Shown: one piece after another, positions 1 to 64,000 of the stretch
How the letters are laid out: the number at the start of each line of letters is the position of its first letter
Numbering within the stretch: position 1 is the first letter of the stretch
Source of the DNA: Cellulosimicrobium funkei
GTDB taxonomy: Bacteria; Actinomycetota; Actinomycetes; Actinomycetales; Cellulomonadaceae
Direction: 5' to 3'
DNA: 64,000 bases
Assembly: GCF_001019615.1 (NCBI RefSeq)
Contig: NZ_JNBQ01000002.1
Coordinates: forward strand, 1-64,000
Program-made: the position numbers and the translations under genes
Notes under the pieces: model-generated
The model's database searches: none
The model's input: only the letters and a program-made list of their open reading frames with translations
What the model was told of the DNA's origin: nothing

Positions 1-18
1 CGTTCTGAGGGCCATGAC

Positions 19-60
19 GACAGCAACCTCGTGCTCGACCGCGCGCGACGTCGTGCTCGG
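19..60 (-). repeat. Intergenic mosaic palindrome, type A (partial, copy 1)
   Basis: This 42 bp stretch lies directly 3' of the minus-strand lipoprotein gene. Read on the minus strand it matches the element after purL (12082-12122) at about 36 of 41 bases, in the same orientation relative to its upstream gene. The word TCGTGCTC occurs at 29-36 and again at 51-58, 22 bp apart, and GACAGCAAC sits at 19-27. The rest of the element may lie beyond the window edge. The repeat is seen directly; a function as terminator or binding site is inference. Confidence 0.6.
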
Positions 61-80
61 CGCGGCACGGGCGCTGCCGG

Positions 81-1094
81 TCAGGTCGGGTTGCAGCGTG
101 CCGACATCGTGGCGAGCAGCCCGACGTCGGGCCGCCAGGGCTCGAGGTTCCACGTCGCCTTGTCCGGGGCGCCGACGGCGTGGCACACGAGCTGGTCGTG
201 CATCGTCGGGGTGTCGACCTCCGGCTCGGCGGCGACGAGCTGCGCCCACACGAGCTCCTGGCCCGCCTGCCCTGCGGCGCGCGCCCACGCGGTCGGGTCG
301 ACGGCGAGCGACCGCCCGCCCTCGCGCTCGCCCCAGTCGGTGCCCCGCAGCGCCTGCGTGCCGAGCGGCGCAACGACGTCCCACGCCGCGGTGGGGCCGG
401 CGCCCTCCGTCTCCGTCCCGACCGACGAGGTGCCCGACGACGTCCCGGCCGCGGGCAGGAGCGTCACCTCCGCGTGGCGCGCGTCGACGAGCACGACCCG
501 CACGCCCGGAGTTCCGGGCGAGGGCTCCTCCGTGCTGGCGCCCTCGTCGCCTGCCGCGTCGCCCAGGGCCGTGCCGTCACCGGGCCGTGCCCCGTGCGGA
601 CCGACGACGCGCGGTGCGCCGAACCCGCCGACGGGCGTGCCGCCGTCGTCCAGGACGGTCAGGGAGCCGTCGACGTGGCGCACGAGCGAGCCGTCCTCGA
701 CGGAGACCAGGGCCGGGGCGTCGGCGAGCACGAGCGCGACGTCCGACGCTCCCTCGTCGCCTGCCGCGACGGCCACGGCCGGAGCACTCTCGCCCGAGGC
801 GGTCGACGCGAGCGGAGGCGCCGCGATCTCGACGGTCACCGGTCCCGCGGGCATGCTCACGGCGTCGGGCTCCGCGGTGCTGTCGCCACGTGATCCCGCG
901 GTACCGGCGTCACCGGGATCCTCGGACGCGTCGTCCGTGCGCGTGGTCGTGACCGCGTCGGGGTCGGCCGTGGAGGCTCCGCCGTCGGGCGTGCACCCAG
1001 CGAGGGCGAGCGGTACCAGGAGACCGACGGCGAGCGCGCTCAGTGCCGTCGTCCGCGGCCGTCGTCGCGGACCGGTCCCGACGGGCCGGGTCAC
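81..1094 (-). CDS. Putative secreted lipoprotein of unknown function
   Basis: The 337-residue protein starts with a basic stretch (RRRPR, residues 10-14), a hydrophobic segment and a lipobox LALAGC with the lipid-modified cysteine at residue 34. A lipid-anchored extracytoplasmic protein is therefore likely. The mature part begins with a low-complexity Ser/Thr/Asp/Ala linker (about 35-80) followed by a globular part with few cysteines; I recognise no family. The GTG start overlaps the stop of the upstream NUDIX gene by 4 bases (GTGA), so the two genes are translationally coupled. A mosaic palindrome follows the stop codon. Function unknown. Confidence 0.75.
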   Translation of the reverse strand: MTRPVGTGPRRRPRTTALSALAVGLLVPLALAGCTPDGGASTADPDAVTTTRTDDASEDPGDAGTAGSRGDSTAEPDAVSMPAGPVTVEIAAPPLASTASGESAPAVAVAAGDEGASDVALVLADAPALVSVEDGSLVRHVDGSLTVLDDGGTPVGGFGAPRVVGPHGARPGDGTALGDAAGDEGASTEEPSPGTPGVRVVLVDARHAEVTLLPAAGTSSGTSSVGTETEGAGPTAAWDVVAPLGTQALRGTDWGEREGGRSLAVDPTAWARAAGQAGQELVWAQLVAAEPEVDTPTMHDQLVCHAVGAPDKATWNLEPWRPDVGLLATMSARCNPT

Positions 1095-1531
1095 GACGGC
1101 ACGGGGAGCAGGCCGGCCCAGCGGCGGCCGAGGTCGACGAGCCCCACGCGCGGGAGCGCGTCGACCTCGTCGGGCGTGAACCAGCCGACGTCGTCGGTCG
1201 ACTCGTCCTCCTCGACGCGCAGCTCGCCGCCCACCACGTGGGCGCTGTAGACGATCCGGACGGCGTGCAGCGCGCGGTCGCGGTCCTCCACCCGCAGGCG
1301 GTCGGCCGCGGCGACGACGATGCTGTCCACGCCGAGCAGGCCGTCGAGCTCGACGTCGTAGCCGGTCTCCTCGGCCACCTCGCGCACGGCCGCCGCCTCG
1401 GGGTGCTCGCCGGGGTCGATGCCGCCGCCGGGGAGGGTCCAGCCGCCGTGGTCCCCCTCGCTCCAGTGGGGGAGGAGCATCCTCCCGTCCTCGCGGACGA
1501 TCACGGCGTAGGCGGCGACGCGGATCTGCAT
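1091..1531 (-). CDS. NUDIX hydrolase
   Basis: The 146-residue protein carries the NUDIX box from about residue 36: GGGIDPGEHPE followed by REVAEETGY, matching GX5EX7REUXEEXGU. This motif binds divalent metal and hydrolyses nucleoside diphosphates linked to another group. The start ATG at 1531 gives MQIRVAAYAVI, a normal first beta strand for the family; an open frame continues 106 codons upstream but overlaps the PadR promoter and is not protein-like. It forms a two-gene operon with the lipoprotein and is divergent from the PadR gene. The exact substrate cannot be told from sequence. Confidence 0.88.
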   Translation of the reverse strand: MQIRVAAYAVIVREDGRMLLPHWSEGDHGGWTLPGGGIDPGEHPEAAAVREVAEETGYDVELDGLLGVDSIVVAAADRLRVEDRDRALHAVRIVYSAHVVGGELRVEEDESTDDVGWFTPDEVDALPRVGLVDLGRRWAGLLPVPS

Positions 1532-1584
1532 GGACCCATCATGCGCGACGGCCGTCGTCGCCCTGGGGTTGGCCCCAGGAGTCC

Positions 1585-1626
1585 TTGCGCAAGCAATCGT
1601 GATCGAATACTCTGAGCAAAGTATTC
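1585..1626 (+). promoter_or_regulatory. Candidate promoter and operator of the padR-like gene
   Basis: A 22 bp inverted repeat GAATACT-N8-AGTATTC occupies 1605-1626, ending 11 bp before the PadR start codon. A weak promoter fits over it: TTGCGC at 1585-1590, 17 bp spacer, TACTCT at 1608-1613. PadR proteins commonly repress their own promoters through AT-rich palindromes. The palindrome is seen; its use as the PadR operator is inference. Confidence 0.6.
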
Positions 1627-1637
1627 GGAGGTGAGCG

Positions 1638-2303
1638 ATGTCCCGTCGTCCTGTGTCCAACCCGCTCGCCCTCGCCGTGCTCGCGAGCCTGGCCGAGCGA
1701 CCCATGTACCCGTACGAGATCACGACGACCCTGCGCGAGCGGGGCAAGGACGACAGCATCCGGCTCAACTTCGGCTCGCTGTACTCCGTCATCAAGTCGC
1801 TCGAGAAGCACGGCTTCATCACGCCGTCGCACTCGGAGCGCGAGGGCAACCGCCCCGAGCGCGTCGTCTACGAGATCACGGAGGCGGGCAAGGTCGAGGC
1901 GGCCGCGTGGCTGCGCGAGCTGCTCGCCGTGCCGTCCAAGGAGTACCCGGACGTCGAGGCTGGGCTGTCGCTCATCGCCATGCTGTCGCCCGAGGAGGTC
2001 GCGGCGCTCCTGCGCGCGCGCCTCGCGTCGCTCGACAACGAGATCCGCACGCGCGACGCCGGGCTCACCGGCGCTGCCGCGGCCGGTCTTCCGGAGATCT
2101 TCCTCGTCGAGGCCGACTACCGGCTGGCCATGCTGCGCGCGGAGCGCGCCTGGATCGACCGGTTCGCCGCACGCCTGGAGGCGGGCGAGGTCGGTGGCCA
2201 GGACGGCTGGGCCGAGATGGCGCGGCTGCGCGCCGCGGGCGCGTCGCCCGAGGAGATCGAGGAGGTCGTGCGCCGCCACCTGCCCGCCGACCCCACCCCC
2301 TGA
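1638..2303 (+). CDS. PadR family transcriptional regulator
   Basis: The 221-residue protein has an N-terminal winged helix (about 8-85) typical of PadR: LALAVLASLAERPMYPYEI, then FGSLYSVIKSLEKHGFI and a Y-E-I-T wing. A C-terminal helical half (about 95-215), as in the Vir/AphA-like dimerisation domain, follows. PadR proteins with DrrAB-type exporters next to them usually sense the exported hydrophobic compound. The RBS GGAGG at 1627-1631 is well placed before ATG. The ABC exporter genes follow after a strong hairpin, so the regulator probably controls itself and the exporter. Confidence 0.9.
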   Translation: MSRRPVSNPLALAVLASLAERPMYPYEITTTLRERGKDDSIRLNFGSLYSVIKSLEKHGFITPSHSEREGNRPERVVYEITEAGKVEAAAWLRELLAVPSKEYPDVEAGLSLIAMLSPEEVAALLRARLASLDNEIRTRDAGLTGAAAAGLPEIFLVEADYRLAMLRAERAWIDRFAARLEAGEVGGQDGWAEMARLRAAGASPEEIEEVVRRHLPADPTP

Positions 2304-2350
2304 GACCACCGGCGCCGCTCGACCGAGCACGCGCCGGACGGAGAAAGAGT

Positions 2351-2382
2351 GGTGGCCCGGATGCGCCAACATCCGGGCCACC
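2351..2382 (+). terminator. Strong hairpin between padR-like gene and ABC exporter
   Basis: A perfect 13 bp stem GGTGGCCCGGATG (2351-2363) pairs with 2370-2382 across a 6 nt loop. No T-run follows, as is usual in very GC-rich actinobacteria. It may terminate or attenuate padR-like transcription ahead of the exporter genes. The gap 2304-2508 otherwise holds a second, weaker inverted repeat (CCCTCCC/GGGAGGG near 2441-2466) and the RBS AAGGAG (2496-2501). Confidence 0.65.
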
Positions 2383-2508
2383 GAGCCCGAGTCGTCCCGC
2401 CGGAACCGGCAGAACTGCTGCGTCAACAGTCACCCAGGGCCCTCCCATGCTAGCCGCGCGGGAGGGGCCACCCCCGGCGAGACGGCTCCCGACACAAGGA
2501 GCCTCATC

Positions 2509-3606
2509 GTGCCTTCCAGCACCCGTGCGCAGGAGACGGCGATCGACGCCGTCGACCTGCGCAAGACCTACCCGGGCGGCCGCGGCCGCCCGCCCGTGCA
2601 CGCGCTCGACGGCCTGTCGTTCGCCGTGCCCGCGGGCACCGTGTTCGCCCTGCTCGGCCCCAACGGGGCGGGCAAGTCGACGACCGCCAAGATCCTCACG
2701 ACGCTCAGCCGCGCCGACTCCGGCACGGCGACGGTCGCGGGGATCGACGTCGCACGCCACCCCGAGCGCGTGCGGCGGGCGATCGGGTACGTCGCGCAGA
2801 AGCCCGTGACCGACCCGATGGACAGCGGTCGCGAGAACCTCGTCCTCGCGGGCCGGCTCCAGGGCCTCGGCGCGCGTGACGCCCGCGCCCGGGCGACCGA
2901 GCTCCTCGAGCGGTTCTCCCTCACGGACGCGGCCGACCGGCTCGTGAAGACGTACAGCGGCGGCATGGCGCGCAAGCTCGACGTCGCGATGGGGATCGTG
3001 CACCGCCCGCGGGTCCTGTTCCTCGACGAGCCGACGACCGGGCTCGACCCCGAGGCGCGCGCCGAGATGTGGGCGGAGATCGAGCGCATGACGGCGCGCG
3101 AGAGCATGACGATCCTCCTCACCACGCACTACCTGGAGGAGGCCGACCGCCTCGCCGCGAACCTCGCGATCGTCGACCACGGCCGCGTCGCGGTCGCGGG
3201 GACACCCGACGCGCTGAAGGACGAGCTGCGCGGCGACGGGATCGTCGTCGAGCTCGCGGCCCCGACCGTCGCGGCGTCCGGGCTGCCCGACGGCGGTGCC
3301 GCCCTCGTAGCCCGCGTCACCGCCGCGGTCGGCGTGTGCGCGGGAGTCCGCGACGTGCACGTCGAGGGCAGGACCCTGCGGGCCCGCGCCGACTCGGGCG
3401 CCGTCGCGCTGCCCACCGTCCTCACCGCGCTCGACGCCGCGGGCCTCCCCGTCGCGTCCGCGACGCTCGCCCGCCCCAGCCTCGACGACGTGTACCTGCG
3501 GCACACGGGCCGCCCGTTCGCGGCCGCGCAGTCCTCCGCGGACGCTACGGTCGGGGGCGGCTCGGGCGCAGATGCCGGCGCGACCGTCGAGGGGGTGGCG
3601 GCATGA
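2509..3606 (+). CDS. DrrA-type ABC exporter, ATP-binding protein
   Basis: The 365-residue ATPase has Walker A GPNGAGKST (about residues 48-56), signature YSGGMARKLD, Walker B VLFLDEPTTGLD and the switch motif TTHYLEEAD. The C-terminal third resembles the DUF4162-like extension of daunorubicin-resistance DrrA proteins. The GTG at 2509 was chosen because AAGGAG lies 7 bp before it; the frame opens upstream but through noncoding palindromes. The gene overlaps the permease by 4 bases (ATGA). With the permease it would export a drug, lipid or antibiotic-like compound; the substrate is unknown. Confidence 0.88.
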   Translation: MPSSTRAQETAIDAVDLRKTYPGGRGRPPVHALDGLSFAVPAGTVFALLGPNGAGKSTTAKILTTLSRADSGTATVAGIDVARHPERVRRAIGYVAQKPVTDPMDSGRENLVLAGRLQGLGARDARARATELLERFSLTDAADRLVKTYSGGMARKLDVAMGIVHRPRVLFLDEPTTGLDPEARAEMWAEIERMTARESMTILLTTHYLEEADRLAANLAIVDHGRVAVAGTPDALKDELRGDGIVVELAAPTVAASGLPDGGAALVARVTAAVGVCAGVRDVHVEGRTLRARADSGAVALPTVLTALDAAGLPVASATLARPSLDDVYLRHTGRPFAAAQSSADATVGGGSGADAGATVEGVAA

Positions 3607-4391
3607 CCGCCGTCGTGCACACCGGGCTGCTCACCGCCCGGGCGCTGCGCCAGGGCGCGCGCATCCCCGTGTTCATGGTCATGAACCTCGTGCAGCCCAT
3701 GATCTGGCTGCTGCTGTTCGGCCAGCTCTTCCGGTCGGTCGTGGAGATCCCCGGGTTCTCCACGGGCGGGACGTACCTCGAGTTCATCACGCCGGGTGTC
3801 GTCATGATGACGGCGATGTTCGGCGCCGCCTGGGCCGGGACGTCGTACGTGCAGGACATGGACCGGGGCGTCATGGACCGCTTCCTCACGTCGCCGGCGT
3901 CGCGCGGCGCGCTCATGGCGTCGACGATGATCTACCAGGCCGTCATCGCGGTGGGGCAGGCGCTGGTCGTGCTCGCGGTCGCGTGGCTGTGCGGGGCGCG
4001 GTTCGGCAGCACGCCCGGCGAGACGACGCTCGGCGTCCTGGCCCTGCTGCTCGCGGTCGTGCTGCTCACGGCCCTGTTCTCGGCGCTGAGCAACGCCATG
4101 GCCCTGCTCACCGGCCAGCAGGAGGCGCTCATCGGCATCTCGCAGCTCATCACGCTGCCGCTCATGTTCCTGTCCTCGGCCGTGATGGACACGAGCCTGT
4201 CCGCCGACTGGGTCGCCGACGTCGCGCGGTACAACCCGTTCGACTGGGCCGTCGTCGCCGGGCGCGAGGCGCTCGCCGCGTCCCCCGACTGGGGCGTCGT
4301 GTGGGGACGGCTCGGGCTGCTGGCGCTCGCGGCGGTCGTCATGGGCTGGCTCGCGACGCAGGCCTTCCGCACCCGCCAGCGCTCGGCCTGA
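3603..4391 (+). CDS. DrrB-type ABC-2 exporter permease
   Basis: This 262-residue membrane protein has six predicted hydrophobic segments and the ABC-2 pattern of DrrB/NodJ permeases: a conserved region near YVQDMDRGVMDRFLTSP between the second and third segments and a late NPFDWAVVAGREA motif. It begins inside the stop codon of the ATPase gene, so the pair forms one exporter. Dimers of ATPase and permease are known to pump hydrophobic drugs out of actinobacteria. The transcription unit ends in a symmetric hairpin shared with the convergent permease gene. Confidence 0.88.
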   Translation: MTAVVHTGLLTARALRQGARIPVFMVMNLVQPMIWLLLFGQLFRSVVEIPGFSTGGTYLEFITPGVVMMTAMFGAAWAGTSYVQDMDRGVMDRFLTSPASRGALMASTMIYQAVIAVGQALVVLAVAWLCGARFGSTPGETTLGVLALLLAVVLLTALFSALSNAMALLTGQQEALIGISQLITLPLMFLSSAVMDTSLSADWVADVARYNPFDWAVVAGREALAASPDWGVVWGRLGLLALAAVVMGWLATQAFRTRQRSA

Positions 4392-4400
4392 CGCCGCGCG

Positions 4401-4439
4401 CGACGTCCGCCCGAGGCCCACGGCCGCGGGCGGACGTCG
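4401..4439. terminator. Bidirectional terminator between convergent genes
   Basis: Arms CGACGTCCGCCCG (4401-4413) and its perfect complement (4427-4439) flank a 13 nt loop. It starts 9 bp after the ABC permease stop and ends 4 bp before the stop of the convergent APC permease, so it can serve both strands. Confidence 0.75.
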
Positions 4440-4443
4440 TCGC

Positions 4444-5931
4444 TCAGCGGGACCGGGCGTCGCTGTCGGGGTCGTCCTCGACCTCGTCCTCGAGGCGGGA
4501 GACGTCGGAGAACGCGATCTGGCGGTGCCGCACCGAGCGGTTGTACAGCCACGTGACGAACGAGAGCAGGACCCCCAGGCCGACGAGCGCGCCCGCGATG
4601 ACGTACTGCTCCTGCTGCTCCGCGCTGCGCGCCCACGGTCCGGCGAGGTACGCGCACGTGAGCGCCCCGAGGACGGCGAGCCACGTGCGCGTGCGGAAGT
4701 GCTGGTGGTCCACGTGGTCGCGGCGCAGCACGAGGAGCGCGACGTTGACGATCGTGAAGACGACGAGCAGGAGCAGCGACGTCGTGCCGCCGAGCAGCGC
4801 GATCGCGTTGGTGCCCGACTCCGTCCCCGACTGCCGCACCACGTACACGATGAGCGCGAACGCGATGGCCGTCGTGACGAGGATCGACACCCACGGCGTC
4901 CGCCGGAACGGGTGCACCTGGCCGAACGCGCGCGGCAGCACGCCCTGGTTCGCCATGCCGTAGAGCAGGCGGGACGCCATGAGCATGTTGATGAGCGCCG
5001 AGTTCGCGACCGCGAACATGCCGATGAACGGGAAGACCGTGTCGAACGGCAGGTTCGGCGCCCCGGCCGCCACGACCTGCGTGAGCGCCGATCCCTTCGA
5101 GTCGTCCACGAGGTCTCCGACGGGGACGAGCGCGACGGCGGTGATCGCGACGAGCACGTAGATCGCGCCCGTGATCGACAGCCCGGTGAGCATCATGCGC
5201 GGGAAGTCTCGCACGGGGTTCTTGCACTCCTCGGCCATGTTCACCGAGTCCTCGAACCCGACCATGGCGAAGAACGCGAGCGTCGTCGCCGCCGTCACGG
5301 CGAGGAACACGCTCTTGTCGTCCGCGCTCTCGAACACCACGACCCGGGAGAAGTCGGCACGGCCCTGCGTCGTCGCCCACAGCCCGACGAAGATCACGAG
5401 CAGCAGGCCGGACAGCTCGACGAGCGACAGCACGACGTTCGCCCGGACGCTCTCGCCGACGCCGCGGAAGTTGACGAGCGCGACGAGGGCCATGAAGCCG
5501 AGGGCGATGAGGAGCCTGCCGTCGCCGCCCGTCGGGAGCTCGAGCCCGAACCCGTCGGAGACGAACCCCGCGAACGCGTTGGACGCCGTCGACGCCGACG
5601 TGATGCCCGAGCTCATGACCATGAACGCGACCACGAACGTCAGCAGGTGGATGCCGAACGCCTTGTGCGTGTAGAGCGCCGCGCCGGCGGCGCTCGGGTA
5701 CTTGGTGACGAGCTCGAGGTAGGAGAACGCGGTGATCGTCGCGACCACGAACGCGAGCAGGAACGGCAGCCACGCCGCCCCGCCGACCTCGCCCGCGACC
5801 TGGCCCGTGAGCGCGTACACGCCTGTGCCGAGGATGTCCCCGACGATGAACAGGAGCAGGAGCTTGGGCCCCATGACGCGCTTGAGCTCCGGCTGCTGCC
5901 GTTCCTCCGTGCGACCCGCGGTCTGGCTCAT
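4444..5931 (-). CDS. APC superfamily amino acid permease
   Basis: The 495-residue protein has about twelve hydrophobic segments. It starts in family style, with GPKLLLLFIVGDILGTGVYAL in TM1 (the unwound GDILGTG helix binds substrate) and contains FAMVGFEDSVNMAEECKNP in the TM6 region, as in cationic or neutral amino acid transporters. The ATG at 5931 is preceded by AGGGAG about 7 bp upstream; the longer open frame beyond it runs antisense through the EamA gene. The acidic C-terminal tail is probably cytoplasmic. It likely moves an amino acid across the membrane by proton coupling or exchange; which one is unclear. Confidence 0.88.
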   Translation of the reverse strand: MSQTAGRTEERQQPELKRVMGPKLLLLFIVGDILGTGVYALTGQVAGEVGGAAWLPFLLAFVVATITAFSYLELVTKYPSAAGAALYTHKAFGIHLLTFVVAFMVMSSGITSASTASNAFAGFVSDGFGLELPTGGDGRLLIALGFMALVALVNFRGVGESVRANVVLSLVELSGLLLVIFVGLWATTQGRADFSRVVVFESADDKSVFLAVTAATTLAFFAMVGFEDSVNMAEECKNPVRDFPRMMLTGLSITGAIYVLVAITAVALVPVGDLVDDSKGSALTQVVAAGAPNLPFDTVFPFIGMFAVANSALINMLMASRLLYGMANQGVLPRAFGQVHPFRRTPWVSILVTTAIAFALIVYVVRQSGTESGTNAIALLGGTTSLLLLVVFTIVNVALLVLRRDHVDHQHFRTRTWLAVLGALTCAYLAGPWARSAEQQEQYVIAGALVGLGVLLSFVTWLYNRSVRHRQIAFSDVSRLEDEVEDDPDSDARSR

Positions 5932-5993
5932 GAGAGGCTCCCTCGCGTCTCGACGTCCCGAACCTCCATAGAACCCCCGGCCGCGGTCTCCTG

Positions 5994-7052
5994 TCAGCGC
6001 GAACGAGCGCGTGTCGCCCCCGGGCTGCCGAACCCGGCCCTGTCGCCGGGAACCTCGCCGAGCCCGGGGTTGTCGCCGGGTTCGGCCGTGTGGGGCGCGA
6101 CAACCCCGGGTTCGGCGCGTGTCGGGCGTGCGGCACGCGGTCGCCGGCGCAGGACGCCCGTCGTCGTCGCGACGCCCAGCAGCAGGACGACGCCGCCCAC
6201 GAGCTCTGCCGCGTTCGGCACCTCGTCGAGCACGACCCACGCGGCGAGCATCCCGACGGGCGGCACGAGCATCGTGAACGGCACCACCGCAGACGCCGGG
6301 TGCCGGGCGAGCAGCGTGTTCCAGATCCCGTAGCCCACGAGGCTCGCGAGCCAGGCGGTGTACAGGGTCGACACGACGGGGGCGAGCGTGAGGTGCGTGA
6401 GCGCGTGCCCGACGGCGGCCGGCCCGTCCAGCGCGAGGGACAGCCCGAGCATGGGGACGGGCACGACGAGCGCCGACCACACCGTCATCGACAGCCCGTC
6501 GAGACCGGGCCGCGAGGGAGAGCCGTGGTGCGCCGAGGGAGAGCCCTGGTCGCGGCGGAGCCCGGCGCGTCGGGCGATCACGTTGCCCACCGCCCACGAC
6601 GCCGCGGCGGCGAGCGTCACGACGAACGCGAGGGCCGGCGTCGACGCGCTGCGCCCCACGCCGACCACGACGAGCCCGGCGGCGCCGACGAGCACGCCGA
6701 CGAGCTGCGAGCGCGTCGGGACCTCGCGCAGCGCGGCGGCGGCGAACAGCACGGTGAGCCCGACCTGGGCCTGGAGCACGAGGGACGCGAGCCCGGCGGG
6801 CATGCCGAGCGCGAGCGCGGTGTAGAGGAGGCCGAACTGGCCGAGGCTCATGAACGTGCCGACGAGCAGCACGTCCCGCCAGCGCGCGCGGGGCCGCGGG
6901 ACGAGGAAGATCGCCGGGACGAGCACGACGAGGAAGCGCAGGGCGACGAAGAGCGTCGGCGGCATGTCGCCGAGGCCGAGGTCGATGACGACGAAGTTGA
7001 CGCCCCAGACGACGGCGACGAGGACGGCGAGGAGGGACGAGCGCAGGGGCAT
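5994..7052 (-). CDS. EamA/DMT family transporter with repeat-encoded C-terminus
   Basis: The 352-residue protein holds ten hydrophobic segments in two EamA repeats (about 5-140 and 175-300), as in drug/metabolite exporters such as RhtA and YdcZ-like proteins. The hydrophobic part ends near residue 300. Residues of roughly 312-342 are encoded by the mosaic palindrome at 6027-6117 and give a Gly/Pro-rich tail (AEPGVVAPHTAEPGDNPG) unlike the family. The start ATG at 7052 gives a signal-anchor-like first helix. It is divergent from the LysR gene, whose product is the likely regulator. Amino acid or metabolite export is a reasonable guess. Confidence 0.85.
   Translation of the reverse strand: MPLRSSLLAVLVAVVWGVNFVVIDLGLGDMPPTLFVALRFLVVLVPAIFLVPRPRARWRDVLLVGTFMSLGQFGLLYTALALGMPAGLASLVLQAQVGLTVLFAAAALREVPTRSQLVGVLVGAAGLVVVGVGRSASTPALAFVVTLAAAASWAVGNVIARRAGLRRDQGSPSAHHGSPSRPGLDGLSMTVWSALVVPVPMLGLSLALDGPAAVGHALTHLTLAPVVSTLYTAWLASLVGYGIWNTLLARHPASAVVPFTMLVPPVGMLAAWVVLDEVPNAAELVGGVVLLLGVATTTGVLRRRPRAARPTRAEPGVVAPHTAEPGDNPGLGEVPGDRAGFGSPGATRARSR
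6027..6117. repeat. Intergenic-type mosaic palindrome, type B (copy 1), read as coding
   Basis: Arms of 21 bp (6056-6076 and 6097-6117) match with one mismatch around CCCGGGGTTGTCGC. A further left copy of the word begins at 6027, 30 bp before the second at 6057 (GCCGAACCCGG versus GCCGAGCCCGG). The core is shared with the element at 13260-13321. Here the upstream gene's reading frame runs through the element to a stop at 5994-5996. Confidence 0.7.
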
Positions 7053-7077
7053 GGGTACGAGGGTGCGCCCTGCGCAT

Positions 7078-7106
7078 CGTGCACGTCCAGCGCACGGTCG
7101 TGCACG
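7078..7106. promoter_or_regulatory. Candidate LysR binding sites
   Basis: Two copies of the palindromic octamer CGTGCACG (7078-7085 and 7099-7106) are 21 bp apart, two helical turns, in the 90 bp gap between divergent eamA-like and lysR-like genes. LysR regulators usually bind paired sites in such gaps. The spacing and repeats are seen; the binding is inference. Confidence 0.5.
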
Positions 7107-7130
7107 GTTCCCGGTAGCGCTGCTTCCCGA

Positions 7131-7136
7131 TAGCCT
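7131..7136 (+). promoter_or_regulatory. Extended -10 hexamer TAGCCT, leaderless start
   Basis: TAGCCT ends 6 nt before the ATG at 7143 and there is no Shine-Dalgarno sequence. The spacing predicts that transcription starts at or next to the A of ATG. Confidence 0.6.
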
Positions 7137-7142
7137 GGGGGC

Positions 7143-8108
7143 ATGATCGACCTCGCCGCCGTGGACGCCCTGCTCGCCGTCGAGCGCACCGGGACCGTGC
7201 ACGCCGCCGCGCGCGACCTCGGGTACACGCCGTCGGCCGTCTCGCAGCAGGTCAAGCGCCTGGAACGCGACCTCGGCGCGCGCCTGCTCGACCGGGAGGG
7301 GCGCGGCGTCGTCCTCACGGCCGCCGGCCGGCGCGTGGTCGAAGAGGGGCGCGCGCTGCGCGAGCAGGTCGAGTCGCTGCGCGCCCGACTCCACGACGCC
7401 GGAGCCCGACCCACCGGGACCGTGCGGCTCGGGTCGTTCTCGACGGCCGTGCGCGGCGTCGTCGCCCCCCTCGTCGCGCGGGTGCGCGAGGACGTCCCGG
7501 ACCTGCGGCTCGTCGTCGAGGAGGCCGAGCCGTGGGACGCGGTGGCGGCCGTCGCGGCGGGCACGCTGGACCTCGCGCTCGTGCACCACTGGGAGGGCGT
7601 CGGCCTCGCGCTCCCCCCGAGCCTGCGCGCCGAGGAGCTCTTCCGCGACGAGGCCGACGTGCTCGTGCACGCGTCGAGCCCGCTCGCGAGCAGGCCGGCG
7701 CTCACCCCGCCGGACCTGCTCGACGAGACCTGGGTCTGCACGCCCGACGGCACGATCTGCTACGAGTGGTTCTGCCACATGTTCGCGCGCGAGCCGCGCG
7801 TCCCGCGCATCGACTTCCGGTGCCTCGAGTTCGCGTCGCAGGTCGAGGTCGTGGCCCAGGGCCTCGCCGTCGCGCTCGTGCCGCGCCTCGGGCGCGGCCC
7901 GCTGCCGTCCGACGTCGTCGCGGTCCCCGTGCGCGAGCCCGTCCCGACCCGCCCGGTGACGGTCGTGTGGCGCGCGACCATGACCGACTCCCCGGCGGTG
8001 CGCTACCTGCGGGAGCGGCTGCGCTCCGGAGGAACCCCGGGCGGGCGTCGGCCGTTGGGCATCGCGAGCGCACCCGCCACCGCACCGACCGACGAAGGGG
8101 CACGATGA
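7143..8108 (+). CDS. LysR family transcriptional regulator
   Basis: The 321-residue protein has a winged helix-turn-helix at 1-60 (AARDLGYTPSAVSQQVKRLERDLGARLLDREGRG) and a periplasmic-binding-like effector domain (about 90-290). It matches the LysR group often found beside EamA exporters, which act on amino acids or metabolites. It probably binds the paired CGTGCACG sites in the divergent gap. Translation appears leaderless. A 4-base overlap (ATGA) couples it to the small membrane protein gene downstream. Confidence 0.9.
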   Translation: MIDLAAVDALLAVERTGTVHAAARDLGYTPSAVSQQVKRLERDLGARLLDREGRGVVLTAAGRRVVEEGRALREQVESLRARLHDAGARPTGTVRLGSFSTAVRGVVAPLVARVREDVPDLRLVVEEAEPWDAVAAVAAGTLDLALVHHWEGVGLALPPSLRAEELFRDEADVLVHASSPLASRPALTPPDLLDETWVCTPDGTICYEWFCHMFAREPRVPRIDFRCLEFASQVEVVAQGLAVALVPRLGRGPLPSDVVAVPVREPVPTRPVTVVWRATMTDSPAVRYLRERLRSGGTPGGRRPLGIASAPATAPTDEGAR

Positions 8109-8677
8109 CCGAGCACGAGCCGACCCGGCGGTCCGCCGACCCGCGCACCGTGGCGATCGCGGGGCTGATGACCGTCGCCTGGTACGCCGTGCCCGACGTC
8201 GTGCGGCCGCGCTGGGCCCGCGCGCTCGCCAAGACGGCGGTCGGGACCGCGGGCATCGTGCTCACCCTGACCTCGACGGCCGAGGGGATCGAGGCGCGCG
8301 AGGGCGTGCGGGCGCTGCGGGACGCGGCCCGGGACGCGGGAGCGGCCGGCACCGATCCCGACGCCTCGCCCGACCGTCCGGCCGACCGCCCGGCCGGCGG
8401 AGCGCCCGACGCCGCGCGCGAGGACAACACGTACGTCCCCGACCACGACGAGGCGACGCCCGTCCCGCCCGCGGTGGTCGTCGGGGGCGCCGCGGCCGGC
8501 GTCGCGCTCGCGACGACGCTCGTCGTCGCGGGGGAGAAGTGGGTCTACCGCCGCGGCGAGCGGCTGCGCGCCCGGGGCGTGCGCCTGCCGCACACGCGCG
8601 TCGGGCTCGTGCTCGGCGCGCTCGCCGTGGCGCTCGCGGCGGCGGAGCCGCTGCTGTGGAACGCTGAGGACCGCTGA
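8105..8677 (+). CDS. Small multi-pass membrane protein, unknown
   Basis: The 190-residue protein has hydrophobic segments near 17-60 and, after a polar Asp/Pro/Ala-rich linker (about 80-120), two more near 122-140 and 165-183. I do not recognise a family. Its start codon overlaps the LysR stop by 4 bases, so it is made from the same mRNA. The linker is rich in DRPADRPAGG-type low complexity, and the basic loop KWVYRRGERLRARG between the last two segments suggests a cytoplasmic face. Confidence 0.7.
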   Translation: MTEHEPTRRSADPRTVAIAGLMTVAWYAVPDVVRPRWARALAKTAVGTAGIVLTLTSTAEGIEAREGVRALRDAARDAGAAGTDPDASPDRPADRPAGGAPDAAREDNTYVPDHDEATPVPPAVVVGGAAAGVALATTLVVAGEKWVYRRGERLRARGVRLPHTRVGLVLGALAVALAAAEPLLWNAEDR

Positions 8678-8750
8678 GGCAGCGACCCGGGCCGGCCCGC
8701 CGGCGTGAGGTCGTGCACCGTGCGGCCTCGCGGACCGGGAGGAGCCGACC

Positions 8751-9137
8751 GTGATCGGGTTCGGGCTGGCGCTCGCGGGGGTCGCCGCGGCGATCCACGT
8801 GTACATCTTCGTCATGGAGTCGCTCACGTGGACGAGCGCGCGCACGCGCGCGACGTTCGGCACGTCGCGCGAGGAGGCCGAGGCGACCAGGGAGCTCGCG
8901 TTCAACCAGGGCTTCTACAACCTGTTCCTCGCGGTCCTCGTCGTGCTGGGCATCGTCCTGTACGCGGCGGACCGGCAGGACGTGGGCCTCACGCTCGTCG
9001 TCGCCGGGGCAGGGTCGATGGTCGCGGCCGGGCTCGTGCTGATCCTGTCGTCGCCGTCGAAGGCGCGCGCGGCGCTGGTGCAGCTCGTCCCGCCGCTGCT
9101 CGGCGTGGTCGGCGTCGTGCTCGGGCTGACCTCCTGA
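8751..9137 (+). CDS. DUF1304 family membrane protein
   Basis: The 128-residue protein has four hydrophobic segments and the DUF1304 pattern: HVYIFVMESLTW at the first helix and NQGFYNLFLA before the second. These polar motifs in a small four-helix membrane protein are typical of this widespread family, whose function is not known. The GTG start has GGGAGGAG (8737-8744) 6 bp upstream. It is probably expressed alone; the 73 bp gap upstream holds nothing else notable. Confidence 0.88.
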   Translation: MIGFGLALAGVAAAIHVYIFVMESLTWTSARTRATFGTSREEAEATRELAFNQGFYNLFLAVLVVLGIVLYAADRQDVGLTLVVAGAGSMVAAGLVLILSSPSKARAALVQLVPPLLGVVGVVLGLTS

Positions 9138-9155
9138 GACGTCGCGCGCGGCGCG

Positions 9156-9440
9156 TCAGGCGGACGCCGCGACGCGCATGGCGCTCAGCAGCTCCAGACG
9201 GCTGAGGATGCGCTCGCGCTCCGCCTCGAGCTCGTCCCGGTAGCGGCCGCCGGCCGGCTCGACCGTCTCGAAGGCCTCGTGGCCCACGTACGACCCGGTC
9301 CGGCGCGAGTACCCGGTGAGCTGGCGCTCCACGAGGGTGAGCTCGTGGCCGAGCCGCTCGAGGTGCGGGTCGAGCAGGTCCCCGGTCGAGGGGCGGGCGG
9401 GGGTGTCGGGGAGCGAGAAGGTCGTGGTCACCCTCCCCAT
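9156..9440 (-). CDS. Small coiled-coil protein, unknown
   Basis: This 94-residue protein is hydrophilic and helical, with two heptad-rich stretches (about 28-50 and 68-90: EAERERILSRLELL). No family is recognised. The ATG at 9440 is used here; a GTG 9 bases further in is possible, since neither has a clear Shine-Dalgarno sequence. It lies convergent to the DUF1304 gene and divergent from purL. Length and composition resemble small actinobacterial hypothetical proteins. Confidence 0.6.
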   Translation of the reverse strand: MGRVTTTFSLPDTPARPSTGDLLDPHLERLGHELTLVERQLTGYSRRTGSYVGHEAFETVEPAGGRYRDELEAERERILSRLELLSAMRVAASA

Positions 9441-9562
9441 CCGAACCCGAGTCGCGTCCGGCTGCATCTCGGGAGGTCCGGGTGCCGGCACGGCCGCCGC
9501 GCGCGGGACGCGCCCGGCGTCCCGGCCCTGAGACGCGCGGACGGCGGGCGCCGCTCCGCCGG

Positions 9563-9568
9563 TAGACT
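9563..9568 (+). promoter_or_regulatory. purL -10 element TAGACT
   Basis: TAGACT matches the actinobacterial TANNNT -10 pattern and lies 50 bp before the purL ATG, giving a leader of about 44 nt with the RBS GAGGGA. No clear -35 hexamer was found. No purine riboswitch-like fold was recognised in this short leader. Confidence 0.5.
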
Positions 9569-9618
9569 GGCCGTGCGCCGTCGTGCGCTCCCCGCTCAGC
9601 GCCCACCCGAGGGAAACG

Positions 9619-11994
9619 ATGACCGCCCCCGCACCCCAGGCTTCCGCACGCTCCGACGCTCGTCCCGCCGCTGGACCGACGCTGGACACCGTCGAGCACG
9701 CCGCCGCCACCCCCGACGAGGTCCAGCCGTACGCCGAGCTCGGCCTCAAGCCCGACGAGTACCAGCGCATCCGCGACATCCTGGGGCGCCGCCCCACGGC
9801 CGCGGAGCTCGCGATGTACTCCGTCATGTGGTCCGAGCACTGCTCGTACAAGTCGTCCAAGGTGCACCTGTCGAAGTTCGGCACGGCCACGACGGACGAG
9901 ATGAAGAAGCACCTGCTCGTCGGCATCGGCGAGAACGCCGGCGTCGTCGACATCGGCGACGGCTGGGCCGTGACGTTCAAGGTCGAGTCGCACAACCACC
10001 CGTCGTTCGTCGAGCCCTACCAGGGCGCCGCGACGGGCGTCGGCGGCATCGTGCGCGACATCATCTCGATGGGCGCGCGCCCCGTCGCCGTCATGGACCA
10101 GCTCCGCTTCGGCGCCGTCGACCACCCGGACACGGCGCGCGTCGTGCACGGCGTCGTGAGCGGCGTCGGCGGCTACGGCAACAGCCTCGGCCTGCCGAAC
10201 ATCGGCGGCGAGCTCGTGTTCGACGCCTCGTACCAGGGCAACCCGCTCGTCAACGCGCTGTGCCTCGGCGTGCTGCGCCACGAGGACATCCACCTCGCCA
10301 ACGCGTCAGGCGTGGGCAACAAGGTCGTGCTGTTCGGCGCCCGCACGGGCGGCGACGGCATCGGCGGCGCCTCGATCCTCGCGTCCGAGACGTTCGAGGA
10401 CGGCGTGCCCGCCAAGCGCCCGAGCGTCCAGGTGGGCGACCCCTTCATGGAGAAGGTCCTCATCGAGTGCTGCCTCGAGCTCTACGCGGCGAAGGTCGTC
10501 GAGGGCATCCAGGACCTCGGCGCTGCCGGCATCTCCTGCGCGACGTCGGAGCTCGCCTCCAACGGCGACGGCGGCATGCACGTGTGGCTCGACGACGTCC
10601 TGCTGCGCGACCCCACGCTCAACGCGGGCGAGATCCTCATGTCGGAGTCGCAGGAGCGCATGATGGCGGTCGTCGCGCCCGACAAGCTCGACGAGTTCCT
10701 CGCGATCACGAGCAAGTGGGACGTCGAGACCGCCGTGATCGGCGAGGTCAACGACTCGGGCCGCCTCACGATCGACCACCACGGCGAGCGCATCGTCGAC
10801 GTCGACCCGCGGACCGTCGCGCACGAGGGTCCGGTCTACCACCGCCCGTACGCGCGCCCGTCGTGGCAGGACGGGCTCAACGCCCGCACCGTCGAGGCCG
10901 ACGGGCTCGCGCGCCCCGAGAGCGGCGACGACCTGCGTGCGACGGCGCTGCGCCTCCTCGCGTCGCCCAACCTCGCGTCGAAGGAGTGGGTGACCAACCA
11001 GTACGACCGGTTCGTCCAGGGCAACACCGCGCTCGCGCAGCCCGACGACTCCGGCGTGGTCCGCGTCGACGAGAGCACGGGCCTCGGCGTCGCGCTCGCG
11101 ACCGACGCGAACGGCCGGTACGGCAAGCTCGACCCGCGCACGGGCGCGCGCCTCGCGCTCGCGGAGGCGTACCGCAACGTCGCGACGACGGGGGCCCGCC
11201 CGCTCGCCGTGACCGACTGCCTCAACTTCGGCTCGCCCGAGGACCCCGACTCGATGTGGCAGCTCGTCGAGGCGATCGAGGGCCTCGCGGACGCGTGCCG
11301 CGAGCTCGGCGTCCCCGTCACGGGCGGCAACGTCTCGCTGTACAACGGGACCGGCGAGCCGGGGCAGATCGACTCGTCCATCCACCCGACCCCGGTCGTG
11401 GGCGTGCTCGGCGTGCTCGACGACGTCGCGCACGCGACCCCCTCGGGCTGGCGTGAGACGGGCGAGAGCATCTACCTGCTCGGCACCACGCGCCCCGAGC
11501 TCGACGGCTCGGCGTGGGCCGAGGTCGAGCACGGGCACCTCGGCGGCCTCCCGCCGCAGGTCGACCTCGCGGCGGAGAAGGCGCTCGCCGGCGTGCTCGT
11601 CAACGCGAGCCGCGACGACCTCGTGTCGGCCGCGCACGACCTCTCCGAGGGCGGGCTCGCGCAGGCGCTCCTCGAGGCGTCGCTGCGCTTCGGCGTCGGC
11701 GCCACGGTGTCGCTCGACGCGCTCACCGAGCGCGACGGCGTCACCCCGTTCGAGGCGCTGTTCTCCGAGTCGACGGCCCGCGCGCTCGTCGCGGTGCCGC
11801 GTGGCGAGGAGTCCAAGCTCGTCGACGCGTGCGTCGCACGCGGCGTCCCCGTGCTGAAGATCGGCGAGACGGGCACCGAGCCCGGCGCCGCCGCCGAGTC
11901 GGGCGAGGCGCTCGAGGTCGCGGGCCTGTTCACCGTCCCGCTCAGCGAGGCGGACGCAGCCTTCCGCGGCACGCTCCCGGTCATCTTCGGCTGA
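9619..11994 (+). CDS. purL: Phosphoribosylformylglycinamidine synthase subunit PurL
   Basis: The 791-residue protein is the short (bacterial two-subunit) PurL that, with PurQ and PurS, converts FGAR, glutamine and ATP to FGAM in purine synthesis. Seen motifs include [10 protein letters not shown] (about 66-75), the metal and ATP loop [21 protein letters not shown] (about 117-137), and the second half with [12 protein letters not shown] at 9619 is chosen over the in-frame GTG 12 codons upstream because GAGGGA precedes it. PurQ and PurS genes are not in the window. A strong hairpin follows the stop. Confidence 0.97.
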
Positions 11995-12007
11995 CACCCG
12001 CACCACC

Positions 12008-12041
12008 GACGCCCCGGTCACCGCATGGTGGCCGGGGCGTC
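12008..12041 (+). terminator. purL terminator hairpin
   Basis: A 15 bp stem (12008-12022 with 12027-12041, one T-G wobble) with a 4 nt loop begins 14 bp after the purL stop. The core is GACGCCCCGG/CCGGGGCGTC. No T-run follows. Confidence 0.8.
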
Positions 12042-12081
12042 GTCGTCCGCGGTCGACCCGACGGCGTGTCCCGGACCCGTC

Positions 12082-12156
12082 GAGCACGACCCTGCGCGCG
12101 GTCGACCACGGGGTTGCTGTCGGAAAGAGCCCGAAAACGACAGCAACGTCGTGTTC
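12082..12156 (+). repeat. Intergenic mosaic palindrome, type A (copy 2)
   Basis: GTTGCTGTCG (12113-12122) and its perfect complement (12138-12147) flank an A-rich 15 nt loop. The outer word GAGCACGA (12082-12089), a variant at 12104-12111 (22 bp further) and the inverted TCGTGTTC (12149-12156) frame it. The left half matches 19-60 on the minus strand. It lies between the purL hairpin and the next gene; the remaining bases of the 257 bp gap show nothing else. Confidence 0.65.
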
Positions 12157-12251
12157 GGCGGGAGCGGGCGACGGGTGGGTTCGGTGGAGGTCGGCGGGCG
12201 AGGTGGTGCGGCGGGTCGCGGCGCGTGTCGCGACGGTGTCAGAGTCCGGGC

Positions 12252-13259
12252 ATGACCTCGGCGACCACGAGCCTCCCGCCCGCGCGCGTCGCGACCCGAC
12301 GGCGGCCGGGTGGCCCGGTGCTCACGGTGCTGCTGGCGGCGGGGGCCGCCGTCGTCGTCCTGCTCACCCTCGTGCGGGCCGTGCCGTACGACGCCGTGAC
12401 GCCGTTCGCGCAGGTCGTCGGGTTCACGCCGTTCGTCGCGGCGACGGCCGTCGTCGGCCTCGTGGTCACGCTCGTCGCGCGCCGGTGGATCCTCGCGGCG
12501 CTGCTCGCGGCGTGCGTCGCCGCGCAGGCGGTGTGGCTCGTGCCCGCGTTCGTTCCCGGCCCGGCACCGCCCGACGACGCGGCGTCGCTGCGCGTAATGG
12601 GTGCGAACGCGTGGCTCGGGACGGCGGACGCGGACGCGCTGGTCGACCTCGTGCGCGAGCAGGACGTCCAGGTGCTCGCGGTGCTGGAGCTGACCACAGA
12701 CCTGCGCGAGCGCCTCGTCGCGGCGGGCATCGAGGACGTGCTCCCGTACAGCGCCGACGCGAAGGTGGGGTCCGGGGCGCTCGGCAGCGGGCTGTGGAGC
12801 GCGCTGCCGCTCGACGACATCGACGTCGAGCCGTTCTCCAACGACGCGATGCCGTCCGCGACCGTCGAGGTCGACGGCGTGCCGGTGCGGGTCACGGCCG
12901 TGCACCCGATCCCGCCGATCCCGGAGTACGTGCGGGTCTGGGGCGAGGAGACCGCCGCGCTCGCCGAGCGTGCGGCGGCGGACCCGCTCCCGCAGGTGCT
13001 CGTCGGCGACTTCAACGCGACCCACGACCACGCGACGTTCCGGCGGCTGCTGGGCGACCGGTTCCACGACGCGTCGCATGCCTCGGGAAGCGGTCTCGAC
13101 CTGTCGTGGTCGCCGCGGCCGGGCACCGTGCCGCCGATCCTGAACCTCGACCACGTGGTGACGGACCGGGAGAACGTCGTGACCGCCGTCGACTCCCTGC
13201 CCGTGCCCGGCAGCGACCACCGCGCGATCGTCGCGACGGTCCACGTACCCCGCCCCTGA
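12252..13259 (+). CDS. Membrane-anchored endonuclease/exonuclease/phosphatase family protein
   Basis: The 335-residue protein has three N-terminal hydrophobic segments (about 20-105) and an extracytoplasmic EEP domain (about 112-333). Catalytic motifs are visible: MGANAWLG, LAVLELT (metal-binding Glu), the HPIPP loop, VGDFNATHDH and the final PGSDHRAI. Proteins of this architecture hydrolyse phosphodiester or phosphomonoester bonds; the substrate is unknown. The ATG at 12252 lacks a clear Shine-Dalgarno sequence. The type B palindrome starts one base after the stop codon. Confidence 0.85.
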   Translation: MTSATTSLPPARVATRRRPGGPVLTVLLAAGAAVVVLLTLVRAVPYDAVTPFAQVVGFTPFVAATAVVGLVVTLVARRWILAALLAACVAAQAVWLVPAFVPGPAPPDDAASLRVMGANAWLGTADADALVDLVREQDVQVLAVLELTTDLRERLVAAGIEDVLPYSADAKVGSGALGSGLWSALPLDDIDVEPFSNDAMPSATVEVDGVPVRVTAVHPIPPIPEYVRVWGEETAALAERAAADPLPQVLVGDFNATHDHATFRRLLGDRFHDASHASGSGLDLSWSPRPGTVPPILNLDHVVTDRENVVTAVDSLPVPGSDHRAIVATVHVPRP

Positions 13260-13321
13260 CGCCGAACCCGGGGCCGTTCCCCACGTGTGGCTCGTGGTGG
13301 GGAACGACCCCGGGTTCGGCG
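13260..13321. repeat. Intergenic mosaic palindrome, type B (copy 2)
   Basis: Arms of 25 bp (13260-13284 and 13297-13321) differ at one base and flank a 12 nt loop; the shared core with copy 1 is CGCCGAACCCGGGG. It fills the space between the stop codons of two convergent genes (13259 and 13338), so it could terminate both. Confidence 0.78.
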
Positions 13322-13337
13322 CCGGGGGGTGGAGCGT

Positions 13338-15995
13338 TCAGCCGCGCGCGGGCTCCGGCTCGGTCGCTCCAGGGTCGGTCGTGGCGGCGGGGTCAGCGTC
13401 CCCGGCGGGGTGGTGCGGGTGGCGGCGCTCCAGGGCGGCGCCCTCGACGTCGACGTCGGGCAGGATGCGGTCGAGCCAGCGGGGGAGCCACCACGCCTTG
13501 TCGCCCACGAGGTGCATGAGCGCCGGGACGAGCAGCATGCGCACGACGAACGCGTCGACGAGCACGCCGAACGCGAGCGCGAACCCGATGGGCCGGATCA
13601 TCGCGCTGTGCGAGAAGACGAACCCGCCGAAGACGGAGATCATGATGATCGCCGCGGCGGTCACGACGGCCCGACCCGCGCGCACGCCCTGGACGATCGC
13701 GACGCGCGCGGGGGCGCCGTGCGCGTACGCCTCGCGCATCCCCGACCCCAGGAAGAGCTGGTAGTCCATCGCGAGGCCGAACAGGATGCCGACGAGGATC
13801 GTGGGCAGGAAGTTGAGGATCGGGCCCGGCGTCTCGACGCCGAACAACCCCGACAGCCAGCCCCACTGGTAGATCGCGACGACCCCGCCGAGCGCGGCGA
13901 AGTAGGACAGGATGAACCCGAGGGTCGCGACGACCGGCACGAAGATCGACCGGAACACCAGCACCAGGATGACGAGCGACAGCCCGACGACGACCGCGAG
14001 GTAGATCGGCAGCGCCTGCGCGAGCTTGTCGGAGATGTCGATGTTGCCGCTGGCCGAGCCTGCGACGCCCAGCGTCACGTCCCCGTCGAGGGGCTCGAGC
14101 GCGCGCAGGTCGTGCACGAGCTCCTCGGTGGACTCGCTCGTGGGCCCCTCGGCGGGGACCACCTGGAACGCGGCGACCGTACGGTCCTCGGACGTCCCGA
14201 TCGGGGCGACCGCGACGACGTCGTCGAGCGCGAAGAGCTCCTCGGCGACGTTCACCTGGTACTCCAGCGCCTCGGCCTCGGTGGGCTCGCCCGGGAGGTC
14301 GGCGACGACGAGCAGCGGGCCGTTGGTGCCCTCGCCGAACTGCTCGGCGATCGTCGAGTACGCGCGGTACTGCGTGGAGTCGTGCGCCTCCGACGACCCG
14401 TCGGGCAGGTTGGTCCGCAGGTCGAGCGCGGGGAGCGCGATCACCCCGAGCGCCACGACGGCGAGGATCGCCGTGCCCACCGCGCGCAGCGTGGACATGG
14501 GGCGGACGGGCTTCGTCCCGTCCGGGGCGGTCGTGCCCGACGGCGCGGCGCCGGCCGCGGCACCCGGCTCGCCCGAGGCGTCGGTCCCGGCGAGCGCGGC
14601 GCGCTCGCGACGGCTGAGGATGCGCGTGCCGATCATGCTCAGCAGGGCGGGCGTGAGGGTGACGGCGATGAGGACGGCGATCGCGACGCACAGCGCGCCG
14701 ACGGTCCCCATGAGGCCGAGGAAGGGGATGCCGGTGACGTTGAGCGCGAGGAGCGCGATGAGCACCGTGGCGCCGGCGAACACGACGGCGTTGCCCGACG
14801 TGCCGTTCGCGAGCGCGATCGACTCCGGCACGTCGTCGCCCTGCTTGAGCTGGCGGCGGTGCCGGTTGACGATGAACAGCGAGTAGTCGATCCCGACCGC
14901 GAGCCCGAGCATGAGGCCGAGCACGGGGGTCACGGACGACATCTCGACGACGCCGGAGAGCGACATCGCGGCGAGCGCGCCGATCCCGACCCCGATGAGC
15001 GCGGTGAGGATCGGCAGCCCGGCGCCGACGAGCGTCCCGAGCATGACGACCAGCACGATCGCCGCGACGACGAGGCCGATCGCCTCGCCGACGCCGAAGA
15101 CCTGGGGCACGCCCTGCGTGATGTCGGACGAGAAGTCCGTCTGGACGCCCTCGACCGGGTCGTCGGTGAAGACCGCGACGAGGCCGTCCTTGGTCTGCTG
15201 CTCGATGCTCATGTTGGGCTCGGTGAACGTGACGCTCGCGACAGCGGCGCTCCCGTCCTCGGAGACCATGCGGATCTCGGACGCCATCTCGAGCAGGGGC
15301 GCGGAGAGCTCGAGCTGTGCGGACTGCTCCTCGAGCGTCGTGCTCTGGTCCTCTAGCGCGGTCACCTGCTTGTCCAGCGTGGCGGCCTGGGCGTCGAGCT
15401 CGGCCCGCCCGGCGTCGAGCTCCGCCTGCTGGGCGTCGAGCTGCGGCGCGGCCTGGTCGAGCGCGCCCGCGGCCTCGGCCTGCGCGCGCGCCGCGTCGAG
15501 CTGGGTCTGGCCCTCGTCGAGCTGGGCCCGCGCGGCGTCGAGCTGCTCCTGGCCTGCGGCGAGCTGGGTGCGGCCGTCCTCGATCTGCGCGCGCCCGGCC
15601 TCGATCTGGGTCCGGCCGTCCTCGACCTGCTGGCGCTGGTCCGCGAGCTCGGCCTGCGTGGCGAACGGGTCGACGGCCGTCTCGACGCCGTCGACCTCCT
15701 CGGCCGCGGCGAGCCGGTCGGAGATCTCCGCCTCCTGCTCGGGCGTGAACGCCGAGCCGTCCTCCGTGGCGAAGACGACGGTGCCGCTCCCGCCCGAGGC
15801 CTCCGGGAGCGCCGTCTGGAGGCGCTCGGTCACCTCGGCGGTCGGCGTGCCGGGGATGGAGAAGCTGCTCGCGAGCGTGCCGCCGAACGCGACGAACGCC
15901 GCCCCGGCCAGCACGAGCACCGCGAGCCACGCGGCGAGGACGGTCCGCGCGCGGCGCGCGCACGCGCGCCCGAGGCGGTAGAGGAGTTCAGCCAT
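13338..15995 (-). CDS. MMPL/RND family transporter with coiled-coil insert
   Basis: The 885-residue protein has the MMPL layout: one TM helix (about 18-38), a large extracytoplasmic loop, five TM segments (about 305-460), a second loop after about 520, and five more TM segments (about 680-850). Family motifs GLAVGIDYSLFIVNRHR and LFGLAMDYQLFLGSGMREA contain the proton-relay aspartates. Residues of about 115-232 form a long run of degenerate heptads (DGRTQIE, AGRAQIE, DGRTQLA) that should fold as a coiled coil outside the membrane. ATG has AAGGA 5 bp upstream. It forms an operon with the tetR-like gene. Likely exports lipids or hydrophobic drugs. Confidence 0.93.
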   Translation of the reverse strand: MAELLYRLGRACARRARTVLAAWLAVLVLAGAAFVAFGGTLASSFSIPGTPTAEVTERLQTALPEASGGSGTVVFATEDGSAFTPEQEAEISDRLAAAEEVDGVETAVDPFATQAELADQRQQVEDGRTQIEAGRAQIEDGRTQLAAGQEQLDAARAQLDEGQTQLDAARAQAEAAGALDQAAPQLDAQQAELDAGRAELDAQAATLDKQVTALEDQSTTLEEQSAQLELSAPLLEMASEIRMVSEDGSAAVASVTFTEPNMSIEQQTKDGLVAVFTDDPVEGVQTDFSSDITQGVPQVFGVGEAIGLVVAAIVLVVMLGTLVGAGLPILTALIGVGIGALAAMSLSGVVEMSSVTPVLGLMLGLAVGIDYSLFIVNRHRRQLKQGDDVPESIALANGTSGNAVVFAGATVLIALLALNVTGIPFLGLMGTVGALCVAIAVLIAVTLTPALLSMIGTRILSRRERAALAGTDASGEPGAAAGAAPSGTTAPDGTKPVRPMSTLRAVGTAILAVVALGVIALPALDLRTNLPDGSSEAHDSTQYRAYSTIAEQFGEGTNGPLLVVADLPGEPTEAEALEYQVNVAEELFALDDVVAVAPIGTSEDRTVAAFQVVPAEGPTSESTEELVHDLRALEPLDGDVTLGVAGSASGNIDISDKLAQALPIYLAVVVGLSLVILVLVFRSIFVPVVATLGFILSYFAALGGVVAIYQWGWLSGLFGVETPGPILNFLPTILVGILFGLAMDYQLFLGSGMREAYAHGAPARVAIVQGVRAGRAVVTAAAIIMISVFGGFVFSHSAMIRPIGFALAFGVLVDAFVVRMLLVPALMHLVGDKAWWLPRWLDRILPDVDVEGAALERRHPHHPAGDADPAATTDPGATEPEPARG

Positions 15996-16094
15996 GAGGA
16001 TCCTTCGGGTGGGAGTCCGGGGTGGTCCGGGAGGCGGTCCGGGTGGGGTGGTCGGTGCCGGCGGCCGGGTGGCCGGGCGGGGAGGTGGCAGGCG

Positions 16095-16817
16095 TCAGGC
16101 GGGGCTCGCCCAGCCCGCGCGGACGCGGTCGACGAGGCGGTCGAGGAGGTCGGCCCACACGCGGCGCGAGGCGTCGTCGTCGGCGGCACCGGTCGCGGCC
16201 CACCAGCGGCGCTGGATCACCAGGACGCCGGCCATGAGCGCGCCGACGAGCATCTCGATCTCGAGCGGGTCGACGTCGGGGTGCCGGCGCGTGGTCTCGG
16301 CGACCAGGCGCTCGGCGAGGTGGGTGAACGTGCGCACGACCATGGTCGTGACGCGCGGGGTGGGCTCGGTCGCGGTGCCGCCGAGGGCGCGCGTGAGGTA
16401 GGCCATCGGGCCGACGAGGTCCGTGCCGCGGAGCGCCGCGGTGACGTCGTCGAGCGGGGTCGTGCGGTCGGTCCCGGGGTCGGCCGCGCTCGCCCCGAGC
16501 GCGTCGACCACCGTGCCCAGCACGTCCTCGCACACCTCGACGACGACGTCGTCCAGGGACGCGAAGTGGTTGAAGATCGTGCGCCGCGCGACGTCGGCGC
16601 GTGCCGCGAGCTCGTCGACGGTGAACCGGGCGCCGCCGTTCTCCTCCATGAGCGACGCCGCGGCGTCGACGATCGCGCGGCGGTGCCGCGCGCGCAGCGC
16701 AGCGCGGCGATCGGTCGCCGGGCCGGTCGCGGGGTCGCTCACGGAGTCGGTCGCGGGGTCGGTCGCCAGGTCGGGCACGGGCACGCCCGACGGCTCGGTC
16801 GCGGAGGGGAGGGGCAC
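16095..16817 (-). CDS. TetR family transcriptional repressor
   Basis: The 240-residue protein has a TetR HTH (about 40-90: AIVDAAASLMEENGGARFTVDELAARADVARRTIFNHF) and a helical ligand-binding domain. The first 36 residues are a repetitive Asp/Ala/Thr/Pro tail. The GTG start at 16817 is supported by a leaderless promoter: the hexamer TAGTGT ends 6 nt before it. A near-perfect palindrome lies between the -35 and -10, so it very probably represses itself and the downstream MMPL exporter, releasing DNA when the exported compound binds. The 99 bp to the exporter start hold only its RBS and GC-rich repeats. Confidence 0.9.
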   Translation of the reverse strand: MPLPSATEPSGVPVPDLATDPATDSVSDPATGPATDRRAALRARHRRAIVDAAASLMEENGGARFTVDELAARADVARRTIFNHFASLDDVVVEVCEDVLGTVVDALGASAADPGTDRTTPLDDVTAALRGTDLVGPMAYLTRALGGTATEPTPRVTTMVVRTFTHLAERLVAETTRRHPDVDPLEIEMLVGALMAGVLVIQRRWWAATGAADDDASRRVWADLLDRLVDRVRAGWASPA

Positions 16818-16823
16818 CTCTTG

Positions 16824-16853
16824 ACACTAAGTGCATCGGTGCACTGAGTGCAA
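16824..16853 (-). promoter_or_regulatory. TetR operator embedded in a leaderless promoter
   Basis: On the minus strand TTGCAC (16848-16853) and TAGTGT (16824-16829) are 18 bp apart. Overlapping them is an inverted repeat with 11 bp arms, one mismatch and a 4 bp centre (16825-16835 and 16840-16850, TGCACT words). This is the classic layout for TetR autorepression. Confidence 0.8.
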
Positions 16854-16919
16854 ACAGCGCTCCGAACGGCTCAAAGTTGACCGATCAAGTCCAGTATGTG
16901 GGAAGGTCTCCTCGGTGCG

Positions 16920-16949
16920 TTGACACCCCGCGGTGGCCGCTCGTAAGTT
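16920..16949 (+). promoter_or_regulatory. Promoter of the sulfur-metabolism island
   Basis: A perfect TTGACA (16920-16925) stands 18 bp before TAAGTT (16944-16949). It precedes the SAM-IV aptamer by about 40 bp and is the best sigma-70-type promoter in the window. A TTGA-CCGA-TCAA palindrome (16877-16888) upstream could be an activator or repressor site. Confidence 0.65.
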
Positions 16950-16989
16950 CCCGCGCAACCGAGGTCGACGTACCCCGGTCACAGGACAT

Positions 16990-17071
16990 GGTCATGAGCT
17001 CCGACGCCAAGCCCCGGCTCGTCGGACGGCAACCCTCCCGCGCGGTGGGGTGCCCCGGGTGAGGACCAGGT
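16990..17071 (+). ncRNA. SAM-IV riboswitch
   Basis: The sequence matches the conserved SAM-IV core: closing pairs GGTC/GACC at the ends, the CCAAGCCCCGGC stretch, the conserved GGCAACCCTCC join, and GGGGTGCCCCGGGTGA near the 3' side. SAM-IV aptamers are found in actinobacteria ahead of sulfur and methionine genes and lower expression when SAM is plentiful. A CCCCGCG-CGG-CGCGGGG hairpin follows at 17087-17103 and may belong to the expression platform. Identity is from recalled consensus and from alignment with the two further copies here (31188 and 44759). Confidence 0.88.
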
Positions 17072-17145
17072 CCCGCGTCGCGCGGACCCCGCGCGGCGCG
17101 GGGCAACGACGCGGAGCCCGGCGACGGGCACGAAGGAGACGGACG

Positions 17146-17277
17146 ATGGACCGGCGAATGTCGAGCACCGCGGTGAGCACCGCGCACGTGTCGACGTGCC
17201 CCTGTCCGTTCGCGGGCGGCCCTGGCGCCCTCGCCCTCGGGGCCACGGGTCCCGCGCGCGTCGCCTGTTGTCGCTGA
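17146..17277 (+). CDS. Cys-rich leader peptide, putative attenuator
   Basis: A 43-residue ORF with a good RBS (GAAGGAG, 17132-17138) starts at ATG 17146. It contains CPCP in its middle and ends ARVACCR before TGA, so four of its residues are cysteine in clusters. Short Cys-rich ORFs upstream of sulfur genes act as cysteine-responsive attenuators in mycobacteria and other actinobacteria: ribosomes stall at Cys codons when cysteine is scarce. It lies between the SAM-IV aptamer and the first monooxygenase gene. The remaining 168 bp to 17446 are GC-rich with no other feature seen. Translation and function are inferred. Confidence 0.6.
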   Translation: MDRRMSSTAVSTAHVSTCPCPFAGGPGALALGATGPARVACCR

Positions 17278-17445
17278 CGACGACCCGCCTCTGACACCCC
17301 GCGCCACCCCGCGCGCGGTCCGGGTCCCTCCCGGCTTCCCCAGCCCCGTCCTGCCGCCGCGCGTGGCCGGACCGCCCTGCCCACCTTCCGGCACCCCGCC
17401 GCGCCCTGAGCGCGCCGTCGGCTCAACTGAGAACGGATCCTCGCG

Positions 17446-18600
17446 ATGTCCGACCCCCGCCCCGCCCGCTCCCTCCACCTCGGCGTCGACCTCACCGACG
17501 CCGGCGCGCACCCCGCCGCCTGGCGGACCGTGGGCTCCCAGGCCCAGCGGCTCTTCGACGCCAAGCGCCTCGTCGAGCTCGTCGCCACCGCCCAGCGCGG
17601 CCTGCTCGACCTCGTCGCGCTCGACGACGCGTTCACGCTCCAGCCCGGCCGCAACGGGTCCGTGCGGGGCCGTCTCGACGCTGCGCTCGTCGCGTCCCGC
17701 CTCGCGCCGCGCAGCGCAGGCATCGGTCTCGTCCCGACGGTCACCACCACGCACACCGAGCCGTTCCACGTGTCCAAGGCGATCGCGACGATCGACCACG
17801 TGAGCTCCGGGCGCGCGGGGTGGCAGGTCGGGTGGTCGACGACGCCGGCCGAGGCCGCCGCGTTCGGTCGCAAGGGCGCGCAGGACGAGCCCGACGCCGT
17901 CGCCGAGGCGGACGAGGCCGTGGAGGTCGTCACGCGCCTGTGGGACTCGTGGGAGGACGACGCCGAGATCCGCGACGTCGCGACGGGCCGGTTCGTGGAC
18001 CGCGAGAAGCTCCACTACGTCGACCACGAGGGCATCCGGTTCGCCGTCAAGGGGCCGTCCATCACGCCGCGGCCACCGCAGGGCCAGCCGCCCGTCGTCG
18101 TCCGCGCGGACACGCCCGCCTCGCTCGACCTCGCGGCCCGCCGGGCCGACGTCGTCCGGGTCCGCGCTGCGACCCGTGACGAGGCCGTCGCCCTACGGAC
18201 GCAGGTGCGCGACGCGGCCGCGGACGCCGGACGCGACCCCGACGCCCTCCGGGTCCTCGTCGACGCCTACGTCGTCATCGGCGACACGCGCGCGAGCGCC
18301 CAGGCCCGCCTCGACCTGCTCGAGGACCTCGAGGGCGTCTCGTGGGACACCGACTCGCTCACGCACGTCGGCACGGCGCGCGACCTCGCGGTCACGGTCG
18401 AGGAGTGGGCGCACGCCGGCGCGGCCGACGGGTTCCTCCTGCGTCCGTCGTCCCTGAGCACCGACCTCGACGCGATCGTCGACGGCGTCGTGCCGCTCCT
18501 CCAGGGGGCCGGTCTGTTCCGCACGGCCTACCCCGGGACGACGCTGCGCGACACGCTCGGCCTCCCGCTCCCCGCCAACCGCTACGCGGCGATCGCCTGA
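17446..18600 (+). CDS. LLM class flavin-dependent monooxygenase (1)
   Basis: The 384-residue protein has the luciferase-like TIM barrel: RGLLDLVALDDAF after the first strand, GLVPTVTTTHTEPFHVSKAIATIDHVSSGRAGWQVGWS around the flavin site, and a C-terminal DGFLLRPSS segment. It is closest in pattern to the NtaA/SnaA/DszA branch, which oxidises small organic compounds with reduced FMN supplied by a separate reductase. It is the first enzyme of the SAM-controlled island. No strong RBS is visible before ATG. The substrate is unknown; an organosulfur compound is inferred from context. Confidence 0.85.
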   Translation: MSDPRPARSLHLGVDLTDAGAHPAAWRTVGSQAQRLFDAKRLVELVATAQRGLLDLVALDDAFTLQPGRNGSVRGRLDAALVASRLAPRSAGIGLVPTVTTTHTEPFHVSKAIATIDHVSSGRAGWQVGWSTTPAEAAAFGRKGAQDEPDAVAEADEAVEVVTRLWDSWEDDAEIRDVATGRFVDREKLHYVDHEGIRFAVKGPSITPRPPQGQPPVVVRADTPASLDLAARRADVVRVRAATRDEAVALRTQVRDAAADAGRDPDALRVLVDAYVVIGDTRASAQARLDLLEDLEGVSWDTDSLTHVGTARDLAVTVEEWAHAGAADGFLLRPSSLSTDLDAIVDGVVPLLQGAGLFRTAYPGTTLRDTLGLPLPANRYAAIA

Positions 18601-18619
18601 ACCCGGACGGAACGACGAC

Positions 18620-20026
18620 ATGAGCACGCGCCCCCGCAAGCAGATCCACCTCGGCGCCCACTTCCCGGGCGTCAACAACACCACGGTCTGGAGCGACCCC
18701 CGCTCGCGCAGCCAGATCGACTTCGCCTCGTTCGAGCATCTCGCCCGCCGCGCCGAGGACGCGAAGCTCGACTTCTTCTTCCTCGCCGAGGGCCTGCGCC
18801 TGCGCGAGCACAAGGGCCGCATCCACGACCTCGACGTCGTGGGGCGACCCGACACGCTGCCCGTCCTCGCCGCGCTCGCGGCCGTCACGGACCGCCTCGG
18901 CCTCGCGGGCACGATCAACACGACGTTCAACGAGCCGTGGGAGCTCGCGAAGCAGTTCGCGACGCTCGACCTGCTCTCCGAGGGCCGCGCGGCGTGGAAC
19001 CTCGTGACGAGCCCCGACGCCTTCACGGGCGCCAACTTCCGCCGCGGCGGCTACCTCCCGTACCCGGAGCGCTACGCGCGGGCGGCCGAGGTCGTCGAGG
19101 TCACGCGCGCCCTGTGGGACTCGTGGGACGACGACGCGGTGCTGGCCGACCGGATCGCGGGCGAGTTCCTGCGCCCCGGGTCGGTGCGGCCGGTCGCGCA
19201 CCACGGGACGTACGCGGACGTCGTCGGGCTGTTCGAGACGCCGCGCGGCCCGCAGGGCCATCCCGTCCTGTTCCAGGCGGGCGACTCGGCCGACGGCCGC
19301 GACTTCGCCGCCCGGACCGCCGACGTCGTGTTCTCCGCGCACTCGACGTTCGACGCCGGGCGCGCGTTCTGCGAGGACGTCAAGGGGCGCCTCGCCGCCC
19401 ACGGGCGCGAGCGAGACTCCCTGAAGATCCTGCCCGCGACCGTCGTCGTGCTGGGCGACACGCCCGCCGAGGCGGAGGAGCGCGCGCGGGAGATCCGGCT
19501 CCAGCAGGTCTCGGGCCCGACGGCGATCGCGTTCCTCGAGCAGGTCTGGGGCCGCGACCTCGAGGCGTACGACCCCGAGGGGCCGCTGCCCGACGTCGAC
19601 CCCGACACCGAGAACCTGTCGATCACGCGGGGGCGCGTGCGGCACGCGAAGGACCCGGCGGCGGTCGCCGAGGCGTGGCGCGAGCAGGCCGAGGCGAACG
19701 GCTGGTCGATCCGCGAGCTCGTCATCCAGGTGACGTCGCGCGGCGGGTTCGTCGGCACGCCGCAGCAGGTCGCGGACGACATCGACCGCCACGTCCAGGA
19801 GGACGCCTCCGACGGCTTCATCCTCGTCCCGCACCTCACGCCGGGCGGGCTCGACGACGTCTTCGACCGCGTCGTCCCGCTCCTCCAGGAGCGCGGGTCG
19901 TTCCGCACCGAGTACGAGGGCACGACCCTGCGCGAGCACCTCGGCCTCGCGCGGCCCGGCACCGCGCCGCGCGCCGCCGACCCCGAGCCCTCGGCGGCCT
20001 CCGCCGAGCTCGTCGGCCGACCGTAG
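18620..20026 (+). CDS. NtaA/SnaA/DszA family FMN-dependent monooxygenase (2)
   Basis: The 468-residue protein matches the nitrilotriacetate monooxygenase family: KQIHLGAHFPGVNN at the start, FFFLAEGLRLREHKG, LAGTINTTFNEPWELAKQFATLDLLSEGRAAWNLVTS and RYARAAEVVEV. These enzymes use FMNH2 and oxygen to cleave C-N or C-S bonds, as in dibenzothiophene sulfone (DszA) or EDTA breakdown. It lies 19 bp after LLM 1 and is probably translated from the same mRNA. A piece of a type C palindrome follows the stop. Confidence 0.92.
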   Translation: MSTRPRKQIHLGAHFPGVNNTTVWSDPRSRSQIDFASFEHLARRAEDAKLDFFFLAEGLRLREHKGRIHDLDVVGRPDTLPVLAALAAVTDRLGLAGTINTTFNEPWELAKQFATLDLLSEGRAAWNLVTSPDAFTGANFRRGGYLPYPERYARAAEVVEVTRALWDSWDDDAVLADRIAGEFLRPGSVRPVAHHGTYADVVGLFETPRGPQGHPVLFQAGDSADGRDFAARTADVVFSAHSTFDAGRAFCEDVKGRLAAHGRERDSLKILPATVVVLGDTPAEAEERAREIRLQQVSGPTAIAFLEQVWGRDLEAYDPEGPLPDVDPDTENLSITRGRVRHAKDPAAVAEAWREQAEANGWSIRELVIQVTSRGGFVGTPQQVADDIDRHVQEDASDGFILVPHLTPGGLDDVFDRVVPLLQERGSFRTEYEGTTLREHLGLARPGTAPRAADPEPSAASAELVGRP

Positions 20027-20053
20027 CCGCCCCGCACACCCGCACCGCAGACC

Positions 20054-20071
20054 TGCACGTACCGACCTCGG
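20054..20071 (-). repeat. Fragment of type C palindrome word
   Basis: On the minus strand CCGAGGTCGG-T-ACGTGCA matches the centre of the element at 29807-29824 at 17 of 18 bases. Only this half is present, between two island genes. Confidence 0.4.
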
Positions 20072-20078
20072 AGGACCC

Positions 20079-20981
20079 ATGAGCCAGAGCACGCTGACCG
20101 CCACGGGCGCCGTGGCCGACGACCCCGCGGCCCCCGGGCCGGCAGACGACACGCAGGACGCCGCCGCGTGGGCGGCGTGGCACGCCGAGCGCGAGGAGGG
20201 GCTGCGCCCGCCGCACGGCTGGCTGAGCCTCGTCGCGTACCACTGGCTCCCGGCCGAGCCCGCCGCGCTGCCCGGCGTGCCCGGGCTCTGGTGGGCCGAC
20301 GCCGACGGCGCGCACCACCGCGCGGGCGAGGGCGGCGCCGTCCGGGCGACGACGGGCGACTCCGTCGGGACCGTGGCCGTCACGGAGGGCGGGTCGTCGG
20401 TCGCGGGCACGTTCCTGCCGGGCGGCCGGGACGCGGGCGACCCGGCGGACGGGGGCGAGACGCGCGAGGTCGCGGTGGAGGTCGTGCGCCGCACGGGCCG
20501 GTACGCGGTCCGGCTGCGCGACCCGCTCGCTCCGGCCCGGACGGGGTTCGACGGCGTCCCGACGTTCGCGTACGACCCCGCCTGGGTCGTGGACGCGGCG
20601 GTGCGCTGGTACGACGCGCCGCGGCCCGTCGTCGTCGGCGCCGCGCGCCCCGGGCTGGTGCACCACGTGAGCACGGTCGGCGAGGTCGACCTCGTGGTCG
20701 AGCGCGACGGGGTCTCCCACCGCGCGACGCTCGTCCTCACGGGCAAGGCCGGCGGCGCGGTGACGCTGCTCTTCAGCGACGAGGCGGACGGCGTCGCGCC
20801 GTGGCGCGTGCTGTGGGTGGACGCCGACGTGGCGCCCGGCACCGAGGGTCGCGTGCGCCTCGACCTCAACCGGGTGATCAACCTCCCGTACGCGTTCAGC
20901 GACTTCGGGACGTGCCCGGCGCCGGTCGAGGGCAACCACGTGCCGTTCGCCGTCACCGCGGGCGAGAGGGCGCCCCGGTGA
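20079..20981 (+). CDS. DUF1684 domain protein
   Basis: The 300-residue protein ends with the DUF1684 signature: a basic and aromatic stretch, then RVRLDLNRVINLPYAF followed by FGTCPAPVEGNHVPFAVTAGE. Family members are soluble beta-rich proteins of unknown biochemical role. The first 25 residues are a low-complexity Ala/Asp/Pro tail. An RBS-like GGAGGA precedes ATG. It overlaps the acetyltransferase gene by 4 bases (GTGA), and its position inside a sulfur-controlled operon suggests a role with the imported substrate. Confidence 0.82.
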   Translation: MSQSTLTATGAVADDPAAPGPADDTQDAAAWAAWHAEREEGLRPPHGWLSLVAYHWLPAEPAALPGVPGLWWADADGAHHRAGEGGAVRATTGDSVGTVAVTEGGSSVAGTFLPGGRDAGDPADGGETREVAVEVVRRTGRYAVRLRDPLAPARTGFDGVPTFAYDPAWVVDAAVRWYDAPRPVVVGAARPGLVHHVSTVGEVDLVVERDGVSHRATLVLTGKAGGAVTLLFSDEADGVAPWRVLWVDADVAPGTEGRVRLDLNRVINLPYAFSDFGTCPAPVEGNHVPFAVTAGERAPR

Positions 20982-21571
20982 CCGCGGTCGCCGCGCGCCC
21001 CGCCGGGCGGGGAACGCGCGAGGTCCGGTCCGTCGCGATGCACGACCCGCTCGTGCGGCCGCTCCTCGACGAGCTGTCGCAGGAGTACTGGACGCGCTAC
21101 CAGCGCGTGCTGACCGCGGACGAGCTCCGCGCCGAGATGGAGCACTATCCCGCGCAGGACTTCGCGGCGCCGCACGGCGAGCTCGTGCTGGTGCTGGAGG
21201 ACGGCGAGCCGGTCGCGGGCGGCGCGTTCCGCCGTCGGACCGAGCCCGAGCTCGGCGACCCGGCACGCCTCGCCCGGCAGTCCGCGCGGCGCAGCGACGG
21301 GTCGCCCGCCGTGCGGACCGCCGAGCTCAAGCGGATCTGGACGCACTCGGCGCACCGGCGCCGAGGCCTGGCGCGCGTCGTGCTGGCGGAGCTGGAGCGC
21401 CGCGCGGTCGAGCGCGGGTACCGGCGTCTCTACCTGACGACCGGTCCGCGGCAGCCCGAGGCGGCAGGCCTCTACCTCGCGACGGGCTACACGCCCCTGT
21501 TCGACACCGGGACCGATCCCGAGGAGATCGGCCCGCTCGCCTTCGAGAAGTGGTTGGAGGTCGCGCCATGA
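20978..21571 (+). CDS. GNAT family N-acetyltransferase (1)
   Basis: The 197-residue protein has the GNAT fold in a single domain: a beta strand [25 protein letters not shown] (acetyl-CoA binding R-R-R-G-L-A motif) and the late helix [24 protein letters not shown]. It should acetylate an amine, perhaps of an imported amino acid or an intermediate. The GTG start overlaps the DUF1684 stop, and its own stop overlaps the ATG of the ABC permease, so it is firmly inside the operon. Confidence 0.85.
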
Positions 21572-22659
21572 GCACCGTGTCGCTCCCGCAGGACGAGTCC
21601 CGGCAGCTCGCGCCGCCGTCGGGCCGGCACCCCGCCGACCGGCGCGGCGGTGTCGAGGACGCGCTGCCGCTCGAGAGCCTGCGCATCGTCCCCGCCCGGC
21701 ACCCGGGCCGCTGGGCCGCGACGGCCGGCGTGGCCGTGCTGCTCGCGATGGTCGTCAGCTCGCTCGTGACGAACGACCGCTGGGAGTGGGACGTCGTCGC
21801 GCAGTACCTCACGTGGCCCTCGATCCTCGAGGGCGCGTGGGCGACGATCCGCCTGACGCTCGTCGCGTCGGTCGTCGGGTTCGCGCTCGGCACGGTCCTC
21901 GCGCTCATGCGCCTCTCGCGCTCGCCGCTGCTCCAGTCGGTGTCGTGGACGTACACGTGGGTGTTCCGGTCCGTGCCGCTGCTGCTCCAGCTCCTGCTCT
22001 GGTACAACCTCGCGTACCTGTACCCGTACCTCAGCGTCGGCATCCCCTTCGGGCCCGAGTTCCTGTACTTCGACACGCTGTCCGTGATCGACAAGTTCTG
22101 GGCCGCGATCCTCGGCCTCGGGCTGTCGCAGGCCGCGTACTCGGCGGAGATCGTGCGCGCCGGGATCCTCTCGGTCGACCAGGGGCAGCAGGAGGCCGCC
22201 GCGTCGCTCGGCATCCCCAAGCGGCGCCAGGTGAGCCGCATCATCCTGCCGCAGGCGATGCGCTCCATCATCCCCACGGCGGTCAACGAGGTGATCGGGC
22301 TCCTCAAGGGCACGTCGATCGTCTACGTCCTCGCGTACGGCGAGCTGTTCTACATCGTCAGCGTCATCTACGGCCGCAACGGCCGCGTCGTGCCGCTGCT
22401 CATCGTCGCGTCGATCTGGTACCTCGTGCTGACGACGCTCATCACGGTCGTCCAGTACTACGTCGAGCGGCACTACGCGAAGGGCGCGGTCCGCACACTG
22501 CCGCCGACGCCGCTCCAGAAGGCCCGCTGGACCGTCTTGGTCTGGGCGTCGCGGCTCTCCGGCCGGCCCGTTCCGGACTCCGTCCCGCCCGCGTACGCGG
22601 CCCGCGCCCGCGTGGGCGTGCTGACCCGCACCGCGCGCACGTCGGGAGGTGCGGCATGA
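21568..22659 (+). CDS. Polar amino acid-type ABC importer permease
   Basis: The 363-residue protein has a HisM/GlnP-type permease domain (about 85-310) with the EAA loop [28 protein letters not shown]. Extra residues lie at both ends (1-70 and 320-363), which is longer than usual. The RBS TTGGAGG stands 7 bp before ATG. A single permease gene suggests that it works as a homodimer. With the ATPase and the binding protein that follow, it would import an amino acid or small sulfur compound. Confidence 0.92.
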
Positions 22660-23450
22660 CCGCCGGCACCAGGACCGCAGGCGTCACGACCGCCGGGCTC
22701 GTCGAGATCCACGGCGTCCACAAGAGCTTCGGCACGCTCGAGGTGCTGCGCGACGTGTCGCTCACCGTGCCGCCCGGGTCGGTGACGGTCGTGCTCGGCC
22801 CGTCCGGCTCCGGGAAGTCGACGCTGCTGCGCGCGATCAACCACCTGGAGAAGGTCGACAAGGGGTTCATCTCGCTCGACGGCGAGCTCATCGGGTACCG
22901 CCGCAAGGGCAACACCCTGCGTGAGCTCAAGGAGCGCGAGATCCTCGGCCAGCGCACCCAGATCGGGTTCGTCTTCCAGAACTTCAACCTCTTCCCGCAC
23001 CTCACCGCGCTCGAGAACGTCGTCGAGGCCCCGGTCTCGGCGCAGCGCCGCCGCCGCGAGGACGTCGAGCCCGAGGCCCGCGCGCTGCTCGAGCGCGTCG
23101 GGCTCGCGGACAAGGCCGACGCGCGACCCCGCCAGCTCTCCGGAGGGCAGCAGCAGCGCGTCGCCATCGCCCGCGCGCTCGCGCTGCGGCCCAAGGTGCT
23201 CCTGTTCGACGAGCCGACCTCGGCGCTCGACCCCGAGCTCGTCGGGGAGGTGCTCGAGGTCATCAAGGACGTCGCGAGCACCGGCACCACGCTCGTCGTC
23301 GTCACGCACGAGATCGGCTTCGCGCGCGAGGTCGCCGACACCGTCGTGTTCATGGACGACGGCGTCGTCGTGGAGCAGGGCACGCCCGCCGAGGTGCTCG
23401 ACCGCCCGCGTCACGAACGCACCCGGGCCTTCCTCCAGAAGGTCCTCTGA
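22656..23450 (+). CDS. Polar amino acid-type ABC importer ATPase
   Basis: The 264-residue ATPase has Walker [11 protein letters not shown]-loop [18 protein letters not shown], signature [15 protein letters not shown], Walker [15 protein letters not shown] and the H-loop [14 protein letters not shown]. All match the HisP/GlnQ family. Its ATG overlaps the permease stop by 4 bases. The insertion [20 protein letters not shown] after the Walker A helix is seen in histidine-type and cystine-type members. The next 143 bp to the binding protein gene hold only a weak hairpin near 23451-23470. Confidence 0.93.
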
Positions 23451-23593
23451 CCCGGGGCGAACCGGGGTCCACGACCACCTGTACCGCCCCACCACCGCTT
23501 CCCGACGTCGTCACCCGCGACCGGCCGTCCGGCCGTCCCGCACACCCGCACTCCCTGCGTCGCCCGACGCACCACCCGAGAGGTAGGACACCC

Positions 23594-24616
23594 GTGACCG
23601 CAACGACCACCCGCGCCCGCGCCCCCCGCGCGCTCGCCGCCCTCGCCGTCGTGCCCCTGCTGGCGCTCGCGGCCTGCTCCGGGGTGAGCACCGAGGCCCC
23701 GGCCGCCGCGGAGGAGGGCGCGGCCACCGAGGAGAGCACGACGTCCGTGTCGGACGCCCTCGACGTGAGCACGAGCCCGGACCAGGACCGCATCCGCACC
23801 ACCGAGTCGGCCGAGGCGGTCGCGCTCCTGCCGGACGCCTGGAAGGACAAGGACGAGATCGTCGTCGCGATCTCCGCCGGCTCCGCGCCGCCGCTCGGCT
23901 TCCTCGCCGACGACGACGAGACGCCCATCGGCAACGAGACCGACATCGCGCAGCTCGTCGCCGACGCGCTCGGCAAGGACCTGCGCCTCGAGGTCAAGGC
24001 CTGGGCCGACTGGCCGCTGGCTCTCGGCTCGGGCGACGTCGACGCCGTGATCTCCAACGTCACCGTGACGGAGGAGCGCAAGGAGACCATCGACTTCTCC
24101 ACGTACCGCAACGACGAGCTCGGCTGGCTCGTGGGCGCCGACTCCGACATCACGTCGATCACGAAGCGCGAGGACATCGCGGGCAAGGTCGTCGCCGTCG
24201 GCTCCGGGACCAACCAGGAGAAGATCGTGCTCGAGTGGGACCGCCTCAACCAGGAGGACGGCCTCGAGCCCATCCAGGGCCCCGAGTACTACGAGCAGTT
24301 CTCCGACGTCCTGCTCGCGCTCCAGTCCGGGCGCATCGAGACGTACGTCGGCCCCAACGCGTCCCTCGCCTACCAGGCGGCGATCTCCCCGCAGGACTTC
24401 ACGGTCGTCGGCACGCTCAACGGCGGCTGGCCCGACACGGCGCAGATCGCCGTCGCGACCAAGAAGGGCAACGAGGTGGCCCCGGCCATCACCGCCGCGA
24501 TCAACCACGCCATCGAGGACGGCACGTACCTCGAGGTGCTCCAGCGGTGGGGCCTGGAGTCCGAGGCCGTCGAGGAGTCGCAGACCAACCCGCCCGGCCT
24601 CCCGAAGACGGAGTGA
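23594..24616 (+). CDS. Family 3 solute-binding lipoprotein
   Basis: The 340-residue protein has a lipoprotein signal with LALAAC and the cysteine at residue 28, an acidic linker (about 30-70), and a family 3 binding domain (about 90-330). Seen signatures are ETDIAQLVADALG, DAVISNVTVTEERKETIDFS and the ribbon VGSGTNQEKI. It captures the substrate outside the cell for the permease and ATPase just upstream. The GTG start has GAGAGG about 10 bp upstream. The ligand may be a sulfur-containing or N-methylated amino acid; this is inference from the neighbours. Confidence 0.9.
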   Translation: MTATTTRARAPRALAALAVVPLLALAACSGVSTEAPAAAEEGAATEESTTSVSDALDVSTSPDQDRIRTTESAEAVALLPDAWKDKDEIVVAISAGSAPPLGFLADDDETPIGNETDIAQLVADALGKDLRLEVKAWADWPLALGSGDVDAVISNVTVTEERKETIDFSTYRNDELGWLVGADSDITSITKREDIAGKVVAVGSGTNQEKIVLEWDRLNQEDGLEPIQGPEYYEQFSDVLLALQSGRIETYVGPNASLAYQAAISPQDFTVVGTLNGGWPDTAQIAVATKKGNEVAPAITAAINHAIEDGTYLEVLQRWGLESEAVEESQTNPPGLPKTE

Positions 24617-24623
24617 CCCGCGC

Positions 24624-25805
24624 ATGACCACCAGCACCCAGCACGTCGACCACCTCGTGGTCGGGGGCGGCGTGATGGGCTCGGCCGCCGCGTGGCAGCT
24701 CGCCCGGCGCGAGCGCGACGTGGTGCTGCTCGAGCGCTTCGCGCCCGGGCACGCGCACGGCGCCTCGCACGGGACGTCGCGCATCTACCGCACGACGTAC
24801 GCCGAGCCCGAGTACCTCGACCTCGCGCAGGAGGCGCTCGCGCTGTGGCGCGAGGTCGAGGACGAGACCGGCACCGAGCTTCTGGCCGTCACCGGTGGCG
24901 TGAGCCACGGGCGGCGCGACGGCGCCGCCGAGCGCCGCGCGGACGCGATCGGCGCGGCGTTCGCGGCCCGCGGGATCGAGCACGAGTGGCTCGACCCCGC
25001 GGCCGCGGCCGAGCGGTGGCCGGGACTGCGGTTCGAGGGCCGGGTGCTGCACGAGGTCGCGACGGCCGGGCGGCTGCACGCCGACCGCGCCGTCGCGGCC
25101 CTCCAGGGCGCCGCGGCCGCCCGGGGCGCCGACGTCCGGCACGAGGTCGCCGTCCGGCACGTCGAGCGGGTCCCGGAGGGCGTCCGCGTCGTGACCGACG
25201 GCGGCGACGTCGTCGCGCGGGTCGTCGTCGTGACCGTCGGGGCGTGGAGCGCGGGCCTGCTCGGCGGCCCGGCCGGCGGGCTGCTGGGGCAGGAGCTCCC
25301 GCTCGTCGTCACCCAGGAGCAGCCCGCGCACTTCGCGCTCGCCCCGGGCGCGACCCCGCAGGGGTGGCCCGCGTTCACGCACGACGTCGGCCCCGGGACC
25401 GCGTGGCCGAGCGGCGTCTACGGCCTCGCGACCCCGGGCGAGGGCGTCAAGGTCGGCTTCCACGGGGTCGGCCCCGTCGTCGACCCCGACCGGCGCTCCT
25501 ACCGGCCCGAGCCGGGCCAGCTCGCCGCGCTGCGCGACTACGTGCGCACCTGGCTGCCCGGCCTCGACCCCGACGCCTACGTCCCGGTGAGCTGCACGTA
25601 CACGACCACGCCGGACCACGACTTCGTGCTCGACCGCCGCGGCCCGGTCGTCGTCGGCGCCGGGTTCTCCGGCCACGGCTTCAAGTTCGCCCCCGCGGTC
25701 GGCCGCGTGCTCGCCGACCTCGCGACCACCCCCGACGACCTCCCCGCGGCCGACCGGTTCGCGCTCGCCCGCCTCGCCGCACTTCCCGAGAGGACCGCCT
25801 CGTGA
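24624..25805 (+). CDS. Sarcosine oxidase/N-methyltryptophan oxidase-like flavoenzyme
   Basis: The 393-residue protein has an N-terminal FAD-binding GGGVMGSAAAW motif (about 14-24) and the DAO fold. The cysteine of VSCTYTTTPDHDF (about residue 324) aligns with the residue that carries covalent FAD in monomeric sarcosine oxidase, and GFSGHGFKFAP is the family's terminal motif. Such enzymes oxidise secondary amine groups of N-methyl amino acids, giving formaldehyde, H2O2 and a primary amine. Being in a SAM-regulated import operon, it may trim the imported substrate. It overlaps the next gene by 4 bases. Confidence 0.9.
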   Translation: MTTSTQHVDHLVVGGGVMGSAAAWQLARRERDVVLLERFAPGHAHGASHGTSRIYRTTYAEPEYLDLAQEALALWREVEDETGTELLAVTGGVSHGRRDGAAERRADAIGAAFAARGIEHEWLDPAAAAERWPGLRFEGRVLHEVATAGRLHADRAVAALQGAAAARGADVRHEVAVRHVERVPEGVRVVTDGGDVVARVVVVTVGAWSAGLLGGPAGGLLGQELPLVVTQEQPAHFALAPGATPQGWPAFTHDVGPGTAWPSGVYGLATPGEGVKVGFHGVGPVVDPDRRSYRPEPGQLAALRDYVRTWLPGLDPDAYVPVSCTYTTTPDHDFVLDRRGPVVVGAGFSGHGFKFAPAVGRVLADLATTPDDLPAADRFALARLAALPERTAS

Positions 25806-26737
25806 CGATCGCTCCCGCACCTGCCGCTGCGGACGCCCCGGCTCCGTCCGCAGACCCCGCGACGCTCCCCACGCCGCGCCACGACACCGACGGCCCCCGC
25901 GTCGCGCTCGCGGCGCGGTACGGCGTGGACCCCGGCTCCGTCGACGACGTCGCGCCGGGCGCGACCGAGGGACTGGCACCCGTGGACCGGCCCGGCGCCG
26001 TCCTCGCGACGCAGCTCGGTCACCGGACGGTGCGCCGCTACCTGGCCGACCCGCTGGCCGACCACGTCGTCCCGACGCTCGTCGCCGCCGCGCAGTCCGC
26101 GCCGACGTCGTCGAACCTCCAGCTCTGGAGCGTCGTCGCCGTCACCGACCCCGCGCGCAAGGACCGGCTCGCGGCGCTCGCGGGCGGCCAGGACCACGTA
26201 CGCACCGCGCCGCTGCTGCTCGTGTGGCTCGCGGACGTCGCGCGGGCGCGCGCCCTCGGCGAGCGCGAGGGCGTCCGGCTCGAGGCCACCGACTACCTCG
26301 AGACGACGGTCGTGGCGTTCCTCGACGCCGCGCTCGCCGCGCAGAACGCCGTCGTCGCGGCCGAGTCCCTCGGCCTCGGCACCGTGTACATCGGCGCGCT
26401 GCGCAACCACCCCGCGCAGGTCGCGGCGGAGCTCGGCCTGCCCGAGGGCGTCGTCGCGGTCGTCGGGCTCGTCGTCGGGCACCCCGACCCCGCGGGCGGC
26501 GAGCGCGTCAAGCCGCGGCTGCCGCAGGCGGCGGTGCTGCACGCCGAGCGCTACCACGGCGACCAGGCGGAGCACGTCGCGGCGTACGAGGAGCGCATCG
26601 CGCCCTTCTACCGCGCGGAAGGGCTCGACGGCGGCTGGCACGACCGCGTCGTCGACCGCCTGCGCGTCCCCGGTGCCCTCCGCGGGCGCGCCCACCTGCG
26701 ACCCACGCTCGCCGCGCTCGGGTTCCCGTCCAAGTAG
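25802..26737 (+). CDS. NADPH-dependent nitroreductase/flavin reductase
   Basis: The 311-residue protein is an NfsA/Frp-type oxidoreductase: HRTVRRYLADPL near residue 78, AAAQSAPTSSNLQLWSVVAV (FMN binding), GLGTVYIGALRNHP and the late VVGLVVGHPDP. NfsA-like proteins use NADPH to reduce FMN, nitroaromatics or quinones. The first 60 residues are a poorly conserved Pro/Ala-rich extension. In this operon a likely role is to deliver reduced FMN to the LLM monooxygenases. GTG start overlaps the oxidase stop (GTGA). Confidence 0.88.
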   Translation: MTIAPAPAAADAPAPSADPATLPTPRHDTDGPRVALAARYGVDPGSVDDVAPGATEGLAPVDRPGAVLATQLGHRTVRRYLADPLADHVVPTLVAAAQSAPTSSNLQLWSVVAVTDPARKDRLAALAGGQDHVRTAPLLLVWLADVARARALGEREGVRLEATDYLETTVVAFLDAALAAQNAVVAAESLGLGTVYIGALRNHPAQVAAELGLPEGVVAVVGLVVGHPDPAGGERVKPRLPQAAVLHAERYHGDQAEHVAAYEERIAPFYRAEGLDGGWHDRVVDRLRVPGALRGRAHLRPTLAALGFPSK

Positions 26738-26816
26738 CCCCGGTCCCGTCCCGCGCCCGGGAGCAGCCGGGACCCACCGCACCACCACCGGCCGCCGCAC
26801 ACCACTGAAGGAAGCC

Positions 26817-28088
26817 ATGTCGTCCCACCAGCACCCGCACCAGACCGCCACTCCCGGCGGGCCGCGACCGGCGTCCGGCCGCGTCCCGCTGTCCGTCCTC
26901 GACCTCGCGATCGTGCCCGAGGGGGCGACGGGACAGGACGCGGTGCGCCGCGCCGTCGGGCTCGCGCGCGACCTCGACCGGCTCGGGTACCACCGCGTCT
27001 GGTACGCCGAGCACCACCTGTCGCCGGGCGTCGGCTCCGCCTCGCCCGCCGTGCTCGCCGCGGCCGTCGCGGCTCGGACCGAGCGCATCCGCGTCGGCAG
27101 CGGTGCCGTGCTGCTCAGCACGACGAGCCCGCTCGTCGCCGCCGAGCAGTTCGGGACGATCGCCGCGCTGCACCCCGGCCGGGTCGACCTCGGGCTCGGC
27201 CGGGCGTTCACGCCGCCGGCGGGGGAGAAGAGCGCGAAGGCCGCGCCGCAGCGGGCGGCCCGGCCCGGCGCGACCGGGCCGCGCGTCGTCGAGGGGCTCT
27301 ACGTCCCGGGAGCTCCGCCGTCGAACGTCAACGACTCCGTGCTGCGCGAGCGGATCCTCGCCCAGAAGCGGATCGTCGGCGCCTCGCGCACGCCGGTCAG
27401 CTTTCGCGACGAGCTCGACCTCGTGCTCGGCCTGCGCGCCGGGACGTACCGCGACGAGCACGGGACGCCGTACGTGAGCCCGCCCGTCGAGGGCGCCGAC
27501 TGGGACCTGTGGGTCCTCGCGTCGAGCCCCGGCGAGAGCGCGCGCGTCGCGGGCGAGCTCGGGCTGCCGATCGCCGCGAACTACCACGTGGCGCCGTCGG
27601 CGACGATCGACACGGTCGCCGCCTACCGCGAGGCGTTCCGTCCGGGCGTGCTCGACGAGCCGTACGTCGTCGTGTCCGCCGACGTGCTCGTCGCCGACAC
27701 GATCGAGCGGGCGCGCGAGCTCGCGACGCCGTTCGCCGACTGGGTGCTCTCCATCCGCAGCGGCGTCGACGGCGCGATCGCGTACCCCGAGCCGGGCACC
27801 TCGCCCGCGTGGGAGGAGCGCCCGGAGGCCGAGCGCGCGCTCGTCGCGGACCGCGTCGACACGCGGATCGTCGGCGACCCGGAGACGGTCGTGCAGCGGC
27901 TCGAGACGCTGCGCCGCGCGACCGGGGCCGACGAGCTGCTCGTCACCACCGCGACCCACGACGCCGACGACGCCCGCCGCTCGTTCGAGCTGCTCGCCGA
28001 GCACTGGTTCGCGGCGGACCCCGCTCTCGACGCCGCGGCGACACCCGCCGCCACCGACGTCGCACCCGCGCTCGCCATCATCCCCTGA
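26817..28088 (+). CDS. LLM class flavin-dependent monooxygenase (3)
   Basis: The 423-residue protein has the group pattern YHRVWYAEHH, VGSGAVLLSTTSPLVAAEQFGTIAALHPGRVDLGLGRA and a C-terminal TGADELLVTTATHD. This is the MsnO8-like branch of the luciferase family, flavin-dependent and often near sulfur genes. An RBS GAAGGAAG lies just before ATG, and the 79 bp upstream include a small GGTCCCG/CGGGACC inverted repeat. A type C palindrome begins 5 bp after the stop. Substrate unknown. Confidence 0.88.
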   Translation: MSSHQHPHQTATPGGPRPASGRVPLSVLDLAIVPEGATGQDAVRRAVGLARDLDRLGYHRVWYAEHHLSPGVGSASPAVLAAAVAARTERIRVGSGAVLLSTTSPLVAAEQFGTIAALHPGRVDLGLGRAFTPPAGEKSAKAAPQRAARPGATGPRVVEGLYVPGAPPSNVNDSVLRERILAQKRIVGASRTPVSFRDELDLVLGLRAGTYRDEHGTPYVSPPVEGADWDLWVLASSPGESARVAGELGLPIAANYHVAPSATIDTVAAYREAFRPGVLDEPYVVVSADVLVADTIERARELATPFADWVLSIRSGVDGAIAYPEPGTSPAWEERPEAERALVADRVDTRIVGDPETVVQRLETLRRATGADELLVTTATHDADDARRSFELLAEHWFAADPALDAAATPAATDVAPALAIIP

Positions 28089-28092
28089 CGCG

Positions 28093-28156
28093 AGATCGAC
28101 CCGCGCGTCGCCAGATCGACCTCCTGAAGGTCGATCTCAGGCGTGCGGGTCGATCT
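28093..28156. repeat. Mosaic palindrome, type C (copy 1)
   Basis: The word AGATCGACC occurs at 28093 and 28113, and its inverse GGTCGATCT at 28129 and 28148; steps are 20 and 19 bp. Inner arms 28113-28122 and 28128-28137 pair perfectly, and the outer 12 bp arms 28093-28104 and 28145-28156 also pair. Cross-pairing of inner-left with outer-right (CGCCAGATCGACC) is equally good, so two folds are possible. Confidence 0.75.
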
Positions 28157-28182
28157 GGCGACCTCACCCGAAGGAGAGACCC

Positions 28183-28587
28183 ATGACCACGACCCCGCCC
28201 CTCCAGGCCGCCGCCGACGCCGCGGCCAAGGTCGCCGACGGCGCGCTGCTGATCGACGTGCGCTCAGCCGGCGGTCGCGCCGCGCACGGCGAGATCCCCG
28301 GCGCGACCCTCGCCGACCGCCACGACCTCGACGCGCTGTTCGGCCCTGCCGACAACCCGGCGATCTCGCTCGACACGCCCGTCGTCGTCGTGTGCGGGTC
28401 GCCGAACGGCTCCGGCCCCGTCGCCGAGGCGCTCGCCCAGCGCGGGTACACGCACGTCTCGCACGTCGACGGCGGCTTCCCGGCCTGGAAGGACGCCGGC
28501 CTCCCGGCGTCCGACCCGGTCGAGGCGCCCGCGACGTCGCCCGAGCCGACGGCGCCCCCGGAGCCGACGGCGCCCGCCCGGCCCTGA
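28183..28587 (+). CDS. Rhodanese-like domain protein
   Basis: The 134-residue protein is one rhodanese domain (about 10-110): LLIDVRSAGGRAAHGEIPGA, VVVVCGSPNGSGPVAEALAQRGYTHVSHVDGGFPAWKDAGLP. The active-site cysteine of the CGSPNGSG loop is present, but the loop lacks the arginines of classical thiosulfate sulfurtransferases. The last 25 residues are a Pro/Ala/Thr tail. It may carry persulfide released by the monooxygenases. RBS GAAGGAGAG precedes ATG. Confidence 0.88.
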   Translation: MTTTPPLQAAADAAAKVADGALLIDVRSAGGRAAHGEIPGATLADRHDLDALFGPADNPAISLDTPVVVVCGSPNGSGPVAEALAQRGYTHVSHVDGGFPAWKDAGLPASDPVEAPATSPEPTAPPEPTAPARP

Positions 28588-28642
28588 GCCGGCGTCCGAC
28601 CCGCACCGCGAACCACCCGCACCCACACCCACGGAGACCCTC

Positions 28643-29758
28643 ATGCCCGTCGAGTTCCTCGGCATCGCCACGACCAACGACGCCTCGGAGACCACCGAGC
28701 GCACGACCGCCGCGTTCGACCCCGCCTACCTCGAGCGCATCGTCCGCGCGCACGAGGACAACGGCTGGACGCGCGTGCTCTTCGCCTACGGCTCCTCCGG
28801 CCCCGAGCCCGCCGCCCTCGCCGCGTACACCGCGGCGCGCCTCGACTCGATCGAGCTGCTCCTTGCGCACCGGCCCAACGTGTCCTACCCGACGTACGCC
28901 GCCAAGACGTTCGCGACGCTCGACCAGCTCTCCGGCGGGCGGCTCTCCGTCCACTTCATCACGGGCGGCAACGACCACGAGCAGGGCCGTGAGGGTGACA
29001 CGCTGACCAAGGACGAGCGGTACGCGCGCACCCACGAATACATCCAGATCGTCAAGCAGGCATGGGCGAGCTCCGAGCCGTTCGACCACCACGGCCCGTT
29101 CTACGACTTCGACGACTTCGTGCTCGACGCCAAGCCGTTCGAGGGACGCACCCCGACCATCTCGTTCGGCGGGTCGTCCGACGCCGCGTTCCGCGTCGGC
29201 GCGGCCGAGGCCGACATCTACGCCGTCTGGGGCGAGCCCCTCGACCGCACCGCCGAGCAGATCGCGCGCGTGCACGCCGAGGCCGCCGCCGCGGGCCGTG
29301 CGACGCCGCCCCGCATCCACGCGGCGTTCCGGCCTATCGTCGCCCCGACCGAGGAGCTCGCCTGGGAGAAGGCGCACCGCATCCTCGACCGGATCGAGGC
29401 GCGCAAGGCGGCTGCGGGCGGGCAGCTCAGCCGTCGGCACCCGATCGACAAGCCCGAGAACGCGGGCTCGCAGCGACTCCTCGAGATCGCCGCGCAGGGC
29501 GAGCGCTTCGACACCGCCCTGTGGACCGCGACGGCCAAGGCCACCGGCGGCGCCGGCAACTCCAACGCGCTCGTCGGCACGCCCGAGCAGGTCGCCGAGG
29601 CCCTCCTCGCGTACTACGACCTCGGCGTCCGCGTCATCTCCGCCCGCGGCTACGACCTGCTCGACGACGCGATCGACTTCGGCCGCTACGTCATCCCGAT
29701 CGTCCGCGAGGAGGTCGCGAAGCGCGACGCCGCGACCGCGGAGGCCGCCGCGGCCTGA
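28643..29758 (+). CDS. SsuD-like alkanesulfonate monooxygenase (4)
   Basis: The 371-residue protein belongs to the SsuD group of LLM enzymes: FATLDQLSGGRLSVHFITGGNDHEQ, DERYARTHEYIQIVKQAW, TISFGGSSDAAFRVGAAEADIYAVWGEPL. SsuD uses FMNH2 and oxygen to desulfonate alkanesulfonates, releasing sulfite. It lacks the usual arginine-rich C-terminus but has the typical length. It lies 55 bp after the rhodanese gene and 150 bp before a fifth LLM gene, with a type C palindrome between. Substrate chain length cannot be told. Confidence 0.9.
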   Translation: MPVEFLGIATTNDASETTERTTAAFDPAYLERIVRAHEDNGWTRVLFAYGSSGPEPAALAAYTAARLDSIELLLAHRPNVSYPTYAAKTFATLDQLSGGRLSVHFITGGNDHEQGREGDTLTKDERYARTHEYIQIVKQAWASSEPFDHHGPFYDFDDFVLDAKPFEGRTPTISFGGSSDAAFRVGAAEADIYAVWGEPLDRTAEQIARVHAEAAAAGRATPPRIHAAFRPIVAPTEELAWEKAHRILDRIEARKAAAGGQLSRRHPIDKPENAGSQRLLEIAAQGERFDTALWTATAKATGGAGNSNALVGTPEQVAEALLAYYDLGVRVISARGYDLLDDAIDFGRYVIPIVREEVAKRDAATAEAAAA

Positions 29759-29770
29759 CGGTCCGCGACC

Positions 29771-29855
29771 GAGATCGGCAGAGAAGGACGAGATCGGCAG
29801 CCCCGGCCGAGGTCGGCACGTGCACCTGCCGACCTCGACCGGTGCTGCCGATCTC
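29771..29855. repeat. Mosaic palindrome, type C (copy 2)
   Basis: The word GAGATCGGCA lies at 29771 and 29790, GAGGTCGGCA at 29809 (steps of 19 bp), and inverse forms at 29827 and 29846. Arms 29790-29818 and 29827-29855 (29 bp) differ at two positions around an 8 nt centre that is itself palindromic (GTGCAC). It stands between two LLM genes, 12 bp after the stop of the first. Confidence 0.8.
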
Positions 29856-29908
29856 GGTGGCGCGCCCGCCCGGCCCGACCACGAACGACGACGACAAGGA
29901 GCAGGACC

Positions 29909-31007
29909 GTGCGTTTCCAGGTACTCGACATCGTGTTCAACCCGCCCCATCCGGTGACCGGGGAGGCGGTCGCGCCGTCCGACCGGCTGAACCGGGTCGT
30001 GGAGACGGCGGTGCTGGCGGAGGAGCTCGGGTTCGACTCGTTCGCGGTGGGGGAGCGGCACGCGGGGGAGGTGCTGTCGTCGGCACCGACGGTGATCCTC
30101 GGTGCGGTCGCGGCGCGGACGTCGCGGATCCTCCTGAGCACCGGCGTGACGGTGCTGTCGCTGCTCGACCCGATCCGCGTCGCCGAGGACCTCGCGACGG
30201 TGGACCAGCTGAGCCGGGGGCGGCTGGAGATCGTCATCGGCAAGGGCAACGAGGTGCTCCAGTACCCGCTGCTGGGGCTGGACATCGACAAGCAGTACGA
30301 GTACCTCCAGGAGAACTACGAGCTCCTGCGGCTGCTGCTGTCCGAGGAGGACGTGAGCTGGACCGGGCGGCACCGGCACGCCCTGGAGCACGCGACGACG
30401 CTGCCGCGTCCGTTCGCGGGGCCGTTCCGCATCTGGCACGGGTCGGCGACGTCGCAGTTCGCGGTCGATCTCGCGGCGCGGTACGGGGACCCGATCGTGA
30501 GCGCCAACGCCCTCCAGCCGCGCGAGAACTACCAGGTGCTCATCGACCGCTACCGCGAGCAGTACGCGGAGCACGGGCACGACCCGGCGTACGGGTTCGT
30601 GGGGTCGGGCTCGGGGGGGCCTGTTCCTCGCGGACACGACGGAGGAGGCGATCGAGCAGTACCGCCCGATCTACGAGGGTCAGGTCGCGGCGGCGGCACG
30701 CCGGGGATACGGGCCGGACGCCGTCGGGAAGGCGCCGAGCTTCCGGACGGTCGAGGACGCGGTCGAGCGGGGCCCGGCGCTGGTGGGGTCGCCGGAGCGC
30801 GTGGCCGAGAAGATCCTCGACTACCACGCCTCGTACGGGCACGACCTCCAGTCCGTCTCGGTGAACCACCTGATCCCCGCCTCGCAGCAGGAGGACGTCC
30901 TGCGCCGGTTCGCGGAGGAGGTGGTCCCGGTCGTGAAGGCCGAGGTGAAGACCGACCTGTGGAGCGCGGCCGACGCGCGCCGCGCGGCGGGGTTCACCGC
31001 GGCCTGA
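29909..31007 (+). pseudogene. LLM class monooxygenase (5), frameshifted in a G7 run
   Basis: The first 236 residues (RFQVLDIVFNPP, FAVGERHAGEV, LSTGVTVLSLLDPIRVAEDLATVDQLSRGRLEIVIGKGN) are a normal LLM enzyme resembling the CE1758 group. At 30613-30619 a run of seven G shifts the frame; with six G the protein continues SGGLFLADTTEEAIEQYRP and reaches a TGA at 31005-31007, giving 365 residues, the family length. Downstream of the shift the correct frame is fully protein-like. It is either a recent mutation, a sequencing homopolymer error or phase variation. RBS GGAGCAGGACC precedes GTG 29909. It is last in the island. Confidence 0.85.
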
Positions 31008-31033
31008 CCGGGCCGCCGGACCGGAGCAGGACA

Positions 31034-31062
31034 GGGCCCGTCTCGCCTCGCGAGGCGGGCCC
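31034..31062 (+). terminator. Terminator of the 17.4-31.0 kb island
   Basis: GGGCCCGTCTC (31034-31044) pairs with 31052-31062 (one T-G wobble) around a 7 nt loop, followed by TTCCC. It lies 27 bp after the last LLM stop. Confidence 0.75.
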
Positions 31063-31187
31063 TTCCCGCGCTCGTGGTGGCCCCGCGACGGCCCACGACG
31101 CTGCGCAGCAGGAAACATCCGTCCGCCTGGCGGGACGCCCGTCTCGAAACTTGACTCAACCGGTCGGGATTGTCTTTCCTGCTCCCA

Positions 31188-31269
31188 GGTGACGAGCGTC
31201 AGCACGCAGGCCCGGCTCGCTGACCAGCAACCCTTCGACGTGACGGGGTGCTCCGGGAACGACCTGACC
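31188..31269 (+). ncRNA. SAM-IV-like riboswitch, divergent copy
   Basis: The sequence aligns with the aptamer at 16990 and 44759: GGTGACGAG at the 5' end, GCCCGGCTCGCTGACCAGCAACCC in the core and CGGGGTGCTCCGGGAACGACC at the 3' side. The outer helix is shifted (AGGT/ACCT), and CCAAG becomes GCAGG, so it may be a variant class (SAM-I/IV). TTGACT at 31151 is a -35-like hexamer upstream. A CCGCGCCGG/CCGGCGCGG hairpin (31318-31343) lies between it and the binding protein gene; it may be the expression platform. No other feature was seen in 31270-31404. Confidence 0.72.
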
Positions 31270-31404
31270 GCGTGGCTCCCGCCGCGCGGTAAGCACGGCA
31301 CCCCGGTGGGTTCCCCGCCGCGCCGGCCCTCGGCCCGGCGCGGACGACCACCGGCGCCGGACGATCGCCGGTCCTCAGCCGGCACACGAGGAGAGCAGCA
31401 CGAC

Positions 31405-33033
31405 ATGATCCCCACACCTCACCGACGCCGGTCCCTGACCGTCGCCGCGGCGGCCGCCGCGACGGGCCTCCTGCTCAGCGCGTGCGCGGGCGGCGGCTCG
31501 GGCGCGTCCGACGACGACGGGTCGCCGAGCCCGTCCGGCGAGCCCGTGGCGGGCGGCGACCTGACCTTCGCGATCACGGTCGACTCGCACTGCATCGACC
31601 CGCAGCAGGTCGGCAACAACGACGCCATCGCCGCGGCCCGCCAGACCGTCGCGTCGCTCACGGCGCAGGACCCGGAGTCGGGCGAGATCCTGCCGTGGCT
31701 CGCGGAGAGCTGGGAGGTGAACGACGACGCGTCGAGCTACACGTTCCACCTGCGCGACGACGCGACGTACGCCGACGGCACGCCGATCGACGCCGAGTCG
31801 GTCAAGACGAACTTCGACGCGATCGTCGCGCTCGGCGCGACGGCGTCGCTCGGGTCGCAGTACCTCGTCGGTTACGAGGGCACGACCGTCACGGACCCGC
31901 AGACCCTCACGGTCGACTTCGCGGCGCCGAGCGCCCAGTTCCTCCAGGCCACCTCGACGTTCTCGCTCGGCCTGCTCGCGCCGTCGTCGGCCGACCTGAG
32001 CGTCGAGGACCGTTGCGCCGGCAAGTTCGTCGGCTCCGGGCCGTTCTCCGTGAAGTCCTACACGCAGGACCAGGAGATCGTGCTCGAGAAGGTCGCGGGC
32101 TACGCGTGGGGCTCGGAGGCCAACGACCACCAGGGCGAGGCCTACCTCGACACGGTGACGTTCAAGGTCATCCCCGAGGCGAGCGTGCGCAGCGGCAGCC
32201 TGGTCTCCGGCCAGATCGACGCCACGGCCGCGATCTCGACCGTCGACCTCCCGCAGTTCGACGGGAACGGGTTCTGGCTCGAGTACCGCGCGAACCCGGG
32301 CGTCGTGTTCAACCTCTTCCCCAACGAGTCGAGCCCGCTCGCGGGCGACGAGGCCGTGCGGACGGCGATCCTCAAGGGCATCGACCGCGAGCAGATCGCG
32401 GACACCGTGCTCAGCGAGCAGGACGAGCCGGCCACGAGCGTCCTGTCCCACTCGACGCCCCTCTACGAGAGCATCGCCGACGAGCTCGCCTACGACCCCG
32501 AGGGCGCGAAGAAGATCCTCGACGACGCGGGCTGGGTCGAGGGCGCCGACGGCGTCCGGGAGAAGGACGGCCAGAAGCTCTCGACGACCGTGACGTTCTG
32601 GCAGGTGCCGGAGCCGCTCGAGCTGGTCCAGCAGCAGCTCGCGCAGATCGGCGTCGACCTCCAGCTCCAGCACGTGACCGTCGCGGAGTCGCAGGCCATC
32701 AAGGAGAGCGGCGACTTCGACTTCGACTACTACAACCTCACGCGCTCCGACCCGGACGTGCTGCGGACGATCTTCTCTGCCAACGCGCGCAACATCAACC
32801 AGCGTGACGCGGAGGAGGTCGACGACCTCCTCGACGCGTCGGCCGCGGCGACCGACCCGGCCGAGCGCCAGGAGCTCGTCACGGAGGCGTCGCGCCTCCT
32901 CGTCCAGAAGGGGCACGCGATCCCGGTCTACGAGCTGTCGACGACCATCGCGGCGGCCGACACGGTCCACGGCCTGACGTTCGAGGCGTCGTCGCGCCTC
33001 GACTTCTACGACGCCTGGGTCACCCAGGGCTGA
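31405..33033 (+). CDS. Family 5 (peptide-type) solute-binding lipoprotein (1)
   Basis: The 542-residue lipoprotein (LLLSAC, Cys27) has the family 5 domain (PF00496): GEILPWLAESWEVNDDASSYTFHLRDDATYADGTPI, then a ligand-binding body with RLLVQKGHAIPVY and an aromatic C-terminal end. Binding proteins of this family capture peptides, glutathione, nickel or sugars. Because it lies behind a SAM-type aptamer, an organosulfur ligand is inferred. The RBS GAGGAGAG is 11 bp before ATG. A perfect stem-loop follows the gene and may favour its higher expression over the permeases. Confidence 0.9.
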   Translation: MIPTPHRRRSLTVAAAAAATGLLLSACAGGGSGASDDDGSPSPSGEPVAGGDLTFAITVDSHCIDPQQVGNNDAIAAARQTVASLTAQDPESGEILPWLAESWEVNDDASSYTFHLRDDATYADGTPIDAESVKTNFDAIVALGATASLGSQYLVGYEGTTVTDPQTLTVDFAAPSAQFLQATSTFSLGLLAPSSADLSVEDRCAGKFVGSGPFSVKSYTQDQEIVLEKVAGYAWGSEANDHQGEAYLDTVTFKVIPEASVRSGSLVSGQIDATAAISTVDLPQFDGNGFWLEYRANPGVVFNLFPNESSPLAGDEAVRTAILKGIDREQIADTVLSEQDEPATSVLSHSTPLYESIADELAYDPEGAKKILDDAGWVEGADGVREKDGQKLSTTVTFWQVPEPLELVQQQLAQIGVDLQLQHVTVAESQAIKESGDFDFDYYNLTRSDPDVLRTIFSANARNINQRDAEEVDDLLDASAAATDPAERQELVTEASRLLVQKGHAIPVYELSTTIAAADTVHGLTFEASSRLDFYDAWVTQG

Positions 33034-33040
33034 CCCGACG

Positions 33041-33080
33041 GGTCCGCCTGCCCGACGTCGCGGCGTCGGGCAGGCGGACC
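33041..33080 (+). other. Intercistronic stem-loop
   Basis: A perfect 17 bp stem (33041-33057 with 33064-33080) and 6 nt loop TCGCGG occupy the gap between binding protein and permease genes. Such stems protect the upstream mRNA from 3' decay or reduce readthrough, which gives binding proteins in excess. Confidence 0.75.
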
Positions 33081-33106
33081 GTCCCCCACGGAAGGAGGAC
33101 CGACCC

Positions 33107-34060
33107 ATGGGCCGGTACGTCCTGCGTCGCGCCGGGCAGGGGCTGTTCGTGCTCTGGGCGGCGTTCACGATCTCGTTCTTCGTCCTCTACCTGCTGCCCA
33201 GCGACCCGGCCGCGCTCATGGCGAGCGGCGGCGGCGAGGCGGACCAGGTGGACCCCGCGCTGCTCGACGCGCTCCGCGCGCAGTACGGCCTCGACCGACC
33301 CGTGCTGGTGCAGTACGCCGACGCGCTGTGGCACGCGCTGCGCCTCGACTTCGGCACGTCGTACTCGTCGGGCGCCCCCGCGACCCAGCTCGTGCTCCAG
33401 GCGCTCCCCGAGACGCTCCGGCTCACGGCCGCGGCTCTCGTCCTCGCCGTCGTCGCAGGCGCAGGCATCGCCATCGCGAGCACGTTCCCGCGCGCGGCCT
33501 GGTTGCGCCACGCGCTCGCGTCGCTGCCGCCGCTCGGCGTCGCGCTGCCGCCGTTCTGGCTGGGCCTGCTGCTCCTCCAGTGGTTCTCCTTCCAACTCCC
33601 GGTGTTCCCCGCGATCGGCAACGAGGGCGCGATCAGCCTCGTGCTGCCGGCGATCACGCTCGCCGTGCCGGCGAGCGCCGCGCTCGCGCAGGTGCTCGCG
33701 CGGAGCCTGCGCGGGACGCTCGCCGAGCCGTACGTCGAGACGGCGCGCGCGAAGGGCGCGAGCCGGGCGCGCGTGCACTTCGGCCACGCGCTGCGCAACG
33801 CCGCGATCCCCGCGCTGACCGTGCTCGGGGTCCTCGTCGGCGGGCTGCTCGGCGGCACGGTCGTCACGGAGACGGTGTTCTCGCGCGCGGGCCTCGGGCG
33901 ACTGACGGTCACGTCGGTGGACGCGCAGGACATCCCCGTGGTGCAGGCGGTGGTCGTCCTCTCGGCGCTCGTGTTCGTGGTCGTCACGCTCCTGGTCGAC
34001 CTGCTCTACCCCCTGCTCGACCCCCGGATCGACGCACGACAGAAGGCGGTGGCCGCATGA
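33107..34060 (+). CDS. DppB-like ABC importer permease (1)
   Basis: The 317-residue protein has six hydrophobic segments and DppB/OppB features: an early ALFVLYLLPSDPA, the EAA loop YVETARAKGASRARVHFGHALRNAAIP and a final DLLYPLLDPRIDAR. RBS GGAAGGAGG is 10 bp before ATG. Its stop overlaps the start of the second permease gene (ATGA). Together they form the membrane channel of the importer fed by the binding protein just upstream. Confidence 0.92.
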   Translation: MGRYVLRRAGQGLFVLWAAFTISFFVLYLLPSDPAALMASGGGEADQVDPALLDALRAQYGLDRPVLVQYADALWHALRLDFGTSYSSGAPATQLVLQALPETLRLTAAALVLAVVAGAGIAIASTFPRAAWLRHALASLPPLGVALPPFWLGLLLLQWFSFQLPVFPAIGNEGAISLVLPAITLAVPASAALAQVLARSLRGTLAEPYVETARAKGASRARVHFGHALRNAAIPALTVLGVLVGGLLGGTVVTETVFSRAGLGRLTVTSVDAQDIPVVQAVVVLSALVFVVVTLLVDLLYPLLDPRIDARQKAVAA

Positions 34061-35103
34061 GCACGAGGCCGGGAGTGCGCATCGTGCTCCGGGACGAGGT
34101 CCGGGTCGCGGACCGTGCCGCGGTGGCCGACGCGCCGCCGTCGGGCCCGCTCGTCCCCGACTCCCCGCCCGCCGACGCGCCCGAGGTGCGCACGCCCGAG
34201 GAGATCGAAGTCGCGGACCGCGAGGACGCGCGCGCGATCATCCGGTACGGGCGGGTCCGCGGCGTCGGCACGGCGGGCCGGTGGCGCCGCGGGGTGCGGT
34301 ACGCCGTGCGGCGTCCTGGTCTGGTCGTCGCCGTGCTCGTCGTCCTGCTCGTCACGGCGTGGGCGGTCGTCCCGCAGCTCTTCACGGCGTACGACCCGCT
34401 GACGGGCGTGCCCGCGGACCGGCTCCAGCCGCCGTCGGGCGCGCACCTGTTCGGCACCGACCACCTGGGGCGAGACGTGTACGCGCGCGTCGTCCACGGC
34501 GCGTCCGCGTCGCTGAGCGCGACCGTCATCGCGGTCGCCGTCGGGCTCGTCGCCGGGTCGCTGCTCGGCCTGCTCGCGGGGTTCGTGCGCGGGTGGGTGG
34601 ACGACGTCGTCGGCCGGTTCGTCGACGTGCTGCTCGCGATCCCGAGCATCCTGCTCTCGCTCGCGATCATCACGGCGCTCGGGTTCGGGACGGTCAAGGT
34701 CGCGATCGCCGTCGGCATCACGAGCGTCGCGACGTTCGCGCGCGTCATGCGGGCCGAGGTCCTGCGCACCTCGACGTCGGTGTACGTCGAGGCGGCCCGC
34801 GCGTCGGGGGTGCGCTGGTACGGCGTGCTGGGGCGTCACGTGCTGCCCAACGCGACGGGACCGGTGCTCGCGCTCGTCGCGCTCGAGCTCGGCACGGCGG
34901 TGCTCGCCATCTCGGCCCTGAGCTTCCTCGGCTACGGGACGCCGCCGCCCGCACCGGAGTGGGGGTCGCTCGTCTCGGGCGGGCGCGACTACCTGGCCAC
35001 CGCGTGGTGGCTCACGACCATGCCGGGCCTCGTGATCGTCGCCGTCGTGCTGTCGGCGAACCGCATCGCGCGGTCCCTGGAACGGACCGGAGGGGACGCA
35101 TGA
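34057..35103 (+). CDS. DppC-like ABC importer permease (1)
   Basis: The 348-residue protein has a 90-residue hydrophilic N-terminal tail and then the DppC/OppC layout: FGTDHLGRDVYARVVHGA, a six-helix body and YVEAARASGVRWYGVLGRHVLPN as the EAA loop. The N-terminal tail is longer than in most family members and has acidic and proline stretches. It partners the DppB-like permease. The stop overlaps the ATPase start by 4 bases. Confidence 0.9.
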   Translation: MSTRPGVRIVLRDEVRVADRAAVADAPPSGPLVPDSPPADAPEVRTPEEIEVADREDARAIIRYGRVRGVGTAGRWRRGVRYAVRRPGLVVAVLVVLLVTAWAVVPQLFTAYDPLTGVPADRLQPPSGAHLFGTDHLGRDVYARVVHGASASLSATVIAVAVGLVAGSLLGLLAGFVRGWVDDVVGRFVDVLLAIPSILLSLAIITALGFGTVKVAIAVGITSVATFARVMRAEVLRTSTSVYVEAARASGVRWYGVLGRHVLPNATGPVLALVALELGTAVLAISALSFLGYGTPPPAPEWGSLVSGGRDYLATAWWLTTMPGLVIVAVVLSANRIARSLERTGGDA

Positions 35104-36917
35104 CCGCCACGACGCCGACCACCCAGGAGCGTCCCGGCACGACGTCGGACGAGGTGCCCGCGCTCGAGATCCGCGGGCTCGAGGTCGCCTACCGCACGCG
35201 CGACGGCGGCTCGTACGCGGCCGTCCGCGGCGTCGACCTCACGGTCGGCGCGGGCGAGGTCGTGGCGCTCGTGGGCGAGTCCGGCTCGGGCAAGAGCACG
35301 ACGGCCCACGCGGCGCTGCACCTTCTCTCGCGCGGGGGAGCGGTGACGGCCGGGACCATCCGGCTCGGCGGACGCGACGTCGGCGACCTCTCCGAGAAGG
35401 AGTGGCAGCAGGTGCGGGGCCGCGACGTCGGCCTCGTGCCGCAGGACCCGACGGTCTCGCTCAACCCCGTCACGCGCGTGGGCGACCAGGTCGCGGAGGT
35501 GCTCGTCATCCACGGGCTCGCGCGGCGCAAGGAGGCGCGCGAGCGGGCGGTCGAGCTGCTGCGCCAGGCCGGGATCGACGACCCGGAGGCCCGCGCGCGG
35601 CAGTACCCGTCGCAGCTCTCCGGGGGCATGCGCCAGCGCGTGCTCATCGCGATCGCGGTCGCCGCGCGCCCGAGGCTCGTCGTCGCGGACGAGCCGACGA
35701 GCGCGCTGGACGTGACCGTCCAGCGCCGCATCCTCGACCACCTGGACGGCCTCGTGCGCGACCTCGGCACCGCCGTCCTGCTCATCACGCACGACCTCGG
35801 GGTCGCGGCGGACCGCGCCGACCGGATCGTCGTGCTCGAGCGCGGCGTCGTCGTCGAGGAGGGCACCGCGGACCAGGTGCTGCACGACCCGCGCCACCCG
35901 TACACCCAGCAGCTCATCGCGGCGGCGCCGAGCCTCGCGAGCTCGCGCCTGGTCGCGGGCGGCACCCCGGAGACGACGCCGGGCGACGGCGTCGTCCCGC
36001 GCGCCGACGCGAGCCGCGCCGCGGTCGCGAGCCGCGCCGACGGTCAGGGGATCACGGTGCCCGACGGCGCCGGTCCGGACACCGCGAGCGCGCCCGTCCT
36101 CGCGGTGCGGGACCTGCGCAAGGAGTTCACGCTGCCGCGGGGCGCCGCGCACCGGACGCTCGTCGCCGTGGACGGCGTGAGCCTCGCGGTCGGGCGGGGC
36201 GAGACGTACGCGCTCGTGGGGGAGTCCGGCTCCGGCAAGAGCACGACGGCGCGGCTCGCCCTCCGGCTCGAGCGGCCCACCGCGGGCACGGTCGAGTTCG
36301 CGGGCGAGGACATCACGACGGCGCGCGGCGAGCGGCTGCGGTCGCTGCGCCGTGGCTTCCAGGTGGTCTACCAGTCCCCGTACGCGTCGCTCGACCCGCG
36401 GTTCACCGTCGAGCAGATCGTCACCGAGCCGCTGCGGGCGTACCGGGTCGGGTCGCCGTCCGAGCGTGCCGACCGGGCGCGTGCGCTCGTCGAGGACGTC
36501 GCGCTCCCGCCCGACGTGCTCCGGCGGGGACCGCGCGAGCTCTCGGGCGGCCAGCGCCAGCGTGTCGCCATCGCGAGGGCGCTCGCCCTGAACCCGGCGC
36601 TCGTCGTGCTCGACGAGCCCGTCTCGGCGCTCGACGTGTCCGTGCAGGCCCAGATCCTCGAGCTGCTCGTGCGGCTGCAGGCCGAGCACGGGCTCGCATA
36701 CCTGTTCATCTCGCACGACCTCGCGGTCGTGCGCCAGGTGTCCGACCACGTCGGCGTCATGCACCGCGGGCGCGTCGTCGAGCAGGGGGCGGCCGAGCAG
36801 ATCCTGCTCGACCCGCAGGAGGAGTACACGCGCGAGCTCGTGGCGGCCATCCCCGGCCGACGCGCGCTCCAGGACGCGTCCCGGGCGTCGTCCACGACCG
36901 CAGGGAGCGCACGATGA
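35100..36917 (+). CDS. Fused double ATPase of peptide-type ABC importer
   Basis: The 605-residue protein joins two ABC domains: DppD-like (about 20-260, [37 protein letters not shown]) and DppF-like (about 325-575, [37 protein letters not shown]), with a linker of about 60 residues between. Most systems have two separate genes; fused forms are common in actinobacteria. It energises import with the permeases just upstream. The stop overlaps the M20 peptidase start by 4 bases. Confidence 0.92.
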   Translation: MTATTPTTQERPGTTSDEVPALEIRGLEVAYRTRDGGSYAAVRGVDLTVGAGEVVALVGESGSGKSTTAHAALHLLSRGGAVTAGTIRLGGRDVGDLSEKEWQQVRGRDVGLVPQDPTVSLNPVTRVGDQVAEVLVIHGLARRKEARERAVELLRQAGIDDPEARARQYPSQLSGGMRQRVLIAIAVAARPRLVVADEPTSALDVTVQRRILDHLDGLVRDLGTAVLLITHDLGVAADRADRIVVLERGVVVEEGTADQVLHDPRHPYTQQLIAAAPSLASSRLVAGGTPETTPGDGVVPRADASRAAVASRADGQGITVPDGAGPDTASAPVLAVRDLRKEFTLPRGAAHRTLVAVDGVSLAVGRGETYALVGESGSGKSTTARLALRLERPTAGTVEFAGEDITTARGERLRSLRRGFQVVYQSPYASLDPRFTVEQIVTEPLRAYRVGSPSERADRARALVEDVALPPDVLRRGPRELSGGQRQRVAIARALALNPALVVLDEPVSALDVSVQAQILELLVRLQAEHGLAYLFISHDLAVVRQVSDHVGVMHRGRVVEQGAAEQILLDPQEEYTRELVAAIPGRRALQDASRASSTTAGSAR

Positions 36918-38323
36918 CCGTCGCCGCCGCGCGAGCCGCAGAGCTCCGCACCCGACCGAGCGCAGCGCCGCGCGTCCTCGCCGACCCCGCCCCCGCGCCG
37001 TCGCGCACCGGGCTCGCCGGCCGCACCACCGAGCTGCTCCAGGCGATGATCCGCAACGCGTGCGTCAACGACGGCACCGTCGGCTCGGGGCACGAGGCGC
37101 GCAACGCGCGCGCCGTCGCCGACGCGCTCGACGGCCTCGACCTCGAGGTCGAGTGGGTCGAGCCGCGCCCCGGCCGCACGTCGCTCGTCGCGCGCCTGCG
37201 CGGCACCGACCCGGAGGCGCCGTCGCTCGCGCTCGTCGGGCACACCGACGTCGTCCCCGTCGAGCCGGAGGGGTGGACGCGCGACCCGTTCGGCGGCGAG
37301 CTCGTCGACGGCTGGGTCTGGGGCCGGGGTGCGATCGACATGCTGGGACTCACGTCCGCGTTCACGGTCGTCATGCGCGCGGTCGCGGAGAGCGGGCGGC
37401 GGCTGCGCGGCGACCTCGTGCTCGCCGCCGTCGCCGACGAGGAGCACGGCAGCACGTGGGGCGTCGACTGGATCACGCAGCACCGGTACGACCTCGTGGA
37501 CGTCGACGCGGTCCTCACGGAGTCGGGCGGGGTGCCGGTGGGGTCCCGGGGGAGCCGCACGATCGCGGTCGGGGAGAAGGGCGGCGCCGGGCGCCGGCTG
37601 CGGGTCGTCGGGCGGCCCGGGCACGGGTCGGGGCCGTACGGGTCGCTCAACGCGATCGTGCTCGCGGCCGAGGCCGTGCGGCGGATCACCGCGCACCGCG
37701 GGCCGGTCGTCATCGGCGACCTGTGGCGCCGCTACGTCGACGCGCTCGACCTCGCGCCCGACGTGCGGGCCGCGCTGCTCGACCCCGCCCGGATCGACGA
37801 CGCGTTGCCCGAGCTCGGTGCGCTCGCGTCCGTCGCGCACGCCACGACGCACACGACCGTCGCGCCGACCGTCCTGCACGCCGGCTCGAAGCCCAACGTC
37901 ATCCCCGGGCTCGCCGAGGTCACGCTCGACATCCGCGTCCTCCCGGGCGCGACCCCGCAGGACGTGGCCGACCTGCTCGACGACGCGCTCGGCGACCTGC
38001 GCGAGCACGTGCACGTCGAGGGGGACTGGTTCGGCGAGGCCTCGCAGTCGCCCACCGACGGCGCGGCGTACGCGGCGATCGAGCGGGCCGTGCGCGCGCA
38101 CGCGGGCGCCGACGTCGTGCCGGTCCTCGGGACCGGCGGCACGGACGGGCGCTTCTTCCGCCGCCGCGGCGTGCCGGCCTACGGCTTCGGCCTGCTCAGC
38201 GAGCAGTGGGACCCCGGGGTCTTCCGTTCCCTCTTCCACGGGAACGACGAGCGCGTCGACGTCGAGTCGCTGGGGCTCACGGCCACCGCGCTGCACGACG
38301 TCGTGACGAGCTACCTCGGGTGA
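36914..38323 (+). CDS. M20 family metallopeptidase
   Basis: The 469-residue protein has M20 signatures: LVGHTDVVPVEPEGWTRDPF (metal-binding His and Asp), GRGAIDMLGL, VADEEHGSTWGVDW (catalytic Glu) and a late LGTGGTDGRFFRRRG. Family members remove amino acids from dipeptides or acyl groups from N-acyl amino acids in the cytoplasm. The start overlaps the ATPase stop, so it probably processes what the importer brings in. A sulfur-containing dipeptide or an N-acyl cysteine or methionine would fit the upstream aptamer; this is inference. Confidence 0.9.
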   Translation: MTVAAARAAELRTRPSAAPRVLADPAPAPSRTGLAGRTTELLQAMIRNACVNDGTVGSGHEARNARAVADALDGLDLEVEWVEPRPGRTSLVARLRGTDPEAPSLALVGHTDVVPVEPEGWTRDPFGGELVDGWVWGRGAIDMLGLTSAFTVVMRAVAESGRRLRGDLVLAAVADEEHGSTWGVDWITQHRYDLVDVDAVLTESGGVPVGSRGSRTIAVGEKGGAGRRLRVVGRPGHGSGPYGSLNAIVLAAEAVRRITAHRGPVVIGDLWRRYVDALDLAPDVRAALLDPARIDDALPELGALASVAHATTHTTVAPTVLHAGSKPNVIPGLAEVTLDIRVLPGATPQDVADLLDDALGDLREHVHVEGDWFGEASQSPTDGAAYAAIERAVRAHAGADVVPVLGTGGTDGRFFRRRGVPAYGFGLLSEQWDPGVFRSLFHGNDERVDVESLGLTATALHDVVTSYLG

Positions 38324-38348
38324 GCGGTCATCCGGGTGGCGGCCGGCC

Positions 38349-39800
38349 GTGGCGGTGACGACGGACGGTCGGGCGTCGCGGGCCGTGCTGCGGGTCTGCC
38401 TCGCGACCGGGTTCGTCACGCTGCTGGACTCGGCGATCCTCACCGTCGCGGCACCCGCGCTCCGCAGCGAGCTCGGGGCGACGACCGCGCAGCTCCAGTG
38501 GATCCTCGCCGGGTACTCGCTGACGTTCGGGCTCGCGCTCGTCCCGGCGGGCCGCCTCGGCGACCGGCTCGGGCGCGGTGGCCCGCTGGCCGTCGGGCTC
38601 GCCCTGTTCGCCGTGGGGAGCCTCGTCGGCGCGACGGCCTCCGACGCCGACGTGCTCGTCACCGCGCGACTGCTCCAGGGCGTCGGCGCCGGGACTGCGA
38701 ACCCGCAGGTCATCGGCCTGCTCCAGGACCACTACGCCGGGCCGGCCCGCGCGCGTGCGCTCGGGGCGTACGCCTCGACGGGCGCGTTCGCCATGGTCGT
38801 GTCCCCGCTCGTCGGCGGCGGGATCCTGTCCCTCCTCGGGCCAGCAGCGGGGTGGCGCGCCGCCGTCGGGCTCGCCGCGCCCTTGGGGCTCGCCGTGGCC
38901 GTCGTCGCCCTGCGCGTGCTGCGCCGCGGCTCGACGGGCGCGGGGCGCGGGACACCGCCCGGTGGTCGCGTCGGCGGCGGGTTCGACGCCGTCGGGCTGG
39001 TGCTCGTGACGCTCGTGACGCTCGGGCTGCTCGTCCCGTTCGTCGCCGAGGGGCCGCGCGCCGTCGTGCTGCCGCTGTCGCTCGGGGTGGTCGTGGCCGC
39101 CGCCGGGGCGCTCGTCGCGTGGGAGCCGCGCTACGCACGGCGCGGTCGGACACCGGTTCTCGCGCCCGTCCTCCTGCGTTCCCCGACCTACGTGCTGGGC
39201 TGCGTCGTCGCGGCGTTCAGCTTCGGTGCCGCGCTCGGATACTCCGCCGTCCTCATGCTGTTCCTCCAGGACGGCGCGGGCCTCAGCCCGGTCCAGGCAG
39301 GCCTGGTCACGACGCCGGGCGCGATCGCCTCGGTCGTGGCGGCGAACCTCTCGTGGCGGCTGTTCCGCCGGTTCGGCCGCCGCGGCGTGACCGTGGCCGT
39401 CGGCGCGAAGGCGCTCGTGGCCGCGGCCACGGCCCTCGCGGTGGCGGTCGCGCCCACGTCGACGGTGGTCGCCGTGCTCGTCCTGTCGCAGGTGCTGACG
39501 GGCGTCGTCGCGGGGCTGACGATCTCGCCCAACCAGACGCTCACGCTCGAGGGCGCCCCCGGCACGGAGCGCGGCGTCGCCGGCGCGGCGCTCCAGCTCG
39601 TGCAGCGCGTCGCCGCGACGGTCTGCATCGCCGCGATGACGGGCGCGTTCGTGGCGCGGACCGGCGGCGCGGTCCCGGGCGTCCTCGACGCGCACCGCGA
39701 CGGGCTCGTCGTCGTGAGCGCCGCCGTCGCGGCACTGGCGCTCGTCGCGTGGGCGGCGTCCCTGCTCGACGAACGGCTCGCCCGTCCCTCGCCGAGGTAG
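38349..39800 (+). CDS. MFS transporter, DHA2-type drug/metabolite efflux
   Basis: The 483-residue protein has about 14 hydrophobic segments and the DHA2 motifs LLDSAILTVAAPALRSELG, WILAGYSLTFGLALVPAGRLGDRLGR and RLLQGVGAG. DHA2 pumps exchange drugs or metabolites for protons. GTG 38349 is used; the GTG two codons on is equally possible. The stop codon TAG (39798-39800) lies within the left arm of the type D palindrome. It follows the peptidase by 25 bp and may export a by-product. Confidence 0.88.
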   Translation: MAVTTDGRASRAVLRVCLATGFVTLLDSAILTVAAPALRSELGATTAQLQWILAGYSLTFGLALVPAGRLGDRLGRGGPLAVGLALFAVGSLVGATASDADVLVTARLLQGVGAGTANPQVIGLLQDHYAGPARARALGAYASTGAFAMVVSPLVGGGILSLLGPAAGWRAAVGLAAPLGLAVAVVALRVLRRGSTGAGRGTPPGGRVGGGFDAVGLVLVTLVTLGLLVPFVAEGPRAVVLPLSLGVVVAAAGALVAWEPRYARRGRTPVLAPVLLRSPTYVLGCVVAAFSFGAALGYSAVLMLFLQDGAGLSPVQAGLVTTPGAIASVVAANLSWRLFRRFGRRGVTVAVGAKALVAAATALAVAVAPTSTVVAVLVLSQVLTGVVAGLTISPNQTLTLEGAPGTERGVAGAALQLVQRVAATVCIAAMTGAFVARTGGAVPGVLDAHRDGLVVVSAAVAALALVAWAASLLDERLARPSPR

Positions 39801-39860
39801 AACCGCCGGTCGCGAGGTAGAGCACCAGGTGTTCTACCTCGCGACCGGCGGCTCTACCTC
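39794..39860. repeat. Mosaic palindrome, type D
   Basis: A 67 bp palindrome centred on A39827 has 28 bp outer arms (39794-39821 and 39833-39860) with one mismatch, plus an inner CACC-A-GGTG pairing. The word GAGGTAGA is repeated at 39794 and 39814, 20 bp apart, and inverted at 39833 and 39853. It begins in the MFS stop codon region and ends 16 bp before the Dps stop, between convergent genes. Confidence 0.85.
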
Positions 39861-39875
39861 GCGGGGCCGGGCTGG

Positions 39876-40361
39876 TCAGGCCTCGCGGTTCTCCGACGAG
39901 AGGAACCAGGCCTGCTTCTCCAGGTCGGCGATGATCTCGTGCAGGATGTCGGCGCTCGTCGGGTCCTCGGCGTCGACGCCGTCGTGGACCTCGCGCACGA
40001 CCTCGACCGTCTGGGCGAGGCGCTCGACGATCGCGTCGACCGTGTCGCCGACGGAGACGAGGCCCGCCGGGTACGGCGAGAGGTCGGTCGTCGTGGCGAC
40101 GGTCTCGGTGCGGCCGTCGGGCACGACCTGGAGCGCGCGCATGCGCTCGGCGACGGTGTCGCTGTGCTCGCGCGCGGCGTCCACGACGTCGTCGAGCTGG
40201 AGGTGCAGGTCGCGGAACCCGCGGCCCGTGACGTTCCAGTGGGCCTGCTTGCCCTGGACGTGCAGGTCGACGAGCGCGACGAGCACGCGCTGGAGGTGGG
40301 CGCGGAGCGTCTCCGACGCCTCGAAGCGTGCCGTGGCTCGGTGGATGGTGGGTGCGGACAT
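39876..40361 (-). CDS. dps: Dps-like DNA-binding ferritin
   Basis: The 161-residue protein has the Dps signature KQAHWNVTGRGFRDLHLQLDDVVD with the His and Asp of the inter-subunit ferroxidase site and a four-helix bundle throughout. Dps forms a dodecameric shell that stores iron and shields DNA from hydrogen peroxide. ATG at 40361 has GAGGAG 5 bp upstream. The start region also has a -10 TAGTCT and a TCGTTC/GAACGA palindrome on the TSS, suggesting stress regulation. It is convergent with the MFS gene. Confidence 0.92.
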   Translation of the reverse strand: MSAPTIHRATARFEASETLRAHLQRVLVALVDLHVQGKQAHWNVTGRGFRDLHLQLDDVVDAAREHSDTVAERMRALQVVPDGRTETVATTTDLSPYPAGLVSVGDTVDAIVERLAQTVEVVREVHDGVDAEDPTSADILHEIIADLEKQAWFLSSENREA

Positions 40362-40436
40362 GGTGCTCCTCGCTCTCTCGGGGGTCTCCCGGAACGTGCG
40401 GCGGTCACCCGGCTTCCGTCGGTGCCGACTCGTGAC

Positions 40437-40462
40437 TCGTTCTCTTGAACGATTCCAGACTA
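40437..40462 (-). promoter_or_regulatory. dps promoter with operator-like palindrome
   Basis: On the minus strand TAGTCT (40457-40462) is a good -10, and the predicted start site falls inside TCGTTC-TCTT-GAACGA (40437-40452), an inverted repeat with 6 bp arms. It is not a LexA box (TCGAAC-N4-GTTCGA). Repression by an oxidative-stress or iron regulator is inferred. Confidence 0.6.
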
Positions 40463-40621
40463 GGCACCATTCCCCGTCCCCGCCAGCAAGGACAGGCGTG
40501 CCTGACCTGCGGTGACGCGCCGGCGGCACCTGCCGCGACGAGACCCGTCACGTTCTCTCGCCAGGTGAGAGGACCGGCCCTCGCTCTTGCCGCGGGGCGC
40601 TCGCGGTGGTCCGCTGGCGGC

Positions 40622-41652
<1,031 letters not shown>

Positions 41653-41656
<4 letters not shown>

Positions 41657-42885
41657 GCGCCGACGCAGCGGCCGTGCCCGCGACACCCGCGCCCCCGCCC
41701 GGCGAGGCGGCCGCCCGCCACCCGCTCGCCGTGCACTGGTTCCTGCCGACGTCGGGCGACGCACGCGGGATCGTGGACGGCGCGCACGCCAAGGACACGC
41801 CCGGCCGGGCGACCGGGTTCCGCGCGCCGTCGCTCGACTACCTGGAGCAGGTCGCGGTCGCTGCCGACCGCCTCGGCTACGAGGGCGTGCTCACACCGAC
41901 GGGGACGTGGTGCGAGGACGCGTGGCTGGTCACGTCCGCGCTGATCCGCAGCACGGAGCGGCTGAAGTTCCTCGTCGCGTTCCGCCCGGGCCTCGTCTCG
42001 CCGACGCTCGCCGCGCAGATGGCCGCGACGTTCCAGCGTCTGTCCGGGGGGCGGCTGCTCCTCAACGTCGTCACGGGCGGCGACGAGAACGAGATGCGCC
42101 GGTTCGGCGACTGGCTCGAGCACGACGAGCGGTACGACCGCACGCGCGAGTTCCTCGAGGTCGTGCGCGGCGTGTGGGACGAGGCGCCGCTCTCCTACGA
42201 GGGCACGCACTACCGGATCGCCGACGCCCGGACGTCCGCGCCGCCTGACCCGCGCCCCGAGATCTTCTTCGGCGGATCGTCGGAGGCCGCGCTGCCCGTC
42301 GCGGCGGCCCAGGCCGACGTCTACCTCACGTGGGGGGAGCCGCCCGCGCAGGCGCGCGAGAAGATCGAGCGCGTGCGCGAGCTCGCCGCCGCGCAGGGGC
42401 GCACGATCCGCTTCGGGGTGCGCCTGCACGTCATCACGCGCGACCGGTCGGCCGACGCGTGGGACGTCGCGCAGCGGTTCCTCGACGACCTCACGCCCGA
42501 GCAGATCGCGGGCGCCCAGCGGCTCCTCGGCTCGTCCGGGTCGGTCGGGCAGCAGCGCATGGTCGCGCTCCACGGCGGCGGCGACCTCGCGGCCACCCGG
42601 CGCGCGCGGGACCTCGAGATCCACCCCGGGCTGTGGGCAGGCGTCGGGCTCGTGCGCGGTGGCGCCGGGACGGCGCTCGTCGGCAGCCACGAGGAGGTCG
42701 CCGACCTGATCGAGGAGTACCGCGCGGCCGGTTTCGACGAGCTCGTGCTCTCGGGCTACCCGCACCTCGAGGAGGCGTACTGGTTCGCGGAGGGCGTCCG
42801 ACCGCTGCTCGACGCGCGCGGCCTCACCGCTCCCGTCGCGCGTGCCGTCGGCGGCGCATCGCGCACCCACGCCGTGCCGTTCTGA
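41653..42885 (+). CDS. ssuD: SsuD-like alkanesulfonate monooxygenase
   Basis: The 410-residue protein has SsuD-family motifs: [89 protein letters not shown] and [27 protein letters not shown]. SsuD oxidises alkanesulfonates with FMNH2 to an aldehyde and sulfite. It is translationally coupled to the aldo-keto reductase. The reduced flavin probably comes from the SsuE-like reductase on the opposite strand, controlled by the third SAM aptamer. Confidence 0.92.
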
Positions 42886-42967
42886 CCCGCTTCCCGACCC
42901 CGCCCGCGCTCCCGGTGCGCCGGACCCGCAGGACGGGAAAGCCATGGCTCGCCGCGGTGCGCCGACC

Positions 42968-42973
42968 TAGACT
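42968..42973 (+). promoter_or_regulatory. -10 element TAGACT for the 43.0 kb small gene
   Basis: TAGACT fits the TANNNT class and sits 83 bp after the SsuD-like stop. It predicts a transcript beginning near 42980, ahead of the ATG at 43015. Confidence 0.45.
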
Positions 42974-43014
42974 GGAGGAGTCCTGTGGGTCTCCCCGCGC
43001 AGAGGTCGGCTCCG

Positions 43015-43419
43015 ATGTCGTGGCTGCTCATGATCTGGTGCGCGACGGCGTGCACGGCCGCCGCCGCGTGGTGGGTGCTGCGCCGCGCCGGGCGGCCCCC
43101 GAGTCACCGGACGGTCGGCCGGCCCGGCTTCCTGCGGCGGCGCCCGCCGACCCCCGACCCGCTCGCGACGCTCGCGCTCCAGGTGCGGCTCAGCGAGCTC
43201 GCGGCGGAGATGCGGCGCATCGAGGCGGACCCGGAGGTCTTCGCCCGCGCCCACCACTATCTCGCGGTCCAGGGCGCCTACGACGCGCTGCTGCGCGAGG
43301 CGTGCCGGCTCACCGGGCTCTCGGTCGAGGACGCGCCGCTGCGGGCCGGGTTCCGCACGGGCGACGACGAGCGGTTCCGCGAGGAGCTCGAGCTGAGCGC
43401 GCGCGGCTGGAGCTGGTGA
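43015..43419 (+). CDS. Small membrane-anchored protein, unknown
   Basis: The 134-residue protein starts MSWLLMIWCATACTAAAAWWV, one N-terminal hydrophobic helix, then a basic and a helical, acidic part (about 50-130). No family recognised. ATG 43015 is preferred because AGAGG lies 9 bp upstream and the TAGACT element would make the upstream GTG (42985) nearly leaderless; that GTG with GGAGGAG before it remains possible and would add 10 residues. A strong bidirectional hairpin follows. Confidence 0.6.
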   Translation: MSWLLMIWCATACTAAAAWWVLRRAGRPPSHRTVGRPGFLRRRPPTPDPLATLALQVRLSELAAEMRRIEADPEVFARAHHYLAVQGAYDALLREACRLTGLSVEDAPLRAGFRTGDDERFREELELSARGWSW

Positions 43420-43446
43420 CCGTCCACCCGTGAGGGGCGGCGCGGG

Positions 43447-43496
43447 ACGGGCGAGGGGCCCGACGGCGGTACGTCCGCCGTCGGCCCCTCGCCCGT
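43447..43496. terminator. Bidirectional terminator between convergent genes
   Basis: A 22 bp stem with one bulged C (43447-43469 with 43475-43496) and loop TACGT lies between the stop of the small gene (43419) and that of the flavin reductase (43517). Confidence 0.78.
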
Positions 43497-43516
43497 GGTG
43501 TCCCCCAGCGTGCGGG

Positions 43517-44089
43517 TCAGAGCGCCGAGTGGTCCCCGATCCGGTGGTAGGTGCGGTCGTGGTACACGAGGGGCGACGGCGCGCCGGTCGCCTCGTCGCG
43601 CCGCGGGTCCGCGCCCGTGCCGACGCTCGACGCGAGCGCGCGCAGCGACACGAGGTAGGAGTCACCCACCGGCGTGCGCTGGACCACGCGGCCCCGGACC
43701 CACGAGAGGGCCCCGTCGATGACGGGTTCGCCGGTGCCGAGGCGCGACCAGCCGCCGTCGGCGAACCGGTCGATGCCGCTCGTGGCGAAGCGTGCCGAGA
43801 CGTCGTCCTGGTGGTCGGCGAGGAAGCTCACCGTGAGCGTGCGCGCGGCGGAGACCGCGGGCCACGACGACGACGTCGACGCGAGCGAGAACGCGAGCAG
43901 CGGGGGTGCGGCCGAGACGGAGATGACCGACGTCGCGGTGAACCCGACGAGACGGCCGTCGTGCTCGAGCGCGATCACGGCGACCCCGGCGGGGTGGCCG
44001 CGGAACACGGACTTGTACTCGTCGGGGGAGAGCTGCGGCTCGTCCTGCTCTGCCAGGAGGGCCTCCAGGTGGGTGAGCTCGGCGGTCAT
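43517..44089 (-). CDS. Flavin reductase family protein (split barrel)
   Basis: The 190-residue protein matches the FMN-binding split-barrel flavin reductase family: GHPAGVAVIALEHDGRLVGFTATSVISVSAAPPLLAFSLA, followed by FLADHQDDVSARFA, and ends with LVYHDRTYHRIGDHSAL. These enzymes make FMNH2 or FADH2 for two-component monooxygenases. Its start overlaps the stop of the FMN reductase (ATGA), so both come from the SAM-controlled minus-strand operon. Confidence 0.9.
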   Translation of the reverse strand: MTAELTHLEALLAEQDEPQLSPDEYKSVFRGHPAGVAVIALEHDGRLVGFTATSVISVSAAPPLLAFSLASTSSSWPAVSAARTLTVSFLADHQDDVSARFATSGIDRFADGGWSRLGTGEPVIDGALSWVRGRVVQRTPVGDSYLVSLRALASSVGTGADPRRDEATGAPSPLVYHDRTYHRIGDHSAL

Positions 44090-44685
44090 CGGGCCACCCC
44101 CGCGAACGCGTCGGCGACGGCCTGGTCGGCGTGCGGCGGGTCGCCGCCGTCCACCCCGGGGAGCGGCGTCGCGGCGCGGCGCAGCGCGTCGCCCTCACGG
44201 GCGAGCCACGCGTCCACGACGGGGCCCAGGTCCGCGAGCTGCGGCTCGGTGACCGTGAGGGAGCGGGTCGGGACGACGGCGCCCAGCTCGACGAGCACGG
44301 GCCGCAGGTGCACCTCGCCGACGAGCGCGTGGGCGGGGTTGGCCGACACGACGAGCGGCACGACGACGACGCCCGCGAGCCCGTCCGGGCCGTAGAGGTC
44401 GAGGAACGCCTTGAGGAGCCCGGTGTACGACGCCTTGTAGACCGGCGTCGCCACGACGGCGACGGTCGCCGCGGCGAGCCGGTCGCGCGCGGCGTCCGCT
44501 GCGGGGCGCTCGGGGGCGAGGATCTCGGTGGCGAACGCCGCGAGGTCGATCGTCGAGACGTCGGCCGCGCCGAGGAGGGCGGCGACGCGGTGCGCCACGG
44601 ACTCGGCGGCGCCGAGCGTCCGCGAGCCGGGGCGCGGGTTGCCGGAGACGGCGAGGACCGTCGGGGAGAGGGAGCGGTGGGTCAT
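44086..44685 (-). CDS. SsuE-like NADPH-dependent FMN reductase
   Basis: The 199-residue protein is a flavodoxin-fold FMN reductase: LAVSGNPRPGSRTLGAAE (phosphate loop), VAVVATPVYKASYTGLLKAFLDLY and a central Pro-rich loop, as in SsuE and the CE1759 partner reductases. It reduces FMN for LLM monooxygenases. ATG 44685 has GAGG about 6 bp upstream; an in-frame GTG at 44712 would add 9 residues. It is the first gene after a SAM-IV aptamer on the minus strand, so flavin supply falls when SAM is high. Confidence 0.92.
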   Translation of the reverse strand: MTHRSLSPTVLAVSGNPRPGSRTLGAAESVAHRVAALLGAADVSTIDLAAFATEILAPERPAADAARDRLAAATVAVVATPVYKASYTGLLKAFLDLYGPDGLAGVVVVPLVVSANPAHALVGEVHLRPVLVELGAVVPTRSLTVTEPQLADLGPVVDAWLAREGDALRRAATPLPGVDGGDPPHADQAVADAFAGVAR

Positions 44686-44758
44686 GTGTACCTCGCAGTA
44701 GTCGTCGATCACGCTTGCCGCGCGGCCGTCCCGCGGGTGCGGGGCCGGTCGCGCGCGG

Positions 44759-44840
44759 CCTGGTCATCTCCCGGAGCACCCCGCCGTGACAGGGGGTTGC
44801 CGACCAGCGAGCCGGGGCTTGGCACTGGTGCTCGTGACCT
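44759..44840 (-). ncRNA. SAM-IV riboswitch (minus strand)
   Basis: Read on the minus strand it starts GGTCACGAG, contains CCAAGCCCCGGC, GGCAACCCCC and GGGGTGCTCCGGGAGA, and ends TGACCAGG; GGTCA/TGACC close the outer helix. It aligns almost base for base with 16990-17071. TATACC (44848-44853) just upstream is a likely -10, so the RNA starts at the aptamer. Downstream, GCCGCGCG/CGCGCGGC arms precede the FMN reductase start and could be the expression platform. The rest of the gap to gdhA (45032) shows no clear promoter for it, only its RBS. Confidence 0.9.
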
Positions 44841-44854
44841 GGGGACGGGTATAG

Positions 44855-46369
<1,515 letters not shown>

Positions 46370-46377
46370 CCGTCGTC

Positions 46378-46383
46378 TACCCT
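46378..46383 (+). promoter_or_regulatory. -10 element TACCCT upstream of cutC
   Basis: TACCCT lies 9 bp after the gdhA stop and 68 bp before the cutC GTG, consistent with a separate cutC promoter. The RBS GGGAG stands 6 bp before the start. Confidence 0.4.
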
Positions 46384-46451
46384 GGCCGACGGCCGCCGTC
46401 GCGCACGCCGCGCGACGTGACGGCCGCCGGACCGGACGACGGGAGAACGCA

Positions 46452-47249
46452 GTGACGACCACCGACCCCGAGGGCCCCGTCGTGCGCGCGGGCCGCGACG
46501 TCGTGCTCGAGCTCGCGGTGCAGGACCCGGACGGCGTCCGGGTGGCCGCCTCCGTGGGCGCCCGGCGGGTCGAGCTGTGCGTCGGACTGGGCGCGACGGG
46601 CGGGCTCACGCCGAGCGCCGGCCTGGTGGAGGCGGCCGTCGTCGCGGCTGCCGACGCCGCGAGCCCTGCGCCTGCCGTCGAGGTCCACGTCCTGGTGCGG
46701 CCGCGTCCGGGAGGGTTCGTCCTCTCGGCCGCCGACCTCGACGTGCAGGTCCGCGACGTCCGGGCCGCGGTCGCGGCGGGTGCGGCGGGCGTCGTGGTCG
46801 GCGCCCTGACGCTGGACGGTGTCGTGGACGTCGCCGCCGTGCGCGCCCTCGTCGAGGCGGCCGGCGGGCGCGAGGTGACGTTCCACCGCGCGGTCGACGT
46901 CGTCGCGGACCCGCTCGCGGCCCTCGACGCGCTCGCCGGTGCGGGCGTGGTGCGCGTGCTGACGTCCGGGGGCGCGGCCCGCAGCATCGACGGCGTCGAG
47001 CGCCTGCGCGCCATGTCGGCGCACGCCCGCGGAGCCCTGGGCGGCCGCGTCCAGGTCATGGCTGGTGGGGGAGTGCAGCCCCGGGACGTCGGCGCGCTCG
47101 TGGCCGCCGGCGTGGACGCCGTGCACCTCTCCGCGAAGCGCGTCGTCGCGGACGACGCCGGTCCCGGCGGTGGTGGGGACGCCGGCTACGAGGTCACGGA
47201 CCCCGAGGTCGCCGCGGCGGCGAGCGCGGCCCTCCGTGCCGCCCCGTAG
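46452..47249 (+). CDS. cutC: CutC family protein
   Basis: The 265-residue TIM-barrel protein has family motifs GARRVELCVGL, VEVHVLVRPRPGGFVLS, REVTFHRAVDVVADP, VVRVLTSGG and VMAGGGVQPRDVGAL. CutC was named for copper homeostasis; its exact activity is unsettled. The GTG at 46452 is chosen for the GGGAG RBS. The C-terminal region includes a Gly-rich loop (DAGPGGGGDAGY). A strong hairpin follows 68 bp downstream. Confidence 0.92.
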   Translation: MTTTDPEGPVVRAGRDVVLELAVQDPDGVRVAASVGARRVELCVGLGATGGLTPSAGLVEAAVVAAADAASPAPAVEVHVLVRPRPGGFVLSAADLDVQVRDVRAAVAAGAAGVVVGALTLDGVVDVAAVRALVEAAGGREVTFHRAVDVVADPLAALDALAGAGVVRVLTSGGAARSIDGVERLRAMSAHARGALGGRVQVMAGGGVQPRDVGALVAAGVDAVHLSAKRVVADDAGPGGGGDAGYEVTDPEVAAAASAALRAAP

Positions 47250-47316
47250 CGCTGACCCCTCCGCGCGCGTGCGCTCGTGACGCGCTCGCGACGCCACGTC
47301 TCGACATCGCCTGACC

Positions 47317-47345
47317 GGCCGGTCCCCGCCACGCGGGGGCCGGCC
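47317..47345 (+). terminator. cutC terminator hairpin
   Basis: Arms 47317-47329 and 47333-47345 (13 bp, one wobble, GGCCGG/CCGGCC core) flank a 3 nt loop. It lies 68 bp after the cutC stop, before the AT-rich promoter region of the next operon. Confidence 0.72.
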
Positions 47346-47384
47346 GTCGCCCTCTCCCGGCACGATCGCCGTCGGTCATGTCTC

Positions 47385-47446
47385 AGTTAGGTAACTTTCC
47401 TGTCGTATTCCTCGGCGACCCCGTATCGATTAGTTAGTGTTCCTGC
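47385..47446 (+). promoter_or_regulatory. AT-rich operator/promoter region of the second ABC operon
   Basis: An imperfect palindrome AGGTAACTTTCCT (47389-47401) within AGTTAGGTAACTTTCCTG is followed about 45 bp later by a related TTAGTTAGTGTTCCTG, which includes TAGTGT (47435-47440) as a possible -10. Paired sites of this kind resemble ROK/repressor operators of sugar operons. This local AT-richness contrasts with the surroundings. Confidence 0.45.
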
Positions 47447-47506
47447 CACACGCCCCAGGGCGCACGACGAACGACGCGAGGACGCGTCGTCCATGCGAAA
47501 GGACCG

Positions 47507-49192
47507 ATGATGATTCGAAGCACGGCGCGCAAGCGTCTGCTCACGGCGGTTGCGCTCGTGACCGGCGTGACTCTCCTGGCCGCGGGCTGCTCCGGTGGCG
47601 GCAGCAACGGTGACGGCGACGAGGGCGCGAGCGGGGGACGCACGCTCAACGTGTGGGCCGGGACGCAGACGCCGATCGTCGCGAACTTCAACCCGTACTC
47701 GCCGAACCCGCTGCACGCGGCGAACGGCGCGATCTACGAGCCGCTCTTCTACTACAACAAGGCTCAGGCCAGCGACCCCGAGCCCCGCCTCGGTGAGTCC
47801 TTCGAGTGGTCCGAGGACGGCACCGAGCTCACGGTGAAGCTCCGCGAGGGCGTCAAGTGGACCGACGGCGAGGACTTCGACGCCGACGACGTCGTCTTCT
47901 CGCACACCAACGAGGCCGCCAAGCGCGACTTCGTGGTCTCGGTCGAGGCCGTCGACCCGTACACCGTGAAGTGGACGTTCGACTCCCCGCAGTTCACCTC
48001 CGAGGTCCAGCTCCTCGGCACCTCGCTCGTCGTGCCGGAGCACATCTGGTCCGAGGTCGACGACCTCGTGACGTTCGCGAACGAGAACCCGGTCGGCACC
48101 GGCCCGTACAAGGCCGACGCCGTCACGGAGGCGGCCTACACGGTCGTCGCGAACGAGGACTACTGGGCCGGCGCGCCCCAGGTCAAGAAGGTCCGCTACC
48201 TGGGCATCGACCAGAACCAGAGCGCCGAGGACCTCATGACCACGGGCAAGGTCGACTGGACGGCCATGTTCGTGGCCGACCCCGACCGCATCACCGCGGA
48301 CGGGCGCCTGAGCATGATCAACACGCCGCAGGACCCGACGACGATCTACACGTGCGTGTCGGTCGACCTCGGCTGCACCGGCCCGCAGACCGACGTCGCG
48401 GTGCGTCAGGCGATCAACCTCGCCATGGACCGCACCGAGATCAACGACAAGGCGTTCGCCGGCCTCGCCGCGACCGCGTCCCCGACGTTCGCGCTGCTCG
48501 GTCGCGACGACCGCTGGATCTCGCCCGACGTCGAGGCGGAGAGCCCGCAGACGGCCGACGCCGCGGCCGCGTCGAAGGTCCTCGAGGACGCCGGCTACAC
48601 CAAGGGTGCGGACGGCATCTACGAGAAGGACGGCCAGAAGGTCGAGATGACCCTCATCACGGTCGACGGCTGGAACGACTACAACGCGGTGGGCGACCTG
48701 CTCGTCGAGCAGGCGAAGGCTGCCGGCATCTCGATCGTCCACAACAAGCTCACGCAGCAGGAGATGTCGGACGCGCGCGTCGCGGGCACCTACCAGCTCA
48801 TGGTCGGCGGCATCACGGCTCCGTCGCTCGACGACCCGTTCAGCATCTACCGCCAGTGGATGACGACGGACTACACGCGACCCGTCGGTGAGGTCATGGA
48901 GTCCGGCCTCTTCAACTACGTGCGCTACACCAACCCGACGGTCGACGCCGCGGTCGATGCGGCCGCCTCGACGAACGACGAGGCCGCGAAGCAGGAGCAG
49001 TACGCGGTCATCCAGGGGGAGATCGCCCGCGACCTGCCCTACATCCCGGTGGTCGTCAACGCGTCGCAGACGTTCATGGACACGAAGGACTTCACGGGCT
49101 GGCCGACCGAGGACGACCTCTACGCCTTCCCGCCGTCGTGGAGCACGGTCTCGCTGGGCGTCGTGCTCTCGAAGCTCGAGCCGACGAGCTGA
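47507..49192 (+). CDS. Family 5 solute-binding lipoprotein (2)
   Basis: The 561-residue lipoprotein (LLAAGC, Cys28) carries the family 5 domain with PIVANFNPYSPNPLHAANGAIYEPLFYYNKAQ near the N-terminus and a long C-terminal lobe ending FPPSWSTVSLGVVLSKLEPTS. This subgroup includes oligosaccharide and cellobiose binders as well as peptide binders. Two ATGs stand in tandem (47507 and 47510); AAAGGA (47498-47503) fits the second best. It opens an operon with two permeases and two ATPases. Confidence 0.9.
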   Translation: MMIRSTARKRLLTAVALVTGVTLLAAGCSGGGSNGDGDEGASGGRTLNVWAGTQTPIVANFNPYSPNPLHAANGAIYEPLFYYNKAQASDPEPRLGESFEWSEDGTELTVKLREGVKWTDGEDFDADDVVFSHTNEAAKRDFVVSVEAVDPYTVKWTFDSPQFTSEVQLLGTSLVVPEHIWSEVDDLVTFANENPVGTGPYKADAVTEAAYTVVANEDYWAGAPQVKKVRYLGIDQNQSAEDLMTTGKVDWTAMFVADPDRITADGRLSMINTPQDPTTIYTCVSVDLGCTGPQTDVAVRQAINLAMDRTEINDKAFAGLAATASPTFALLGRDDRWISPDVEAESPQTADAAAASKVLEDAGYTKGADGIYEKDGQKVEMTLITVDGWNDYNAVGDLLVEQAKAAGISIVHNKLTQQEMSDARVAGTYQLMVGGITAPSLDDPFSIYRQWMTTDYTRPVGEVMESGLFNYVRYTNPTVDAAVDAAASTNDEAAKQEQYAVIQGEIARDLPYIPVVVNASQTFMDTKDFTGWPTEDDLYAFPPSWSTVSLGVVLSKLEPTS

Positions 49193-49238
49193 TGCGACCG
49201 CGCCGAGGAGGAGGACCGGGGAACGAGGGACACGCATC

Positions 49239-50237
49239 ATGAGGTACTACGCACGACGGATCACGTTCTACGTGATCACCCTCTGGGCAGCGGTCTCGCT
49301 GAACTTCCTCATCCCGAAGCTCATGCCGGGTGACCCCAAGCAGATCTTCATCGACAAGTTCCTGCGCAAGGGCGGCGAGCTGACGCCCCAGATGCAGAAC
49401 AGCATCGACCTCCTCTTCGGCGCGGACGGCGACGCCTCCCTGTGGGACCAGTACGTGGACTACTGGGGGCGTCTGTTCCAGGGAGATCTCGGGATCTCCA
49501 TCACGTACTACCCCCAGCCCGTCACCGAGCTGATCGGCCAGGCCCTCCCCTGGACGGTCGGGCTCGTGGGACTCGCGACGATCATCTCGTTCGTCCTGGG
49601 TGTCGGGCTGGGGGCGTGGGCCGGCTGGAAGCGCGGCACGTGGGTGGACAGCATCATCCCCGCGTCGACGCTCCTCCAGGCGGTGCCCTACTTCTGGCTC
49701 GCCCTCATCCTCGTCTCGGTCTTCTCGGTCTCGACCGGGTGGTTCCCGCGGATCGGCAGCTACGACATCTTCGGCTTCGACAACGGCCCCGAGTGGTCGT
49801 GGGCGTTCGTCGGCAGCGTGATCTACCACGGGTTCCTGCCCGCGCTGACGATCGTGCTCTCATCGGTGGGCGGCTGGCTGCTCGGCATGCGCAACATGAT
49901 GGTGTCCACGCTGTCCGAGGACTACGTCACGACGGCCGAGGCCAAGGGCCTGCGCCGGATGCGCGTCGCGATCACGTACGCGACCCGCAACGCCGCGCTC
50001 CCGTCGTTCGCCGGGTTCGGCGTCGCGCTCGGTTTCGTCGTGGCCGGGTCGGTCGTCATGGAGCAGGTCTTCAGCTACCCGGGTCTGGGCAAGCTCCTGT
50101 TCAACGCGGTCCAGGCGAGCGACTTCGCGCTCATGCAGGGCACGTTCCTCGTGATCACGCTCGCCGTGCTCGCGGCGAACTTCCTCATGGACATCATCTA
50201 CGGATTCATCGACCCGAGGGCGCGCGCCAATGTCTGA
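49239..50237 (+). CDS. DppB-like ABC importer permease (2)
   Basis: The 332-residue protein has the DppB layout: FYVITLWAAVSLNFLIPKLMPGDP at the start, an extracytoplasmic region to about 100, then five helices with YVTTAEAKGLRRMRVAITYATRNAALP (EAA loop) and a final DIIYGFIDPRARANV. Its stop codon overlaps the next gene's start by 8 bases. The RBS GAGGGA is 9 bp before ATG 49239. Together with the binding protein it imports a peptide or oligosaccharide. Confidence 0.92.
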   Translation: MRYYARRITFYVITLWAAVSLNFLIPKLMPGDPKQIFIDKFLRKGGELTPQMQNSIDLLFGADGDASLWDQYVDYWGRLFQGDLGISITYYPQPVTELIGQALPWTVGLVGLATIISFVLGVGLGAWAGWKRGTWVDSIIPASTLLQAVPYFWLALILVSVFSVSTGWFPRIGSYDIFGFDNGPEWSWAFVGSVIYHGFLPALTIVLSSVGGWLLGMRNMMVSTLSEDYVTTAEAKGLRRMRVAITYATRNAALPSFAGFGVALGFVVAGSVVMEQVFSYPGLGKLLFNAVQASDFALMQGTFLVITLAVLAANFLMDIIYGFIDPRARANV

Positions 50238-51383
50238 CAACACCCGCGAGACGGAGATCGTGACACCCGCCGCCGACGCGGCCCCCGCCGCCACGGTCGT
50301 GGTCGACGGGCTCGCCCCGGCGACGACCACCGAGGGGATCGTCCCCGACGTCCGCGACGTCCCCGCGGCGCTCGACCAGGGCGCCCCCGCCGCGCCCGCC
50401 CGCCGTGGCCTGCGCGCGATGCTCCCGCGCCGGTCCGGCAAGCTCACCGCCGGGATCGTCCTCGTGGTCGGCATCCTGCTGTTCACGTTCGTCGCGCCGT
50501 TCTTCACCCAGGACCCGCGCTCCACGGCGAACGCCCGGTTCCTGCCGCCGAGCGCCGAGCACCTGCTCGGCACCAACCACATCGGGAACGACATCTTCGC
50601 CCAGGTCGCGTACGGCGGGCAGGGCTCCCTGATGGTGGGTCTCATCGCCGGCGCGATCGCGCTCGTGCTGTCGATCGTGTTCGGCATCGTCGCGGGCTAC
50701 CGGGGGCGGTTCACCGACGAGGCCCTCTCGCTCGTCACGAACATCATGCTCGTCATCCCGGGCCTGCCGCTGATCATCGTCATCTCGGCCTACCTCCAGA
50801 CGCGGTCCCTGGTCATCGTCGCGGTGATCCTGGGGCTCACGGCCTGGCCCGGTGCGGCGATCGTGCTCCGCATGCAGGCCAAGTCGCTGCGTGCGCGCGA
50901 CTACGTGTCCGCCGCGCGCGTGGCGGGCGAGAAGACGCCGCGGATCATCCTCGTGGAGATCTTCCCCAACCTCCTGCCGCTCCTCACGGCGCAGTTCCTC
51001 GGCGCGGTGCTCCTCGCGATCCTCGCCGAGGCGGGGCTGTCGTTCCTCGGGCTCGGTCCGTCGGGCTCGATCACCTGGGGCACGATCCTCAACCAGGCGA
51101 GCGCCAACAACGCGCTGAGCCTCGGCATGTGGTGGTGGTTCGTCCCGCCGGGCCTCCTCATCGCGCTCTTCGGCTGCGGGCTCGCGCTCATCAACTTCAG
51201 CCTGGACGAGATCATCAACCCCCGGCTGCGACTGGGCCCGGCCGCGGTCAAGAGCGTGCGCAAGGCCCGCAAGGCCGGCCTCGCCGTGGACGCGGACCCG
51301 GACGGCGCGGGCTCGGGCGCCGACGGCAACGACCCCGACGGTACGGACACCGACGCCGACGACGCGAAGGAGACGGTGGGCGC

Positions 51384-51387
<4 letters not shown>
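50230..51387 (+). CDS. DppC-like ABC importer permease (2)
   Basis: The 385-residue protein has a polar N-terminal tail of about 65 residues, the DppC motif LLGTNHIGNDIFAQVAYGG, a six-helix core with YVSAARVAGEKTPRIILVEIFPNLLP, and an acidic C-terminal tail (about 335-385, DPDGAGSGADG). Tails at both ends are longer than normal. It overlaps the upstream permease by 8 bases and the downstream ATPase by 4. Confidence 0.9.
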
Positions 51388-52309
<922 letters not shown>

Positions 52310-52313
<4 letters not shown>

Positions 52314-53194
52314 GCACCCTCGAGGTCCGCAACCTGGTCAAGGACTTCTCGATCCGCAAGGGCCTGCGGCGCACGCGCCTGCGCGCCGTGAACGACGTGT
52401 CGTTCACGCTGGAGCCCGGCAAGACGATCGCGGTCGTCGGCGAGTCCGGCTCGGGCAAGTCGACGGTGGCGCGCATGATCGCCCAGCTCGAGACGCCGAC
52501 GTCGGGCGAGATCCTGCTGGACGGCAAGCCGTCCGCGCGCCGCGGCCGCGGCCTGGACGCCTACCGGCACGACGTGCAGATGGTGTTCCAGGACCCGTTC
52601 GCGTCGCTCAACCCGTTCCACACCGTGGGCCACCACCTCGAGCGGCCGCTGCGCCTGCACAAGGTCGCGCGCGGGCGCCAGGCGCTCGACGCGCGGGTCC
52701 ACGAGCTCCTCGAGCGGGTGAACCTCACGCCGGCGCCCGTGTTCGCGGCCAAGCAGCCGCACGAGATGTCGGGCGGACAGCGGCAGCGCGTCGCGATCGC
52801 CCGGGCGCTCGCGCCGGGTGCGCGCTTCCTCGTGGCCGACGAGCCGGTGTCGATGCTCGACGTGTCGATCCGGCTGGGGGTGCTCAACCTGCTGGCCCGG
52901 CTCCAGCGGGAGGAGAACCTCGGGGTCCTCTACATCACGCACGACCTCGCGACCGCGCGGCACTTCAGCGACGAGATCCTCGTGATGTTCCGCGGGAACG
53001 TCGTCGAGCGCGGCCCGTCGGACCAGGTGATCCTCGACCCGCAGCACGACTACACCAAGCTGCTCCTCGGTGCGGCGCCCGAGCCGCAGAACCACGGGAA
53101 GCTGCGCGAGGAGGTGCGCCGCGAGCTCGCGGCGGCCGCGGCGGGGTCGGGCGGCGACGCCGACCGCGACCGGTTCGGCACGCGCGGCATGTGA
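52310..53194 (+). CDS. DppF-like ABC importer ATPase
   Basis: The 294-residue ATPase has [55 protein letters not shown] and the end motif ILDPQHDYTKLLL. It is the partner of the ATPase just upstream, and the two drive import as a heterodimer. The last 30 residues are Ala/Gly-rich. A 17 bp hairpin begins 4 bp after the stop and closes the operon. Confidence 0.93.
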
Positions 53195-53198
53195 GACC

Positions 53199-53239
53199 GG
53201 CGCACCCGCCGCCCGCTCGATCCGGGCGGCGGGTGTGCC
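53199..53239 (+). terminator. Terminator of the second ABC operon
   Basis: Arms 53199-53215 and 53223-53239 (17 bp, one G-T wobble, CACCCGCCGCCCG core) flank a 7 nt loop, 4 bp after the stop codon. Confidence 0.82.
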
Positions 53240-53399
53240 TCCAGCCGTACGCGTCGGTGGTGGCGCGTACCCGCCGCGCGGGCCAGGTCTGTCGGACGCC
53301 CTGGCCCGCGCGCCCTCCTGCGCGCGCCGTCGTCCCTGATCCGGAGTTCGTGGCGGCCGCGGAGACGACCGCGCGGCAGACCGCCGGGCGGCGGGTGGG

Positions 53400-53405
53400 T
53401 AGGGT
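53400..53405 (+). promoter_or_regulatory. Leaderless -10 TAGGGT
   Basis: TAGGGT ends 7 nt before the GTG at 53413 and no Shine-Dalgarno is present, predicting leaderless translation. The 160 bp between the terminator and this element hold no other feature. Confidence 0.65.
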
Positions 53406-53412
53406 CGGGCTC

Positions 53413-54996
53413 GTGCCTGCCCGTCATCTGCGCCTCGCCCGCCCCGCCGAGTCCCCTGCGCCCAGGCCCACCGTGGACCCGGCCGCCACCGTGACCGGCG
53501 CGCTCGCGGCGCTGCGCCGCGAGATGGAGATCCCGGAGTCGTTCCCCGCCGCGGTGCTCGCCGAGGCGGAGGCCGTCGTCCGCGACGGCGGCGTCGGCGT
53601 CGGCGACGGCCGTGTCGACCTGCGGGACGTGCCGTTCGTGACGATCGACCCGCCCGGGTCGATGGACCTCGACCAGGCGCTCCACCTCGAGCGCGCCGGA
53701 GACGACCCGGCAGCTCCTGCGGGCGCGGCCTTCGTGGTGCACTACGCCATCGCGGACGTCGGCGCGTTCGTCGCGCCGGGCGGGGCCATCGACGCCGAGG
53801 TGCACGAGCGCGGGACGACCCTCTACGCGCCCGACGGCCGCACCCCGCTCCACCCCGCGGTCCTCTCCGAGGGGGCGGCGAGCCTCCTGCCGGACGAGGA
53901 GCGCCCAGCGGCGGCGTGGCGCGTCGTGCTCGACGCGCGGGGCGAGATCCTCGACGCGACGGTCCGCCGCGCCGTCGTGCGCTCGACGCGGCGACTCACG
54001 TACGACGAGGCCCAGGCCGCGATCGACGCGAGCGCCTCCGAGGGCGCGGGCGGGGCCGCGCTCCTGCTGCTCCGGGAGGTCGGCGAGCTGCGGCTCGCGC
54101 GCGAGCGCGAGCGTGGGGGAGTGTCGCTCGAGGTCCCCGAGCAGGAGATCGTGCCGCGCGACGACGGCACGTTCGGTCTCGCGTTCCGCTCGACCCTCCC
54201 GGCGGAGGGGTGGAACGCCCAGATCTCGCTGCTCACGGGGATCGCGGCGGCGCGCCTCATGCGGGCGGGCGGGGTCGGCGTCTTCCGCGCGCTGCCCGAG
54301 GCCGACCCGCGCGACCTCGCGCGCCTGCGCCGCACGGCCCGCGCCCTCGGCATCGACTGGCCGCCCGAGACGGCGTACGCCGACCTCGTGCCGACGCTCG
54401 ACTCGCGCGTCCCGCGCCACGCGGCCTTCCTCAACGAGGCGACGTCGCTCTTCCGCGGCGCGTCGTACGAGGCGTTCGGGGGGACGGGGCAGGAGCCCGG
54501 CGTGCCCGACGACGCCGCCCACGCCGCGATCGGCGCCGAGTACGCGCACGTCACGGCGCCGTTGCGCCGGCTCGTCGACAGGTACGGCACCGAGGTCTGC
54601 CTCGCCCTGTGCGCGGGCGAGGACGTGCCGCGCTGGGTGCTCGACGCGCTTCCCGGCCTGCCCCGCACGATGGCGCGGACGGGTCAGCGCGCGGGGTCGT
54701 ACGAGCGCGCGATCGTCGACGTCGTCGAGGCGGCGCTGCTGAGCGGGCGCGAGGGGGAGGAGTTCGACGGCGTCGTCGTCGACGTCGAGGACGACCGCGA
54801 GCGCGGCCGGCGCCTCGAGCGCGAGGGCGGCGACGCGTCGGGCGGGCGACGCGGCCAGGTGGTGCTCACCGACCCCGCGGTCCGCGCGCCGGTCGAGGGC
54901 ACCGAGGGCGCCGACCTCCCGCTCGGCGACCCCGTCCGCGCGACGCTGCGCGAGGCGTCGGTGGCGGAGCGCCGCGTCCGGTTCACCGTCGGCTGA
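53413..54996 (+). CDS. RNB-domain ribonuclease (RNase II family)
   Basis: The 527-residue protein has an RNB catalytic core (about 65-380) with VTIDPPGSMDLDQALHLE, the aspartate cluster that binds catalytic metals, and the late ITLRRLVDRYG-like region (VTAPLRRLVDRYGTEVCLALC). It lacks N-terminal cold-shock and C-terminal S1 domains, as in the actinobacterial short form. It degrades RNA from the 3' end. The GTG 53413 start was chosen from the leaderless promoter; longer frames upstream run through the terminator region. Confidence 0.92.
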   Translation: MPARHLRLARPAESPAPRPTVDPAATVTGALAALRREMEIPESFPAAVLAEAEAVVRDGGVGVGDGRVDLRDVPFVTIDPPGSMDLDQALHLERAGDDPAAPAGAAFVVHYAIADVGAFVAPGGAIDAEVHERGTTLYAPDGRTPLHPAVLSEGAASLLPDEERPAAAWRVVLDARGEILDATVRRAVVRSTRRLTYDEAQAAIDASASEGAGGAALLLLREVGELRLARERERGGVSLEVPEQEIVPRDDGTFGLAFRSTLPAEGWNAQISLLTGIAAARLMRAGGVGVFRALPEADPRDLARLRRTARALGIDWPPETAYADLVPTLDSRVPRHAAFLNEATSLFRGASYEAFGGTGQEPGVPDDAAHAAIGAEYAHVTAPLRRLVDRYGTEVCLALCAGEDVPRWVLDALPGLPRTMARTGQRAGSYERAIVDVVEAALLSGREGEEFDGVVVDVEDDRERGRRLEREGGDASGGRRGQVVLTDPAVRAPVEGTEGADLPLGDPVRATLREASVAERRVRFTVG

Positions 54997-55013
54997 GGGT
55001 GGGCGGGGCGACC

Positions 55014-55019
55014 TAGGCT
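55014..55019 (+). promoter_or_regulatory. Leaderless -10 TAGGCT
   Basis: TAGGCT ends 7 nt before GTG 55027, the same spacing as at 53400, with no Shine-Dalgarno sequence. It lies 17 bp after the RNase stop. Confidence 0.65.
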
Positions 55020-55026
55020 GGTCCTC

Positions 55027-55398
55027 GTGCCTGCTCGACGACGTACCGACCCGGCCGCCGGCCGCCTCGCCCTGGCGGCGTGGCGCGACGACCCCACCGA
55101 CCGCACGGCCGTGACGACCGCGGTGCGGTTCACGCTCGAGGAGCTCGCGGACGTCGCGCCCGGGCACACGGTCGAGGTGCGCGTGCCGCCCGCGGGGGCG
55201 GTGCAGGCGGTCGAGGGCCCCCGGCACACGCGCGGGACGCCGCCCAACGTCGTGGAGACGGACCCCCAGACGTGGCTCGGTCTCGTGACCGGCACGCTCG
55301 CGTGGGCCGACGCCGTCGCGGCCGGCCGTGTCCGGGCCTCGGGCGAGCGCTCCGACATCTCGTGGCTCCTGCCGCTCCAGGCGGCGCGTCCCCGCTGA
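55027..55398 (+). CDS. Sterol-carrier-family (SCP2-like) protein
   Basis: The 123-residue protein matches the actinobacterial sterol carrier family: [58 protein letters not shown], ending in SDISWLLPL. The fold binds lipids or a hydrophobic ligand; no reaction is known. GTG start is leaderless. It appears expressed on its own behind TAGGCT although close to the RNase gene. Confidence 0.85.
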
Positions 55399-55433
55399 GG
55401 TCGCGCTCCGGACCGGGCGTCCGGGACGGGCGT

Positions 55434-55495
55434 GTTACCGGTGCGTAACGTTCTCGCCCCCAGGTCTGGCGGCGCGGGACGCGGAGGGCTAGCGT
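55434..55495 (+). promoter_or_regulatory. Possible promoter region of the secreted nuclease gene
   Basis: An inverted repeat GTTAC-CGGTGC-GTAAC (55434-55449) is followed 41 bp later by TAGCGT (55490-55495), a TANNNT -10 candidate. That would leave a leader of almost 200 nt to GTG 55696. Because the encoded enzyme frees phosphate, PhoP control is conceivable, but the repeat does not match a Pho box well. A short ORF in the leader (55499-55699) is not convincing as a gene. Confidence 0.4.
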
Positions 55496-55695
55496 CCGAT
55501 GATGATCGGCCGCCGTCCGTGCGGGCGCTCGCGGCACGACGACGTGCGGCGACGTTCTCGCGGCGGTGACGTGGCAGCAACCGCCCGTTCATCCAGGTGG
55601 GGTGCGATGTCCTGCGGAGGCAGGGCGTCGACCCGTCCGACTCGTGGACGTGAGCGGCTGCTGCCCGGCCGTCCGCACGAGATGAAGGAGTCAGC

Positions 55696-58600
55696 GTGAC
55701 CGACCACCAGCACCTGCGGCGACGGAGGGTGGTGGCGGGCACGTTGACCGTGGCCCTCGCCGCGCCGCTCTCCGTCGCGGCGGCCACCGCCGCGAGCGCG
55801 GCGCCCGACGGGTCGGGCCTCGTCATCAACGAGGCCTACCTGAGCGGCGGCAGCGCCAACGCCCCCTACACCCACAAGTTCGTCGAGCTGTACAACCCCA
55901 CGCAGGCGGCGATCGACCTCTCCGGCATGTCGCTCCAGTACCGCTCGGCGACGGGGACGGGCGCCTTCACCGGCGTCACGCCGCTGACCGGCACGGTCGC
56001 GCCCGGGGGCTACTTCCTCGTGCAGGGCGGCTCCAACGGGTCGACCGGCGCGGCGCTGCCGACGCCCGACGCGACCGGGGGCCTCAACCCGTCGGGCACG
56101 ACGGGCACCCTCGCGCTCGTGCGCTCCACCTCGGCCGTCACGCTGCCCGCGGGCAACGCCGCGGGCGCCGCGAACGTCGTGGACCTCGTCGGGTACGGGA
56201 CGTCGAACACGTTCGAGACCGCCGTCAGCCCCGCGCCGTCGGCCAACAACGTGCCGGCCTCGATCAACCGGACCGGGTTCGCGGACACCGACGACAACAG
56301 CAAGGACTTCTCGCTCTCGAGCACCGTCACCCCGCAGAACAGCGGCGACGACGGCGGCGGCCCAGGCCCCGAGCCGGGCGAGGTCGTCCCCATCGCCGAG
56401 ATCCAGGGCACGGGCGCGGCGAGCCCGCTCGTCGGCCAGACCGTCACGACGCGCGGCGTCGTCACCGCGACCTACCCCACGGGCGGCTACGACGGCTTCT
56501 ACCTCCAGACCGAGGGCACGGGCGGCGACCTCGACGCCTCGCACACGGCGTCGGACGCGATCTTCGTCTACTCCAAGACGGGCGCCGCGGCCGTGCAGGT
56601 CGGCGACCACGTCGAGGTCACGGGCGCGGTGTCCGAGTACTTCACGCTGACCCAGATCACGCCCGCCGCGGGCGGCTGGACGGTCCTCGACGAGGCGGCC
56701 GAGGCGGTCAAGCCGGCGAACGTCGCGTTCCCCGCGACCGACGCCGCGCGCGAGGTGCTCGAGGGCATGCTCGTGCAGCCCGCGGGCGACTACATCGTCG
56801 CGGACAACTACGACACCAACTTCTACGGCTCGTTCCTGCTCGCGGCGGGCACGGACCCGTTCGTCCAGCCGACGTCGGCCGGGCGCCCGGCCAGCGCGGA
56901 GGCCGCCGCCGCGGTCACGGACCGTGCGGCGCGGGCCGTCGTGCTCGACGACGGGGCGACGACCAACTTCAACAACACGGCGAACAAGGGCATCCCGCTC
57001 CCGTACCTCACGGGCGGGGCGCCCGCGCGGGTCGGCGCCGGTGTGTCCTTCACGACGCCCGTCATCCTCGACTACCGGTTCGACGCGTGGACGTTCCAGC
57101 CGCTGACGCAGCTCACCGCCGGCGACGGCGGGAACGCCGCCACGGTGCAGCCGGCCACGTTCGCGAACACGCGCGAGGACGCCCCGGCCGAGGTCGGGGG
57201 CGACCTGTCGGTCGCGACGTTCAACGTGCTCAACTACTTCACGACGACCGGCGACCAGCTCACGGGCTGCACGTACTACACGGACCGCGCGGGAAACCCG
57301 ATCACGGTCAACCGTGGCTGCGACGCCCGCGGCGCGGCGAACGCGGAGAACCTCGAGCGCCAGGAGACCAAGATCGTCGCCGCGATCGACGCGCTCGACG
57401 CCGACGTCGTCGCGCTCATGGAGATCGAGAACTCGACGCCGTTCGGCAAGGACCGCGACCAGGCGCTCTCCGACCTCGTCGACGCGCTCAACGACGCCGC
57501 AGGTGCCGACGAGTGGGCCTTCGTCCCGTCGCCGGCCGCGCTGCCGGACGAGGAGGACGTGATCCGGCTCGCGTACATCTACCAGGTGGACGCGGCCGAG
57601 CCGGTCGGGGACTCGCGGATCCTGCTCGACGACCCGGCGTTCGTCAACGCGCGCGAGCCCCTCGCGCAGGTGTTCCAGCCGGCAGGCGGGGTCTCCGAGG
57701 GCGACGACGCCGCGAGCGACGACGTGCTCGTCGTCGCGAACCACCTCAAGTCGAAGGGCTCCGGCACGCCCGTGCTGCCCGGCGACGAGGACTCGGGCGA
57801 CGGCCAGGGCGCGTTCAACGCGTCGCGCGTCGCGCAGGCGACGGCGCTCGTCGGCTTCGCCGAGGACGTCGCGGCGGACGCGGGCACGGACAAGATCCTG
57901 CTCGCGGGCGACTTCAACTCGTACTCCCAGGAGGACCCGCTCGAGGTCCTCAAGGACGCGGGCTACACGGACCTCGGCGAGACGACCGGCGAGCACACCT
58001 ACCTGTTCGACGGGTACGTCGGGTCGCTCGACCACGTGTTCGCCTCGGCCGGCGCGGCCGGCGCCGTCACCGGCACGGACGTGTGGAACATCAACTCGGT
58101 CGAGCCCATCGCCAACGAGTACAGCCGGTACAACTACAACGCGTCGATCCTCTACGACACGACGCCGTTCCGGTCCTCCGACCACGACCCGGTGCTCGTC
58201 GGCCTGCAGCTCGGCGACGCCGGGCCGGGCACCACGCAGCTCGACCTGCTGGCGATCAACGACTTCCACGGTCGCATCGACGCCAACACCGTGAAGTTCG
58301 CGGGGACCATCGAGCAGCTGCGCGCGGCGAACCCCGACGGGACGGCGTTCGTCTCGGCGGGCGACAACATCGGCGCGTCGCTGTTCGCGTCGGCGCTCCA
58401 GGAGGACCAGCCGACGATCGACGTGCTGAACGCGCTCGACCTCGCCGCCTCCGCCGTGGGCAACCACGAGTTCGACCAGGGCATGGACGACCTCACGGGC
58501 CGCGTCTCCGACGAGGCCGACTGGGCCTACCTGGGCGCGAACGTCTACGACAAGGGCACGACCAACCCGGCCCTGCCCGAGTACCAGGTGGTCGAGATCG

Positions 58601-60456
58601 ACGGCCTGGACGTCGGCTTCGTGGGTGTCGTGACCGAGGAGACGCCGACGCTCGTCACGCCGTCGGGCATCGCGGACCTCGACTTCGGGGACCCCGTCGA
58701 GGCGCTCAACCGCGTCACCGCCCAGCTCCAGGACGGCGACCCGGCGAACGGCGAGGCCGACGTGGTCGTGGGCCTCGTCCACGAGGGCGCGTCGGCGGGC
58801 ACGCCGGACGGCGCGACGCTCGAGGAGGAGGTCGCCGCGGGCGGCGCCTTCGCGGACATCGTCAACGAGACCGACGCGCGCGTCGCGGCGATCTTCACGG
58901 GCCACACCCACAAGCAGTACGCGTGGGACGCGCCCGTCCCGGGCGTCCCGGGCAAGACCCGCCCGATCGTCCAGACCGGCAACTACGGCGAGTTCATCGG
59001 GCACGTGTCGCTCACCGTGGACACCGCGACCCACGAGGTCACGGCGTACACGGCGCAGAACGTGGCCCGCACGACGGCGGAGGACGCGACCCTGGTCGCG
59101 ACGTACCCGCGCGTCGCGGAGGTCAAGACGATCGTCGACGCGGCGCTCCAGCAGGCCGAGATCATCGGCGCACAGCCGATCGGCGAGGTCACCGCGGACA
59201 TCACCACGGCGTTCGCGGGCGGCGCGTACACGGGTCCCGGCGGGACGTACGTGGGCCCCGGCCCGAACCCGACGTCCGGTCGTGACGACCGCGCGTCGGA
59301 GTCGACGCTCGGCAACCTCGTCGCCGACTCGCTCCTCGCGACGCTGTCCGACCCGGCGCGCGGCGGTGCGGACATCGGTGTCGTCAACCCGGGCGGGCTG
59401 CGCAGCGAGCTGTTCCACAACGGTGACGGCGTCATCACGTACGCCGAGGCCAACGCCGTCCTGCCGTTCGTCAACAACCTGTGGACCGTGACCCTCACGG
59501 GCGAGCAGGTCGTCGAGATGCTCGAGCAGCAGTGGCAGACGGACAAGGACGGCAACCGGCCGTCGCGCCCGTACCTCGCCCTGGGGCTCTCGGACAACGT
59601 GTCGTGGACGGCGGAGACCGCCGACCCGAACGCGGCTCCGGGGAGCAACGTCTCGTCGGTGACGATCAACGGGGAGCCGATCGACCTCGCGGGCGAGTAC
59701 CGCGTGGCGACGTTCTCCTTCCTCGCCACCGGCGGTGACAACTTCCGCGTGTTCACCGAGGGCACGGACCCGCGCGACTCCGGTCTGGTCGACCGGGACG
59801 CGTGGATCGCGTACCTGAAGGAGAGCTCGCCGGTGTCGCCGTCGTTCGACCGCTCGCGCGTGGTGGTGGACGCGCTCCCCGGCACCGTGACCGCGGGCTC
59901 CGACGTGAGCGTGGGGCTCTCGCATCTCGACCTCACCTCGCTCGGCTCCCCGCTGAACACCTCGGTGGACGGCTACCTCGTCGCGGCGGACGCCACGTTC
60001 GACCCGGCGAACCCGGGCACCCCGGCGGGCACCGCCACGGTGACGGGCGGGGCCGCGACGCTGACGGCGTCGGTCCCGGCCGACGCTGCGGCGGGCGACT
60101 ACGACCTCTGGGTCGTGGCGTCGCCGAGCGGCACGACCGCCCGGATCCCGGTCACGGTCGAGGCCGCCACCCCGACGGTGGTGCTCGAGAACCTCGAGGC
60201 CTCTGCCCGCTGCATGGGGAAGTTCGTCCACGTCGCGGTCCGGGCGACCAACGGCGAGGACGTCCCGGTCGAGGTCGTCGTCGAGACGCCCTACGGCTCC
60301 AAGCGGTTCCCGAACCTCCAGCCGGGCAAGAACGCGTACCAGTCGTTCAACACCCGGGCCACGTCGGTCGAGGGCGGGACGGTCACCGTCACCGCGACGC
60401 TCGACGGCGTGACGCAGGAGTACGAGGTCCCGTTCGAGGGCCAGAGCTGCGGCTGA
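55696..60456 (+). CDS. Secreted multidomain nuclease/5'-nucleotidase
   Basis: The 1586-residue protein has a signal peptide ending ASAA (about residue 36) and then, in order: a lamin-tail domain (about 42-200), an ExeM-like OB-type domain (about 215-430), an endonuclease/exonuclease/phosphatase domain (about 500-825: ATFNVLNYF, LMEIENS, LLAGDFNSY, SSDHDPVLVGL), a UshA-type metallophosphatase (about 840-1130: LLAINDFHGRIDANT, GDNIGAS, VGNHEFDQG, GHTHKQY), the 5'-nucleotidase C-terminal domain (about 1190-1370), and Ig-like and beta-rich tails. It should cut extracellular DNA to nucleotides and dephosphorylate them to feed purine or phosphate uptake. RBS AAGGAG is about 4 bp before GTG. Confidence 0.92.
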   Translation: MTDHQHLRRRRVVAGTLTVALAAPLSVAAATAASAAPDGSGLVINEAYLSGGSANAPYTHKFVELYNPTQAAIDLSGMSLQYRSATGTGAFTGVTPLTGTVAPGGYFLVQGGSNGSTGAALPTPDATGGLNPSGTTGTLALVRSTSAVTLPAGNAAGAANVVDLVGYGTSNTFETAVSPAPSANNVPASINRTGFADTDDNSKDFSLSSTVTPQNSGDDGGGPGPEPGEVVPIAEIQGTGAASPLVGQTVTTRGVVTATYPTGGYDGFYLQTEGTGGDLDASHTASDAIFVYSKTGAAAVQVGDHVEVTGAVSEYFTLTQITPAAGGWTVLDEAAEAVKPANVAFPATDAAREVLEGMLVQPAGDYIVADNYDTNFYGSFLLAAGTDPFVQPTSAGRPASAEAAAAVTDRAARAVVLDDGATTNFNNTANKGIPLPYLTGGAPARVGAGVSFTTPVILDYRFDAWTFQPLTQLTAGDGGNAATVQPATFANTREDAPAEVGGDLSVATFNVLNYFTTTGDQLTGCTYYTDRAGNPITVNRGCDARGAANAENLERQETKIVAAIDALDADVVALMEIENSTPFGKDRDQALSDLVDALNDAAGADEWAFVPSPAALPDEEDVIRLAYIYQVDAAEPVGDSRILLDDPAFVNAREPLAQVFQPAGGVSEGDDAASDDVLVVANHLKSKGSGTPVLPGDEDSGDGQGAFNASRVAQATALVGFAEDVAADAGTDKILLAGDFNSYSQEDPLEVLKDAGYTDLGETTGEHTYLFDGYVGSLDHVFASAGAAGAVTGTDVWNINSVEPIANEYSRYNYNASILYDTTPFRSSDHDPVLVGLQLGDAGPGTTQLDLLAINDFHGRIDANTVKFAGTIEQLRAANPDGTAFVSAGDNIGASLFASALQEDQPTIDVLNALDLAASAVGNHEFDQGMDDLTGRVSDEADWAYLGANVYDKGTTNPALPEYQVVEIDGLDVGFVGVVTEETPTLVTPSGIADLDFGDPVEALNRVTAQLQDGDPANGEADVVVGLVHEGASAGTPDGATLEEEVAAGGAFADIVNETDARVAAIFTGHTHKQYAWDAPVPGVPGKTRPIVQTGNYGEFIGHVSLTVDTATHEVTAYTAQNVARTTAEDATLVATYPRVAEVKTIVDAALQQAEIIGAQPIGEVTADITTAFAGGAYTGPGGTYVGPGPNPTSGRDDRASESTLGNLVADSLLATLSDPARGGADIGVVNPGGLRSELFHNGDGVITYAEANAVLPFVNNLWTVTLTGEQVVEMLEQQWQTDKDGNRPSRPYLALGLSDNVSWTAETADPNAAPGSNVSSVTINGEPIDLAGEYRVATFSFLATGGDNFRVFTEGTDPRDSGLVDRDAWIAYLKESSPVSPSFDRSRVVVDALPGTVTAGSDVSVGLSHLDLTSLGSPLNTSVDGYLVAADATFDPANPGTPAGTATVTGGAATLTASVPADAAAGDYDLWVVASPSGTTARIPVTVEAATPTVVLENLEASARCMGKFVHVAVRATNGEDVPVEVVVETPYGSKRFPNLQPGKNAYQSFNTRATSVEGGTVTVTATLDGVTQEYEVPFEGQSCG

Positions 60457-60473
60457 CGCCTCGCTGACGCCGT

Positions 60474-60541
60474 GCGGCGCCGCCGACGAGGCGGCGCCGC
60501 GTCCCGCGACCCGGGTCCCGTCCGACGGGCCCGGGTCGCGG
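60474..60541 (+). terminator. Tandem terminator hairpins
   Basis: First a perfect 11 bp stem (60474-60484 with 60490-60500, loop GACGA); then a 12 bp stem CCGCGACCCGGG (60504-60515 with 60530-60541) enclosing a smaller CCCGTC/GACGGG stem. They start 17 bp after the nuclease stop. Confidence 0.8.
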
Positions 60542-60609
60542 TGCGTGCGGGGCCGACGCCGGGGTCCGCCGTCGCGCTCCCGGGGCACGGAGCTCCCAGC
60601 AACCGCGGG

Positions 60610-60615
60610 TAGGGT
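60610..60615 (+). promoter_or_regulatory. Leaderless -10 TAGGGT
   Basis: TAGGGT ends 7 nt before GTG 60623; no Shine-Dalgarno sequence is present. It lies 68 bp after the tandem terminators. Confidence 0.62.
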
Positions 60616-60622
60616 CGTGGTC

Positions 60623-61018
60623 GTGAGCTCCGAGCAGTCCCCCGTGCCCGACGACGACACCCCCGACACGTCTGTCGCCCACGGCCGCGAGACCCCAGCG
60701 GCCGAGGCGGCTGAGGCGCCTGAGGCCGACGCCACCGCACCGGCCGCTGACGAGGTCGAGATTGAGGACGTCGTCGACCCCGCTACGGTCCGCCGTGCGC
60801 CGCGCTACGGCAGGTTCTTCGCGGTCGGGATCGTGCTCGGCGCGGTGCTCGGGCTCGGGGTCGGTGGTGCGTGGCTCCAGTCGGAGGTCTCGGAGCCGGT
60901 CTTCAAGCCGGGGGTCTACTTCACCGTCATCCTCGTCACGTGCGCCGCTCTGGGCGCCGGCGTCGCCGGGCTGTGGGCCGTCGTCGCTGACCGGCGGAGC
61001 CTGCGCGGGCGCCGCTGA
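60623..61018 (+). CDS. Small two-TM membrane protein, unknown
   Basis: The 131-residue protein has an acidic N-terminal tail (about 1-60, many Ala/Glu/Asp/Pro) and two hydrophobic segments (about 66-86 and 101-121), ending DRRSLRGRR. No family is recognised; similar small proteins of actinobacteria lie near envelope genes. The GTG 60623 start is chosen because of TAGGGT 7 nt upstream; a longer frame begins at 60545 without support. Confidence 0.7.
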   Translation: MSSEQSPVPDDDTPDTSVAHGRETPAAEAAEAPEADATAPAADEVEIEDVVDPATVRRAPRYGRFFAVGIVLGAVLGLGVGGAWLQSEVSEPVFKPGVYFTVILVTCAALGAGVAGLWAVVADRRSLRGRR

Positions 61019-61084
61019 CACGCCGTCACCGGTCGCGGGACGCGCGCGTTCAGCGACGGGCCGGACGTCGGGTCGCCGCCGGGC

Positions 61085-61090
61085 TACCCT
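61085..61090 (+). promoter_or_regulatory. Leaderless -10 TACCCT
   Basis: TACCCT ends 6 nt before the ATG at 61097, with no Shine-Dalgarno sequence, predicting a leaderless transcript. Confidence 0.62.
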
Positions 61091-61096
61091 CGCCCC

Positions 61097-61600
61097 ATGA
61101 GCGACCAGGTCACCGTGCGACCAGCGACCCGTGAGGACTGGCCGGGGATGTGGCACACGCTCGAACCGGTGCTGCGTGCCGGGGAGACCTACACCTACCC
61201 GCGCGACATCACCGAGAACCAGGCGCGCGCCGCATGGACCGAGACTCCGGCCGCGCGCGTGCTCGTCGCCGTCGACCCCATCGACGGAGCGGTGCTCGGC
61301 ACCGCGAAGTACCTCCCCAACCACCCGGGCGCCGGAGCCCACGTCGCCAACGCCAGCTTCGTCGTCGACCCCGAGGCGAGCGGTCGCGGAGTCGGTCGCG
61401 TGCTCGCCCGGGCGGTGCTCGACGGCGCGCGTGCAGACGGCTACCGCGCCATGCAGTTCAACGCCGTCGTCGAGACCAACGACCGTGCCGTCCGTCTGTG
61501 GCAGTCCCTCGGATTCACCATCCTGGCCACGGTTCCTGAGGCGTTCGACCATCCCACCGCCGGCCTCGTCGGCCTGCACATCATGCATCGCACGCTCTGA
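61097..61600 (+). CDS. GNAT family N-acetyltransferase (2)
   Basis: The 167-residue protein shows the GNAT core: TVRPATREDWPGMWHTLEPVL, ASFVVDPEASGRGVGRVLARAVLD (acetyl-CoA binding R-G-V-G motif) and MQFNAVVETNDRAVRLWQSLGF, ending LHIMHRTL. The aspartate-rich centre matches the L-amino acid or antibiotic acetyltransferase group. It is convergent with the membrane protein gene that ends 5 bp away. The substrate is unknown. Confidence 0.9.
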   Translation: MSDQVTVRPATREDWPGMWHTLEPVLRAGETYTYPRDITENQARAAWTETPAARVLVAVDPIDGAVLGTAKYLPNHPGAGAHVANASFVVDPEASGRGVGRVLARAVLDGARADGYRAMQFNAVVETNDRAVRLWQSLGFTILATVPEAFDHPTAGLVGLHIMHRTL

Positions 61601-61604
61601 CCCC

Positions 61605-62927
61605 TCAGGCGGGTCCGTCGTCGCCCACGTGCCAGCGCTCGCGCACGAGGGTGCGGTACCGCGCCGACCGGGTCACGCCGACCACCACGACGCACAGCGC
61701 CGCGAGGGTCCCGACGGCCAGGACCGCCGCCGTGGCGGCGAACGGCACCCCGTCGACCAGGAGCGCGACGCCACCGCCCGCCAGGCCGGCCAGCACGGAC
61801 GGCGCGAGCATCCCGGAGCCGGCCAGGAGCACGAGGGCGAACGTCGTGGACGCCGACCAGGGGGACAGCAGCTCCCGGACGACGTCGTCGGCGGGCGGTG
61901 CGGACGGCTCGGGGGAGCGCAGGAGCGCGAGCCCTGCCCGGCGCTGCCGTCCCTGTCGTGACACCGGGAGCAGGAGCCACACCGCGCCGAGGAGCAGCGC
62001 CGCCCCGACGAGCGCACCGCCGACGCCGACGAGGACGTCGATCGACACCTCGCCCACCGGCCCGTAGTACCGGTCCGGGCCGAACTTGCGCGGGTGACGC
62101 ATCCACAGGCCGATCAGGAACAGGACGAGGCCGACCATGCCGACGCCGCCCAGCACGGCCGCCACCCGGTCGTTCCGGAGCGCGGCCCGCCGGTCGGTCC
62201 GCGAGGGCGCGGACGGGCCGAGCGCCGCGCGCCGCCGCCGTTCCGCCTCCTCGGCGAAGCGCACCTCGTTCGGCCCCCACGTCGTGCGCACGACGTCCTG
62301 CCAGGCGGACCAGCGCGCGCGCAGCCCGGGCAGGAGCAGCAGGCCGACCGCGGTGACCACCCCGACGACGGCGGAGACCGCGACGGTCGGGGTGCGCTCG
62401 GCGTCGTCGCGGTCCATCGTGAAGAGCCCGACCGCCCCGGCGAGGAGCGCGAGCACGAGGTACGTCCAGGTGAGCCCGGCGAGCGCTCCCGCCGGGCTCG
62501 ACTCCGCGACGCGCTTCCGCACCGAGTGCGGCGGGACGTCGGTGCGCGGCCGACCCTCGGCCAGCAGAGCGCCGGTGACGGCGAGCGTCGCCGCGGCGTG
62601 CGCCGGCACGAAGACCGGCACGGCGACCGCGAGGGTCAGGATCCACCAGCCCAGCGTCGAGCGCAGGACCTCGTCGGCGTCGTACCGCCCGCCGGAGACC
62701 AGCTCGCCGCCGACGAGCCCGAGCCCGAGGAGGACGAGGAAGCCCAGGACCGTGCCGACGAGGAACGCCCCGACGCCCGCCGTGAGTCCGTCGAGCCGGG
62801 CCGGGCCCGCGGCGGCGCGGACCTCCACGAACCGGTAGGCCGCCCGCTCGCGGCGGTGCCGCGGTCGGTCGTCGCGGGCACGGTCGTCGCGGTCCCTGGG
62901 GGAGCGGTCGACGCGGGAGGGAGCCAC
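61605..62927 (-). CDS. Polytopic membrane protein, unknown
   Basis: The 440-residue protein has about eight hydrophobic segments in two groups (about 50-210 and 265-425) with a soluble cytoplasmic-looking loop WGPNEVRFAEEAERRRR between them. No family recognised. GTG 62927 was chosen from a leaderless promoter (TATCCT, 6 nt before it); an in-frame start 26 codons upstream is possible but follows antisense DNA. Convergent with the acetyltransferase. Confidence 0.72.
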   Translation of the reverse strand: MAPSRVDRSPRDRDDRARDDRPRHRRERAAYRFVEVRAAAGPARLDGLTAGVGAFLVGTVLGFLVLLGLGLVGGELVSGGRYDADEVLRSTLGWWILTLAVAVPVFVPAHAAATLAVTGALLAEGRPRTDVPPHSVRKRVAESSPAGALAGLTWTYLVLALLAGAVGLFTMDRDDAERTPTVAVSAVVGVVTAVGLLLLPGLRARWSAWQDVVRTTWGPNEVRFAEEAERRRRAALGPSAPSRTDRRAALRNDRVAAVLGGVGMVGLVLFLIGLWMRHPRKFGPDRYYGPVGEVSIDVLVGVGGALVGAALLLGAVWLLLPVSRQGRQRRAGLALLRSPEPSAPPADDVVRELLSPWSASTTFALVLLAGSGMLAPSVLAGLAGGGVALLVDGVPFAATAAVLAVGTLAALCVVVVGVTRSARYRTLVRERWHVGDDGPA

Positions 62928-62933
62928 GCGGGC

Positions 62934-62939
62934 AGGATA
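62934..62939 (-). promoter_or_regulatory. Leaderless -10 TATCCT
   Basis: On the minus strand TATCCT ends 6 nt before the GTG at 62927. It shares the short spacing seen at six other genes here. Confidence 0.58.
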
Positions 62940-63001
62940 GCGAGCGGTCGTCCGCGGTCGGGGCGTCGTCGTCGGGGCGGCGCGGTGGGGGCGGCGCCGG
63001 G

Positions 63002-64000
63002 TCAACCGGGGACCGGGGCACCGACCGGCCGGGGAGCGGCGGACGTCGGCGCGCCCTCCGCCGGGGCGAGCCGCACGGCGACCCCCGGCGCGAGCCCCAG
63101 CGACCTGGCCTCCGCGCGGGTCACGACGACGGACACCACCTCGTCCTCGGTGGTCACCTCGGCGCGTACCTCGAAGCCCACTCGCGTCGTGCGGGTCACC
63201 ACGCCGGGCACCGGCCCGCCCGCGCGTGACGGCGTCGCGCCGTCCACGGTGCCGTCCGGGGCGTCGGCGGGCAGCACCTCGACGTGCACGTCGTGCGGTC
63301 GCACGAGCACACCCCCGAGGCGCGTCACCGGCCCGAGGAAGCTCATGACGAAGTCGTTCGCGGGGCGGTCGTAGAGGTCGTCGGGCGTGCCGACCTGCTC
63401 GATGCGCCCCTCGTTGACGACGACGATCTCGTCGGCGACCTCCAGCGCCTCCTCCTGGTCGTGCGTGACGAACACCGTGGTCACGGGGATCTCGTCGTGC
63501 AGGCGGCGCAGCCAGTCGCGCAGCTCCTTGCGGACCTTGGCGTCGAGCGCGCCGAACGGCTCGTCGAGCAGGAGGACGCTCGGCCGGATCGCGAGGGCGC
63601 GCGCGAGCGCCATGCGCTGGCGCTGCCCGCCGGAGAGCTGGGACGGCAGGCGGTGCGCGAAGCTCTCGAGGTGCACGAGGCGCAGGAGCTCGTCGACGCG
63701 CTCGGCGATCTCGGCCTTCGGCGTGCGCCGGATCTCGAGCCCGAACGCGACGTTCCGCGCGACGGTCAGGTGCTTGAACGCCGCGTAGTGCTGGAAGACG
63801 AAGCCCACGTTGCGGCGTCGGGCCGGCAGGTTCGTCGCGTCGCGGCCCTCGATCTCGATCTCGCCGGAGTCGGGCACCTCGAGCCCGGCGACGACGCGCA
63901 GGAGCGTCGACTTGCCACCGCCGCTCGGGCCGAGCAGCGCGGTGAGGCGCCCGGTGGGGACGGACACGGAGACGTCGTCGAGCGCGACGAAGTCGCCGAA
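63002..64000 (-). CDS. cysA: CysA-like sulfate/thiosulfate ABC importer ATPase (5' end cut)
   Basis: The frame runs to the window edge and encodes the C-terminal 332 residues: [32 protein letters not shown] (Walker A), [49 protein letters not shown] and [33 protein letters not shown], a CysA hallmark. The C-terminal 80 residues are a regulatory domain. CysA energises sulfate or thiosulfate import, which adds to the sulfur theme. Its start and the CysT/CysW/SBP genes lie outside the window. Confidence 0.88.

Follow-up and report, generated by a model that had tools for sequence, protein, structure and literature searches.

The locus analysed here lies within a window of 64,000 nucleotides (by which we mean the whole stretch of DNA that was analysed), and consists of two monooxygenase genes preceded by a leader in which a SAM-IV aptamer is followed by a short ORF ending in cysteine codons. 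Its features, all on the forward strand, are these:

16920 to 16949, forward: candidate promoter, TTGACA-18 nt-TAAGTT, read from the sequence and kept in same-genus orthologs
16990 to 17117, forward: SAM-IV aptamer (RF00634, 77.7 bits); the match itself covers 16990 to 17088, the tail probably reaching about 17117
17132 to 17138, forward: Shine-Dalgarno sequence GAAGGAG of the leader ORF, read from the sequence and invariant in the aligned same-genus leaders
17146 to 17277, forward: Cys-terminal leader ORF of 43 codons, from its translation, its conservation and a position common to the Cys ORFs of other genera
17197 to 17205, forward: first Cys pair, CPC, encoded as TGC CCC TGT; of ten loci in the genus, nine keep the first Cys codon and all ten the second
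17266 to 17277, forward: TGT TGT CGC TGA (Cys-Cys-Arg-stop), proposed stalling site; TGT kept in 10 and 9 of 10 same-genus loci
17278 to 17445, forward: C-rich, G-poor untranslated spacer (C 86, G 47; no intrinsic terminator), proposed Rho loading region
17446 to 18600, forward: first structural gene, an FMN-dependent (luciferase-like) monooxygenase of the NtaA/DmoA family (TIGR03860, PF00296)
18620 to 20026, forward: second monooxygenase gene, NtaA/DmoA family (TIGR03860)

The aptamer is a full-length match in an Rfam search (16990-17088 (+), E 4e-12), and its 77.7 bits compare with a gathering score of 38 bits for RF00634; the alignment places the last helix poorly, and to judge from the sequence itself the conserved 3' tail reaches about 17117. 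The ORF, which translates as MDRRMSSTAVSTAHVSTCPCPFAGGPGALALGATGPARVACCR followed by a stop, is equipped for initiation and stands between the promoter and the first gene, GAAGGAG lying 7 nt upstream of the ATG at 17146 and both being kept in orthologs (17132-17148). Its Cys codons start at 17197 (TGC), 17203 (TGT), 17266 (TGT) and 17269 (TGT), the last two standing immediately before the terminal CGC TGA. A preliminary description of this DNA had credited the ORF with a good ribosome-binding site, a CPCP motif and a CCR ending, and had placed it between the aptamer and the first enzyme gene, and it was right both in description and in coordinates (GAAGGAG, ...STCPCP... and a final ...VACCR; aptamer from 16990, ORF 17146-17277, gene from 17446). 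The peptide has no match at E<=1 to the NCBIfam models NF042934, NF042933 or NF042936. Downstream, 168 nt separate the ORF stop (17277) from the first monooxygenase gene (17446), and the second gene (18620) starts 19 nt past the stop of the first (18600); the two are probably co-transcribed, and the monooxygenase is a probable sulfur-scavenging enzyme.

The surroundings deserve a few words of their own. The -10 box of the candidate promoter is too weak for a consensus scan, and the leader has its intergenic region in common with a divergent TetR-family regulator gene (16095-16817 (-)), so that control at the protein level may be a further input to the operon. Three other SAM-IV aptamers occur in the genome, at 31188-31301 (+) and 44706-44839 (-) of the window and at G000:C22:48296-48411; they precede genes for a family-5 solute-binding protein and an FMN reductase and are followed by no Cys ORF. 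With its several monooxygenases and transporters, the region has the look of an island for sulfur acquisition.

Conservation and recurrence of the leader ORF

A 531-nt leader query finds matches over almost all of its length in nine other genomes from the genus, at 82-98% identity, and all nine orthologs keep the Shine-Dalgarno sequence, the ATG, the N-terminal MDRR and the CPCP block (YPCP in one species), together with an ORF end that reads CCR or CRR. The middle of the ORF diverges within the genus and its length differences are multiples of three; past the stop, the spacer has indels of other lengths. A substitution test gives N/S of 0.46-1.39 according to the group and is uninformative on the peptide as a whole, with only the frame, the ends and the Cys codons held. 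In the genus of the window the peptide is without purifying selection (N/S 1.39), yet its Cys codons are nearly invariant (TGC in 9 of 10 loci, the three TGT in 10, 10 and 9), which is the pattern expected of an attenuator peptide and not of a functional microprotein.

The choice of Cys codon is equally marked. Leader ORFs use TGT 128 times and TGC 32 times (80% TGT, n=160), and the preference stays when one ORF is taken per sequence group (42 to 12, n=54), while the 39 genes of the window use TGT twice and TGC 69 times (n=71), Cys making up 0.43% of their codons. Some attenuators use rare synonymous codons for the amino acid that they sense.

How far the arrangement extends can be judged from the DNA upstream of 70 homologous monooxygenase genes within the bacterial family, the genus of the window included. 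Two architectures dominate among the SAM-IV loci: in nine the enzyme gene is the first to start, 108-148 nt past the aptamer core, and in 38 a Shine-Dalgarno-led short ORF starts at +81 to +125, with the enzyme gene further downstream. An ATG ORF at +95 to +126, led by a Shine-Dalgarno sequence and with two or more Cys among its 14 C-terminal residues, is present in 36 of 42 long SAM-IV leaders, where dinucleotide shuffles lead one to expect 0.015; these are kin loci before homologous genes, so that the counts are not independent, and they contain many mutually unalignable peptides. In five of the six remaining long leaders (L144, L169, L176, L178 and L196) there is still a short ORF, with a Cys as its last residue or close to it. 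In nine genera of the family, genes for this kind of monooxygenase are preceded by tandems whose ORF has two or more Cys. Across genera, alignment of the short ORFs fails beyond the first Met and the Cys near the end, as a handful of examples will illustrate: MTRYGTSAAVTCPPMLSDACPSARSALRASCCR, MSSDGRPTTALWILRPCCPGACCR, MYRSQCRCCCR, MTRSAASAVHVSLPSRYVAARAGVAPREDMCCRCSCR and MSTRSLTADVRATHLCTRCRVMCAAESCR.

We also observed that TGTCGCTGA (Cys-Arg-stop; 17266-17277 in the window) recurs at ORF ends across genera, its Arg nearly always CGC. This is stricter than the sensing of Cys alone needs, and a role at the RNA level is possible. A pattern search for GGCAACC followed by CCR-stop in 396 genomes of the order was too loose to be of use, nearly all of the matches listed being chance hits in unrelated sequence.

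Each element is also found without the other. Some relatives have the Cys ORF and no SAM-IV aptamer (L146-L152, L159, L181-L183), and a permissive search of six such loci uncovered no degenerate SAM-IV; in an Oerskovia locus of this kind (L234, Cellulomonadaceae) the peptide is identical to that of L151. Other relatives have SAM-IV alone (L184-L187, L190, L197, L198, L202, L204). More distant homologs in the class, Streptomyces included, often have leader ORFs with Cys that are recognisably of one type (...RPHIDLQRVAGALCCS), again without SAM-IV, and one of these is accepted by the NCBIfam model NF042934 ('putative leader peptide'). The tandem itself is found outside the family too: at L021, which belongs to a different family within the order, an aptamer of the SAM-IV class (99.7 bits) is followed by an ORF ending in ...RRHVDLQRVSSATCCC and a stop, and then by a gene that we take, from its N-terminus read by eye, to be cysD, for sulfate adenylyltransferase subunit 2. 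The L021 ORF passes NF042934 (32.6 bits against a cut-off of 27), and this locus ties the tandem of aptamer and Cys ORF to peptides that are curated as attenuators.

Several further leaders are worth recording as observations in their own right. Other candidate tandems stand before further genes at L030, L122, L109 and L034, and very short Cys ORFs past SAM-IV include MRMCCCRH (L109), MHALTSDSCRWRRA (L106) and MRMRCCHP (L034); the genes behind the L109 and L106 ORFs are presumably MetN-type ABC ATPases, and that behind L034 presumably another monooxygenase. Seven-residue ORFs with both Cys and Met (MIERMCR, MTCRMRR and MTCRMPF) occur at +110 to +114 of the SAM-IV leaders L029, L099 and L118, before a gene that we assume to encode O-acetylhomoserine sulfhydrylase (metY). 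Before one homolog a SAM-I type aptamer (RF00162, 47.3 bits; L201, 1393-1485) replaces SAM-IV, and in L198 two divergent SAM-IV aptamers lie back to back between two genes (1238-1350 (-) and 1539-1666 (+)).

A proposed two-stage reading of sulfur status

What might such a leader do? Since the start of the ORF occupies the place that the start of a directly controlled gene has elsewhere, the most economical interpretation is that SAM-IV governs initiation of the ORF, and with the ORF at the riboswitch's usual target start, the two sensors are probably in series and not merely adjacent. We think it probable, from the sequences compared here, that this is a two-stage sulfur-status leader in which SAM-IV gates a cysteine attenuator ORF, so that expression would need both low SAM and low charged Cys-tRNA. 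Translation of the ORF, binding of the ligand and the responses to it, the direction of each response, the structure that closes the ORF start and the part played by Rho are all things that we infer, and the scheme runs as follows. In the first stage the aptamer would control translation initiation of the leader ORF, and SAM would shut the ORF off. In the second, a translating ribosome would meet Cys codons, mostly the rare TGT, just before the stop. With ample charged Cys-tRNA it would finish and leave, exposing the C-rich spacer, and transcription would end early, most likely through Rho; with charged Cys-tRNA scarce it would wait on the terminal Cys codons, Rho would be kept off, and the monooxygenase operon would be transcribed. 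When SAM is present and the ORF untranslated, the RNA would be naked and Rho would be expected to act as well, giving the net rule that the operon is off unless both SAM and cysteine are low.

The preliminary description had already suggested that one leader might read both SAM and charged Cys-tRNA, and the comparative evidence supports it: the tandem recurs, its ORFs share only the Shine-Dalgarno sequence, the position and the terminal Cys, the rare TGT is preferred, and L021 links it to curated relatives. Against the scheme count three observations: fold predictions gave no consistent common structure masking the Shine-Dalgarno sequence, the window ORF is recognised by no leader-peptide model, and TGTCGCTGA is held across genera more strictly than the sensing of Cys would demand.

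The output step looks Rho-dependent because there is no intrinsic terminator: none (hairpin plus U run) lies before the monooxygenase gene within 16850-17500, and a classical attenuator built on one was rejected for this reason. The spacer past the ORF has a C/G ratio of 1.83, which only 0.3% of equal-size segments of the 64 kb attain, and in 38 tandem loci the ratio is 1.45-2.02 (mean 1.76), every tandem measured being C-rich and G-poor; gene bodies (1.07) and the intergenic regions of the window (1.13) served as controls. Between genera the spacers vary in length and sequence while the C excess persists. A C-rich, G-poor untranslated spacer without an intrinsic terminator fits Rho-dependent attenuation.

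The Cys step might instead act on translation, with a ribosome stalled at the Cys codons preventing a structure that hides the ribosome-binding site of the enzyme gene, and with no role for Rho. Attenuation acting on downstream translation is reported for the polycysteine ORFs of M. smegmatis (Canestrari 2020, doi 10.1111/mmi.14498), as these are described in PMC9031893 and cited in PMC13236596, and the monooxygenase gene start is about half paired in our folds. We nevertheless consider this possible but rather unlikely, as no hairpin, and no pairing between Cys codons and gene start, recurs across genera, and the spacers change from genus to genus in length and sequence but keep their excess of C. 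The consensus fold holds little covariation (both sides changed in 3 of 141 pairs). Within the genus, the aptamer core GCGCGG(U/C)GGGGUGCC (~17051-17065) is complementary over 15 nt to GGCACCCCGCCGCGC (~17388-17402), which sits just upstream of the enzyme gene within the otherwise variable spacer; the match is perfect in L140-L142 and includes one G-U in the window. As a direct switch this pairing was rejected, since in other genera it does not rise above shuffles.

It is also conceivable that the two elements are independent, the aptamer acting by its own means (termination, for example) and the Cys ORF as a separate attenuator, with effects that add up and are not gated. In favour of such independence, either element can stand alone before genes of this one family, but in the tandems the ORF start replaces the direct target start, something that an independent attenuator has no need of, and we regard this reading as unlikely. 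It is very improbable that the nascent Cys-rich peptide senses metal or redox state, like the CruR copper sensors, in place of tRNA charging: Cys-rich uORFs that combine metal sensing with Rho termination do exist (PMC9426467), but here the Cys are the last codons and would still be within the ribosome, the sequences have no common CXXC and differ between genera except for Cys, the rare TGT codons indicate decoding and not chemistry, and the riboswitch partner and curated relatives indicate sulfur supply. Finally, a chance ORF without function, to which the lack of purifying selection on the peptide body in the genus (N/S 1.39) might seem to point, was rejected as scarcely credible on the count of 36 of 42 against 0.015 expected from shuffles, the exclusively in-frame indels, the codon bias and the recurrence in nine genera.

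We therefore return to the gated leader. On balance, although with more reserve, we favour a wider claim: that a riboswitch with an amino-acid attenuator ORF as its direct product forms a series gate for low SAM and low Cys, present in no fewer than nine genera within a single actinobacterial family and turning up sporadically in other families, aptamer and attenuator having been gained and lost independently before the same gene family. If true, a single leader would unite a metabolite riboswitch and a tRNA-charging sensor in a natural logic gate made of RNA. With dozens of loci, in tandem, aptamer-only and attenuator-only form before one gene family, both its logic and its evolution are open to reporter fusions. 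It would also offer an answer to the question of what the long-leader SAM-IV aptamers control, and bring a metabolic signal into the coupling of riboswitch, uORF and Rho that is beginning to be described in Actinobacteria.

Comparison with known systems

Literature searches for SAM-IV with a leader peptide, or for a riboswitch with a uORF and cysteine, found no description of the composite in the open-access papers covered, in line with the preliminary view that each mechanism is known and the tandem is not; this is not, of course, proof of novelty. As a SAM-IV riboswitch, the aptamer is a conventional one (a full RF00634 aptamer well above threshold, in an actinobacterium, before sulfur-related genes), the difference being that the first ORF past it is a putative attenuator peptide and not an enzyme. 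The actinobacterial Cys-run leader peptides (PMC1262725; NF042933, NF042934, NF042936) resemble the ORF in being short, in lying ahead of sulfur genes, in carrying Cys codons close to the stop codon, and in having a pyrimidine-rich spacer, no intrinsic terminator and a proposed stalling on Cys codons; Rho has been suggested for those of mycobacterial cys operons (PMC1262725). The mycobacterial Cys ORFs, however, are leaderless and at the 5' end, whereas the window ORF has a Shine-Dalgarno sequence, follows a SAM-IV aptamer and encodes a peptide that those three models do not recognise.

Examples of riboswitches that target a translated uORF ahead of the structural gene, or work in concert with one, are the Mbox of M. 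tuberculosis, with Rho-dependent termination (PMC12810186), and a B12 riboswitch with a uORF (PMC11260477); the role of the Mbox uORF is left open by its authors, and neither paper mentions a cysteine or attenuation input. In ubiGmccBA of Clostridium acetobutylicum (PMC2940859) one sulfur operon likewise receives SAM and Cys-tRNA signals through RNA, but there Cys acts via a T-box and SAM via an S-box on an antisense RNA, whereas here a single leader would serve, with Cys read by the ribosome; no T-box element is found at the Rfam gathering threshold anywhere in the 64-kb window, so that the locus is not an S-box/T-box tandem of that sort. The mgtA leader with its mgtL uORF (PMC11552253) is similar in joining a structured leader to a uORF, expression rising when the uORF is translated slowly and termination in Salmonella being by Rho, but it senses Mg2+ and proline or acidic residues, and its uORF does not stand behind a separate metabolite aptamer. 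Each half of the present arrangement, SAM-IV and the Cys leader peptide, is already known, as is the coupling of riboswitch, uORF and Rho, and it is in their composite that the novelty would lie.
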